A stretch of DNA of 45,391 bases from Iphinoe sp. HA4291-MV1. GTDB taxonomy: Bacteria > Cyanobacteriota > Cyanobacteriia > Cyanobacteriales > Nostocaceae. Under the pieces are notes generated by a model. The model did no database searches and was not told the DNA's origin. It saw only the letters and a list, made by a program, of their open reading frames with translations. Below, piece by piece: positions 1-45,391 of this stretch (its first letter is position 1; each line of letters begins with the position of its first letter). The position numbers were made by a program, and so were the translations under genes. The stretch is from NCBI GenBank assembly GCA_019359415.1, contig JAHHHH010000062.1:1-45391 (forward strand). Direction: 5' to 3'.

Positions 1-39
1 AAACGCGGTCTTGAGGGTTTCCCTCAAAGAGCGATTTTG

Positions 40-127
40 AACCCGTAGGGTGATGTAAGTCGGGCTACGCCTGCAATTGCTGTTTGAGCCTAGAATCCCC
101 CGAATTCAATTCGGGGGAGTATGTCAA
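40..127 (+). mobile_element. Right end of an IS200/IS605-type (tnpB) element
   Basis: A strong hairpin lies at 97-117: arms CCCCCGAATT and AATTCGGGGG around a single C, followed by GAGTATGTCAA. This layout (tag, GC-rich hairpin, short tail) is typical of right ends of cyanobacterial tnpB-carrying elements, where the same region also serves as the guide RNA scaffold. Just upstream, 52-90 reads GDVSRATPAIAV then stop, which resembles a TnpB C-terminus, but one extra G near 50 puts it out of frame with the upstream sequence. Only the end is in the window, so the element may be a decayed copy. The family assignment rests on the hairpin shape and memory of related ends. Confidence 0.5.
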
Positions 128-260
128 GTCCGAGCAAATTTTTGACGTGACGGGCGTTAACTAACATTACTTCTAAACTGCTTTCTTTGTATATTGAACA
201 CTGGTCGCCAATACTCGCCTGTACTCTCCATCGCTACATGCGTACAACCAAAACTTACAG
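115..260 (-). pseudogene. IS110-family transposase relic
   Basis: Read on the minus strand from about 250 the sequence encodes CTHVAMESTGEYWRPVFN, then after a frameshift MLVNARHVKNLLG. These match the conserved 'AMESTG.YW.PV' and 'LVNARHVKN.PG' blocks of the DEDD domain of IS110-family transposases. The match stops at about 129, where the IS200/IS605-type end begins, so the relic seems to have been cut by, or to abut, that element. Frameshifted, no start and no C-terminal half, so clearly dead. Confidence 0.65.
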
Positions 261-290
261 CTATTTTCAGTTAATTAAACCACAGATTTT

Positions 291-320
291 GGTAGGAGCA
301 CGGCATGCCGTGCCCCTACC
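291..320. repeat. 30-bp dispersed palindrome
   Basis: A near-perfect palindrome centred on GCACGGCATGCCGTGC, with outer arms GGTAGG and CCTACC and a single A/C mismatch pair. Short GC-rich palindromes of this form are scattered in Nostocales genomes. No neighbouring gene needs it as a terminator. Confidence 0.6.
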
Positions 321-368
321 CCGTGGTGCATTTACTTGAAAGAAAAACGCTGTAATAACCAATCGAGT

Positions 369-464
369 ATGTTTATGTTTAACAAGCTATTGGCTATAGT
401 AGAAGCCCTCAACTCCTTTGAGGATAAAGATTTGGCGAAGTTTGTTGATGGTGGAAAGATTTGA
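369..464 (+). CDS. Possible 31-residue peptide ending in a Gly-Gly motif
   Basis: ATG at 369 opens a 31-codon frame. It begins MFMFNKLLAIVEALNSF and ends EDKDLAKFVDGGKI. The helical, charged sequence ending ...LAKFVDGG resembles a double-glycine leader whose core has been lost. A perfect hairpin with a T-run follows 34 nt downstream (499-529), which supports transcription on this strand. No clear ribosome binding site is seen. It could equally be a chance frame or the stump of a larger gene. I do not recognise a family. Confidence 0.3.
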   Translation: MFMFNKLLAIVEALNSFEDKDLAKFVDGGKI

Positions 465-498
465 GGTTTTGAGTAAATACTCAAAAGATGTGGCGTCA

Positions 499-529
499 AA
501 CTTGAGATCAGATCTCAAGTTTTTTTTTT
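499..529 (+). terminator. Rho-independent terminator
   Basis: Perfect inverted repeat AACTTGAGATC / GATCTCAAGTT around a single A, running straight into about ten T residues. This is the best-formed intrinsic terminator in the window. It points along the plus strand and would end a transcript covering the small frame at 369-464. Confidence 0.8.
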
Positions 530-666
530 CAAATATAAATCCTTGAGGAGTTTACGACGGTTCGGACTTAGGGATAGAAAATAAGCTGCTGGCTGGTCAT
601 AAAATTAGCCGGAATAAGGGTAAGCACTTTTGCTTTCCTGGTCAGTTGACACTTTGAGAGCAGTAC

Positions 667-921
667 CTAAACCCTCGATCCCCCACCAGAACCCCCATTA
701 GGACCCCCACCAGAACCCCCACCAGAAACCTCACCAGAAACCTCACCAGAAACCTCACCAGAACCCCCATAAAAACTCCCATAAAAACTCCTACCACCAA
801 AAAAGTCAACAAAAATGTCAACAGAAATGTCAACAGAAACGTTAATACCCCCTCCGGAAACTGCCTGCATCTCCTCTGCAGTCAAGTCCACCACAAACTC
901 TAGTTCCTCACATATTTTCAT
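667..921 (-). CDS. Double-glycine-leader peptide with tetrapeptide-repeat core (RiPP-precursor-like)
   Basis: 84 residues from ATG at 921. Residues 1-24 form a leader, MKICEELEFVVDLTAEEMQAVSGG; its end fits the LxxEExxxVxGG double-glycine pattern recognised by peptidase-containing ABC transporters. After the GG, nearly the whole core is a four-residue period: VDIS-VDIF-VDFF-GGRS, then FYGS-FYGG, then SGEV three times, then SGGG blocks. At DNA level this is a 12-nt tandem repeat (GGTTCTGGTGAG-like units) running to the stop. The core has no Cys and few Thr but many Ser and Gly, so classical lanthionine rings are not possible. A good promoter lies at 970-999. No modification enzyme or transporter gene lies in this window; partners might lie left of position 1. 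The leader call is fairly firm; activity and modification are unknown. Confidence 0.6.
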   Translation of the reverse strand: MKICEELEFVVDLTAEEMQAVSGGGINVSVDISVDIFVDFFGGRSFYGSFYGGSGEVSGEVSGEVSGGGSGGGPNGGSGGGSRV

Positions 922-969
922 AATTTCAATTCAATCAACAACAACAACACCATAATACACTTATTTATT

Positions 970-999
970 TTTATACACCTACTTTTTTTGTCTATTCAA
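970..999 (-). promoter_or_regulatory. Sigma-70-type promoter of the peptide gene
   Basis: On the minus strand, TTGAAT (999-994), an 18-bp spacer and TATAAA (975-970). It predicts a start near 963 and a leader of about 40 nt before the ATG at 921. There is no good Shine-Dalgarno before that ATG. Confidence 0.5.
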
Positions 1000-1048
1000 G
1001 ACAGCGGGGGTGTGGGGTGTAGGGGAAATGCACAGTCCTTTCACCCAA

Positions 1049-1073
1049 AAGGGTACAAGCCAACGCATTGTCC
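1049..1073 (+). repeat. Copy 1 of a dispersed 25-bp sequence (copy 2 at 36633)
   Basis: Positions 1049-1073 match 36633-36657 at 23 of 25 bases (both read G-Y-K-P-T-H-C-P in one frame). Between 922 and 1568 no intact gene is seen: the stretch holds this repeat, an inverted repeat and a toxin relic, and looks like fused fragments of older genes or elements. Confidence 0.5.
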
Positions 1074-1184
1074 ACTCTTAAATGAACCAGCACACCAGGT
1101 GCGGGACTGCTGGGGAACCCTAGTCGAGCACTGGCTCCTTAACACTACGAGTACTCGTCTTTACGGGGTTACGACTGTCTAAGT

Positions 1185-1255
1185 GGATCAAGCCTTATTC
1201 CCACGCGTACCCGACTTGGAAGGCAGATCAACCTTCACATTGGCTTGATCCTTTT
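1185..1255 (+). repeat. 10-bp inverted repeat with a T-run
   Basis: GGATCAAGCC (1185-1194) and GGCTTGATCC (1242-1251) are perfect inverted repeats with a 47-nt spacer, followed by TTTTT. It could be a long-loop terminator or the end of a small structured RNA. A 16-nt piece AACCTTCACATTGGCT inside it is repeated just downstream near 1286. Confidence 0.35.
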
Positions 1256-1321
1256 TCTTGTCCCAAGTGCGACGGAACACTAATTAACCTTCACATTGGC
1301 TGGTTCAAGCGCAATACAAGT

Positions 1322-1429
1322 ATGATAAAAGCCATGCTCACTGTCATTTCATTTAAAAGAGTTGGTCAGCATAGCATTCGGATTAATGACCAGTATCGCA
1401 TTTGCTTTGTACGGATAAAGGGTCAATAA
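1322..1429 (+). pseudogene. Relic of a HigB/RelE-type toxin gene
   Basis: The frame ends ...RVGQHSIRINDQYRICFVRIKGQ then TAA at 1427-1429. 'GQ.SIRINDQ.RICF' is the C-terminal signature of HigB/RelE-superfamily mRNA-cleaving toxins. The N-terminal two thirds are missing, and the usual 'EIVDYH' end and the antitoxin gene that should follow are absent. The frame is open back to 1124 but the upstream part is unrelated to the toxin, so this is a fused remnant of a toxin-antitoxin module. Confidence 0.6.
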
Positions 1430-1583
1430 TCCCAAAAGAGAAAAACTTTATGATCCAAGGGAAACTAGAAGTTACGGTAAAGTTTTTGAACGCAATCCCA
1501 AAGCTCACGCCTATAACATTTATATTTATGAACCTGGGTACTTCCCTAGGTTCATAATAAAAAGAATTGTGTCCATAACACCT

Positions 1584-2819
1584 ATGCTAAACACTCCTCC
1601 CACCAATGGTGACAACAATTCGTCACCAGAACCGTCAATAAAACCAATACGACGGACAAAGCAATCAAAGACAACTTCGGCTACCCCACCCGCTCCGTCA
1701 GAGCAACTGCTCGAAATCAAACCTAAGAAATCTGACGATTCAGCAGCACAAACAGCTATACCCGTTACGCCACCAACACCAACTACAGAACCATCACCAC
1801 CAGTCACACCACCAACACTAACACCACCACCAGTAGCTACTGATGATATCCAGTCATTGGTATCACCAGAAGCAGCGGACCCAGTCACAACCTCAGAATT
1901 AACGATCTCACAAGAGCAGAAGACCGAACCTGAGGCGACATCTGAGGAGAGAAAACAGGAACCAGAGATTCCTCCTGGAACAATCTTTCAAGCAGTGGGC
2001 GTTATCAAAGGGAATGTGACTTTTACAACTGTTGAGGAAAAGACAACAGCTAATATTAGCATTAGTGGCAAAGAATATCCCCTTTTCTACGTGTCTAATA
2101 AGCGACGGGCATATGAGGCACTGCAAAAGGAAATAGAAGCTACAGGCGAACACACCCAACGGCTGATTGTTTATCCCAAGTTTACTCATTTCCCTGGAAG
2201 AGACCAACAGCCCAACGTTGGCTTCCAAGTCGTTGGTTTTGACAAAGGACGATTGGAAAGTGAGGACGTAGCATCCAAAGAACTTCAAGATATGGAGTTC
2301 CGGCTGTGCGGCTTGTGGCAGTTCATTCCTGTCTGCCGCACACCGTGTATCTCTGTTTTCAAGAATTTTACCAAAGAGCGGCTGAACCATATTAAGCAGA
2401 GCGAACCCGCGAAAAAGGTAAAATTCATGAAAGCGTCTCACCTGCCACTGTTTTGGAGGGATGCACCAGTGCAACCGTTCCGGTTTAATCCCAAAGCTAG
2501 CAAAGAGGAGCAAGGACGCCCAGTGTTTGTGCAAATCAAAGCAAAGTTTCTGCCGCACAAAGACGCTTTTGCATTTGACTCATTGCTGGAACTACCCCTG
2601 GAGAAACCACCCAAGTTTTTGAAGGCGAGCAAGGACGACAAGGCTACAGCAATGGCAGAAAAACGAGATGCTGATAAAGCTGCTGGCAGAACTAGTGGAG
2701 CACCAAGAGGTAAAAAACCGCCATTCAAAGACAAGCCCAAAAGTAATTTTAAGGGCGGTGGCAGTTCCGAGGGCAAACCAAAGGAGATGCCTCAACCAAA
2801 GCCTAAACCACAACAGTAG
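1584..2819 (+). CDS. Conserved hypothetical protein with disordered N-terminus and basic C-terminus
   Basis: 411 residues from the ATG; an in-frame GTG lies 15 nt upstream and neither has a clear Shine-Dalgarno. Three zones are visible. Residues about 1-125 are Pro/Thr/Ser-rich and probably disordered (runs such as VTPPTPTTEPSPPVTPP). Residues about 130-335 look folded, beginning GTIFQAVGVIKGNVTF and containing alternating hydrophobic strands. The last 70 or so residues are Lys/Gly/Pro-rich (GKKPPFKDKPKSNFKGGG), suited to nucleic-acid contact. No signal peptide or membrane segment. I do not recognise the family; the strand-rich middle plus basic tail suggests an RNA- or DNA-binding protein, which is only inference. 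Confidence 0.75.
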   Translation: MLNTPPTNGDNNSSPEPSIKPIRRTKQSKTTSATPPAPSEQLLEIKPKKSDDSAAQTAIPVTPPTPTTEPSPPVTPPTLTPPPVATDDIQSLVSPEAADPVTTSELTISQEQKTEPEATSEERKQEPEIPPGTIFQAVGVIKGNVTFTTVEEKTTANISISGKEYPLFYVSNKRRAYEALQKEIEATGEHTQRLIVYPKFTHFPGRDQQPNVGFQVVGFDKGRLESEDVASKELQDMEFRLCGLWQFIPVCRTPCISVFKNFTKERLNHIKQSEPAKKVKFMKASHLPLFWRDAPVQPFRFNPKASKEEQGRPVFVQIKAKFLPHKDAFAFDSLLELPLEKPPKFLKASKDDKATAMAEKRDADKAAGRTSGAPRGKKPPFKDKPKSNFKGGGSSEGKPKEMPQPKPKPQQ

Positions 2820-3122
2820 TGGCGATTGCGATTCGGGGCATCTCCTTTGGCGATGGCTTCGCCTGCCCTATGCCCCAAAGTCGCTTCGCTTGGTTGCCAT
2901 CAACTAAAAGACATCAGCAAGGCTGTCACCAGCCCTGCTGGTCTTCAAAACGGAACGTGAAAGTTTCCGGTGTGGCGAAACACAAACAGCAGACTGGTTA
3001 CCAGAGATAGTTCCGGGACAAGATACATTCGTGACAGATTAAGGTTATGGTGCATTTGTCAATATGTAATAGGACTGAAAAATATCCAGAAAACTGTGGT
3101 CGAAAACATGATTTTTGGGTTA

Positions 3123-3159
3123 GCGATTGCGCAGAGCGCAGTGCCCTTTGGGCAATCGC
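3123..3159. repeat. REP-like element, GCGATTGC ... GCAATCGC
   Basis: A 37-bp unit bounded by GCGATTGC and GCAATCGC. Its reverse complement closely matches 4872-4905 inside the alpha/beta hydrolase gene, and a related core (GCGCAAAGCGCAGTGCC) occurs at about 29450. It is therefore a dispersed family. Confidence 0.65.
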
Positions 3160-3420
3160 TTAGTATTTAGACGCATCATTCATTCTTGCCCAAAGAAGTC
3201 AGTATAAAACTAAATTTTATACCTTATATTTTCCTCAATATTCAGGATAATTACTAATTGACAAAAGTAGTGCTGTCTTAACCTGTCACAAATGGACAAG
3301 ATATAGGAATCAAACTGCAAGCTTTTTTGGGATGATAAAAGAATGGTTATGGATTTTTGCCAATACTGACTTCGCCTTGTTTCATGCTGCTGATACTCGT
3401 TCTCGCGCTACAGCAAAAGC

Positions 3421-3466
3421 GATAGTCCTGAGTGTTTGAGCATTGTGTTTCCCACTCAGGACTATC
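3421..3466. repeat. Hairpin with 14-bp perfect arms
   Basis: GATAGTCCTGAGTG (3421-3434) and CACTCAGGACTATC (3453-3466) enclose 18 nt. No T-run follows, so it is not a standard terminator. It could be a small dispersed element or an RNA processing site. Confidence 0.6.
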
Positions 3467-3599
3467 CCTTGTCTACTTCATTAAGTTTATTTACAGCAGA
3501 TTGTTCGTGCGTGAAGTACAATGCTGAGGTCTAAAAGCCAGATAGCCCTTTTTACTTCTGACTTCTCCCTTGTCTGCGACACGCTGCGCGTTCGCCCTT

Positions 3600-3666
3600 G
3601 GCGTCTCCCTTAGGAGAAGGCGTCTCCCTTAGGAGAAGGCGTCGCCCCTTCTCCTAAGGGAGACGC
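3600..3666. repeat. Tandem plus inverted repeat cluster downstream of infC
   Basis: GGCGTCTCCCTTAGGAGAA occurs twice head to tail (3600-3618, 3619-3637) and its complement TTCTCCTAAGGGAGACGC follows at 3649-3666, giving a strong stem. Related TCTCC...GGAGACGCTGCGCGAAC units recur near 37025 and 38815. It may also stop transcripts from infC. Confidence 0.7.
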
Positions 3667-3705
3667 TACGCGATCTGACGGCTGTATTGCTGCTGTATAT
3701 CTTAA

Positions 3706-4239
3706 TCACTTTTTGGGTGAGATAAGCATCATCATGTTTCGCCCTTCTTTTTTGGGCATTTGCTGAACCTCGCCAAATGGCTCTAAATCAGTCGCCATTT
3801 TCTTGAGCAATTGTTCTGCCATGTCACTGTGTTGGATTTCGCGACCTCTGAACATCACAGTTGCTTTAACTTTATCCCCATCTTTTAAAAAACGCTCTGC
3901 TTGCTTAACTCGTACATTGTAGTCGTGTTCTTCAATCTTGTAACGCATCTTCACTTCTTTGACATCAGCGGTATGCTGCTTTTTCCGAGCTTCTCGTGCC
4001 TTTTTCTCTTGCTCAAACTTGTATTTCCCATAGTCCATAATCCGACAAACTGGTGGATCAGCCTTGTCACTCAGCAGCACTAAGTCAAGCTCTTTTTCCT
4101 CGGCTAGTTGCAGTGCTTCCTGTGGGGTCAGGATTCCCAACTGAGAACCATCAGTATCAATAACCCGAATTTTCGGGAAGCGAATTCGTTCATTAATTTG
4201 GGGCAGATCGCGATTTCTTTTTTTTTCAATCACAGACAT
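3706..4239 (-). CDS. infC: Translation initiation factor IF-3
   Basis: 177 residues, the usual bacterial IF-3 length. The N-domain starts [21 protein letters not shown], the classic IF-3 opening, followed by the lysine-rich linker helix ([16 protein letters not shown]) and the C-domain ending [14 protein letters not shown]-3 binds the 30S subunit, keeps it free of 50S and checks the start codon. ATG at 4239 is the only sensible start; the Shine-Dalgarno is weak and the leader to 4440 is A/T-rich. No rpmI/rplT follow, so infC stands alone, as is common in cyanobacteria. Confidence 0.97.
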
Positions 4240-4770
4240 TATGATTTGTGGGAGCTGTTTGTTAAGAAAGTGGCTTGATTGTTTGTAGTATGCCTCAGAA
4301 GCAAAATACTAAAATTACTGAGGACTCGAAAAGGAACCTGTAGTTCTAGGGTAGCTAATCCATAGAGTGGTTTGGTAGTCTTCGTTGTATCTGCCATTCT
4401 ACTCATTTTGAAAGGATTTCTGTCCAATCGTTAATCTAAATTACATAATAGTAGCAATCTTTAATCATTGTAACAGTTTTAGTAAAGCCATTGACATTTT
4501 CACCTTTCAGTGTGCCTCTAGAATTGTGTTTTACATAATACAGTATTTAAATCATATAAATGTATATTTATTTACTTATTAATAGCATCTTATCAGTATT
4601 CACTCTAAGCAAAAAAAACGTAGAAATGCACCTAGCCTAGAATATATTTAGAGACTATCTTCTGTAGGCAAACTAGAGTGACAACTTTGCGCAGATTTAG
4701 CAGCAAGGAGTTGAGCTTAACCGAAAAAGTAGAATGAAAAATCCTTCTGTACGATAAATTGGAGAAAAGC

Positions 4771-5736
4771 GTGGATAGCACAGTACACTGGCAGCAACGG
4801 GTTGGTAATCAAAGAGACTGGGTTTGGAGAGGCTGGCAAACTCGCTACACATACATTCGCCCTGCTCAAAACGATTGCCCAAAGGGCACTGGCAGAGCCA
4901 ATCGCAAGACAACTCCCCTGATCCTGCTACACGGATTCGGTGCATCTATTGGTCATTGGCGACACAACTTAGAGGTACTAGGCGAACACCACACAGTATA
5001 TGCCCTTGATATGCTAGGTTGGGGCGCTTCACAAAAAGCTCCCGTAAATTACAGCGTACATCTTTGGGCAGAACAGATTTACGATTTTTGGAAAGCATTT
5101 ATCCGTCAACCAGTTGTACTAGTAGGTAACTCCCTTGGTTCACTTGTTTGCTTAGCAGCGGCTGCTGCTTATCCCGATATGGTGCAAGGTATTGTAATGA
5201 TGAGTTTGCCCGATCCATCATTGGAGCAAGAGGCTATTCCTGCTATGTTGCGACCTATTGTCATGGGAATCAAAAACATTGTAGCTTCGCCACTCGTACT
5301 TAAGCCTTTGTTCCACGTGTTGCGCCGACCAAACATAGTACGTCGCTGGGCTAGTATTGCCTATGCTAACCCAGAAGCAATTACCGATGAACTAGTAGAA
5401 ATTTTAGTTGGTCCTTCTGAGGACCGAGGTTCTGCTCGTGCCTTTAGTGCCTTGTTCAAAGCTACCATTGGTATTAACTTTAATCCTAGTGTCAAGACAG
5501 TATTGCCAACCTTACAAATTCCCATGCTTTTGATTTGGGGGCAAAAAGACCGATTTATTCCCCCTGCACTTGCTGGTCAATTTGCTCATTACAATGAGAA
5601 GTTGGAACTGCTTAACTTAGAAGATGTGGGGCATTGTCCTCACGATGAATGCCCAGAAGTCGTTAACCAGGCGATTTTAGATTGGATTTATAGAAGTTTT
5701 GGCGAAGCGAAGCAGTGTGTTGCTCCTGAGCTTTGA
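4771..5736 (+). CDS. Alpha/beta-fold hydrolase
   Basis: 321 residues from GTG at 4771, chosen because GGAG (4760-4763) sits 7 nt upstream; a TTG at 4759 overlaps that motif and is less likely. The oxyanion loop HGFG is at residues 54-57, the nucleophile elbow GNSLGS at 119-124 (Ser121), the acid is in WGQKDRF and the catalytic His in DVGHCPHDE. Similar proteins are widespread in cyanobacteria and plants as esterases or dehalogenase-like hydrolases; the substrate cannot be told. Residues about 34-46 (NDCPKGTGRANRK) come from an inserted REP-like DNA unit at 4872-4905, just before the first core strand, a position likely to tolerate an extra loop. Confidence 0.9.
   Translation: MDSTVHWQQRVGNQRDWVWRGWQTRYTYIRPAQNDCPKGTGRANRKTTPLILLHGFGASIGHWRHNLEVLGEHHTVYALDMLGWGASQKAPVNYSVHLWAEQIYDFWKAFIRQPVVLVGNSLGSLVCLAAAAAYPDMVQGIVMMSLPDPSLEQEAIPAMLRPIVMGIKNIVASPLVLKPLFHVLRRPNIVRRWASIAYANPEAITDELVEILVGPSEDRGSARAFSALFKATIGINFNPSVKTVLPTLQIPMLLIWGQKDRFIPPALAGQFAHYNEKLELLNLEDVGHCPHDECPEVVNQAILDWIYRSFGEAKQCVAPEL
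4872..4905 (-). repeat. REP-like unit inside a coding sequence
   Basis: Bounded by CGATTGCC and CAATCGC, this 34-bp stretch matches the reverse complement of 3123-3159 with a few changes. It is translated in frame as part of the hydrolase N-terminal loop. Confidence 0.65.
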
Positions 5737-5754
5737 AACCAACGTGATTCCTTT

Positions 5755-6975
5755 TCAATAAATCGATGCCAACACTTTATCGGCGGCGGCTCGAAAAGCG
5801 GTTGCTGCACCTGCACTCATCTCACGAGGCGCACAAATTCGATTTCTCACATAGGCAAGCGTAATTGCTCCCACCGCAGAAGAAAACGGGTCTATATTCT
5901 CTTTTCCACCGACTCTACCCCAAGGTAAGAGGGTTTTATCACCATTTAGTAAGTACTCTGCCAATAGCTTGAGATGAAACTCGATCGCATCTTTGACGGC
6001 TGAGGTATCACCATTCACTGCTAGAGCTTGCACTCCGGAGTTTTTGAGAATATCACCAATCGCAGCTTCTCGATTGTCACTTAGCCGTTCTGCCGCTTCT
6101 GCTCGATATTGAATTGTTTGACTCACAACTGGATCTAACGGCAAAGGATTGGCGATCGCTTCCATGCCCCATTTTCGGCGTAAAAGGAGATTGAATGTTG
6201 CCGCATCTGTTTTAACGCGATCAAAAGCAGGACGCTCATTTAAAGCTGCAAACCAAGCGTTGAGATTTGGAAATTGTGGATTGCCCTTGATATGATAGTC
6301 TCGATACACAGGTAGACTTATCGCTAGTCGATCAAGATGCGGAGCATACATAATGTCTACTAAGCTAAACGTACTTAGAAAGTAGGAACCTGGGTATTTT
6401 GCTAAGGCTTGCTCAAGTTCATCTAGCTTTGCTTCAAAGGATGCCTGTAAAGTTGCTAACTCATTGTCATTCGCAGAAGTTCCCCTCATGAATTTGTAGC
6501 CAATTCCCATAAATCCGTTCATTTCGGCATCTTCAACCAACTGTCTGGGGATCGCGTTTTCTTGAGGATCATCAGGAAGCAGCGGCGAATTACTAAATCG
6601 CGCTTCCAAAGCCAGCAGAATGTCCTTCGACTCATAAACTAACTCACCTTCGATCACAGCAGCCGGAACCTGCGCTGTCGGAACAAGATCGGTGTACCAT
6701 TTCGGTTTATTACTCAAATCGATAAACTCGGTTGCAAACGGAATTCCCTTTTCTTCTAACGCGAACCAAACTCGCTCACAGAAAGGACACCAAGAATTCG
6801 TGTCGCGATAGAGCAAAACAGGTGGTGGAGTCTGTGCAGAAAGTTTATACAAGCTGCTTGGAATGGGTGCAGTAGAAGGCGATTGTCCTGGTCTACTCAC
6901 TCGTCGAGCAGGAGTATTATTTTGAGCAAGTTCTAACAGCTGATCCCAACTCAGTGTAGTGTTCTGAACTGTCAT
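5755..6975 (-). CDS. Glutathione S-transferase family protein (long form)
   Basis: 406 residues from the second of two adjacent ATGs (6975); GGAGG at 6985-6981 lies 5 nt from it and only 2 nt from the first. A thioredoxin-fold N-domain begins near residue 53 (VLLYRDTNSWCPFCERVW); CPFC at 63-66 is a glutaredoxin/omega-GST-like active site. A GST C-domain follows (FLSTFSLVDIMYAPHLDRL), then about 130 further helical residues not present in a standard 220-residue GST. Such long proteins occur in cyanobacteria and plants, probably in thiol-disulfide or detoxification chemistry; the exact role is unknown. Convergent with the hydrolase, with only 18 nt between stop codons. Confidence 0.88.
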   Translation of the reverse strand: MTVQNTTLSWDQLLELAQNNTPARRVSRPGQSPSTAPIPSSLYKLSAQTPPPVLLYRDTNSWCPFCERVWFALEEKGIPFATEFIDLSNKPKWYTDLVPTAQVPAAVIEGELVYESKDILLALEARFSNSPLLPDDPQENAIPRQLVEDAEMNGFMGIGYKFMRGTSANDNELATLQASFEAKLDELEQALAKYPGSYFLSTFSLVDIMYAPHLDRLAISLPVYRDYHIKGNPQFPNLNAWFAALNERPAFDRVKTDAATFNLLLRRKWGMEAIANPLPLDPVVSQTIQYRAEAAERLSDNREAAIGDILKNSGVQALAVNGDTSAVKDAIEFHLKLLAEYLLNGDKTLLPWGRVGGKENIDPFSSAVGAITLAYVRNRICAPREMSAGAATAFRAAADKVLASIY

Positions 6976-7258
6976 CATTACCTCCGGAGAGCAACGCCTG
7001 TTCATTCATGATCGTATTCATGTTAACGTGAGCTGACAACGAACAGCATTCCTTAGCGGTTCTCAATTGTGTGAAGTACGCTAAAAAACCTAACTTCCAG
7101 TCCTTTCCCAACATTGAGCGGCTTTTGTCTAACGCTATTGTCAAAAGAATCAATGCATCGACTCGCATTGTTAATGCATCAACCTGCAAAAATTAACTTA
7201 CCCAGTGTTGAGCAGAGAAATAGCTTAACATTTGCTCAACTTACTTAACTATCAAAAA

Positions 7259-7331
<73 letters not shown>

Positions 7332-7470
7332 GCTGTCGCACACAATAAATTATATTAGCAGATAAATTCTCAAAACGCGATAGTATTTTTGATAAATATT
7401 TTTCTATTTTCCTCATCCCCAGATTTCATTGCGACTCAGATATTTTTGAATTTTGAACTTTGAATTACCT

Positions 7471-8106
7471 ATGCCCTCTGGTCAAACTCATGATCGCATT
7501 ACTCTATGGGCTTTACCATTTGTGACTGGTGTTGCTTTTTGGCAAACCAAGAATGGTAACTTGACTTTGTTGGTTGCTGGTGGGTTTCTGTTTGGAGGGC
7601 TGATGTTTGGTCCTGACTTGGATATTTACTCCCGCCACTATCAACGCTGGGGTTTTTTACGCTTTATTTGGTTACCTTATCAAAAAAGTCTACGCCATCG
7701 TTCTTTATTATCTCACGGACCAATCATCGGTACAACGCTGCGTATCCTTTATCTGGGCTGCTTGGGAGCAATGGTGGTCATTTTCACTTTGTTTATTGTC
7801 GAAAAGCTATGGAATGTGCAGTTCAATTGGCAGACTACTGGTGGAACTGTGACATCTACGCTCACTCACTATAGTATGGAATTTATTGCCTTATTTGTAG
7901 GGCTGGAAGTTGGTGCTATGAGCCATTCTCTCAGTGACTGGGGCGGCTCGGCGTACAAGCGTTTTCAAAAGCAGGGAGTTCGTGGATTGCTGCCGCGTGC
8001 GAAAATGAAGAAACGTAAAGCGATAAGTCGTGATCGGTCGAAAGGGGACAAGGGGACTAAACAATTCAAAGTTCAAAATTCAAAGTTCAAAAAAAAGAAT
8101 TCTTAA
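7471..8106 (+). CDS. Membrane metal-binding protein (DUF2227-like)
   Basis: 211 residues from ATG at 7471 (MPSGQTHDRIT, the usual start of this family). Three or so membrane segments are visible (near residues 15-55, 85-115, 130-150). Conserved polar motifs are THDRI, GPDLDIYSRHYQRWG, RHRSLLSHGP and MSHSLSDW, which would bind a metal at the membrane as in YdjM-like putative metal-dependent hydrolases. The C-terminal tail after SDWGGSAYKRF is Lys/Arg-rich and its last 14 residues come from a heptamer repeat (AAAGTTC/AAAATTC at about 8063-8095), so the original end has probably been replaced. Confidence 0.85.
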   Translation: MPSGQTHDRITLWALPFVTGVAFWQTKNGNLTLLVAGGFLFGGLMFGPDLDIYSRHYQRWGFLRFIWLPYQKSLRHRSLLSHGPIIGTTLRILYLGCLGAMVVIFTLFIVEKLWNVQFNWQTTGGTVTSTLTHYSMEFIALFVGLEVGAMSHSLSDWGGSAYKRFQKQGVRGLLPRAKMKKRKAISRDRSKGDKGTKQFKVQNSKFKKKNS

Positions 8107-8173
8107 TGCCGTACCTTATGAATTGATAATTTTGAATGTTTGAGCAGCGAGTGGGGGACAAGGGAGAAAATAA

Positions 8174-9013
8174 ATGTCTAATCTTCAGGAAACGAATCAA
8201 ACCCAGAGGAATGCTGAGATTTTGGCAGCAATACAAGAGTTAATTGACGTAGTAGCAAAGTTGCGCTCTCCTGATGGAGGTTGTCCGTGGGATTTGGTGC
8301 AAACTCCCCAAACGCTGACACCATATGTGATAGAAGAAGCTTACGAAGTTGTAGACGCGATTAAGAGTGGGGATAAAGACGCGATTGCTGAAGAATTAGG
8401 TGATTTACTCTTACAAGTTGTCCTCCAAGCACAAATTGCCGGCGAATATGGACAATTTTCCTTGAAGGAAGTCGCCGAAGGCATTTCACAAAAGTTGATT
8501 CGCCGTCATCCTCATGTTTTTGGTGATGTGTCGGTACAAAGTGTTGATGAAGTGCGGCAGAATTGGGAAGAAATTAAAGCTGCGGAAAAAGGAGAACCAT
8601 CCCCGGAGAATCAAAAACTCAGTTATAAACTCGGTGGCTATGCACGAAAGCTTCCTCCATTAGTCGCGACGATGAAAATTTCGCAAAAAGCAGCGGCTGT
8701 TGGATTTGAATGGGAAAATATTGATGGGGTGTGGGACAAGTTTCATGAGGAATTGACAGAATTTAAACAGGCTTTAGCCCACGAAACACCAGAACGACAA
8801 CAAGCTGAGTTAGGTGATTTGCTATTTTCTCTTCTTCAACTAGCCCGTTGGAATAATCTTGATCCGGAAGCAGCTTTACAAGGAACAAATCAGCGGTTTG
8901 TTGAGCGTTTCCAAAAAATGGAGACATTTGCTGAGCGTCCTCTTACTGATTACACTCTAGAGGAATTAGAAACGTTGTGGCAACAAGCTAAAGTCCGACT
9001 TGCACAAGAATAG
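8174..9013 (+). CDS. mazG: Nucleoside triphosphate pyrophosphohydrolase MazG
   Basis: 279 residues with two tandem MazG domains. The first carries SPDGGCPWDLVQTPQTLTPY and the EEAYE...EELGDLLLQV metal-binding pattern; the second has KFHEELTEFKQAL...ELGDLLFSLLQLARW. MazG hydrolyses NTPs to NMP and pyrophosphate, cleaning non-canonical nucleotides. Full length for the family. AAGGGAG lies 8 nt before the ATG. It stands alone downstream of the DUF2227 gene. Confidence 0.95.
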   Translation: MSNLQETNQTQRNAEILAAIQELIDVVAKLRSPDGGCPWDLVQTPQTLTPYVIEEAYEVVDAIKSGDKDAIAEELGDLLLQVVLQAQIAGEYGQFSLKEVAEGISQKLIRRHPHVFGDVSVQSVDEVRQNWEEIKAAEKGEPSPENQKLSYKLGGYARKLPPLVATMKISQKAAAVGFEWENIDGVWDKFHEELTEFKQALAHETPERQQAELGDLLFSLLQLARWNNLDPEAALQGTNQRFVERFQKMETFAERPLTDYTLEELETLWQQAKVRLAQE

Positions 9014-9017
9014 AAAA

Positions 9018-9050
9018 ACCCAGCTTCTTAAAGAAACCGGGTCTTGTGTT
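9018..9050 (+). terminator. Hairpin downstream of mazG
   Basis: ACCCAGCTTCTT (9018-9029) pairs with AAGAAACCGGGT (9031-9042) with two non-Watson-Crick positions, five nt after the mazG stop. The T-run is poor (CTTGTGTTT). The arms resemble the AAGAAACCGGGTTTC unit of the MITE-like element near 37516, so it may be a dispersed repeat used as a terminator. Confidence 0.45.
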
Positions 9051-9083
9051 TACTTCTTTCTCACTTTATGCATATCTATTTAA

Positions 9084-9118
9084 CAGTTATCAGTTATCAG
9101 TTATCAGTTATCAGTTAC
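9084..9118. repeat. STRR heptamer array, CAGTTAT x5
   Basis: CAGTTAT occurs four times and CAGTTAC once without gaps. A second array of ACTCCTG-type units lies at about 9187-9230. These are short tandemly repeated repetitive sequences typical of heterocystous cyanobacteria. Confidence 0.85.
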
Positions 9119-9247
9119 CAATTTGAAGAAGAATTCAGCAATTCTGCAATTCTTGATTCAGAAGGAAGAAATAAAGAATTTAGTTTTCTGACTCCTGACT
9201 CCTGACTTGGTGACTCCTGACTCCTTCACTGTTTACTGCTCACTGAT

Positions 9248-9715
9248 TTAATGATCAATCTTGCTGAGCTCGAACCAGGTGCGATCGCCTACAATACCAT
9301 CTTGTGTCAAACCGACACGCTTTTGGAAAGCTTTGACTGCGTCTTCTGTGCGAGAATTAAAGTCGCCATCAACCTTACCATGATAGTCCTTGGTAGTTTG
9401 CAAGATTTTTTGAATGGTGACAACTAGGTCGCCTTTGCTACCTTTCTTCAAAACAGGCATATCTACTGGCGCACCCTTGTAAAGTGCTCGCCAAGTTTTA
9501 TCGCCAACAATACCATCTTCTTTTAAGAATACGCGGTGTTGGAAGGCTTTGACAGCTTTTGTTGTTGCTGGACCAAAAATGCCATCAATAGCACCTGTGT
9601 AAAGTTTGTATCTTTGTAACAAATCTTGTAGTTCTTTAACTTCTTCTCCTCTGGAACCTTCTTTAAGTTCAGGTTTGTTAAGTTGAGCTTCAGCTGATGG
9701 TTGAGTAAATGTCAT
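9248..9715 (-). CDS. Peptidoglycan-binding protein with two PG_binding_1 domains
   Basis: 155 residues. Two copies of the three-helix peptidoglycan-binding fold are obvious: residues about 15-77 ([18 protein letters not shown]...[17 protein letters not shown]...[12 protein letters not shown]) and 88-151 ([17 protein letters not shown]...[17 protein letters not shown]...[12 protein letters not shown]). There is no signal peptide and no catalytic domain, so it may act as an adaptor, or reach the wall by another route. GGAAG lies upstream of the ATG. Confidence 0.9.
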
Positions 9716-9841
9716 TGTTCTTCTTCCTTACTTTGTTTCTGTTTGACAATTCCAAAGTAAGCTTGACGACTTGACACACGCCTCACCCGAACCGAGTAGT
9801 TTTGATAACCCGATTGGGTGAACCAAGTGGGGGATGATATG

Positions 9842-9990
9842 AGGGGCAAGGGGCAATGGGCAAGGGGCAAGGGGCAAGGGGCAAGGGGCAAGGGGCAATG
9901 GGCAATACTCGATTCCCACTTCCTAGTTCCCAGCTCTTTTGTTCCCAATTCCCAATTCCCAATTCCCAATTCCCCATGCCCAATTCCCAT
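9842..9990. repeat. STRR arrays GGGGCAA and AATTCCC
   Basis: About nine GGGGCAA/TGGGCAA heptamers (9842-9906) are followed by several AATTCCC units (9945-9985). The first block is the same heptamer family as in the insertions within menC and menE. They lie in the gap before proA. Confidence 0.85.
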
Positions 9991-10079
9991 CTGGCTTATT
10001 TCTCCTGATGAGTGTTCACGAATGATTTAGGATTGCTATAGGATGGGTAAAAGGCGATAGATTGACGTGATTTACTGTC

Positions 10080-11390
10080 ATGACTATTTCTGGTGAGTAT
10101 TCATTAAACCTAATTGCAGTTGCTAAAAAAACTCGATTGGCTGCACTCAAGTTGGCAGTTCTCTCAACTGAGGTGAAAAATCAAGCGATTGAAGCGATCG
10201 CTCAAGCTTTAGAATCTGCCAAAGATGATATTTTACAAGCAAATGTTGCTGATTGTGAAATATCTGCCGCAGAAGGAATTGCTAAGCCACTTTATAAGCG
10301 TTTGCAGTTAGATGAACATAAGTTAAGAGATGCGATTACTGGGGTAAGAGATGTTGGGAAACTCAGCGATCCAGTTGGTGCTGTGCAGATTCACCGTGAA
10401 CTGGATCAAGGGTTAATCCTAAAGCGAGTTACTTGTCCTTTGGGTGTGTTGGGTGTCATTTTTGAAGCACGTCCGGAAGCAGCAATTCAAATAGTCACTC
10501 TTGCTATCAAGTCGGGAAATGGTGTTATTCTCAAAGGTGGTAAAGAAGCGACTCGTTCTTGTGAAGCGATAGTCAAGGCGATTAAACAAGGACTATCTCA
10601 AACTGCTGTCAATCCAGATACGGTGCAGTTATTAACAACAAGAGAGGAAACCTTGGAGCTTTTGAAATTAGATAAATATGTGGATTTAATTATTCCTAGA
10701 GGTTCTAACTCTTTTGTGAGATTTGTGCAGGAAAATACCCGCATACCTGTATTAGGTCATGCTGATGGAATTTGTCATCTTTATGTAGACAAAGCCGCAG
10801 ATATTGAGAAAGCTATTGCCATTACAGTTGATGCTAAAACGAGTTATCCTGCTGTTTGCAATGCGATTGAAACTTTGTTAGTTCACACTGACATAGCCCG
10901 AAAATTTTTACCAAAAGTTGCTGAGGTTTTGCAAAAACTCAATGTGGAATTAAGAGGTGATGAACAGACTCAAAAAATTCTACCAAATATTGCAGCCGCA
11001 ACAGAAAAAGACTGGGAGACAGAATACTCTGATTTGATTTTGTCGATGAGAGTTGTGGATTCATTAGAGGATGCGATCGCTCACATTAACGATTATGGCT
11101 CCAAGCACACTGATGCTATTATCACTGAAGATGCAGACGCTGCTCAAACTTTCCTCGCGTTGGTGAATGCAGCCGGAGTTTACCACAACTGTTCTACCCG
11201 ATTTGCTGATGGCTTCCGCTATGGTTTTGGTGCAGAAGTCGGGATTAGTACTCAACAAATGCCACCTCGTGGTCCTGTTGGTTTAGAAGGTTTGGTAACA
11301 TACAAATATCAAATGACTGGCAATGGTCATATTGTAGCGACTTACACAGGTGCGAATGCCAAGCCATTTACTTTTAAAAATTTGGGATGA
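10080..11390 (+). CDS. proA: Gamma-glutamyl phosphate reductase
   Basis: 436 residues, normal length. Reduces L-glutamyl 5-phosphate to glutamate semialdehyde with NADPH, the second step of proline synthesis. Signatures include [15 protein letters not shown] near the N-terminal third, the catalytic Cys in [17 protein letters not shown] and the C-terminal [18 protein letters not shown]. proB is not adjacent. ATG at 10080 starts the protein; no strong Shine-Dalgarno is seen. Confidence 0.97.
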
Positions 11391-11462
11391 ATAAGCGCTC
11401 ACAACATACTAAAATACTCTATTTTCTTAGTGTTTTGTGTTACGTTGAGTAGCAAATATCGC

Positions 11463-12371
11463 ATGATTGCTGAAAAAAATTGGTTGCAAATCGCCTTACG
11501 AGTGCGAGGCTCAGTCATTCCTGTCATTTTACCCCGTATCTTTTTGTTTAGTGGATTTGGAGTTGTTATATCCATAATCCACTCCTACGGATTTTCTTTA
11601 CCAGAGCAAATCGGGAACGTTACGACTAATATAGCCTTTAATCTTGTCTTAGGTTTGTTGTTAGTTTTTCGTACAAATACTGCTTATGAACGTTATTGGG
11701 AAGGTCGAAAAACTTGGGGTGGGATAGTAGTTAATTCTCTAAATTTAGGCAGGAAGATTCAAGTAGCAATCTTAGAAAACGAACCTATAGATAGAGAGAA
11801 AAAAGCAGCGTCTCTGCGGCTATTAAGTGCTTTTGCCATTGCCACTAAATTACAATTACGTCAGTCACTAGAAAACAAAGAACTGAAACCTTTTCTGACA
11901 AAATCGCAATATTTACAATTAAAGGATGTGAGAAATATTCCCTTGAAGATTGCTGTTTGGATTGAAGAGTATCTTAAACAGCAGCAAGTTAACAATTGCT
12001 TGAGTATGGATGAATTGATATTGATGAATAACTTACTGAATAAGATGGTAGAGTCTTTGATAGGCTGTGAGCGTATTTTAAAAACACCAATGCCCTTAGC
12101 TTATGCTATTTATCTCAAGCGATTATTACTCATATATTTTCTTATATTCCCCTTTTATTTAGTCAAGAATTTACAGTGGTGGACTATACCAATTGTGGCG
12201 TTAATAAGTTTTACCTTGCTTGGAATTGAAGAAATAGGTAATCAATTAGAAGATCCATTCGGTTTCGATTTATATGATTTGCCCTTGGATGAAATTTGTC
12301 ATACGTTAGTCAAAAATATGGAAGATTTAATGAACAAAAGTGAAGACAATTTGGTTTGTCAAACAGAATAA
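11463..12371 (+). CDS. Bestrophin-like anion channel (UPF0187 family)
   Basis: 302 residues from ATG at 11463; GTG at 11430 would add 11 residues before it. The family signatures are FRTNTAYERYWEGRKTWG after the first two membrane helices and EEIGNQLEDPFGFDLYDLPLD near the C-terminus, with a hydrophobic pair at about residues 220-255. Bestrophin-family proteins are pentameric anion channels; plant and algal members sit in thylakoids and adjust proton motive force or bicarbonate supply. Membrane location in this organism is not known. Confidence 0.88.
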   Translation: MIAEKNWLQIALRVRGSVIPVILPRIFLFSGFGVVISIIHSYGFSLPEQIGNVTTNIAFNLVLGLLLVFRTNTAYERYWEGRKTWGGIVVNSLNLGRKIQVAILENEPIDREKKAASLRLLSAFAIATKLQLRQSLENKELKPFLTKSQYLQLKDVRNIPLKIAVWIEEYLKQQQVNNCLSMDELILMNNLLNKMVESLIGCERILKTPMPLAYAIYLKRLLLIYFLIFPFYLVKNLQWWTIPIVALISFTLLGIEEIGNQLEDPFGFDLYDLPLDEICHTLVKNMEDLMNKSEDNLVCQTE

Positions 12372-12493
12372 TATAGGACTCATATTTGATTTTTGAAAAA
12401 AGTCCGTACACCTCTACCTCCCTTATTCCTGTTAAGAGTTCCCTCCCTACGCAAATAATTTCACCAAATCAAACCGGATTGCTATACAAGACT

Positions 12494-13909
12494 TTAAACT
12501 AATGCTTTCAGCAACGCTTGCAGTTTGAGTTGAACTTCTGCAAGTTCTTTGTCAGGATCGGAGCCAGCAACGATACCAACACCTGCGTAAAGTCTGGCGC
12601 GATCGCCATCTATGAGTGCTGAACGAATTCCAACAATAAACTCACAGTTTCCCTCCAAGTCTACCCATCCAAGCGGCGCAGCGTACAAACCTCTTTCAAA
12701 GCTTTCGTAACGACGAATTTCGCGACAAGCAATTTCTTGGGAAGTACCTGCAACTGCTGGTGTAGGATGCAGTTGAGCAACTATCTTTAAGGGATGGACA
12801 TGAGTGGGAACGACTGCGCTGATAGGTGTCCATAGGTGCTGAATATTAGATAATTGTCGTAAGCGGGGTGCTAATACTTGAGGTGATAAACCTAGTTGAG
12901 ACAAACGTTGAGTGATGAAATCAATCACCAACGAATGTTCATGTCTTTCTTTCTCGCTATTGAGTAAACGACTAGCATTCTTCGCGTCTTCACCAGGTGT
13001 TTTACCCCGTGGTGCAGAACCAGCTAAAGCATCAGTCATTAACTGTTGTTCCTGAATACTAATTAAGCGTTCCGGACTCGCTCCAATAAAATTCTGTCCT
13101 TTGCCATTACCATTAGAAAAGACATAACAATTAGGATGTAATTGTCGCAGATTATTTAAGGATTGAATTAAGTTAAAATGAGCATTTGATCTAACATCTA
13201 GTGAATCTGCCAAAACGATTTTACTTAAGTGATTAGATTGAATTTTTTCCAAAGCTGACAAGACTGAACGCTTGAATCTTTGAGGATTTGCAACAGATTC
13301 TTTGCTAAATTTAGGCAAATAATAATCAAGAGTTGGTGAATTGTATACTAAAGAATTGATAATTTCCAGCTTTCTCCATAAAACTTGCAAGATTCTTTGA
13401 ATATTTATGTCGGCATTGATAATTGTATTTAAAACGAATACACAACGCTCCTTTTTAACAGACACTTGCCAACGTGGGAGAAAAATGGTAGCTGTAGAAA
13501 ATGGGTAGTCTGCTTGGGTATTTTGATCAAAAAAACCGAAACTACATAAAAATTGAGTTCCAAAAAAAGCTTGATTTGTTCTCGAAAAGCTAGTTATATT
13601 TTGAACACACTCTTTGATGAATTCTTCTGATTTAGCGAAACGGTCTTTCCCTGCAATTTCTATTTTGGCAACAGCATCAACTGCAGCCAGTGCTTCCTTT
13701 TTGCCCTTATTCTCCCAATAAAAATTAATTTTATTTGGCTGTGCCAGTTTGTCAAGCACAATCAGGGGGTCAACCCAGTCAATCTCCAGCACAAGACTGG
13801 CAATTTGCGTGCCATTATTCCTAATGCAATTTTGCTGAACAGCTAAAAGAAAACAGCATAGTTCTTCATTATAGACAAAAAAGTCAGCATTACATGGAGA
13901 AACTGTCAT
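12494..13909 (-). CDS. menF: Isochorismate synthase
   Basis: 471 residues. Converts chorismate to isochorismate, the entry to phylloquinone synthesis. The chorismate-binding C-half is clear: KIVLADSLDV, FIGASPERLISI, DALAGSAPRGKTPGEDA, LHPTPAVAGTSQEIA, ERGLYAAPLGWVD and the terminal YAGVGIVAGSDPDKELAE. The N-half is poorly conserved, as usual. It is divergent from menA, 334 bp away, with menC and menE following menA, so this is a phylloquinone cluster; menB, menD and menH are not in the window. Confidence 0.95.
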   Translation of the reverse strand: MTVSPCNADFFVYNEELCCFLLAVQQNCIRNNGTQIASLVLEIDWVDPLIVLDKLAQPNKINFYWENKGKKEALAAVDAVAKIEIAGKDRFAKSEEFIKECVQNITSFSRTNQAFFGTQFLCSFGFFDQNTQADYPFSTATIFLPRWQVSVKKERCVFVLNTIINADINIQRILQVLWRKLEIINSLVYNSPTLDYYLPKFSKESVANPQRFKRSVLSALEKIQSNHLSKIVLADSLDVRSNAHFNLIQSLNNLRQLHPNCYVFSNGNGKGQNFIGASPERLISIQEQQLMTDALAGSAPRGKTPGEDAKNASRLLNSEKERHEHSLVIDFITQRLSQLGLSPQVLAPRLRQLSNIQHLWTPISAVVPTHVHPLKIVAQLHPTPAVAGTSQEIACREIRRYESFERGLYAAPLGWVDLEGNCEFIVGIRSALIDGDRARLYAGVGIVAGSDPDKELAEVQLKLQALLKALV

Positions 13910-14151
13910 GGATCTAGAAAGAGTAAATTTTTTTGAAGTTAACTTCCAAAAGAGTGATAATTCGTGGTCGTATTTCTACAGGTAACATAAAACAGCTGCC
14001 TTTTAACAAGCGTAGTGGCTCTGCCAAATAGTGGTTTTGCAAAAACCTGATTGCATTGCCCACTTTTGGGTGTCATTTGAGAGTGAAAACGATCATAGGC
14101 TCCAGCCTTGAATCTACCTGATGAATGCTTGACTTTTACAGAAAGGCTTTT

Positions 14152-14180
14152 TTGAGTGTGTTGCCTGACTGTGATATATT
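14152..14180 (+). promoter_or_regulatory. Candidate promoter of menA-menC-menE
   Basis: TTGAGT (14152-14157), a 17-bp spacer and TATATT (14175-14180), giving a start near 14187 and a leader of about 57 nt. It is the best sigma-70-like match in the menF-menA gap (13910-14243), which holds no credible gene. Confidence 0.5.
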
Positions 14181-14243
14181 TCCAAATCATCAATCAAATA
14201 TTTTGATCCAAAAAGTTGCTGGCAATTTCATTAATCACAACTC

Positions 14244-15152
14244 ATGACTACAAAGCTGATTTCTTATCCCAACACAAAGTTATGGATGGCGGCAATAAAA
14301 CCGCCAATGTACAGCGTTGCTATTATGCCCATCTGGGTAGGAACGGCTATCGCTTTTGCGGAAACTAAGATGTTTCATGGAGCGATTTTTTCTACTTTCT
14401 TAGTCGCGGCAATTTTTATCCTCGCTTGGGAGAATCTCAGTAATGATGTTTTTGATTCAGAAACAGGAATTGACAAAAATAAACACCATTCTTTGGTGAA
14501 TTTAACCGGCAATAAGCTATTAATATTTTGGTTGGCAAATTTATTTTTAGGTCTGGGTTTGCTGGGAGTACTGGTAATAGCTTGGTGGCAACAAGACCTG
14601 ACTGTAATAGGAATAATTTTGCTTTGCTGTGTTTTGGGCTACATTTACCAAGGACCTCCCTTTCGTCTAGGATACCAGGGTTTAGGGGAAATCATTTGCT
14701 TTTTCGCCTTTGGTCCCTTACTTATGGCTGCAGTATATTACAGTCAAACTGCTAGTTGGTCAATAATAAGTTTTGCTGCTTCGGTGATTGTCGGAATTGC
14801 AACAAGTCTAATTTTGTTTTGTTCGCATTTCCACCAGGTTGAAGATGACATAGCAGCCGGAAAACGTTCCCCAATTGTCCGGATCGGAACACAAAAAGCA
14901 GCCCAACTTTTAACTTGGTTTACAGGCAGTATTTATGTCCTAACTTTACTGTTTGTGCTTTGTGGTATTTTCTCAGCATGGACTTTACTCAGTTTTGTGA
15001 GTTTACCCTTTGCGATAAAGTTATGTAGTCATGTTCGGCAAAATCACAACCAGCCAGAAAAAGTGAGTAACTGTAAATTCATTGCAGTATCAGTGCATTT
15101 TTGGAGTTGCTTGCTGTTTGGTTTAGGATTTTTGCTCGCAGGCTTTTCATGA
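14244..15152 (+). CDS. menA: 2-carboxy-1,4-naphthoquinone phytyltransferase
   Basis: 302 residues, a polytopic UbiA-superfamily prenyltransferase with eight or nine membrane segments. Two Asp-rich motifs bind the prenyl diphosphate: NDVFDSETGID (about residue 67) and HQVEDDIAAGKRSP (about 199). In cyanobacteria this enzyme attaches the phytyl tail in making phylloquinone. Its stop codon overlaps the menC start (ATGA), indicating translational coupling. Confidence 0.95.
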   Translation: MTTKLISYPNTKLWMAAIKPPMYSVAIMPIWVGTAIAFAETKMFHGAIFSTFLVAAIFILAWENLSNDVFDSETGIDKNKHHSLVNLTGNKLLIFWLANLFLGLGLLGVLVIAWWQQDLTVIGIILLCCVLGYIYQGPPFRLGYQGLGEIICFFAFGPLLMAAVYYSQTASWSIISFAASVIVGIATSLILFCSHFHQVEDDIAAGKRSPIVRIGTQKAAQLLTWFTGSIYVLTLLFVLCGIFSAWTLLSFVSLPFAIKLCSHVRQNHNQPEKVSNCKFIAVSVHFWSCLLFGLGFLLAGFS

Positions 15153-16264
15153 GATATCAATTTGAGTTTCGTCCTTATCGGCAGAAATTTGTGACTTCGC
15201 TCACCACAAGTCATGGTAATTGGGATATCCGCGAAGGAATTATTCTCCGTCTTACCGATGAAACAGGAAAAATCGGCTGGGGGGAAATTGCACCCATCAG
15301 CTGGTTTGGTTCAGAAACTCTAGAACAAGCATTAGAGTTTTGCCGTCAGCTTCCAGAGGAAATCACAGAAGAGACAATTTTCTCTATCCCTGACGAGTTA
15401 AGCGCCTGTCAATTTGGGTTTGAGTCTGCTTGGGGAGATGAGGAGGATGAGGAAGCAGAGGAGCAGGGGAGCAGAGGAGCAGGGGAGCAGAGGAGCAGGG
15501 GAGATGGGGAGATAGAAGAAAGTTCTTCCCATTGCCCATTGCCCCTTGCCCCTTGCCCCTTGCCCCTTGCCCCTTGTCCCCCCTATCCCCCCCTCCCCTT
15601 GTCCCCCCCTCCCCTTCTCACCTACAGTGCTTTGTTACCTGCAGGGGAAGCGGCGCTAGAGGGGTGGCAGAAGTTGTGGAAGGAGGGATATCGTACTTTT
15701 AAATGGAAGATAGGTGTTTACCCACTTACCCAAGAACTGAAAAATTTTCAATCATTCTGTCAAACTTTACCAGCTTCTGCAAAACTGCGCTTGGACGCCA
15801 ATGGCGGACTTAGTTACGAAGAAGCAAAGTTATGGCTGCAAACTTGCGACAGTATCAAAGCAAATGACGAATTTCTTCTAGAAGTTGAATTTATTGAGCA
15901 ACCTTTGTCTGTGGATCAATTTGAGGTGATGTTGGAGTTAAGCCATTGTTACCAGACAGCGATCGCTTTAGATGAATCTGTCGCCACACTCAACCAACTC
16001 GTCACATGCTTCAAACAAGGTTGGCGTGGAATTTTTGTGATTAAGCCTGGGATAGTCGGTTCACCATCTCGTCTGCGTCAGTTTTGTCAACAACATAAAA
16101 TTGATGCTGTGTTTTCATCCGTGTTTGAAACCGCAATTGGTAGACAAGCTGCACTTCAGCTAGCTGCTGAATTATCTCAGCTAACGCGAGCAGTGGGTTT
16201 TGGTGTCAACCATTGGTTTGCCCAAGAGGAGACTTTCCCAGAAGATTTATGGAAAAAACTTTAG
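15149..16264 (+). CDS. menC: o-Succinylbenzoate synthase with an in-frame repeat insertion
   Basis: 371 residues from ATG at 15149, overlapping menA by ATGA. MenC dehydrates SHCHC to o-succinylbenzoate in phylloquinone synthesis. Enolase-superfamily marks: TFKWKIG (catalytic Lys), LRLDANGG, EFIEQPLS, IALDESV (metal ligands) and FVIKPGIVGS. Residues about 96-157 do not belong to the family: an acidic stretch (GDEEDEEAEEQGS) followed by [17 protein letters not shown], encoded by STRR DNA. It sits between the N-terminal capping domain and SALLPAGEAAL, a place where an added loop may be tolerated. Whether the enzyme stays active is unknown; all catalytic residues are kept and the frame is open. 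Confidence 0.92.
   Translation: MRYQFEFRPYRQKFVTSLTTSHGNWDIREGIILRLTDETGKIGWGEIAPISWFGSETLEQALEFCRQLPEEITEETIFSIPDELSACQFGFESAWGDEEDEEAEEQGSRGAGEQRSRGDGEIEESSSHCPLPLAPCPLPLAPCPPYPPLPLSPPPLLTYSALLPAGEAALEGWQKLWKEGYRTFKWKIGVYPLTQELKNFQSFCQTLPASAKLRLDANGGLSYEEAKLWLQTCDSIKANDEFLLEVEFIEQPLSVDQFEVMLELSHCYQTAIALDESVATLNQLVTCFKQGWRGIFVIKPGIVGSPSRLRQFCQQHKIDAVFSSVFETAIGRQAALQLAAELSQLTRAVGFGVNHWFAQEETFPEDLWKKL
15455..15581 (+). repeat. 127-bp repeat, copy in menC
   Basis: Composite unit: three 16-nt GCAGAGGAGCAGGGGA repeats, a unique 27-nt core, then CATTGCC and five CCCCTTG heptamers. By direct reading it is an exact reverse complement of 16577-16703 in menE. Confidence 0.9.
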
Positions 16265-17790
16265 AAAACTTTGTGCAATCTGCATCTTGCCAGCCCCTAT
16301 CCAATGACTGGCTAATTTGTAATGATAGCCATTTCTTTGCTCAATTAACCGAACAACTCTATTTAGAATTAACGCAGTTTTCATACTATCGAGGCACACC
16401 ACTGAAAATTATCCTCGCTGAGCGCGAACCAGTGCGGTTTTTAGCAGGTTTTCTCGCCGCAAGTGCCGCTCGTTGTCCAGTTTTTCTTTGCAATCCCGAC
16501 TGGAAAAAACAAGAATTGCAACAGGTTTTTGATTTAGTCAAGCCAGATTTAATTTGGGGACTTGGGACTAGGAATTGGGGACAAGGGGCAAGGGGCAAGG
16601 GGCAAGGGGCAAGGGGCAATGGGCAATGGGAAGAACTTTCTTCTATCTCCCCATCTCCCCTGCTCCTCTGCTCCCCTGCTCCTCTGCTCCCCTGCTCCTC
16701 TGCTCCCTTATCCCCCTCATCCCCCTCATCTTTCTCACTTCCAACTCCTCACTCAGCATTTATCATGATTCCTACTGGTGGTTCATCGGGAAAGATAAAG
16801 TTTGCCATTCACACCTGGGAAACTTTAATGGCATCTGTGCTAGGATTTACAGGATATTTTTTACTTAATCATGTTAATTCTTTTTGTGTATTACCGCTCT
16901 ATCACGTTAGTGGTTTAATGCAATTTATGCGCTCTTTCACGACTGGTGGTAAGCTAGTTATTCTACCATTCAAAGAATTAGAACCTAATCAGATAGATAA
17001 TATTGAACCATCAAACTTTTTTATTTCTTTAGTACCCACACAGTTACAGCGTCTGCTGCAAAATTCAGAATTAACTAAATGGTTATCCCAATTTCAAACT
17101 GTTCTTTTAGGAGGTGCACCAGCATGGAATGAACTTCTTGAAAAAGCGAGATACTACAACATTCGCTTAGCTCCTACTTATGGCATGACAGAAACCGCCT
17201 CCCAAGTTGCTACCCTCAAACCAAATGAATTTCTTAATGGTAAAGATAACTGTACTCAAATTCTTCCCCATGCCTCTATAAAAATTTGCAATGAGCAAGG
17301 CGAGGAGTTGAATCAAAATAAAATAGGAAAAGTCACCATTTATTCTCAATCTCTAGCTCTGGGTTACTACCCGAAAACTTGGGAAAATCAGGATTATTTG
17401 CAAGTAGATGATTTGGGATTCTTAGATAACCAAGGTTATTTACATATCGTCGGACGTAACAGCGACAAAATTATTACAGGCGGTGAAAATGTCTATCCAA
17501 TAGAAATCGAATCAGCGATTAGAGCAACAGGAATGGTAGCAGATGTGTGTGTTATTGGCATACCAGATAAACTTTGGGGACAAGCAGTCACAGCAATTTA
17601 TATTCCCAAAGACTCGAATATCTCTGATATAGAAATCCGAAATCTACTAAAAGATAAACTTAGCAAATTTAAAATCCCCAAATATTGGATTCCTGTACAA
17701 ATCTTACCTCACAACTCCCAAGGCAAAATCAACCGCCAACAACTACAGCAAATAGCCACGAAATTTATATGTAGTGGAGATGTACAGTAA
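16249..17790 (+). CDS. menE: o-Succinylbenzoate--CoA ligase with an in-frame repeat insertion
   Basis: 513 residues from ATG at 16249, overlapping the end of menC by 16 nt. Adenylates o-succinylbenzoate and forms the CoA thioester. ANL-superfamily motifs: P-loop IMIPTGGSSGKIKFAIHT, LAPTYGMTETAS, the DLGFLD Asp, GRNSDKIITGGENVYP and the C-terminal Lys in NSQGKINRQQL. Residues about 103-169 (from [16 protein letters not shown] to SSFSLPTPHS) are a low-complexity insertion from repeat DNA, directly before the P-loop strand. The family has only a short linker there. Function is probably kept, since all motifs survive. Confidence 0.92.
   Translation: MEKTLENFVQSASCQPLSNDWLICNDSHFFAQLTEQLYLELTQFSYYRGTPLKIILAEREPVRFLAGFLAASAARCPVFLCNPDWKKQELQQVFDLVKPDLIWGLGTRNWGQGARGKGQGARGNGQWEELSSISPSPLLLCSPAPLLPCSSAPLSPSSPSSFSLPTPHSAFIMIPTGGSSGKIKFAIHTWETLMASVLGFTGYFLLNHVNSFCVLPLYHVSGLMQFMRSFTTGGKLVILPFKELEPNQIDNIEPSNFFISLVPTQLQRLLQNSELTKWLSQFQTVLLGGAPAWNELLEKARYYNIRLAPTYGMTETASQVATLKPNEFLNGKDNCTQILPHASIKICNEQGEELNQNKIGKVTIYSQSLALGYYPKTWENQDYLQVDDLGFLDNQGYLHIVGRNSDKIITGGENVYPIEIESAIRATGMVADVCVIGIPDKLWGQAVTAIYIPKDSNISDIEIRNLLKDKLSKFKIPKYWIPVQILPHNSQGKINRQQLQQIATKFICSGDVQ
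16577..16703 (-). repeat. 127-bp repeat, copy in menE (inverted)
   Basis: Five AAGGGGC heptamers, the core with AGAACTTTCTTCTATC, then three 16-nt TCCCCTGCTCCTCTGC units. Exact inverted copy of 15455-15581, 995 bp away. Similarity continues, imperfectly, past the 3' end. Confidence 0.9.
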
Positions 17791-18004
17791 CAACGATGGT
17801 AAGTGGCGATCGCAAATCTTTCGCAAAGCCGATGATTTGATCAAAACAGGCGTACAAGATACGATCAAAGGTTTTCTTTTGACAGTGCGTGAGTGTTATT
17901 TAACTCAGATTGAGAGCGCCAAAGACTCCGATTTTGTGCCACAGAGGTTAGATAAACTCACAGGTGTTCTCAATCATGTAAACCCATTTAGGTCGTTAGT
18001 ATAA
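17780..18004 (+). CDS. Small conserved-looking hypothetical protein
   Basis: 74 residues from ATG at 17780 (GTG at 17774 also in frame). It overlaps the end of menE by 11 nt, so it is likely the last gene of the men operon. Sequence is soluble and helical (WRSQIFRKADDLIKTGVQDTIKGFLLTVRECYLTQIESAKDSD); no motif recognised. Confidence 0.55.
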   Translation: MYSNNDGKWRSQIFRKADDLIKTGVQDTIKGFLLTVRECYLTQIESAKDSDFVPQRLDKLTGVLNHVNPFRSLV

Positions 18005-18117
18005 TTAATTACATTATTGAGTTGCTTGTAGTGACTCTTGAGTAATTGATACATCACAGTTTTACTAAAAAAAACTCAGTTCTATTTTTAAGATTACAGC
18101 TATTTTTAGGTAAATAG

Positions 18118-20193
<2,076 letters not shown>

Positions 20194-20532
20194 TAAACCG
20201 CATCAGGCAAGAGAGAACATAGAAGATGAACGTTGGTAAACGCTCTTTGTGTGTGCGAGCAATCGCTATGGTAACAATGTTTATATAACTGAGTCAGCTC
20301 TACAGGAGCAGCAAGTAGCTGGTGCTTTTGATCAATGTCGGCGAAAAGAAAAAATAATTTTTGATTTTTAATTGATAATTTTGGATTTTAAGCAGCGAGG
20401 GTCATGTTATCTCTGCGCTCTAAGTCGTATAAGAAAAATTTAACTTATATACAGTAGAAATGTCAGCATTTTATCTGAAACAAAGATGTTTATTCATATA
20501 TGAATTAAAAAGCACTTTTTAACAAAAAACTG
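20194..20532. other. Gap after ligA
   Basis: No gene seen. The part at about 20370-20402 resembles 8118-8150 (ATTGATAATTTTG ... AGCAGCGAG), another degenerate dispersed repeat. Confidence 0.5.
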
Positions 20533-21051
20533 ATGCAAATGAAAAATTTAGCTTACGGCATAGTGCTATCTTCTTGCTGGCTAACATCATGGGTTGTATC
20601 TTCTTTAGCTGTCAATGACATTGTATCTTCCAATTCAGTTAATGCGAAAACGATTACTGTTAAGAAAGCTGAGTTTGGGGTTGTAAGAGACACTAGTAGC
20701 GGTGAAGAGACTCTTATCCCTACAAATAAAGTGCCATTCAAAGAGGGGAACAGGTACGGATGGCGCATTCAGCTTAACGATCACCAAAATGAAGTGACAT
20801 GGAAAGAAGTCCTTCGATTACCGAAACTTCCAGAAACTTGGAGCACAAGAAGTGGTGAAAATTTCTTAATCTCAGCTGATGGCATGGAAGCAGTGACCAA
20901 GCGCACACAGTCGGCAAAAAAAGGAGTTATTAAGAACTTTTGGACTATTGCTTCTGGCGACCCGACTGGTAAACATACGATCGCAGTATACATTGATGAC
21001 CGTCGCATTGGTTTTTTCGAGTTTGAGGTTATTTCCCTGCAGAAAAAGTAA
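20533..21051 (+). CDS. Secreted hypothetical protein
   Basis: 172 residues (a second ATG two codons in also fits). An N-terminal hydrophobic segment, MKNLAYGIVLSSCWLTSWVVSSLAV, looks like a signal peptide with cleavage near residue 38 (VNA-KT). The mature part is beta-rich with an Ig-like feel (GNRYGWRIQLNDHQNEVTWKEVL...GKHTIAVYIDDRRIGFFEFEVI). No family recognised; probably periplasmic. Lies alone upstream of nblA. Confidence 0.75.
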   Translation: MQMKNLAYGIVLSSCWLTSWVVSSLAVNDIVSSNSVNAKTITVKKAEFGVVRDTSSGEETLIPTNKVPFKEGNRYGWRIQLNDHQNEVTWKEVLRLPKLPETWSTRSGENFLISADGMEAVTKRTQSAKKGVIKNFWTIASGDPTGKHTIAVYIDDRRIGFFEFEVISLQKK

Positions 21052-21054
21052 CAG

Positions 21055-21276
21055 TTAAGCGGTTCTCATTCGGATGAAGTACAGGTTCATCTCTTGTCCA
21101 TCTGCATACAGGCTGCGGTTCCTTAACTCTTTGATGTATTGCACCCAATTGAAAACCGCTATATCTGTCATTTTGCCTACGCCCCTCCGTAGGTATCTGT
21201 TCGTCCCACGGATAGGTGCCTCTGGGCTTTCATTGCTGTAAATTAGAATGGAATGTAAAAAGTAGACGATTTGTCA
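21055..21276 (-). other. Open frame in the gap before nblA, possibly a gene remnant
   Basis: The minus strand is open for about 73 codons to TAA at 21057-21055, with ATG only at 21171 (38 codons, MTDIAVFNWVQYIKEL...). Composition is protein-like, with varied residues and no repeats, but no family is recognised and no Shine-Dalgarno is seen. It overlaps neither neighbour. It may be the 3' stump of a lost gene. Confidence 0.3.
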
Positions 21277-21427
21277 ATATTTTGTTATCTTAATTAACAA
21301 GAGTACAATATTCTAAATATTTAAAGGAACTCAATGCCAAAAGTGTCATTCAACACAATGGCAATTCAAGCTTGAATTTTATTGGCTCTTTCACACGTCA
21401 TGAAACTCATTCGATTTGAGGCACATT

Positions 21428-21601
21428 ATGATGCAAATTCCTTTAGAACTTAGCTTGGAGCAAGAGTTTAGCCTGAAAACATATGAGCAACAAGTCAAAG
21501 GGTTGAATCAGGATCAGGCTCAGGGACTCCTGTTGGAAGTCCTGCGGCAGTTAATGATCAAAGAGAATGTGATTAAACACCTGATTGCCCAGATAGAGTA
21601 A
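21428..21601 (+). CDS. nblA: NblA-type phycobilisome degradation adaptor
   Basis: 57 residues from ATG at 21428, with GAGG 6 nt upstream. The family pattern is clear: LELSLEQEFSLKTYEQQVKGLNQDQAQGLLLEVLRQLMIKENVIKHLI, compared with the usual 'ELSLEQEFS...QV..LS.EQAQ..L...Y.QM...E..'. NblA dimers bind phycobiliproteins and a Clp chaperone partner to start phycobilisome breakdown during starvation. It lies 273 bp upstream of cpeB on the same strand, separated by a terminator-like hairpin. In Tolypothrix an nblA gene is also reported near cpe genes (from memory). Confidence 0.85.
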   Translation: MMQIPLELSLEQEFSLKTYEQQVKGLNQDQAQGLLLEVLRQLMIKENVIKHLIAQIE

Positions 21602-21721
21602 GTCAACCCCCTCCAGTAGAATTCATAAGGTACGGCATTAGTCCCATTGCCCATTGCCCATTCCTTCACCAACAGATTTTGACCACACCCGTTTTGATCT
21701 GCCAGAACTCCCCAGATTTAG

Positions 21722-21757
21722 AGCCACCAGCCTTGAAAAGTTTGCTGGTGGCTTTAA
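21722..21757 (+). terminator. Terminator between nblA and cpeB
   Basis: Perfect 10-bp arms AGCCACCAGC (21722-21731) and GCTGGTGGCT (21744-21753) with a 12-nt loop, then TTTAAAAT. The short T-run makes it a moderate terminator; it separates the nblA transcript from the cpeBA promoter region. Confidence 0.65.
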
Positions 21758-21826
21758 AATGTTACAGATTGTTGCTTTATTTCTCATAACTGAGACGGTT
21801 GTATACCTCTTCTTCTATCTTCATAA

Positions 21827-22432
<606 letters not shown>

Positions 22433-22465
22433 GCAATAGCCAAAGCAATTAACGACCTGAATTGA

Positions 22466-22999
<534 letters not shown>

Positions 23000-23045
23000 G
23001 TGGGTTCATCATCTCTAATTGCTGATAGGACTTAGGTTCATCAGT

Positions 23046-23120
23046 CCTGGGGATTCTTAATCTAGTGCTTTGCCGATAGGGGTTAAGTATTGGTTTGAGA
23101 ATCCCCAGGTTCATCTTTTT
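23046..23120 (+). terminator. Terminator/attenuator between cpeBA and cpeYZ
   Basis: CCTGGGGATTCT (23046-23057) and AGAATCCCCAGG (23098-23109) are perfect 12-bp arms (longer with flanking GTTCATC-type bases), followed by CTTTTT. The 40-nt loop is long. It would end most cpeBA transcripts and let a minority read into cpeY. A block of heptamers (CAGTTATC and CTGTTCA types) fills 23124-23208. Confidence 0.6.
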
Positions 23121-23209
23121 AATCAGTTATCAGTCATCAGTTATCAGTGAACAAACTAACTGATAATTAATAACTGGTAACTGATAACTGTTCACTGTTC
23201 ACTGAACTT

Positions 23210-24484
23210 ATGGATAAGCGCTTTTCCAACCTTTTTGGATTAACCGAAGAAGAGGCTATTGCATTGTTGGATACGCCTCTAGACCAGTTGGCGGAGGATG
23301 ACTCTCGCTACGTAGCTGCCTCCGAGTTGGTAAACTTCGCAACAGAGCGCTCTATCAACGCGCTGATCCGAGCAGTGCAAAACACTGATCCTTCCCTAGA
23401 TAACCGTATCGTGCGACGGAAGTCAGTTGAGTCGCTGGGGAAGTTGCAGGCGAAGCAAGCCTTGCCCATCATCCGTACCTGCTTGGCGGATGAAGACTGC
23501 TATACTGTGGAAAATGCGGTATGGGCGATCGGTGAAATTGGCACCCAAGACTCAGATATCCTAGAAGAAATTGCTCAATTGCTGGAAAAGCCAGGACAAA
23601 CTTACCGGGTGATTATTCATACCCTGGCAAAGTTAGATTATCAGCCTGCGCTGGAGCGCATCCGCAAATTTGTAGATGCTAGTGACAAACCTACAGCAAG
23701 TGCAGCTATCTCTGCCGTTTGTCGCTTCACTGGGGACTATGCCTCCATTGATCAGGTGGTTGCCTTGCTCCAACACCCGAATGTGTATGCGCGTCGGTTG
23801 TCCATCCAAGATTTGATCGATGCTCGGTATTACGATGCCATTCCGACTATTGCTCAGTGTCCGGTATCGATTGTCTTTCGCCTGCGCGGGATTCGCCTAT
23901 TGGCAGAAGCTGGCATTCCAGCAGGAGCGATCGCCTTTAGCGATATTCAACCGTCACTAGAGCAGGTCATTTTTGATCATCCAAAAGATTTGATGTTGGT
24001 ACATGCCTACGACCAGACTCCAACACTGGAATTTCTGATTAGAGAACTGTATGACACCGATTTTGGGCGTTGTTATCTAGCAGTGCAGACTATATTAGAA
24101 GCATATCCTGAGAATGCTGGTGAAGCCCTCATGGCAACCTATGCCGCCCAGGCTCACAATGACTACGGGGCGCACTACCATGTGATAAAACTCTTGGGTT
24201 GGCTGAATTATGCTCCGGGCTACGATTTGCTCCTTGAAGCTTTGCACAATCGCGAACCCCAGTTTCAAAAATCCCGCGCGGCGGCGGCGATCGCTCTGGG
24301 CGAATTTGGTGATACCAGTGCTATTCCTGCTCTGAAAGGCGTTCTGGAGACAAAAATCTGGGATTTGAAGTACGCTGCATTAATGGCTTTGGATAAACTC
24401 AGCGATACCAGTGGTCGAGAGATTGCGGCAAATGACCAAAACTGGTTGATTCAAGCCAAGGCAACTCACACCGCTACATCCTGA
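23210..24484 (+). CDS. cpeY: Phycoerythrobilin lyase CpeY
   Basis: 424 residues, an E/F-type bilin lyase built of HEAT/PBS-lyase repeats (e.g. VENAVWAIGEIGTQDSDILEEIAQLL, SRAAAAIALGEFGDTSAIPAL). The N-terminus MDKRFSNLFGLTEEEAIALLDTPL is typical. In Fremyella CpeY attaches PEB to alpha Cys82. It lies 211 bp after cpeA behind a terminator. There is no Shine-Dalgarno; heptamer repeats run right up to the start codon. Confidence 0.95.
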   Translation: MDKRFSNLFGLTEEEAIALLDTPLDQLAEDDSRYVAASELVNFATERSINALIRAVQNTDPSLDNRIVRRKSVESLGKLQAKQALPIIRTCLADEDCYTVENAVWAIGEIGTQDSDILEEIAQLLEKPGQTYRVIIHTLAKLDYQPALERIRKFVDASDKPTASAAISAVCRFTGDYASIDQVVALLQHPNVYARRLSIQDLIDARYYDAIPTIAQCPVSIVFRLRGIRLLAEAGIPAGAIAFSDIQPSLEQVIFDHPKDLMLVHAYDQTPTLEFLIRELYDTDFGRCYLAVQTILEAYPENAGEALMATYAAQAHNDYGAHYHVIKLLGWLNYAPGYDLLLEALHNREPQFQKSRAAAAIALGEFGDTSAIPALKGVLETKIWDLKYAALMALDKLSDTSGREIAANDQNWLIQAKATHTATS

Positions 24485-24729
24485 TAAGCTAAAGTAGCTT
24501 CCATCATTAAACATCTGACTCCTCATTGATTTCAGATCTTCCCCTTGCTTGGTAAATTGTTGCTCTCAATTCTGCTAGAGAATCATCATCTGCTAAGATA
24601 CCTGCTTGTTGAAGGAGAATAGCTCGACCGCTTTGAGAACGTAGCCAGTCACAGTGATTAATTCTGTATCTTCTGAGGTTCGTTTTTATATATTGTTGTA
24701 TAAGTCCCAATCTTAAACCCAAAATTTCG

Positions 24730-25347
24730 ATGACATTAGATTCGCTATTTGAACAACTGAAACACCCCAACCCCCACCTGCGAGAACGGGCGATGATCGA
24801 GTTGGCTGAAAATCGTGATGAAAATACGATTCCTCGTCTAATGAGTGTTCTCAATGATGAAGATGTCATCTTTCGTCGAGCAGCAGTCAAGGCTTTAGGT
24901 TTCATTGGTGTAGATAGCGTACCATCTTTAGTAGAGTCATTGCTCAACAGCAACAATGTAACTGTTCGGGGTAGCTGTGCGAAAGCGCTGGCACAAATTG
25001 CAGTCAATTATCCAGACGTTCCCTTTCCAACCGAAGGCTTGCAGGGATTGCAAACTGCCATCAATGATCCCAATCCAGTGGTTCATATTGCAGCTGTGAT
25101 GGCATTAGGTGAGGTTGGTTCTCCTGCCTTTGATATTTTGGCTGAGGCGCTGAAAACGACAGATAATGTAGCGGTGGCGGTGTCAGTAGTCAACGCACTC
25201 GCTTCATTGGGGGATGAACGAGCTGTGAAAATCCTCACAGCACTAACTAATGATCAATCTGTCGATTCCTACGTGCGGGAGTCAGCGGTGAGTGCGTTAT
25301 CCCGCTTAGAACAGGTGACCAATTTGAATGCTAGGCGATCGCGTTAA
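24730..25347 (+). CDS. cpeZ: CpeZ, chaperone-like partner of the CpeY lyase
   Basis: 205 residues, HEAT-repeat protein (FEQLKHPNPHLRERAMIELAENRDENTIPRLMSVL, VIFRRAAVKALGFIGVDSVPSLVESL). CpeZ helps CpeY and stabilises phycoerythrin beta. It follows cpeY after 245 bp, wider than in a tight operon; that gap shows nothing recognisable. No Shine-Dalgarno before ATG. Confidence 0.92.
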   Translation: MTLDSLFEQLKHPNPHLRERAMIELAENRDENTIPRLMSVLNDEDVIFRRAAVKALGFIGVDSVPSLVESLLNSNNVTVRGSCAKALAQIAVNYPDVPFPTEGLQGLQTAINDPNPVVHIAAVMALGEVGSPAFDILAEALKTTDNVAVAVSVVNALASLGDERAVKILTALTNDQSVDSYVRESAVSALSRLEQVTNLNARRSR

Positions 25348-25397
25348 GAGACTACTCCCATAACAAACCTTACAAATTTAAGATTAACTTTTTAAAT

Positions 25398-26390
25398 CTA
25401 CCCCAAGAAATAAGTTCCCAACTCTTTGATTCGCTCCACCCAAGCCTTAACCTCATCAACCACCTGGTACTTCCATTCAAGTTGAAGTACTTCTCGGGTA
25501 TGAGAATCATCAAATACCACATTATCTTTATTCTCAAACACAGGTGCCTGGAATTTCACTTCAGCAGCCTCTGCAAAGAAAGTTGCCATTTGGCTAATAC
25601 TCAAATTTTCAGGCGCTGCAAGATAGTGTCCTCCTTTCTCGCCTCTTTGCGCTACAGCGATGTAGCACTCCGCCAAATCTTCAACGTGAACCCATGCTGT
25701 CATAAAGTCTGGCGGAAATGCTTCATAGCCCCAGTGTGGTTTGCCCGTGATGAACTGCTGAATCGCAAAATCCCAGAAACTGCCACGGGTTAGTGATGGA
25801 CCGTATACTGATGAAGGATACACAATGGAGGCGTTGCCTCCTTTGCTGATATATTCCTCTGTGAGTGCATCCTTCATCAAATTTACACCTGATAATGACT
25901 CCCCCCATGCTAAATATTCGGGCTTCGCGAAACCTTTCGGTGGAGGTGTTTCTGTTATTCGTCCTCCATCAGCAGTTATCAGAGAAAAATTCCCACTCGT
26001 TGTGATGACATGAATATCTGGTGAGACAGCGCTTGCGCTACGTAAAGCTGCTTCCAACGCGATGCGATCTTTCTCGAATTGAGCTTCTTTGGTTGATTCC
26101 AAAGGCTTATTCCATACCAGATTAATTATCGTTTTAACATCATACTTGCGAATTGCCGCTTCAACATCCTCTGCGGAAAATTGTACTTCTTTGGGGCGGA
26201 TTATTTCCTTACAGAAGGGCTTGATAGCCTCAGTGTTACTACTCGGGTGCACAAGTGCCAACACTTTGAAATCTTGTGTTTGGGCAAATCGCCGGCACAA
26301 TACTCCACCAATATAGCCGGTTGCGCCTAGCAGTAAAATATTTTTAACTGAACGGTTTTTCTCGTCTGGAACGTCCTTCTCTTTTGACAT
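25398..26390 (-). CDS. NAD-dependent epimerase/dehydratase family protein (extended SDR)
   Basis: 330 residues. Rossmann motif GATGYIGG at about residues 22-29; YPSSVYGPSLTRG matches the substrate-side loop of nucleoside-diphosphate-sugar epimerases. The usual YxxxK dyad is not obvious: the matching region reads AWGESLSGVNLMKDAL, so it may be an atypical SDR or a binding protein. Substrate unknown. Convergent with cpeZ. Confidence 0.85.
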   Translation of the reverse strand: MSKEKDVPDEKNRSVKNILLLGATGYIGGVLCRRFAQTQDFKVLALVHPSSNTEAIKPFCKEIIRPKEVQFSAEDVEAAIRKYDVKTIINLVWNKPLESTKEAQFEKDRIALEAALRSASAVSPDIHVITTSGNFSLITADGGRITETPPPKGFAKPEYLAWGESLSGVNLMKDALTEEYISKGGNASIVYPSSVYGPSLTRGSFWDFAIQQFITGKPHWGYEAFPPDFMTAWVHVEDLAECYIAVAQRGEKGGHYLAAPENLSISQMATFFAEAAEVKFQAPVFENKDNVVFDDSHTREVLQLEWKYQVVDEVKAWVERIKELGTYFLG

Positions 26391-26670
26391 CTGCTTTAAA
26401 TTTCATCAAAACTTCTTTCAATAAGTATAGAAGCTCATGTAATTCATTGAATGCTTGTTCTATCTCGACAGATTAGTCGAGAACTAGCACGATATCATCT
26501 CCAACATTCAAAATAAGTCATAAAGTTAAGCTCAGCAGCACAGTCATCTAAGAATGCTGGGTTTATCTCCTTCAATAACTTCTCTCGACATCTCAGAGAA
26601 AACAAGTAGTGATAAAAATCGAAGTTATTTATTGTAGTTCAGGGTGCAAAATATGGTGATATATGATCCT

Positions 26671-27897
26671 TCATGTTTGAGACTTCACTTTGACAGGAAG
26701 GTGCGACATAAAAGGTCGCTCAAAGAATCGGTAGAATATGTAAGCAAGCAATATCGACAATGGAACACCAATGATAAACCATTTGGCAGCAAATATCGAA
26801 GGAGACAACTGTTGGCTCAGTAGGAATTGATATACGAGCCATACTATAGGAGCATGGATAATATAAAGGCTGTAGGAGAATATGCCCAGTGCAACGATCC
26901 TAGGTGATTCTAAAAGCCGCACAATAGGGGGAAGTGGCTTACCGTTCATTAAGAAATTGGTGCAGTAAATAAGAAAACAAGCAGTTCCAAGGGCTACAAA
27001 ATAATGGACAATCCATATCGGCATTGCTTGTATCAAATTAAATCGCATCCACTCTGTCAAGAAAGCAAAGCAAGCAAAGAAAGCGGCAAGTTTATCCCAA
27101 GGTAATGATTTTTTTATCCGCATCAAAGATGGTTTTTGTGAAAAATTAATTTCTGCTGCTGCCATTCCCAAAGCAAAAAGACCTAAAAACCAAGGGTGGA
27201 CATAAGAGGAGAGTTCACCCATTAGATAGTCAAGTATAATTCCGATAGCAAAGGCGATTGTTACTGTAGATAATAAGCCTAAACGTCTCCATATTGGTAT
27301 TAATAAGATGGCAAACACAAAATAGATTTGCCATTCTACAGCAATAGTCCATGTTGGGCCATTAATTTTATTGATATATGAGGTGCCAAAATTTTGAATC
27401 AATAGGAGATAAACAAGTACATCGTGTAAAGAGAACTTAGGAGAGAATAAACCTTTCAAAGTGTGAAATCCTTCATCATTGAAGCTTAAAACAGCAGTTT
27501 GCTCTATCCAAAGTATAAATACACCTATTAATGTGCACAGAAGCAGAGCAGCATAATACGGTGGTATTATCCGTCGAATTCGTCGCTTAAAGAAACCTAA
27601 TAAGCCTCCGGAAAAATATTTTTGATTGGAACGAACTACTGGAAGCATTAAACAGTAGCCAGAAAGAACAATAAAAATAACAACGGCAAAAATTCCATAT
27701 CTGAGGAACTTTGCTATAGGTAACCAGAGCAAGGCAGGTTGTAAAGCTTCTACAAGATTGGGTTCCCAACAATGAACTAAAACCACATATAGAGCTGCTA
27801 AACCACGTATGCCATCTAAGTAAGCCAGACGGAGCCGCTGGTTACTGGTTTTTTCAGAATAAGTACTTGAAGATTTTTGAATTTGATTTTGATGCAT
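26671..27897 (-). CDS. Membrane acyltransferase (acyltransferase-3 family)
   Basis: 408 residues with about ten membrane segments. The N-terminal motif YLDGIRGLAALYVVLVHC carries the catalytic His region; FFKRRIRRIIPPYYAALLL and GPTWTIAVEWQIYFVFAI are further hallmarks. These enzymes move acyl groups onto sugars of exopolysaccharide, lipopolysaccharide or secondary metabolites. No biosynthetic cluster is next to it. Confidence 0.9.
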   Translation of the reverse strand: MHQNQIQKSSSTYSEKTSNQRLRLAYLDGIRGLAALYVVLVHCWEPNLVEALQPALLWLPIAKFLRYGIFAVVIFIVLSGYCLMLPVVRSNQKYFSGGLLGFFKRRIRRIIPPYYAALLLCTLIGVFILWIEQTAVLSFNDEGFHTLKGLFSPKFSLHDVLVYLLLIQNFGTSYINKINGPTWTIAVEWQIYFVFAILLIPIWRRLGLLSTVTIAFAIGIILDYLMGELSSYVHPWFLGLFALGMAAAEINFSQKPSLMRIKKSLPWDKLAAFFACFAFLTEWMRFNLIQAMPIWIVHYFVALGTACFLIYCTNFLMNGKPLPPIVRLLESPRIVALGIFSYSLYIIHAPIVWLVYQFLLSQQLSPSIFAAKWFIIGVPLSILLAYIFYRFFERPFMSHLPVKVKSQT

Positions 27898-29803
27898 TGA
27901 TAACGAAGAGATGACTAAAGGTTAAAGATGAAAATTTGGATACATAACAATAGTCAGCATAAGTTTCTAAAGATGGACTCATGCTATTAGCAAGGAATGT
28001 TACTTCCTTGAGAGCAAGGTACTCATGCAGAATATTTTTGGAATCTAGTGTCAAAAAATAACTTATTGAGTTAGAAGGGTAAGCTTTCAATCAAATAGCA
28101 TTGGTAACAAAGCTAGAGCATCAAAAATCAGGTTTAATCTTATTGCACAGATAAAAGCTTTCTTCCAATCTTGATAAAGCCTTAGAGAGTAGAAGCCTTT
28201 ATAAGATATAAAAACAGCTTATAAATATCACTCGTGCAATAGCAGAATTCAACCTAGATAATAAGTGTTAACGACTTATACAGATGCTTTGCTTTATGGT
28301 AAAACTAGGTTTGTTGCTATCAATTGCTACCAATGGTCAATGAGTTGCGGAAGCAAATTGATCTATCTCTGAGACTAACCACATTCTGCTTTAGGCAAAG
28401 TTCGACTACTTTTGCCCTATATGAACAAATTCTTGTATTGAACTCAGTACAGTTGCTTACCAATTTACACCATTACAGCGTGAAGTTGCGCTATCCTCTC
28501 TTGAAACCAGGCTGCGTATATCCACAACACTCGCAACTGGAAATTGTTACGAATTTGTGCAATTCTGTACTCAGTCATGTCGTGTGAAAGCTCTCTTTTA
28601 AGGCTATAGAGAATAAAGTCCACACCTCTCATCTTGACCAAGAGAGCCATTTAAATCTATTAAATTCAGGGGGGAGTTAAACCACCAGGAATCCTTACGG
28701 CATGAACTCTTTGAAGTACTAACTCATACTCTACAAAAAGAGTTCCTTTTAGCAGTGGTTGCTGGATGTGAGTCAGAAGGATTGAGCGGATAAAATCTAG
28801 CTTAGACATACAAGTAACCTCTGAGCTTCCATCGTACAGTTTGCTAGTCACTGCACATACTCGCTAAATACACAACTGCTCTCAACACTAGGTTTGTGGC
28901 AAAAATGTTGATTCAGTTGTTAGAACTACAGATGAACGATTGTAAAATATATTTATTTTTCTATCGTTTCCATTAACAAACTTTTCCCATCTCTTCATTG
29001 GTGAAGGAGTAGGAGGAGGTGATGAAAACAAATAGATAGTACATACTAACAATCTATCTACAGTTATCTGTGTACATCTTTGAATACAGTCAAAGATACC
29101 TGCTTTTGCTAGCAGTCCAATTTTTTTTATGGCTAAATACACCCTAACATCTAGGACAATACAAACAGCAACAGATTCTTAACTATTTAACAGAATTTTT
29201 ACGTAAATAAATAGAATCTTTATAAAGTCTTGATTAAAATAAGAAGCTTTCTATACGTAAAATTACTTTACTCTATGCTGACTCTAAATATATAAATATA
29301 TCCTTGATATTCTCGAAGAAAAACGCACCAACACAGAACACACCAAATCAGAATGCACTTCGAATGAGTAACACCAACTGTAGTATCCTGAAGTTTTATA
29401 TTCCAATATGTGTTGAGCCGTAATTGGGGTCTATCTTTCGAGCGGTGGCGCAAAGCGCAGTGCCATAAGTGGCGGCTCGCACGGAATCCCCGCCTTCCCC
29501 AAAACAGTTTTGTATGCTGAACTATGAGTGATGAGTACTGAGTGAAAAATAAAAAGTCTGTTCTTACTCAGGACTGAGGACTTCTTCTTGCTTAGCGATC
29601 AATACTTGTTTCTCAGCGCTGTCTTAGCCTCGTGAACATATCCTACTTATGTACGAGGCTATTGAGGTCACATTTCTTAGTAGAATCAAACTGTTAAGTT
29701 TTATCACGCAGTGCTAAGCCATGAGAACTGCTTAGCACAGGTATTTTTTCCAGAGCTACCGATAAGCTCTAAACTGAAAAACGGTAAAGAGAGGATTGAC
29801 ACA
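27898..29803. other. About 1.9 kb without a recognisable gene
   Basis: A/T-rich. Two short minus-strand frames in a row (28851-28666 and 28650-28465, e.g. MSKLDFIRSILLTHIQQ...) could be one decayed gene, but nothing matches a family I know. At about 29440-29495 a REP-like unit related to 3123-3159 is present. Near the right end (29520-29640) the sequence is the upstream region of sodB. No RNA gene seen. Confidence 0.5.
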
Positions 29804-30406
29804 ATGACATTTGAACTTCCCCCGTTACCATACGACTACAAAGCTCTAGAGCCGTTTGTTTCGGCTAGCACCTTAGAGTTCCATCACGATAAGCACCACG
29901 CTGGTTACGTTACCAACCTCAACAAACTTGTTCAAGATACAGAACTTGCGAACAAGTCATTGGAAGAAATCATATTGGCGACTGCCAATGACTCAGCAAA
30001 AACTGGTATCTTCAACAATGCTGCTCAGGTGTGGAATCACACCTTCTACTGGCATAGCTTGAAGAAAGACGGTGGTGATCCCACTGGGCAACTAGCTGAC
30101 AAAATCAAAGCCAGCTTTGGTAGCTTAGATGAATTCAAAAAGCAATTCAAAGAAGCTGGGGCAACCCAGTTTGGCAGTGGTTACGCTTGGCTGGTGTTGG
30201 ATAATGGTCAACTAAAGGTCGTGAAAACACCAAATGCTGCTAACCCTATTACCAACAGTCAAACTCCTTTGTTAACCGCTGATGTGTGGGAACACGCTTA
30301 CTATCTGGATTACCAAAATCGTCGTCCAGACTATCTGCAAACTTTTCTAGATCATCTGATTAACTGGGACTTTGTAGCTGAGCAATACGCCAAAGCAGGC
30401 AAATAA
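29804..30406 (+). CDS. sodB: Iron superoxide dismutase
   Basis: 200 residues from ATG at 29804, preceded by AGAGAGGA; an upstream in-frame start at 29711 would add 31 residues unlike the family. Converts superoxide to H2O2 and O2. Metal ligands are His27, His79, Asp160 and His164 (DVWEHAYYLDY). Gln75 in AAQVWNHTFYW is the Fe-type position, and GSGYAWLV also fits Fe-SOD. No signal peptide, so cytosolic. Ends with a cruciform repeat and a terminator. Confidence 0.95.
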   Translation: MTFELPPLPYDYKALEPFVSASTLEFHHDKHHAGYVTNLNKLVQDTELANKSLEEIILATANDSAKTGIFNNAAQVWNHTFYWHSLKKDGGDPTGQLADKIKASFGSLDEFKKQFKEAGATQFGSGYAWLVLDNGQLKVVKTPNAANPITNSQTPLLTADVWEHAYYLDYQNRRPDYLQTFLDHLINWDFVAEQYAKAGK

Positions 30407-30443
30407 GCAAGCAAAACTCCTGAGATCTTGCAGCATTCTTAAT

Positions 30444-30518
30444 AAGAGGCAGCAGCCCCGATTTCTCGTTCCCAGGCTGAGCCTGGGAACGAGCGCTGGG
30501 AGGCTCTCTCTGCCTCTT
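30444..30518. repeat. Nested palindrome after sodB
   Basis: Inner arms CTCGTTCCCAGGCT and AGCCTGGGAACGAG (30465-30493, one-base centre) are enclosed by outer arms AAGAGGCAG (30444-30452) and CTGCCTCTT (30510-30518). It forms a branched or cruciform structure; the inner part is a known type of dispersed palindrome. Confidence 0.7.
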
Positions 30519-30576
30519 GAGTTTTAACAGACTCAAAAATCGAAATTTTAGTCGGTTCTAACGAACTCAAACTATG

Positions 30577-30607
30577 AGCCAGGAACTGAGATTCCTGGCT
30601 GTTTTTT
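30577..30607 (+). terminator. Terminator of sodB
   Basis: AGCCAGGAA, six-nt loop, TTCCTGGCT, then GTTTTTT. Standard intrinsic terminator 171 bp after the sodB stop. Confidence 0.8.
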
Positions 30608-30665
30608 AAAACAAGCAATTGCTTTTAGAAAAAGCCCATCCAAAATTTACAATTCAAAAAGGCAT

Positions 30666-30872
30666 ATGAATAGTACCGAACTGGCGCAATACATGGAAGC
30701 AACTGGTAGTATTACCAAACCTTGGCTATTGGTGCAACTGCGACTAAAGAAACTTCAAGAACGTCGAGCCACACTTTCAAACAATGAGTATTTTCAACAG
30801 TTAGAAGACATTCACCGAGATTTGATGAACTTGGGGGAATGGTGGCGCGGTATTGAAGATGAGGTATTTTAA
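30666..30872 (+). CDS. Small hypothetical protein upstream of purM
   Basis: 68 residues, charged and helical: MNSTELAQYMEATGSITK, then KKLQERRATLSNNEYFQQLEDIHRDLMNLGEWWRGIEDEVF. No motif recognised. Placed 71 bp before purM on the same strand after the sodB terminator. ATG with no strong Shine-Dalgarno. Confidence 0.65.
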   Translation: MNSTELAQYMEATGSITKPWLLVQLRLKKLQERRATLSNNEYFQQLEDIHRDLMNLGEWWRGIEDEVF

Positions 30873-30943
30873 AGTAACGAGTCAAGAGTCAAAAGTTATT
30901 ACTTTTCTTGAGTTGAATTGAATTGATGATGGTGTTTTGACTC

Positions 30944-31972
30944 ATGGATTATAAAAATGCAGGAGTAGATGTTGAGGCTAGTCGAGAATTTGTAAATAAA
31001 ATTCGTAATTTAGTTCACAGCACTTTTAGATCAGAAGTCATTGGTGGACTGGGTGGCTTTAGTGGCTGCTTTCAACTACCAAGTGGCTATAAGGAACCTG
31101 TTTTAGTTTCTGGAACTGATGGTGTAGGTACCAAGCTAAAAATTGCTCATGCTCTCAATTGTCATAACACCATCGGGATTGATTTGGTAGCAATGTGTGT
31201 CAACGATGTGCTGACATCTGGCGCAGAACCGCTATTCTTTTTAGATTATCTGGCAACAGGTCAGCTAGACAAAGAGCAGCTCACTCAAGTGGTGGCTGGT
31301 ATAGCCTCTGGGTGTAAGCAGGCGGGTTGCGCTTTAATTGGAGGAGAAACCGCAGAAATGCCAGGTTTTTACCAAGTCGGTGAGTATGACTTGGCTGGGT
31401 TTTGTGTGGGAATTGTGGAAAAAAGTCAGATGTTGACAGGTTCTCAGGTGCAAGTGGGAGATGTGGCGATCGCACTTGCTAGCACAGGTGTACACAGCAA
31501 TGGTTTTAGTTTGGTTAGAAAAATTGTCAGCGAAAAAGGATTTTCGTGGAGCGATCGCTTAGAAGTATTTGGTGGTCAAACATTAGGAGAAGTTTTCCTC
31601 ACACCTACGCGTATTTACGTTAAACCCATACTTGGTGCACGTCAAGCAGGGTTAGAAATTCACGGTATGGCTCACATTACGGGTGGAGGTTTACCAGAAA
31701 ACTTGCCTCGTTGTTTGGGTAAAGGTCAAGCTATTAAGATTTCTCCCGAAAGTTGGTCTATTCCACCTGTATTTCAGTGGTTGGCACAAGCTGGATCTGT
31801 GAGTCCCCAAGCTATGTATAACACTTTCAACATGGGTATTGGATTTGTACTACTAGTACCTCCTCATCAGGTACAGCAAGCAATTAGCTATTTTGAGTCA
31901 CGAAACGTTACAGCCTTTACAATTGGCGAGGTTATCACTGGCTCAGGTGAATTAATTGGATTACCAATATAA
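30944..31972 (+). CDS. purM: Phosphoribosylformylglycinamidine cyclo-ligase (AIR synthetase)
   Basis: 342 residues, normal length. Closes the imidazole ring from FGAM to AIR in purine synthesis, using ATP. Starts [20 protein letters not shown]; nucleotide loop [67 protein letters not shown]. All family blocks present. Confidence 0.97.
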
Positions 31973-32317
31973 GTGATAATATTTATACTATATAAACTCT
32001 TTATTTTTTGTGTTTTAAAGTGCTGATTTGTCCTATTTTTAATATTTACTAAATATTTGCTGCTGTAGATAAATGTGGATTTAACGGTTATTTGTGGCAA
32101 CATTTTTTACTTATGCTGATAAAAGCAATCGAAAATACGCATGATCCCTAGCCTTTGAATTTGCTAACGTAGTCTTAACATATTGAATATTGAAAATTTT
32201 TACCAATGACGCCCAGAAAGTAGCAACCAACACTTCATGACGGTGCTGGTGCATTCTGGGCTGTTGGTGTCACGTGTTCTAGTGTGAAAAATAACCTATT
32301 TCGGCAAAGAGGGGGTT
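31973..32317. other. purM-PHP gene gap
   Basis: 345 bp, A/T-rich, no gene. The only visible structure is the long hairpin at 32211-32261. Confidence 0.5.
32211..32261 (+). promoter_or_regulatory. Structured leader hairpin before the PHP gene
   Basis: Outer arms GCCCAGAA (32211-32218) and TTCTGGGC (32254-32261); inner arms ACCAACAC (32226-32233) and GTGCTGGT (32243-32250, one mismatch). The bulged two-step stem ends 56 nt before the start codon. No T-run follows, so a regulatory leader or a dispersed repeat is more likely than a terminator. Confidence 0.4.
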
Positions 32318-33004
32318 ATGACTGTCAATATAGTTGAGTTATCTGCCTCTAGAGAGCAATTAAAGCAAGTATTGCAGAATCTTGATGCAAAAAGTTGCCC
32401 AACGTGTTTTAACTTTCATATGCACACTGTTCACTCGGATGGTAGGCTGCAACCGAGTGCATTGATGGAGCAAGCGATCGCGATCGGTTTAAAAGGGTTT
32501 GCCATTACCGACCATCATAGTATAGATGGTTACCAAGCGGCTCAAAGTTGGTTAGAAAATTGGAGATGGAACAATCCCGGTGCAAAGGCTCCCATTCTGT
32601 GGAGTGGCGTAGAAATTAATGCCAATCTTTTAAATATTGAAGTTCATATTTTGGGTTATGGTTTTGAACCAGAACATACCAGTATGAAACCCTACCTTCA
32701 AAGAAGAAGTACTACAGGTGAAGAATATCAAGCAGCTAACGTCATTTGTGCAATTCAAAAGGCTGGAGGACTGGCGGTACTAGCTCATCCCGCTCGTTAC
32801 AGGCGATCACACTTTGAATTAATTCCCGCTGCTGCAGAAGTTGGGATTGATGGAGTTGAAACTTTTTACGCCTATAACAATCCCAACCCTTGGAAACCTA
32901 GCGCTTTACAATCGATGCAGGTGCAACAGTTGGCTAGTAATTATAGTCTTTTGAACACTTGTGGTACCGATACACACGGTTTAAATCTGCTCCAGCGGTT
33001 GTAA
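32318..33004 (+). CDS. PHP-domain metal-dependent phosphoesterase
   Basis: 228 residues. PHP motifs: FHMHTVHSDGRLQPSALM (metal site 1), ITDHHSIDGYQ (site 2), WSGVEINA, VLAHPARY and GTDTHG at the C-terminus. Family members hydrolyse phosphate esters such as 3',5'-bisphosphonucleotides or RNA ends with Mn or Zn. AGAGGGGG lies before the ATG. The 33005-33285 gap to convergent queA is filled with repeat fragments (e.g. CTTCTCAAGAGCACAGACGC, also inverted near 36605). Confidence 0.88.
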   Translation: MTVNIVELSASREQLKQVLQNLDAKSCPTCFNFHMHTVHSDGRLQPSALMEQAIAIGLKGFAITDHHSIDGYQAAQSWLENWRWNNPGAKAPILWSGVEINANLLNIEVHILGYGFEPEHTSMKPYLQRRSTTGEEYQAANVICAIQKAGGLAVLAHPARYRRSHFELIPAAAEVGIDGVETFYAYNNPNPWKPSALQSMQVQQLASNYSLLNTCGTDTHGLNLLQRL

Positions 33005-33285
33005 AGTGACTTCTTGCACTCATTCGTTTTCTTGGTGTTCTTCTTTGCGACACTGCTTCTCAAGAGCACAGACGCGCTCGTCGTACTCGCGTATCTCCTT
33101 CTCCTATCCCAGAAGCTGCGCCAACACCAGACACTCTGCGCTTACGCTGTGTCCCAGAGTCCTGTCCGCAAAACTTACAAAGAACGAATATCTCCTCCAC
33201 TTTTTGGCTGCGCCCCAAAGTACCTGTCCGCAGGACTTACGCCAGTTCTCAGGGCGCGGAAAACTTGTACCTTCAGTACTATGAG

Positions 33286-34500
33286 TCAAGACTCTTCAAC
33301 TGTTGCTTCTGGTAAGATTAACATTGCATCACCAAAAGAATAAAAGCGATATTGAGATGATATGGCTTGCTGATATATATTTAATAAACGTTGCCGACCA
33401 ATTAAAGCACTCACCAACATGAGCAAGCTGGAACGCGGTAGGTGAAAATTGGTAATTAAGCCTTCTACAACTCGCCATTGATAGCCTGGGTAGATAAACA
33501 AGTCTGTTTTGCCACAAAATGGCTGTAACTCTCCTTTGGCTGCTACTCCTTCTAATGCCCGTGCTACTGTTGTTCCTACAGCAATAATCCGACCACCAGA
33601 TGCTTGAGTTGCACGAATTTGTTCTACCGTGGAGGAAGGCACTTCAATCCATTCTTCATGCATTTTGTGTGTCTTTATGTCCTCCACTTCCACAGGGCGA
33701 AATGTCCCTACCCCAACATGTAATGTTACAAAAGCTTGATTAATTCCGCGATCGCGCAACCGTTGTAGTAATTCTGGGGTATAATGAAGCCCAGCTGTCG
33801 GAGCTGCAACTGCTCCTGGATTTTTTGCATAGACTGTCTGATACTGTTCGCTTTGAGCATCAGACACGGTGATGTAAGGAGGTAGAGGGACTTCACCAAA
33901 TACATCCAATAATTGCACTAAAGATATCTCTTCTGGCAAGTCAAATTGCAATAGACGTCCACCAGTCGCCTCGTCTGTTTCTAAGACTGTAGCAGTTAAG
34001 GAAGGTAGGGAATATGAGGAAGATATTGCTCCCAGCCTACGGTTCGCTCCGCTAACATCTCCCTCATCTTCTCCTGCTCCCCTTGCTTCAAAAGTAATCT
34101 TCGCTCCTCGTTTGAAACGTTTTCCTGGCTTGACTAAGGCTAGCCAACAATTATGCTGGCGCTCTTCTAACAGCAACACCTCTATTTCCGCACCACTAGA
34201 TTTACGACCGTACAAGCGTGCAGGAAGAACACGTGTATTATTCATTACTAGCAAATCTCCTGGCTTCAGAAGTGCTGGTAAATCTCGGAAAATACAGTGC
34301 AGAGGTGCCGTTTCTATACCTGTATTCGGAGACTCGACTACCAAAAGCCTGGAACTATCCCTAGGAACTACAGGATTTTGGGCTATGAGTTCTTGAGGTA
34401 ATTCATAGTTATATCCAGATAGACAACTATCTAATTCCAAGTCTTCCTTCTTAGGACTGGATATTGTGTTTAAACTGTTTTTTGTTAGTTGTTGCTGCAT
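33286..34500 (-). CDS. queA: S-adenosylmethionine:tRNA ribosyltransferase-isomerase with an in-frame insertion
   Basis: 404 residues. Adds the epoxycyclopentane precursor from SAM to 7-aminomethyl-deazaguanine in tRNA, the penultimate step of queuosine. Family motifs: [78 protein letters not shown]. Residues about 140-168 ([21 protein letters not shown]...) are not part of the family and come from repeat-type DNA at about 33995-34085 in the central beta domain. Longer than the usual 345-370 residues for that reason and because of an N-terminal tail. Confidence 0.95.
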
Positions 34501-34733
34501 TTATATTTAGACTGTCTTAAACAAGTTTTAGCTTTTCTTTCTAGAGAACTCTGTGATCCCCACTCAATATCTTTTCTTAACTTTGCTATGGATGTTGTTA
34601 GATAACGCGGAAACACCTGTATGAAAATTGGGTAAACCTCCCTATCTCAAAACGGGGGCTTTTACCCTAGCGGACACTAGGTTTCTATACTGATAATAAA
34701 AGTGTAGGATTGGCTTTGATCCCAAGAACCAAG

Positions 34734-35123
34734 ATGGAATACTTGTACTACCTGGCAAATGCCAGTCTAACCTTAAGGGTGGTTCAATTCTTGCACGCTC
34801 AACCCCAAATACCTGTTTCGTTCATCACCGTAATTCATCAAATTGATGGTTGGGTGGTTAGAGTCAAACTAAAGCGCCACCTCTCGCCTCAAGAAAACGG
34901 CGACATTCGAGCTTTCTTAAGTGAATTAGGGATTAGCTACGAGCCGCCGATGCGTGTTCAAATGGCATTTTGGAGTTTGGAAGCAGGACAGTGTCCAGTT
35001 GATGTGATGCGTCGCTACCAAGTAGCGATCGTCTCTCATGGTAGCCCAGAAAAAGAGGAAATAGAGGCGTTCCGGCAACAATTTGTTAGGGGATTGGGCT
35101 ACTGTCCAGAAACACTGGCGTGA
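34734..35123 (+). CDS. Conserved cyanobacterial hypothetical protein
   Basis: 129 residues from ATG at 34734 (an in-frame TTG 24 nt upstream is weaker). Mixed alpha/beta, soluble: LYYLANASLTLRVVQFLHAQ, FITVIHQIDGWVVRVKLKRHL, VMRRYQVAIVSHGSPEKEEIEAFRQQF. No motif recognised and no membrane segment. Stands alone. Confidence 0.7.
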   Translation: MEYLYYLANASLTLRVVQFLHAQPQIPVSFITVIHQIDGWVVRVKLKRHLSPQENGDIRAFLSELGISYEPPMRVQMAFWSLEAGQCPVDVMRRYQVAIVSHGSPEKEEIEAFRQQFVRGLGYCPETLA

Positions 35124-35164
35124 TGTTTTTAACTTAATATAACCTGCTATGTTACGGTGTGGAT

Positions 35165-35806
35165 TTAAGTATCAAAAGCCCCTGGAATATATTCTTGTAG
35201 CATCAACAGGTATTCGCCCATTAATAAAGTAGCTATAGCTTGTTCGGAAATTGTAACCGCAGTTAACCCTTGTGATATTTGTTGACAGTGTACTATAGCA
35301 ACATCAAATCGACAAGGGTAGTCTGCCTTCTCAGGATATTTAGCTAAAAACATCAACGATGTCTGCCAGAGTTTTTTTTGCTTCTGTTTTGTAATAGCGT
35401 TTCTTCCCCCTGCATCCCAATTGTTTGGGCTACGAGTTTTAACTTCAACAAATGCCAGTATGGGAGATGGAGGAGATGAGGGAGCAGGGGAGCCACAGGA
35501 GCAGAGGAGCACCGGGTGTGGGGTAATAGAGTGAGATCCCAAATTTTGAATGAGACCGCCACGCTCCGCTCGCCCAAGGGGCGACGCCAAAGGCGAACGC
35601 GGCGCTACGCGATTTTGAATTGATTTGTCTCCTTGTCTATTTGTCTCCTGCTGTCCAGCATATTGGGCAATGATGTCAATTTCTCCGTTACGGTAACGCC
35701 ATCGATGGTGCAAAATCACCCAACCATTGGATTGTAACCATTGAGCTACCAGGTCTTCTCCTGCGATACCTATATTGAGATAATGATGTGGAGGATGGTC
35801 TGCCAT
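35165..35806 (-). CDS. YraN-family (UPF0102) endonuclease-fold protein with an in-frame insertion
   Basis: 213 residues from ATG at 35806. The restriction-endonuclease-like core is intact: NIGIAGEDLVAQWLQSNGW, RNGEIDIIAQ and FVEVKTRS...NAITKQKQKKL carry the E-x-K type active site. Normal members are about 120-150 residues; here residues about 53-115 (from QETNRQGDKS to SPAPSSPPSP) are extra and encoded by repeat DNA at about 35461-35650, between the two active-site strands. Role is probably in DNA processing; the family is poorly characterised. Starts only 14 nt from the divergent pentapeptide gene. Confidence 0.85.
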   Translation of the reverse strand: MADHPPHHYLNIGIAGEDLVAQWLQSNGWVILHHRWRYRNGEIDIIAQYAGQQETNRQGDKSIQNRVAPRSPLASPLGRAERGGLIQNLGSHSITPHPVLLCSCGSPAPSSPPSPILAFVEVKTRSPNNWDAGGRNAITKQKQKKLWQTSLMFLAKYPEKADYPCRFDVAIVHCQQISQGLTAVTISEQAIATLLMGEYLLMLQEYIPGAFDT

Positions 35807-35820
35807 TAGCAAAAAGTACA

Positions 35821-36336
35821 ATGAGTCAGTTAAACAATCGAATTTGGGTAAACATACTCAGTTTATTGCTTTGGATCGTAATTTGCATCACTACATCTGT
35901 TGGTTTTGCAAGTTTTGCTCCTGAAGCTTTAGCACTTGACTACAACAAAGAAACTTTGACAGAAGCTGATTTCTCAGGACGTGACTTGACAGACTCCAGC
36001 TTTAATCAAACTAACCTCCGCAGCAGCAACTTCAGCCACGCTAATTTGCGCGGCGTCAGCTTATTTTCGGCTCATCTGGAATCAGCAAATCTTGAAGGGG
36101 CTGACCTTACAAATGCCATTTTAGACTCAACTTATTTCATTAGAGCAAATTTGACAAATGCGGTGTTGGAGGGTGCTTCTGCTGTTAACGCCAGGTTTGC
36201 TGGTGCTATTATTGACGGAGCAGATTTTACCGATGTGCTGCTCCGTAAAAATGATCAAGACAAATTGTGCAAAGTAGCACAAGGTACGAATCCAACCACA
36301 GGACGCGATACCCGCGACACCTTATTTTGTCCGTAG
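35821..36336 (+). CDS. Lumenal pentapeptide-repeat protein
   Basis: 171 residues. A signal peptide (WVNILSLLLWIVICITTSVGFASFAPEALA) predicts export to the thylakoid lumen or periplasm. Residues about 50-150 are pentapeptide repeats (ADFSG, ADLTN, ANLEG pattern A(D/N)LxX), forming a right-handed beta helix. The C-terminal DKLCKVAQGTNPTTGRDTRDTLFCP has two Cys that could form a disulfide, as in plant TL15/TL17-like lumen proteins. Divergent from yraN with overlapping upstream regions. Confidence 0.9.
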   Translation: MSQLNNRIWVNILSLLLWIVICITTSVGFASFAPEALALDYNKETLTEADFSGRDLTDSSFNQTNLRSSNFSHANLRGVSLFSAHLESANLEGADLTNAILDSTYFIRANLTNAVLEGASAVNARFAGAIIDGADFTDVLLRKNDQDKLCKVAQGTNPTTGRDTRDTLFCP

Positions 36337-36840
36337 CCTAAGCTATGAGATTTCGCAATGACTGTATAACAACAGATTGCGTTTCGGTAAAATTGCTTTG
36401 GTTCGCAGGTAGAACTTGGGGACTTGTCTCAATCTGAAGGTTATATTCAAGAAATGAATTGAGACTGCATCTACTGCTTAATTTATCGCATAATAATATA
36501 CATAATAATATAGGAGAGCCGCTCAAGGCAGGAAGCTGACCAAGTCCACAACGGAAGTGGGTATAGGCGTGTAGGGGTGTAAGTGAAGAATCTAGCCCCG
36601 TCCTTTGTGCGTCTGTGCTCTTGAGAAGAAAAAAGGATACAAGCCGACGCATTGTCCTTATGCTGTGAAATATGACGTCGAAATTTCAGAACCAGCTCAA
36701 TTTATTGATGGGGTTCCCTACACCCTCACACCCTTACACCCCTAATTGCTGACCAAGAAAAAGCAATTTTTATCTTGAGTTAAAATGGTCAAGTATCCTA
36801 ACTGCACAGTTTTTCTATTTCTTTTTACCTTTTAGAAAAA

Positions 36841-36859
36841 GAAGTGGCTTTGCCACTTC
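36841..36859 (-). terminator. Minus-strand terminator downstream of the tnpA remnant
   Basis: GAAGTGGC, loop TTT, GCCACTTC; on the minus strand it runs into TTTTTCT. It would end leftward transcripts such as those from the tnpA copy. Confidence 0.6.
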
Positions 36860-37074
36860 TATGTAATTCCCAGGTAGAACCTAAAAGCTAGTATAACTTT
36901 TATAAGAAATTTAAATAGTATAACTATACACTTATTAACTAAAATATAAGTCTAACTCGTCTTTGTGATGTTGTTGGTGCTCAAAGCGTCATATTATAAG
37001 GGGTAGGTTGAAAACTCAGTGGCTTCTCCCAAGGGGAGACGCTGCGCGAACAGCCCGGAAATGAAAACCACAGC

Positions 37075-37090
37075 GTAGGCTTGAGCCTAC
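37075..37090 (-). mobile_element. Hairpin at the end of the IS200-type element
   Basis: GTAGGC, TTGA, GCCTAC, 11 nt after the tnpA stop. Subterminal hairpins of this type are what TnpA recognises at IS200/IS605 ends. Confidence 0.45.
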
Positions 37091-37100
37091 CGTCATACAA

Positions 37101-37439
37101 CTATTCTCGTTGCTGTGCAATGTAATTTTTAACCGCTTCAGTAGAAATATTGCCAGCAGTGCTAACAAAATAGCTTGGTGTCCACAAGGTAGGAAGTTTC
37201 AACAGTTCCGGGAATTCTTTTCTTAAATAAGAAGATGACGCACGACCTTTAATCAATCTGATAATTCTACTAGGCTCATCACTTGGTTTTGCATTTACAA
37301 ATAAATGTACATGGTCAGGCATGATTTCCATAGCTAAAATTTTCCATCTATTTTCATGGCACACTTCACAAATAATTTGTTGCAATCTTTCGGCAATAGC
37401 ACCTACTAATACCTTCTTTTTTGCTCTAAGAGTAGTCAA
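37101..37439 (-). pseudogene. tnpA: IS200/IS605-family transposase TnpA, N-terminally truncated
   Basis: 112 codons from TTG. The HUH motif (MPDHVHLFV, His43/His45) and the catalytic tyrosine (VKNYIAQQ, Tyr106) are intact, as is LPTLWTPSYFVSTAG. Full TnpA is about 130-150 residues; the N-terminal strand 'YHLVW.TKYR' is missing and an in-frame stop lies 7 codons upstream of the TTG. No tnpB follows. Probably an inactive remnant; a truncated start from TTG cannot be excluded. Confidence 0.8.
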
Positions 37440-37515
37440 GCAAACTGGTTCTTTGTGTTATTGGTCTATTTTTGTAGAGAGTTCTTACTTTTGTTTACTT
37501 GCATCTTTATTATTC

Positions 37516-37616
37516 AGGACTTACGCAAAGAAACCCGGTTTCTACCAAAAATCGTCTGTTTAGTAACCAAATACGAACGAAGAAACCGGGTTTCTGGCAG
37601 ATGGTGCGTAAGTCCT
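37516..37616. mobile_element. MITE-like element with 12-bp terminal inverted repeats
   Basis: Ends are AGGACTTACGCA and TGCGTAAGTCCT, exact inverted repeats about 100 bp apart. Inside, AAGAAACCCGGTTTCT and AAGAAACCGGGTTTCT form a second symmetric pair. No coding capacity. The target duplication is unclear (TTATT/ATTATT flanks). Fragments of AGGACTTACGC also occur at about 33232. Confidence 0.75.
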
Positions 37617-38157
37617 ATTATTAGCATTGATCCCTGTTTTATCACTTTCGGAAGAGAATAATCTAGAACGCTTACAGCATAAGACTTTTACTAAAAATCT
37701 TGATCTCAACCATTCTGGAACGAAAATAAACGCTTCACAGCTCGCTCTATCTGTAGTTGAAAATTTGGCTCTTATTTTTCTTTCCCTAGAGTGACAGAAG
37801 AGGGATGAAAAATTATACCGTACTTTTATAAGAGCCGCACCCATCACATTTCTCAGACTCTGTAATCCCCGCAAAAGTTGAGAGTAACTAACAACCCACT
37901 CTCCTATCAAAATTTCTTGGTACTGTTGATTTCGACGTAGGGCAAAGCTCAACAGGCGATCGCAATTCCCAAAGCTAAAACCAGGAATACTAGTAACAGT
38001 GAAGCTTTGAGTAGATGAGTTCCAAATTGGATGAGTTGGGTAGGATGCGTTAAATCGAGCAATCCTGGAATGCTTGGGCAGATTCAAACATGAACGAGTG
38101 TTAGAAGAGTTTGGAGATTCAGACTGAGAAAATCTACCAAAAGTTTCTTGTCAAAAC

Positions 38158-38691
38158 TCAGCCTTTATCTTCATCCAGAATTGTTCCTTCTAAATTTGTA
38201 TTATTCAAGTTAGCTTGGCTCAAATTGGTTTCGTTGAGTTCCGCATTGCTCAGATCTGCTTGGCTTAGATCTGCTTTAGCTAAGTCAGCATGACTGAGAT
38301 CGGCTTCATTCAGAGAAACTGCATTCAAGTTAGCTTTTTGTAGCTCTGCCTGGCGGAATTGAGTGCCGATTAACTTTGCGATCGTTAAATCAGCTTGACT
38401 CAAATTAGCTTCATCCAAAATAGCTCCTTCTAGAATTGCTCCATCTAGGATAGCTCCACTCAAATTAGCTTCCGTGAGATTTGCCTGATTTAAATTGGCT
38501 CCATTTAAGTCAGCTTCAATCAAGCTTGCTTGACTGAGATTAACTCTGCTTAAATCCGCTCCATCGAGAATGGCTCTGTCTAAAATCGCTCCGCTCAGGT
38601 TAGCTCCTTCTAAGAATGCTTCGCTCAGATTTACTTCAGTAAAATCTCTTCTACCTGTGGCGTATTGTGCCAATAGTTCATCCGCTTTCAT
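38158..38691 (-). CDS. Cytosolic pentapeptide-repeat protein
   Basis: 177 residues, almost wholly pentapeptide repeats (ANLSG, AILDG, ADLSQ, ANLNQ) from residue 17 to the end, giving a right-handed quadrilateral beta helix of about seven coils. The N-terminal MKADELLAQYATGRRDF is a common cap for cyanobacterial members. No signal peptide. Function unknown. Confidence 0.88.
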   Translation of the reverse strand: MKADELLAQYATGRRDFTEVNLSEAFLEGANLSGAILDRAILDGADLSRVNLSQASLIEADLNGANLNQANLTEANLSGAILDGAILEGAILDEANLSQADLTIAKLIGTQFRQAELQKANLNAVSLNEADLSHADLAKADLSQADLSNAELNETNLSQANLNNTNLEGTILDEDKG

Positions 38692-39114
38692 TGCTTCGCC
38701 TTCGACAAGTTTCTACTTCTTTTGTCAGTCTTTGTCAGCTACAGTAGCAATTTTTTGGGAGGATGCCAAATTTGCAAAAATACCTGACGATTAGAAATCG
38801 TGCGCCAGTTGCTTCTCCTTACGGAGACGCTGCGCGAACAAGTCGGGAAATCCGGACGCCAGATACCTACGGAGGGAGATCTTCCTACAGTACTGGCTCC
38901 CCAACGCACTGGCTTGGCTATACAAAAGCGCGTCCGTAAGGCAAGGACTAATTATAGCCTGCTGAGGCACAGAGAAGTCCTGTAGGCGGGTTTTCCACGC
39001 CCAGGGAACTTCGGAGCTTTATTTTTGTAGTTGCACGAAGTGCGGACAATTTACAAAAATCGCTCCCAAATTTTCGAGGGCAGAGGGATACTGTGCCCTC
39101 GAAGATGAAACTAG
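38692..39114. other. Gap with palindromic repeats
   Basis: No gene seen. Holds a CTTCTCCTTACGGAGACG hairpin at about 38811, other GC-rich repeats, and an A/T-poor block before the next gene. Confidence 0.5.
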
Positions 39115-39354
39115 TTAACTTTCAGGCTGCTCCATTCCTCCAACCAGAAAATTTATATCTTCCCTTGGCAGTTTAGCAGACACATCCTTGCCTCCTGGAA
39201 GAGGAAACTGAACATCAAAGGCATCTTCATCGCATTCTACAACCTTTCCTACTAAACCTTCTGGCAGGTTCTCATCTACATCGCGAGCCAGTCCAACTAA
39301 ATCGTTCTTCTCAATCTCAATGGGCGTTGAATCGTTGTTCTCAATAGGCGTCAT
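39115..39354 (-). CDS. Small acidic hypothetical protein, Tudor/SH3-like
   Basis: 79 residues; GGAGG lies 8 nt before the ATG. Core EKNDLVGLARDVDENLPEGLVGKVVECDEDAFDVQFPLPGGKDVSAKLPREDINFL looks like a small beta barrel of the DUF4926/KOW type, sometimes linked with toxin or immunity modules. No partner gene nearby. Function unknown. Confidence 0.7.
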   Translation of the reverse strand: MTPIENNDSTPIEIEKNDLVGLARDVDENLPEGLVGKVVECDEDAFDVQFPLPGGKDVSAKLPREDINFLVGGMEQPES

Positions 39355-39872
39355 ATTTCCAACCTCCAGTTACTACTAACTATTTGAGTGAGCTGCCAAT
39401 GCTCCCGCAAAGTATTTTGTTAAAGTATTCTGTTAATCATGACGCATCACTTGGTCAATCCACGTCCTACCTTGGCACGAACTTTGACGCTTTGTACCTT
39501 GCCTATAGATGTACCAATAAAGAAAGAGTTGATATGCGGGGTGTCAGCTAAAGGTGACAGGTGAAGTATAAAGGATAAAGCGAGGGACCAACTTTTGCTT
39601 TAATTTATGGGGTATAACGTATTTTTCTCGTTGTGGCGCTCATTGTTTGTACTGCTGCAATCCTTGCAGCATTTACCTGGAGGAGCGATCGCATTGCACG
39701 CAAGGCTTCTAGAAGGTCAAAATGTCGCTTACATGGTCGGTCTCGCGTTTGCGATGGCACGGAGTGCCCGCCAGGGGCGATGCTCCGGACACGCTACGCG
39801 TTGGCGGAGCCTGTCCGGAGGACATACGCGATCGCAATCAACAGTGAGCAAGCTTTGTCAAAGCTGACTAAA
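39355..39872. other. Gap before the ftsH terminator
   Basis: No credible gene. About 39745-39840 is a palindromic repeat block (GCGATGGCACGGAGTGCC, TCCGGACACGCTACGCGT, GGCGGAGCCTGTCCGGA). The segment TAAAGGTGACAGGTGA at about 39549 recurs at the right end of the window (45363). Confidence 0.5.
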
Positions 39873-39916
39873 AAAATCAGGGCAATTTTGGAAAATTCCA
39901 CAATTACCCTGATTTT
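39873..39916 (-). terminator. Terminator of ftsH (works in both directions)
   Basis: AAATCAGGGTAATTGTGG pairs with CAAAATTGCCCTGATTT on the minus strand, followed by TTTTTT. About 56 bp after the ftsH stop. The plus strand also has TTTTC, weaker. Confidence 0.75.
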
Positions 39917-39971
39917 CTCGAGTTAGGAGTTAAAAATTAGGAGTGTTAACTAACTCTTAACTCCTCACTTT

Positions 39972-41816
39972 TTAAGCAAACGTTGCAGTTCTCACATCGT
40001 TGTTTGCCAGCAGTTCCTGCAACTCCTCGGCGTCCACTGTTTCCTTCTCAACCAGCATCTGCGCGAGTTGGTCGAGAATGTGGCGGTTATTTTCCAATAC
40101 TTCTTTGGAGCGTCGGTAAGCTGCTTCTACCAGTATGCGGACTTCGTCATCAATAGCAGCAGCGGTTTCTTCAGAGAAATCGCGTTCTGCCATGATGTCT
40201 CGACCGAGGAACATATTGCCTTGCTGACGACCGAGGGCAACTGGACCCAGGCGATCGCTCATGCCAAAACGTGTTACCATCTGACGGGCGACACGAGCAA
40301 CTTGTTGCAAGTCTTGAGCAGCACCCGTGGTCACTTCTTCGTCACCAAAGATGATTTCTTCAGCAATACGACCACCTAATGCCACCGCCATCTGATTTTC
40401 CAGATAAACACGGCTGTATAAGCCAGTGTCCATCCGGTCTTCGCTAGGAGTAAACCAAGTTAAACCACCAGCTCTACCACGAGGAATAATACTAATCTTC
40501 TGTACAGGGTCATAGTCTGGCATCAAAGCACCGACAAGGGCGTGACCTGCTTCGTGATAAGCTACCAGAGCTTTGCGCTTTTCGCTCATTATCCGGTCTT
40601 TCTTCTCTGGACCTGCTAACACACGGTCGATCGCGTCGTTAATTTCATCCATCGAAATTTCGGTTAAATTCCGCCGTGCAGCCAGAATAGCAGCTTCGTT
40701 GAGCAGGTTGGAAAGGTCTGCACCAGTGAACCCAGGAGTACGACGGGCAATTCTCTCTAAGTCCACGTCTTTTGCCAAGGTTTTCCCACGAGCGTGGACT
40801 TTAAGAATTTCCACTCGTCCAGCATAATCAGGGCGATCTACAACGACTTGACGGTCGAAGCGACCAGGACGCAACAATGCTGCATCCAGAACATCGGGAC
40901 GGTTGGTAGCGGCAATAATGATGATACCTGTGTTGCCTTCAAAGCCGTCCATTTCTGTGAGTAACTGGTTGAGGGTTTGTTCACGCTCATCGTTACCACC
41001 GCCTAAACCAGCACCCCGCTGACGACCTACGGCGTCAATTTCATCAATGAAGACGATACAAGGAGCATTTGTCTTTGCTTGCTCAAACAAGTCGCGGACG
41101 CGGGATGCACCGACACCCACAAACATTTCTACGAATTCAGAACCTGAGATGGAGAAGAAGGGGACACCAGCTTCGCCTGCTACTGCACGAGCTAGCAAGG
41201 TTTTACCAGTTCCTGGAGGACCAACGAGTAGCACGCCTTTGGGAATTTTTGCCCCAACAGCAGTGAAGCGATCAGCGTTTTTCAGAAAGTCTACAACTTC
41301 GTTAAGTTCTAGCTTAGCTTGGTCAATACCAGCAACATCGTTAAATGTCACTTGGGTTTGCGGCTCCATTTGCACTCTAGCTTTGGACTTGCCAAAGTTC
41401 ATCGCTTGGCTACCAGGACCATTTTGAGCGCGGCGGAGCAAGAAGAATAAGCCAACCAGAAGTAATACAGGGAAAAATAAGCTGCTGAGTGCTTTAAACC
41501 AAAATCCTTCATCGGTTTGCGGCAAAACATTAATATCTACCCCATGTTGGGTGAGAGTATTGATGAGGTCAGGGTCGTTGACCAAAGTCACCAGCTTCTT
41601 ATTGGGGTCGTTCTTGGGCATCACAAGAGCTGTAGACCTATCTGAACTCAAACTAACTTTTTCTACGTTGTCATTTTGAACTTCATTAATAAACTGACTG
41701 TATCGCCATGTCTCTCTGCTTGGTTGTTTTTGGTCAAAAAACGCTGTCCCAAGCGCAATGACAACAATAAAGAGCAGTGCGTACAGCCCTGCATTTCTCC
41801 ATCGTTTGTTATTCAC
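39972..41816 (-). CDS. ftsH: ATP-dependent zinc metalloprotease FtsH (FtsH3-like)
   Basis: 614 residues from GTG at 41816, with GGAGG 10 nt upstream. Membrane-anchored hexameric protease that removes damaged thylakoid proteins such as D1. Two membrane helices (about 9-27 and 111-128), AAA domain with Walker A GPPGTGKT (199-206), Walker B FIDEID (256-261), second region of homology with NRPD...RPGRFDR, then zinc site HEAGH (421-425). The N-terminus [10 protein letters not shown] recalls Synechocystis Slr1604 (FtsH3), from memory. Confidence 0.96.
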
Positions 41817-41928
41817 CGAGGTTCATCCTCCTAGATCTGTTCTTGTGCGTGCAAAGTAGCAGTCTCTGTAAAGAGAGGGCATTTTAAGAATTATGTTAAC
41901 TTATCTTAAGGTATACCAAATCTTGCAC

Positions 41929-42723
41929 CTACAATGCTATAAAAAATATCCGCAGTTGTTGAAAACAGGAATGGTGGGGATTATATTCTAACTTTCCTGA
42001 ATGCCAGATAACTGTCCGGAGTGGGATTATTTCCACGACACTATTACTATAGGCAATTGCCTCAAACCCCTTGACTAACTCTGGTGTCCAAGGTTCCTCC
42101 CGAACAAGAAGCTGTTTTTTTAACAGCCATTCTACAAGCTGCGATCGCACGACTCCCGGCAAAATTCCTGCTCTGATGGGCGGCGTCCACCAACAGCCAT
42201 CTAGCCACCCCCAGAGGTTACCTGTACTCGTTTCTAGCCAATTCAGCGCAGCATCTACCAAAATGGCTTCTTGAGCATCTAACTTTTGGGCGCTAGTCTT
42301 TGCTAACCATGCGCTTAAATAGTTCCCCGTTTTGTGAGAAGGTAGACTGCGATAAAATTCTGGTGTTGATAGAGTCGCTACAATACCATTTTTCTGGTTT
42401 TCTGTCAAATTCTTTGGCAGCAACCTTCCCATTATCCACTCACGTCCATCAGGAAAGATAGCGATTCTGAGAACTGGGAAGTGTGCTAGGAGCATTTGTG
42501 CGCCTTGACGCAATCGTTCTTTATTTGGTAAACGCCAACCAAAGGTTTGCAAGCTAAATTTTAGGCGATCGCAGTGGGAGCGCCAGTGAGTTAACCTACT
42601 ATCAAGCGAGTTATTGTAAACCCGCAGCGTTGTAAAAACAGTTGCTCCATAGAGTAATCCTGGGTCGTCAATTTCTAACTCTAGGGTTTGAGACTCAATT
42701 AATTTGCCATTGTACCAGAAAAT
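41929..42723 (-). CDS. Aminotransferase class IV protein, apparent ATT start
   Basis: 264 residues if translation begins at ATT (42723-42721). The frame from there reads FWYNGKLIESQTLELEIDDPGLLYGATVFTTLRVY, exactly the N-terminus expected of class IV aminotransferases, and is closed by a TAG seven codons further upstream. GGGGAGG lies 8 nt before the ATT; the first ATG/GTG/TTG choices lie far inside the domain. PLP Lys is in SHKTGNYLSAW, and TSTGNLWGWLDG...PIRAGILPGVVR is the conserved C-half. Members include branched-chain aminotransferase and aminodeoxychorismate lyase (PabC); which one is not certain. Confidence 0.85.
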   Translation of the reverse strand: MFWYNGKLIESQTLELEIDDPGLLYGATVFTTLRVYNNSLDSRLTHWRSHCDRLKFSLQTFGWRLPNKERLRQGAQMLLAHFPVLRIAIFPDGREWIMGRLLPKNLTENQKNGIVATLSTPEFYRSLPSHKTGNYLSAWLAKTSAQKLDAQEAILVDAALNWLETSTGNLWGWLDGCWWTPPIRAGILPGVVRSQLVEWLLKKQLLVREEPWTPELVKGFEAIAYSNSVVEIIPLRTVIWHSGKLEYNPHHSCFQQLRIFFIAL

Positions 42724-42881
42724 AGCCGTAACCTCCCCAAACTAGGCAAAAGTAAAAAGTGAGCCAGTGCGGTGGACGGGTTCCACAGGCTACAGCAACT
42801 GGCGAACCCGTCAGGGTTAAAAGGCACTCATAATAAATTATCTTTCTTTTTACTTTTTACTTTGACTACTAACCTATCAAT

Positions 42882-43670
42882 TTAATCATTTTCAGATAAT
42901 TTAATTTTGTAAGTTCTGTCAGAATTAGGAATGACCTTTCCTCCTAAAGCTTCAATTTCATTGATTGCTCGCTGACGAGTTTTTTCATCAACTTGATGAT
43001 TTAATATCATTGTCCAGGTAGCAATTCGAGCAAATTTACTGTTAGAATTCCTACTCAAGAATTTAGCAGTTTTTTGCGAAACAGATACAACTTTTTTGCT
43101 GTCTTAATCTGAGTATTTACTAGCCCAGTTTGCTGCCATTTCAAAAGAGTATTGAGCCATTAATGGTTTCCCTAAAAACAATAACTCATCAGTGCCTTTA
43201 TAACGCCACACGTAATAAGACTTTTTGGGAACTCCGGGAGAAAGTGACTTTAAACCTTTGTCGATTATTTTTATAGAAAGTTCTGGCATACCCGCATATA
43301 TAGAAGTACTGATAGAAAGACTCATATAGGCAGGTAGAAATCGCGGGTCGTGTTCCAGAATGACTTCAAAATATACTGGACTCAAACTGTAATCTGTTTT
43401 GGCACGAACTTCATCATCACCAAAATATTGCACAAAATTGAGATATATCAAATTAGCAATGATATTATTGTAACCAAAGGATGGCATTTTTTTGAAAAAT
43501 GTTAGGCGTAGCTTTTCTGAGTTAATTTCTCTTTGTAAAGTCTCTCTTGAAGCAGTTTGTTTTCTAGAAAGCAAGTTTTGCATTTTTGAGAGTTGGAGCC
43601 AGCCAACTCCCAACAAACACAAACAGGCTGTAAAAGATGCAGTGACACCTTGACGAGATAGAGCAAACAT
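42882..43670 (-). pseudogene. TPR-like membrane-anchored protein interrupted by an in-frame stop
   Basis: From ATG at 43670 the frame encodes 188 residues and stops at TAA (43104-43106), but the same frame then runs open for another 73 codons (SKKVVSVSQKTAKFLSRNS...ALGGKVIPNSDRTYKIKLSEND) to TAA at 42884-42882. The reading continues in the style of the protein, so a complete gene of about 262 codons carries one nonsense codon. N-terminal hydrophobic anchor (TASFTACLCLLGVGWLQL), then a helical-repeat region (FEVILEHDPRFLPAYMSLSIS). Function unknown; either a recent pseudogene, a sequencing error, or a shortened active protein. Confidence 0.7.
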
Positions 43671-43776
43671 TTTGGTTTATTGGTACAGCAGCAGACTACA
43701 ACTACATGGTTCCCATTAAACTCGCCAAATGAACAGTGATTAGCCCCATACTCTGCAAAACTTCAAACGGTTAAAT

Positions 43777-44268
43777 CTACCACGTTTTGAGCCATTTGTT
43801 CACAACTGTATTGAAGAATTTTTTCATTTGATGCTTACGACGCCACCTTTGAAAAGCAAGTTCGTATTCTTCGCCTTTTATTTGAAAAGTATTCCAAGCA
43901 TCAAGACCTACTACAAACCCACAACAAAGTAAAATGTACAGTGACCAAGAAATACCACCACCACCAAGTAGATCCACGGTCAACAAAAAGGCATTAACAA
44001 TTGCATAATTACCAAAACGCCTCTTGAATCTACCTTGGCGATGAGTATTGAAAGTTTGCCGTTGTACCATTTCTCCTTGTTGTTCCAACCAGTCTCGTTC
44101 TGCTTGTTTGAGTGTCTCTGGAGAGATGTCTAATTCTGTAGCAATTTCTATCAGTTGCTCGTACGAAAATTCTTTGTCTTTGTCGTCAGCTTGACGAGCG
44201 ATCGCCAGATGGAGAATTTGCTGTATATCTTCTTGCGAATATGTTCTTCTGGGTAAAACGTCTTTCAT
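43777..44268 (-). CDS. 2TM-domain protein
   Basis: 163 residues. N-terminal helical region (RRTYSQEDIQQILHLAIARQ...ELDISPETLKQAERDWLEQQ) resembling a SHOCT/short-helix regulator part, then two membrane helices (NYAIVNAFLLTVDLL and WSLYILLCCGFVVGLDAWNTF) and a basic tail. Such proteins are common in cyanobacteria without known function. Confidence 0.8.
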   Translation of the reverse strand: MKDVLPRRTYSQEDIQQILHLAIARQADDKDKEFSYEQLIEIATELDISPETLKQAERDWLEQQGEMVQRQTFNTHRQGRFKRRFGNYAIVNAFLLTVDLLGGGGISWSLYILLCCGFVVGLDAWNTFQIKGEEYELAFQRWRRKHQMKKFFNTVVNKWLKTW

Positions 44269-44367
44269 CGCGAGTGTAGGGTTTTCTTTGATTTTAGCGT
44301 CGAGCAGAAATGGAAGTTTTGCGGGCTAAGGGTGGGTTCAGTGCTGTGATTTGCTTTATACTAAAAT

Positions 44368-44391
44368 AAGGATGCAGGAAAGCGCATCCTT
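44368..44391 (-). terminator. Terminator of the Rrf2-family gene
   Basis: AAGGATGC, 8-nt loop, GCATCCTT; on the minus strand followed by ATTTTAG. 134 bp downstream of the Rrf2 stop. A weaker T-run (GTTTTGG) follows on the plus strand. Confidence 0.6.
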
Positions 44392-44525
44392 GTTTTGGTA
44401 ACCTTTCGGACATTTGCGCCGCTGAAGTTTTGCTCCTCAGATATCGGCATTGCGTTCATGCCTTTTTATCGCTTCAACAATGTTAACCCAGCCACGATGT
44501 GGACAGTAAATTAGAGCACTACAGA

Positions 44526-44963
44526 CTAAATATAGTACATAAGTTCCATCTGCCGTCGTTTTGCGCGTTGCTTACAAAGGTCATAAAGCGTATACTTCTG
44601 TAAAACAGAGTAAGCTGCCTGACGTGCTTCTTGCCAAATTTCTTGAATAACTTCAGTTTCTACTGACGTGGGAGTGGAATTTTTCTTGGACACATCCGCG
44701 TCTAATCCTTCTATGCAACGGAAAGCATCTAGAAGTGTAATCTTTTGCGGCTCTCGTGCTAGAATATAGCCACCTTTGACGCCGCGTATACTCTTAATTA
44801 AACCTCCACGCCTTAATGTTGCAAGAAGTTCTTCCAAATAGCGATTTGGTATATTTTGCAGCGCTGCTATTTCCCGGATTTGCAAAGATTCACCAGTAGA
44901 ATAGCAAGCTGCTAGTGCTATCAAGGAAAGAATTGCGTACTCAGATTTATTAGAGAGTTCCAT
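44526..44963 (-). CDS. Rrf2-family transcriptional regulator
   Basis: 145 residues. Winged helix N-terminus MELSNKSEYAILSLIALAA...LQIREIAALQNIPNRYLEELLATLRRGGLIKSIRGVKGGYILAREPQKITLLDAFRCIEG is classic Rrf2. The CX(n)CX(n)C iron-sulfur cluster motif of IscR is absent: in the expected loop (ADVSKKNSTPTSVET) there is no Cys. It is therefore closer to CymR-like or cyanobacterial Rrf2 members. Target genes unknown. Confidence 0.92.
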   Translation of the reverse strand: MELSNKSEYAILSLIALAACYSTGESLQIREIAALQNIPNRYLEELLATLRRGGLIKSIRGVKGGYILAREPQKITLLDAFRCIEGLDADVSKKNSTPTSVETEVIQEIWQEARQAAYSVLQKYTLYDLCKQRAKRRQMELMYYI

Positions 44964-45391
44964 AGGCGAGAGAAAATAGACCCACTCAGTTATTACCTGT
45001 GATCAAGCTAAATGTCATCTCAACCGTTATGATTATAGTCGCTATCATGCAGGTAACACCTTGCTAACCCTATGCTATTGGGTTTCCTACAAGTATAAAG
45101 ACTGTCACCAATAAAATCAAATATTTTTATTTGTTGTTTCAATAAATAAAAATGATGATTAAGCGCAAACACTTTTTTCAACCAAGAAAGAATTCATATT
45201 ATGACGGTTGGTATTTGCATTCAATACAGTTGTTGTGGGGCAGATAATATGTTCGCCCATAATTAAGGATCTGACTTTTCCCGTTAAGTCTCAAAAAGCT
45301 TGCTCACAAAGGATTCTGGAGAAAGTACAGTATATACGGTACAGTAGTTGAAATCGGGTGTTAAAGGTGACAGGTGATGTTGGATTGGTGG
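44964..45391. other. Upstream region of the Rrf2 gene to window end
   Basis: No gene seen. Contains the candidate promoter at 45032-45060, A/T-rich sequence 45100-45160, and TTAAAGGTGACAGGTGATG at the far right end, shared with about 39549. Confidence 0.5.
45032..45060 (-). promoter_or_regulatory. Candidate promoter of the Rrf2 gene
   Basis: Perfect TATAAT at 45037-45032 on the minus strand; 17 bp upstream is GGTGTT (45060-45055), a poor -35. Predicted start near 45025, leader about 62 nt. Confidence 0.45.

Follow-up and report, generated by a model that had tools for sequence, protein, structure and literature searches.

The small dispersed repeats (SDR) of Nostoc punctiforme, reportedly described by Elhai et al. 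in 2008, are said to have cores of 21–27 nt that often lie within tandem heptamers, and some of these elements are said to be mobile. Heterocyst-forming cyanobacteria carry STRR, that is, short tandemly repeated repetitive heptamers (the name appears in a reference of PMC4748335); the excerpt of PMC4692102 reports GGGGA(T/C)T repeats in Nostoc PCC 7120 and places 68% of the Nostoc repeats in intergenic regions. Farther afield, expressed protein genes of the mitochondria of Nematomorpha contain perfect inverted repeats of up to 284 bp (PMC6649704, in excerpt), and template switching between inverted repeats, with homogenization of the arms, is reported in yeast (PMC8604942, in excerpt). The arms of the inverted repeat analyzed here, one within menC and the other within menE, resemble the STRR and the GGGGA(T/C)T repeats in containing G-rich heptamer arrays that occur genome-wide and partly within genes, but differ from these in that a core is placed between two arrays and that the same composite occupies two coding loops, in exact, inverted copies. 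The arrangement of the arm core is similar to that ascribed to SDR, a likeness by description rather than by published SDR sequences. As in the coding palindromes of Nematomorpha, long perfect inverted repeats lie inside protein genes; according to the excerpt, however, both arms of the latter encode conserved protein regions, whereas those of menC and menE both encode variable loops, in two genes. The rewriting of one arm from the other in coding sequence, which is proposed below, parallels the homogenization in yeast, although the case in the excerpt involves short inverted repeats and the one considered here a 128-bp tract with a 995-bp spacer.

The window, that is, the whole stretch of DNA analyzed, is the complete contig C77 of 45,391 bases from a 7.36-Mb assembly in 140 contigs (95% complete), apparently of one of the Nostocales; the comparison set included eight genomes of the genus to which the strain belongs. 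Three overlapping genes on the + strand make up a menA-menC-menE run, with a divergent isochorismate synthase gene upstream. The first of these, menA (14244–15152), matches TIGR02235 (menA_cyano-plnt) with 410.6 bits against a cut-off of 225. The menC open reading frame, encoding o-succinylbenzoate synthase (15149, ATG, to 16264; the NCBIfam profile search was begun from 15152), scores above the cut-offs of PRK02714 and TIGR01927 and contains a 192-nt variable-loop insert; menE, encoding o-succinylbenzoate–CoA ligase (16249, ATG, to 17790), exceeds the cut-off of NCBIfam PRK07445.1-4 and contains a 201-nt variable loop. Both reading frames are open across the arms, in phases that differ between the two, and a stop codon is present in one of the six frames of the arm. 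Near the start of the contig, at 669–839, there are 12-nt tandem repeats (CCCCCACCAGAA and others).

Arm 1 (15454–15581, + strand, within menC) and arm 2 (16577–16704, − strand, within menE) are exact reverse complements over 128 bp, with mismatches immediately outside both ends; the exact inverted repeat in the two genes noted by the first-pass annotation is thus real, with a length of 128 bp instead of 127 bp. The arms are separated by a spacer of 995 bp. BLAST extends the match to 149 bp at 97% identity (15433–15581 against 16577–16725), and all four mismatches of the alignment fall in the outermost 21 bp, at the end facing the 5′ side of menC, that is, between the diverged outer ends of arm 1 (15433–15453, +) and arm 2 (16705–16725, −). 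An exact-pair scan of a 1.51-Mb sample of the window genome (stretches of up to 20 kb, 45 kb for the window; 40-mers with more than 60 places skipped) yielded three pairs in which a sequence of 100 bp or more recurs exactly and inverted in a single stretch, namely, the menC/menE pair and two that join both ends of a whole contig. The inverted identity of menC and menE is not due to chance. A BLAST search of the window genome with 127 bases of the arm produced at least 61 matches (a lower bound, given that 40 of the 338 first-look candidates were scored), exact only at the two arms; the next best full-length match among those scored was 82% identical over 125 nt. With up to 3 mismatches allowed, a pattern scan of the whole assembly located the 34-nt center of the arm in these two places only.

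Each arm is laid out as a G-rich tandem array, followed by a short core (ATAGAAGAAAGTTCTTC) and a C-rich tandem array. In arm 1, Tandem Repeats Finder delineates 3.1 copies of a 16-nt unit, AGCAGAGGAGCAGGGG, on the G-rich side (15454–15503, +), and 7.6 copies of the heptamer CCCCTTG, with CCCATTG variants, on the C-rich side (15528–15580, +), and the pattern search places the core ATAGAAGAAAGTTCTTCCCA at 15512–15531 (+); in arm 2, the G-rich side consists of 7.6 copies of GGGGCAA (16578–16630, +), the core lies at 16627–16646 (−), and the C-rich side holds 3.3 copies of the 16-nt unit CTCCCCTGCTCCTCTG (16655–16707, +). The tandem units of about 7 nt, at 7.6 copies per arm, are those of STRR, and the high genome-wide copy number of this repeat type is apparent from the arm matches counted above and from 247 period-7 arrays (a few of which are runs of N) in the 1.51-Mb sample. 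This sample is repeat-enriched: for 24 of its 80 stretches, the choice was guided by arm matches on or near the contig or place concerned, whereas 56, quoted separately below, tile contigs in which some matches also occur. The arms are therefore composites of a dispersed repeat family of the STRR (cyanobacterial tandem-heptamer) type. Openness of the reading frame is not a special property of the units: both strands are open in 592 of all 1172 heptamer classes, compared with 143 of the 249 sampled arrays.

A short core embedded in heptamer arrays, as ascribed to SDR, recurs at several sites. With one mismatch allowed, the core pattern is present in 9 places in the window genome (none for the reversed control), always between G-rich sequence on the left and C-rich sequence on the right, and in 4 of the 30 relatives (one site each in G004, G007, and G014, and two in G006). 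Among the 12 core sites with printed flanks besides the two in the window, 11 are likewise bordered by G-rich sequence on the left and C-rich sequence on the right (weakly so at L262), and the G014 site (L266) has neither. A second core, AATGCTCGATT, also located between G-rich and C-rich sequence, has 13 matches in the window genome, two of them overlapping, and none in the 30 relatives. The window itself contains further composites. One, at 9815–9990, runs from a GGGGCAA array through a ACTCGATT linker to an AATTCCC array and overlaps the 5′ part of a 92-aa frame on the − strand; a stretch 95% identical to it is found at G000:C62:32002-32150. In another, at 9077–9247, TTATCAG and CTGACTC arrays flank an AT-rich core, and partial matches of about 90–180 nt, mostly 75–95% identical, are repeated in all eight genomes of the genus.

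The two loops that hold the arms were surveyed in the window and 80 named relatives, and both were found in 76 of the 81 genomes (L088, L140, L152, and L160, in which the menE loop was not located, and L096, in which neither was, were left out of the loop pairs). The loops range from 36 to 213 nt in menC and from 57 to 249 nt in menE. Stop codons are absent from all 80 menC loops and all 76 menE loops, and frame breaks from all 80 menC loops; for menE, an intact frame was an imposed condition of the loop search. Arrays of 7–9-nt units are present in 49 of the 79 menC loops and 65 of the 75 menE loops of the relatives (shuffled means, 0.2 and 0.8, respectively). Even within the genus of the window strain, three inserts occupy the menC loop: a 186-nt insert of other sequence in G002–G005 (99 nt in G001), a different insert of 75–78 nt in G006 and G007, and the present composite in the window. 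In the structure model of the window MenC, residues 100–154 (numbered from codon 2) have pLDDT below 50 and are modeled without secondary structure after residue 106; the region separates the capping helix, which ends at 106, from the first barrel strand, which starts at 159. The MenE model, with a mean pLDDT of 54, was unusable. Because other stop-free repeats occupy the two loops in most of the approximately 75 relatives, both are permissive sites. A second MenC insert, beginning with TLSSTG, is located near the C-terminus in L022 and L023 (G001 and G003), so that the tolerance of MenC for inserts does not seem to be limited to a single site.

Taken together, these observations lead us to the interpretation, to which we assign a probability of roughly 0.7, that the arms are two copies of one composite: both loops likely held composites already, and one of these was then overwritten from the other, recently and in inverted orientation. 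The overwriting would have occurred by gene conversion or template switching between inverted repeats and would have left 128 identical bp next to a diverged end. Persistence of the insert could be due to the tolerance of the loops for extra residues and to the lack of stop codons in the frames used; the insert is probably neutral or mildly costly. Recent copying or gene conversion had already been proposed in the first-pass annotation, and the uniqueness of the pair in the assembly and the clustering of the mismatches at one end agree with that proposal. If one 149-bp unit had been duplicated and had then mutated uniformly, such clustering would have a probability of about 8e-4. Partial identity arises easily with tandem units, but a core together with an order of arrays is not a simple repeat. 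In the window-genome sample, 36 composites running from G-rich to C-rich make 630 pairs, 7 of which share an identical linker, and the window pair shares 126 nt across core and linker compared with 59 nt for the next pair. Local copying or homogenization is therefore favored by the unique center of the arm, the finding of three exact pairs only, the contrast of 126 with 59 nt, and the one-sided mismatches.

Some sharing between the two loops is usual. When the menC and menE loops of each of the 75 relatives are aligned locally, the score averages 23.9 in inverted and 23.8 in direct orientation, whereas species-shuffled loop pairs score lower (19.8 and 19.2, respectively), as if the loops of one genome drew on one repeat vocabulary. 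Such sharing could also come about without any exchange between loops, if the same composite arrived in each of them independently from a third copy. The dispersal of the composite family in the genome is compatible with this scenario, and a case of another element makes it concrete: in Nostoc sp. JL34 (L151), one dispersed element occurs in both the menC and the menE loop (2888–2981 and 3963–4056), in direct orientation and in different frames, and an equally similar copy (98%) lies elsewhere in that genome. With this third copy, L151 was rejected as a parallel case of local copying, and it indicates that element sharing can arise by independent arrival. For the window, the assembly, at 140 contigs and 95% completeness, could lack a third copy that served as the source, which would count against local copying. 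Nevertheless, independent arrival appears unlikely here: the whole assembly holds no third 34-nt center within 3 mismatches, no other arm match among those scored exceeds 82% identity over most of the length, and the mismatches are confined to one end.

With respect to the direction of the presumed loop-to-loop copying, the exact tract starts, on its menE side, in GGGGACAAG, which is also present in 4 of the 6 genus relatives in which the menE loop was seen, the remaining 2 having GGGGACAA. The presence of GGGGACAAG in menE of relatives suggests copying from menE to menC. This direction is only tentative, however, given that arrays starting with GGGGACAA are present elsewhere in the window genome (C4 and C83) and that the menC flank, TTGTCCCCCCTATCCCC, also lies beside a core in G007 (L264).

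It is very unlikely that the second arm is an assembly artifact that duplicates the first. The stretch is repeat-rich and belongs to a 140-contig draft, but each arm fits the reading frame of the gene that carries it and has its own flanks, the outer 21 bp differ between the arms, and both arms lie well inside a 45-kb contig.

The first-pass annotation further envisaged that the arms form a 127-bp duplex in the menA-menC-menE mRNA that would serve as an RNase III target. Such a duplex is thermodynamically possible: the arms pair with an energy of −308 kcal/mol, they are fully paired in the minimum-energy fold of 1341 nt, and the window genome encodes two RNase III enzymes. A selected RNA device, in which cleavage by RNase III would tune the output of menC and menE, is nonetheless highly improbable. 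Both arms lie within coding sequence, and each of them alone folds on itself at about −74 kcal/mol, so that competing local hairpins would probably form first during transcription. The long inverted pairing of the loops was found in the window only, that is, in 1 of the 76 genomes, and is not kept in relatives: the longest exact inverted stretch common to both loops is 128 nt in the window, followed by 34, 23, and 20 nt in relatives. The excess of the inverted over the direct score in the 75 relatives is 0.15, compared with 0.53 for shuffled pairs (p = 0.64); with inverted similarity equal to direct similarity, there is no sign of selection for pairing in these genomes. A conserved mRNA hairpin was rejected on the same two counts, and of the proposed duplex only the physical possibility stands, not a role.

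That the arms serve as a DNA inversion switch for the 995-bp spacer is barely credible: exact inverted repeats permit RecA-type exchange in principle, but after inversion the menC N-part would run on into antisense sequence (a 206-aa frame) and the menE 3′ part would lack a start of its own, so that the rearrangement, instead of swapping the menC 3′ and menE 5′ parts as initially suggested, would break both genes and, with menC truncated and the menE start removed, encode nothing useful; furthermore, the assembled menC/menE order is that of the relatives in which both loops were located, and the long inverted arms are not conserved.

Beyond the menC/menE pair, the composites show a predominant order of their arrays. 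For tracts of at least 4 G-runs or C-runs separated by no more than 120 nt, the window-genome sample contains 20 G-first and no C-first composites, along with two G-G pairs. Under a broader definition (any 7–9-nt unit with unequal G and C and a gap of up to 120 nt, G-G and C-C pairs being set aside), the ratio of G-first to C-first is 59:8 in the whole sample and 19:3 in the 56 stretches that were not picked near matches; in two further genomes, it is 24:2 (G013) and 28:0 (G010), and in the 80 named loci 46:1, of which 7:0 comes from outside the men region. The loops follow the same pattern: with the window included, a G-rich first half is combined with a C-rich second half in 58 of the 80 menC and 54 of the 76 menE loops, and the reverse is seen in 5 and 0, respectively. 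There is a C-first minority, amounting to 8 of 67 pairs in the whole window-genome sample and to 6 of 42 when tracts are defined more loosely; some single unit classes show no order, and units in which G equals C are too scarce to reveal one. When the gap is widened from 120 to 1000 nt, the added pairs divide into G-first and C-first as 10:12 in the window-genome sample, 3:11 in G013, 4:8 in G010, and 5:27 in the named loci; because these additions are mostly C-first, the preference for G-first belongs to close composites and does not extend to distant neighbors. Selection for hairpins does not explain the order, since both orders make hairpins.

In three organisms, including Nostoc PCC 7120, G-rich repeats are reported to lie close after the stop on the coding strand and close before the start on the non-coding strand (PMC4692102, in excerpt), a placement that implies the same G-first, C-last order across an intergenic gap. 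The rule was not found stated as such in the excerpted text of PMC4692102 in a literature search for the order, and we do not claim that it is unpublished. A distinctly speculative reading, which we consider improbable, is that the composites record a distinct way of building DNA, in which G-rich units would be added at the 3′ ends on either side of a break that is then closed over a short core. The G-first, C-last order on either strand would then correspond to a head-to-head arrangement, as at fused telomeres. If this were the case, the menC and menE loops would be coding sites at which such repairs have persisted, and a subsequent exchange between two of them would have produced the inverted copy.

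Overall, the menC/menE pair looks like the product of recent inverted copying of a cyanobacterial repeat of a known type, in two tolerant protein loops, and is ordinary in kind and unusual in degree. It exemplifies the entry of a noncoding repeat family into coding loops of a core pathway, with apparent copying between the loops, and cautions that long exact inverted repeats need not be regulatory. The G-first, C-last order, observed in three genomes, is the more useful lead, in that it constrains how these abundant cyanobacterial repeats arise, and the bias merits a separate study. The menC and menE loops, for their part, provide a natural record of repeat turnover across dozens of species.
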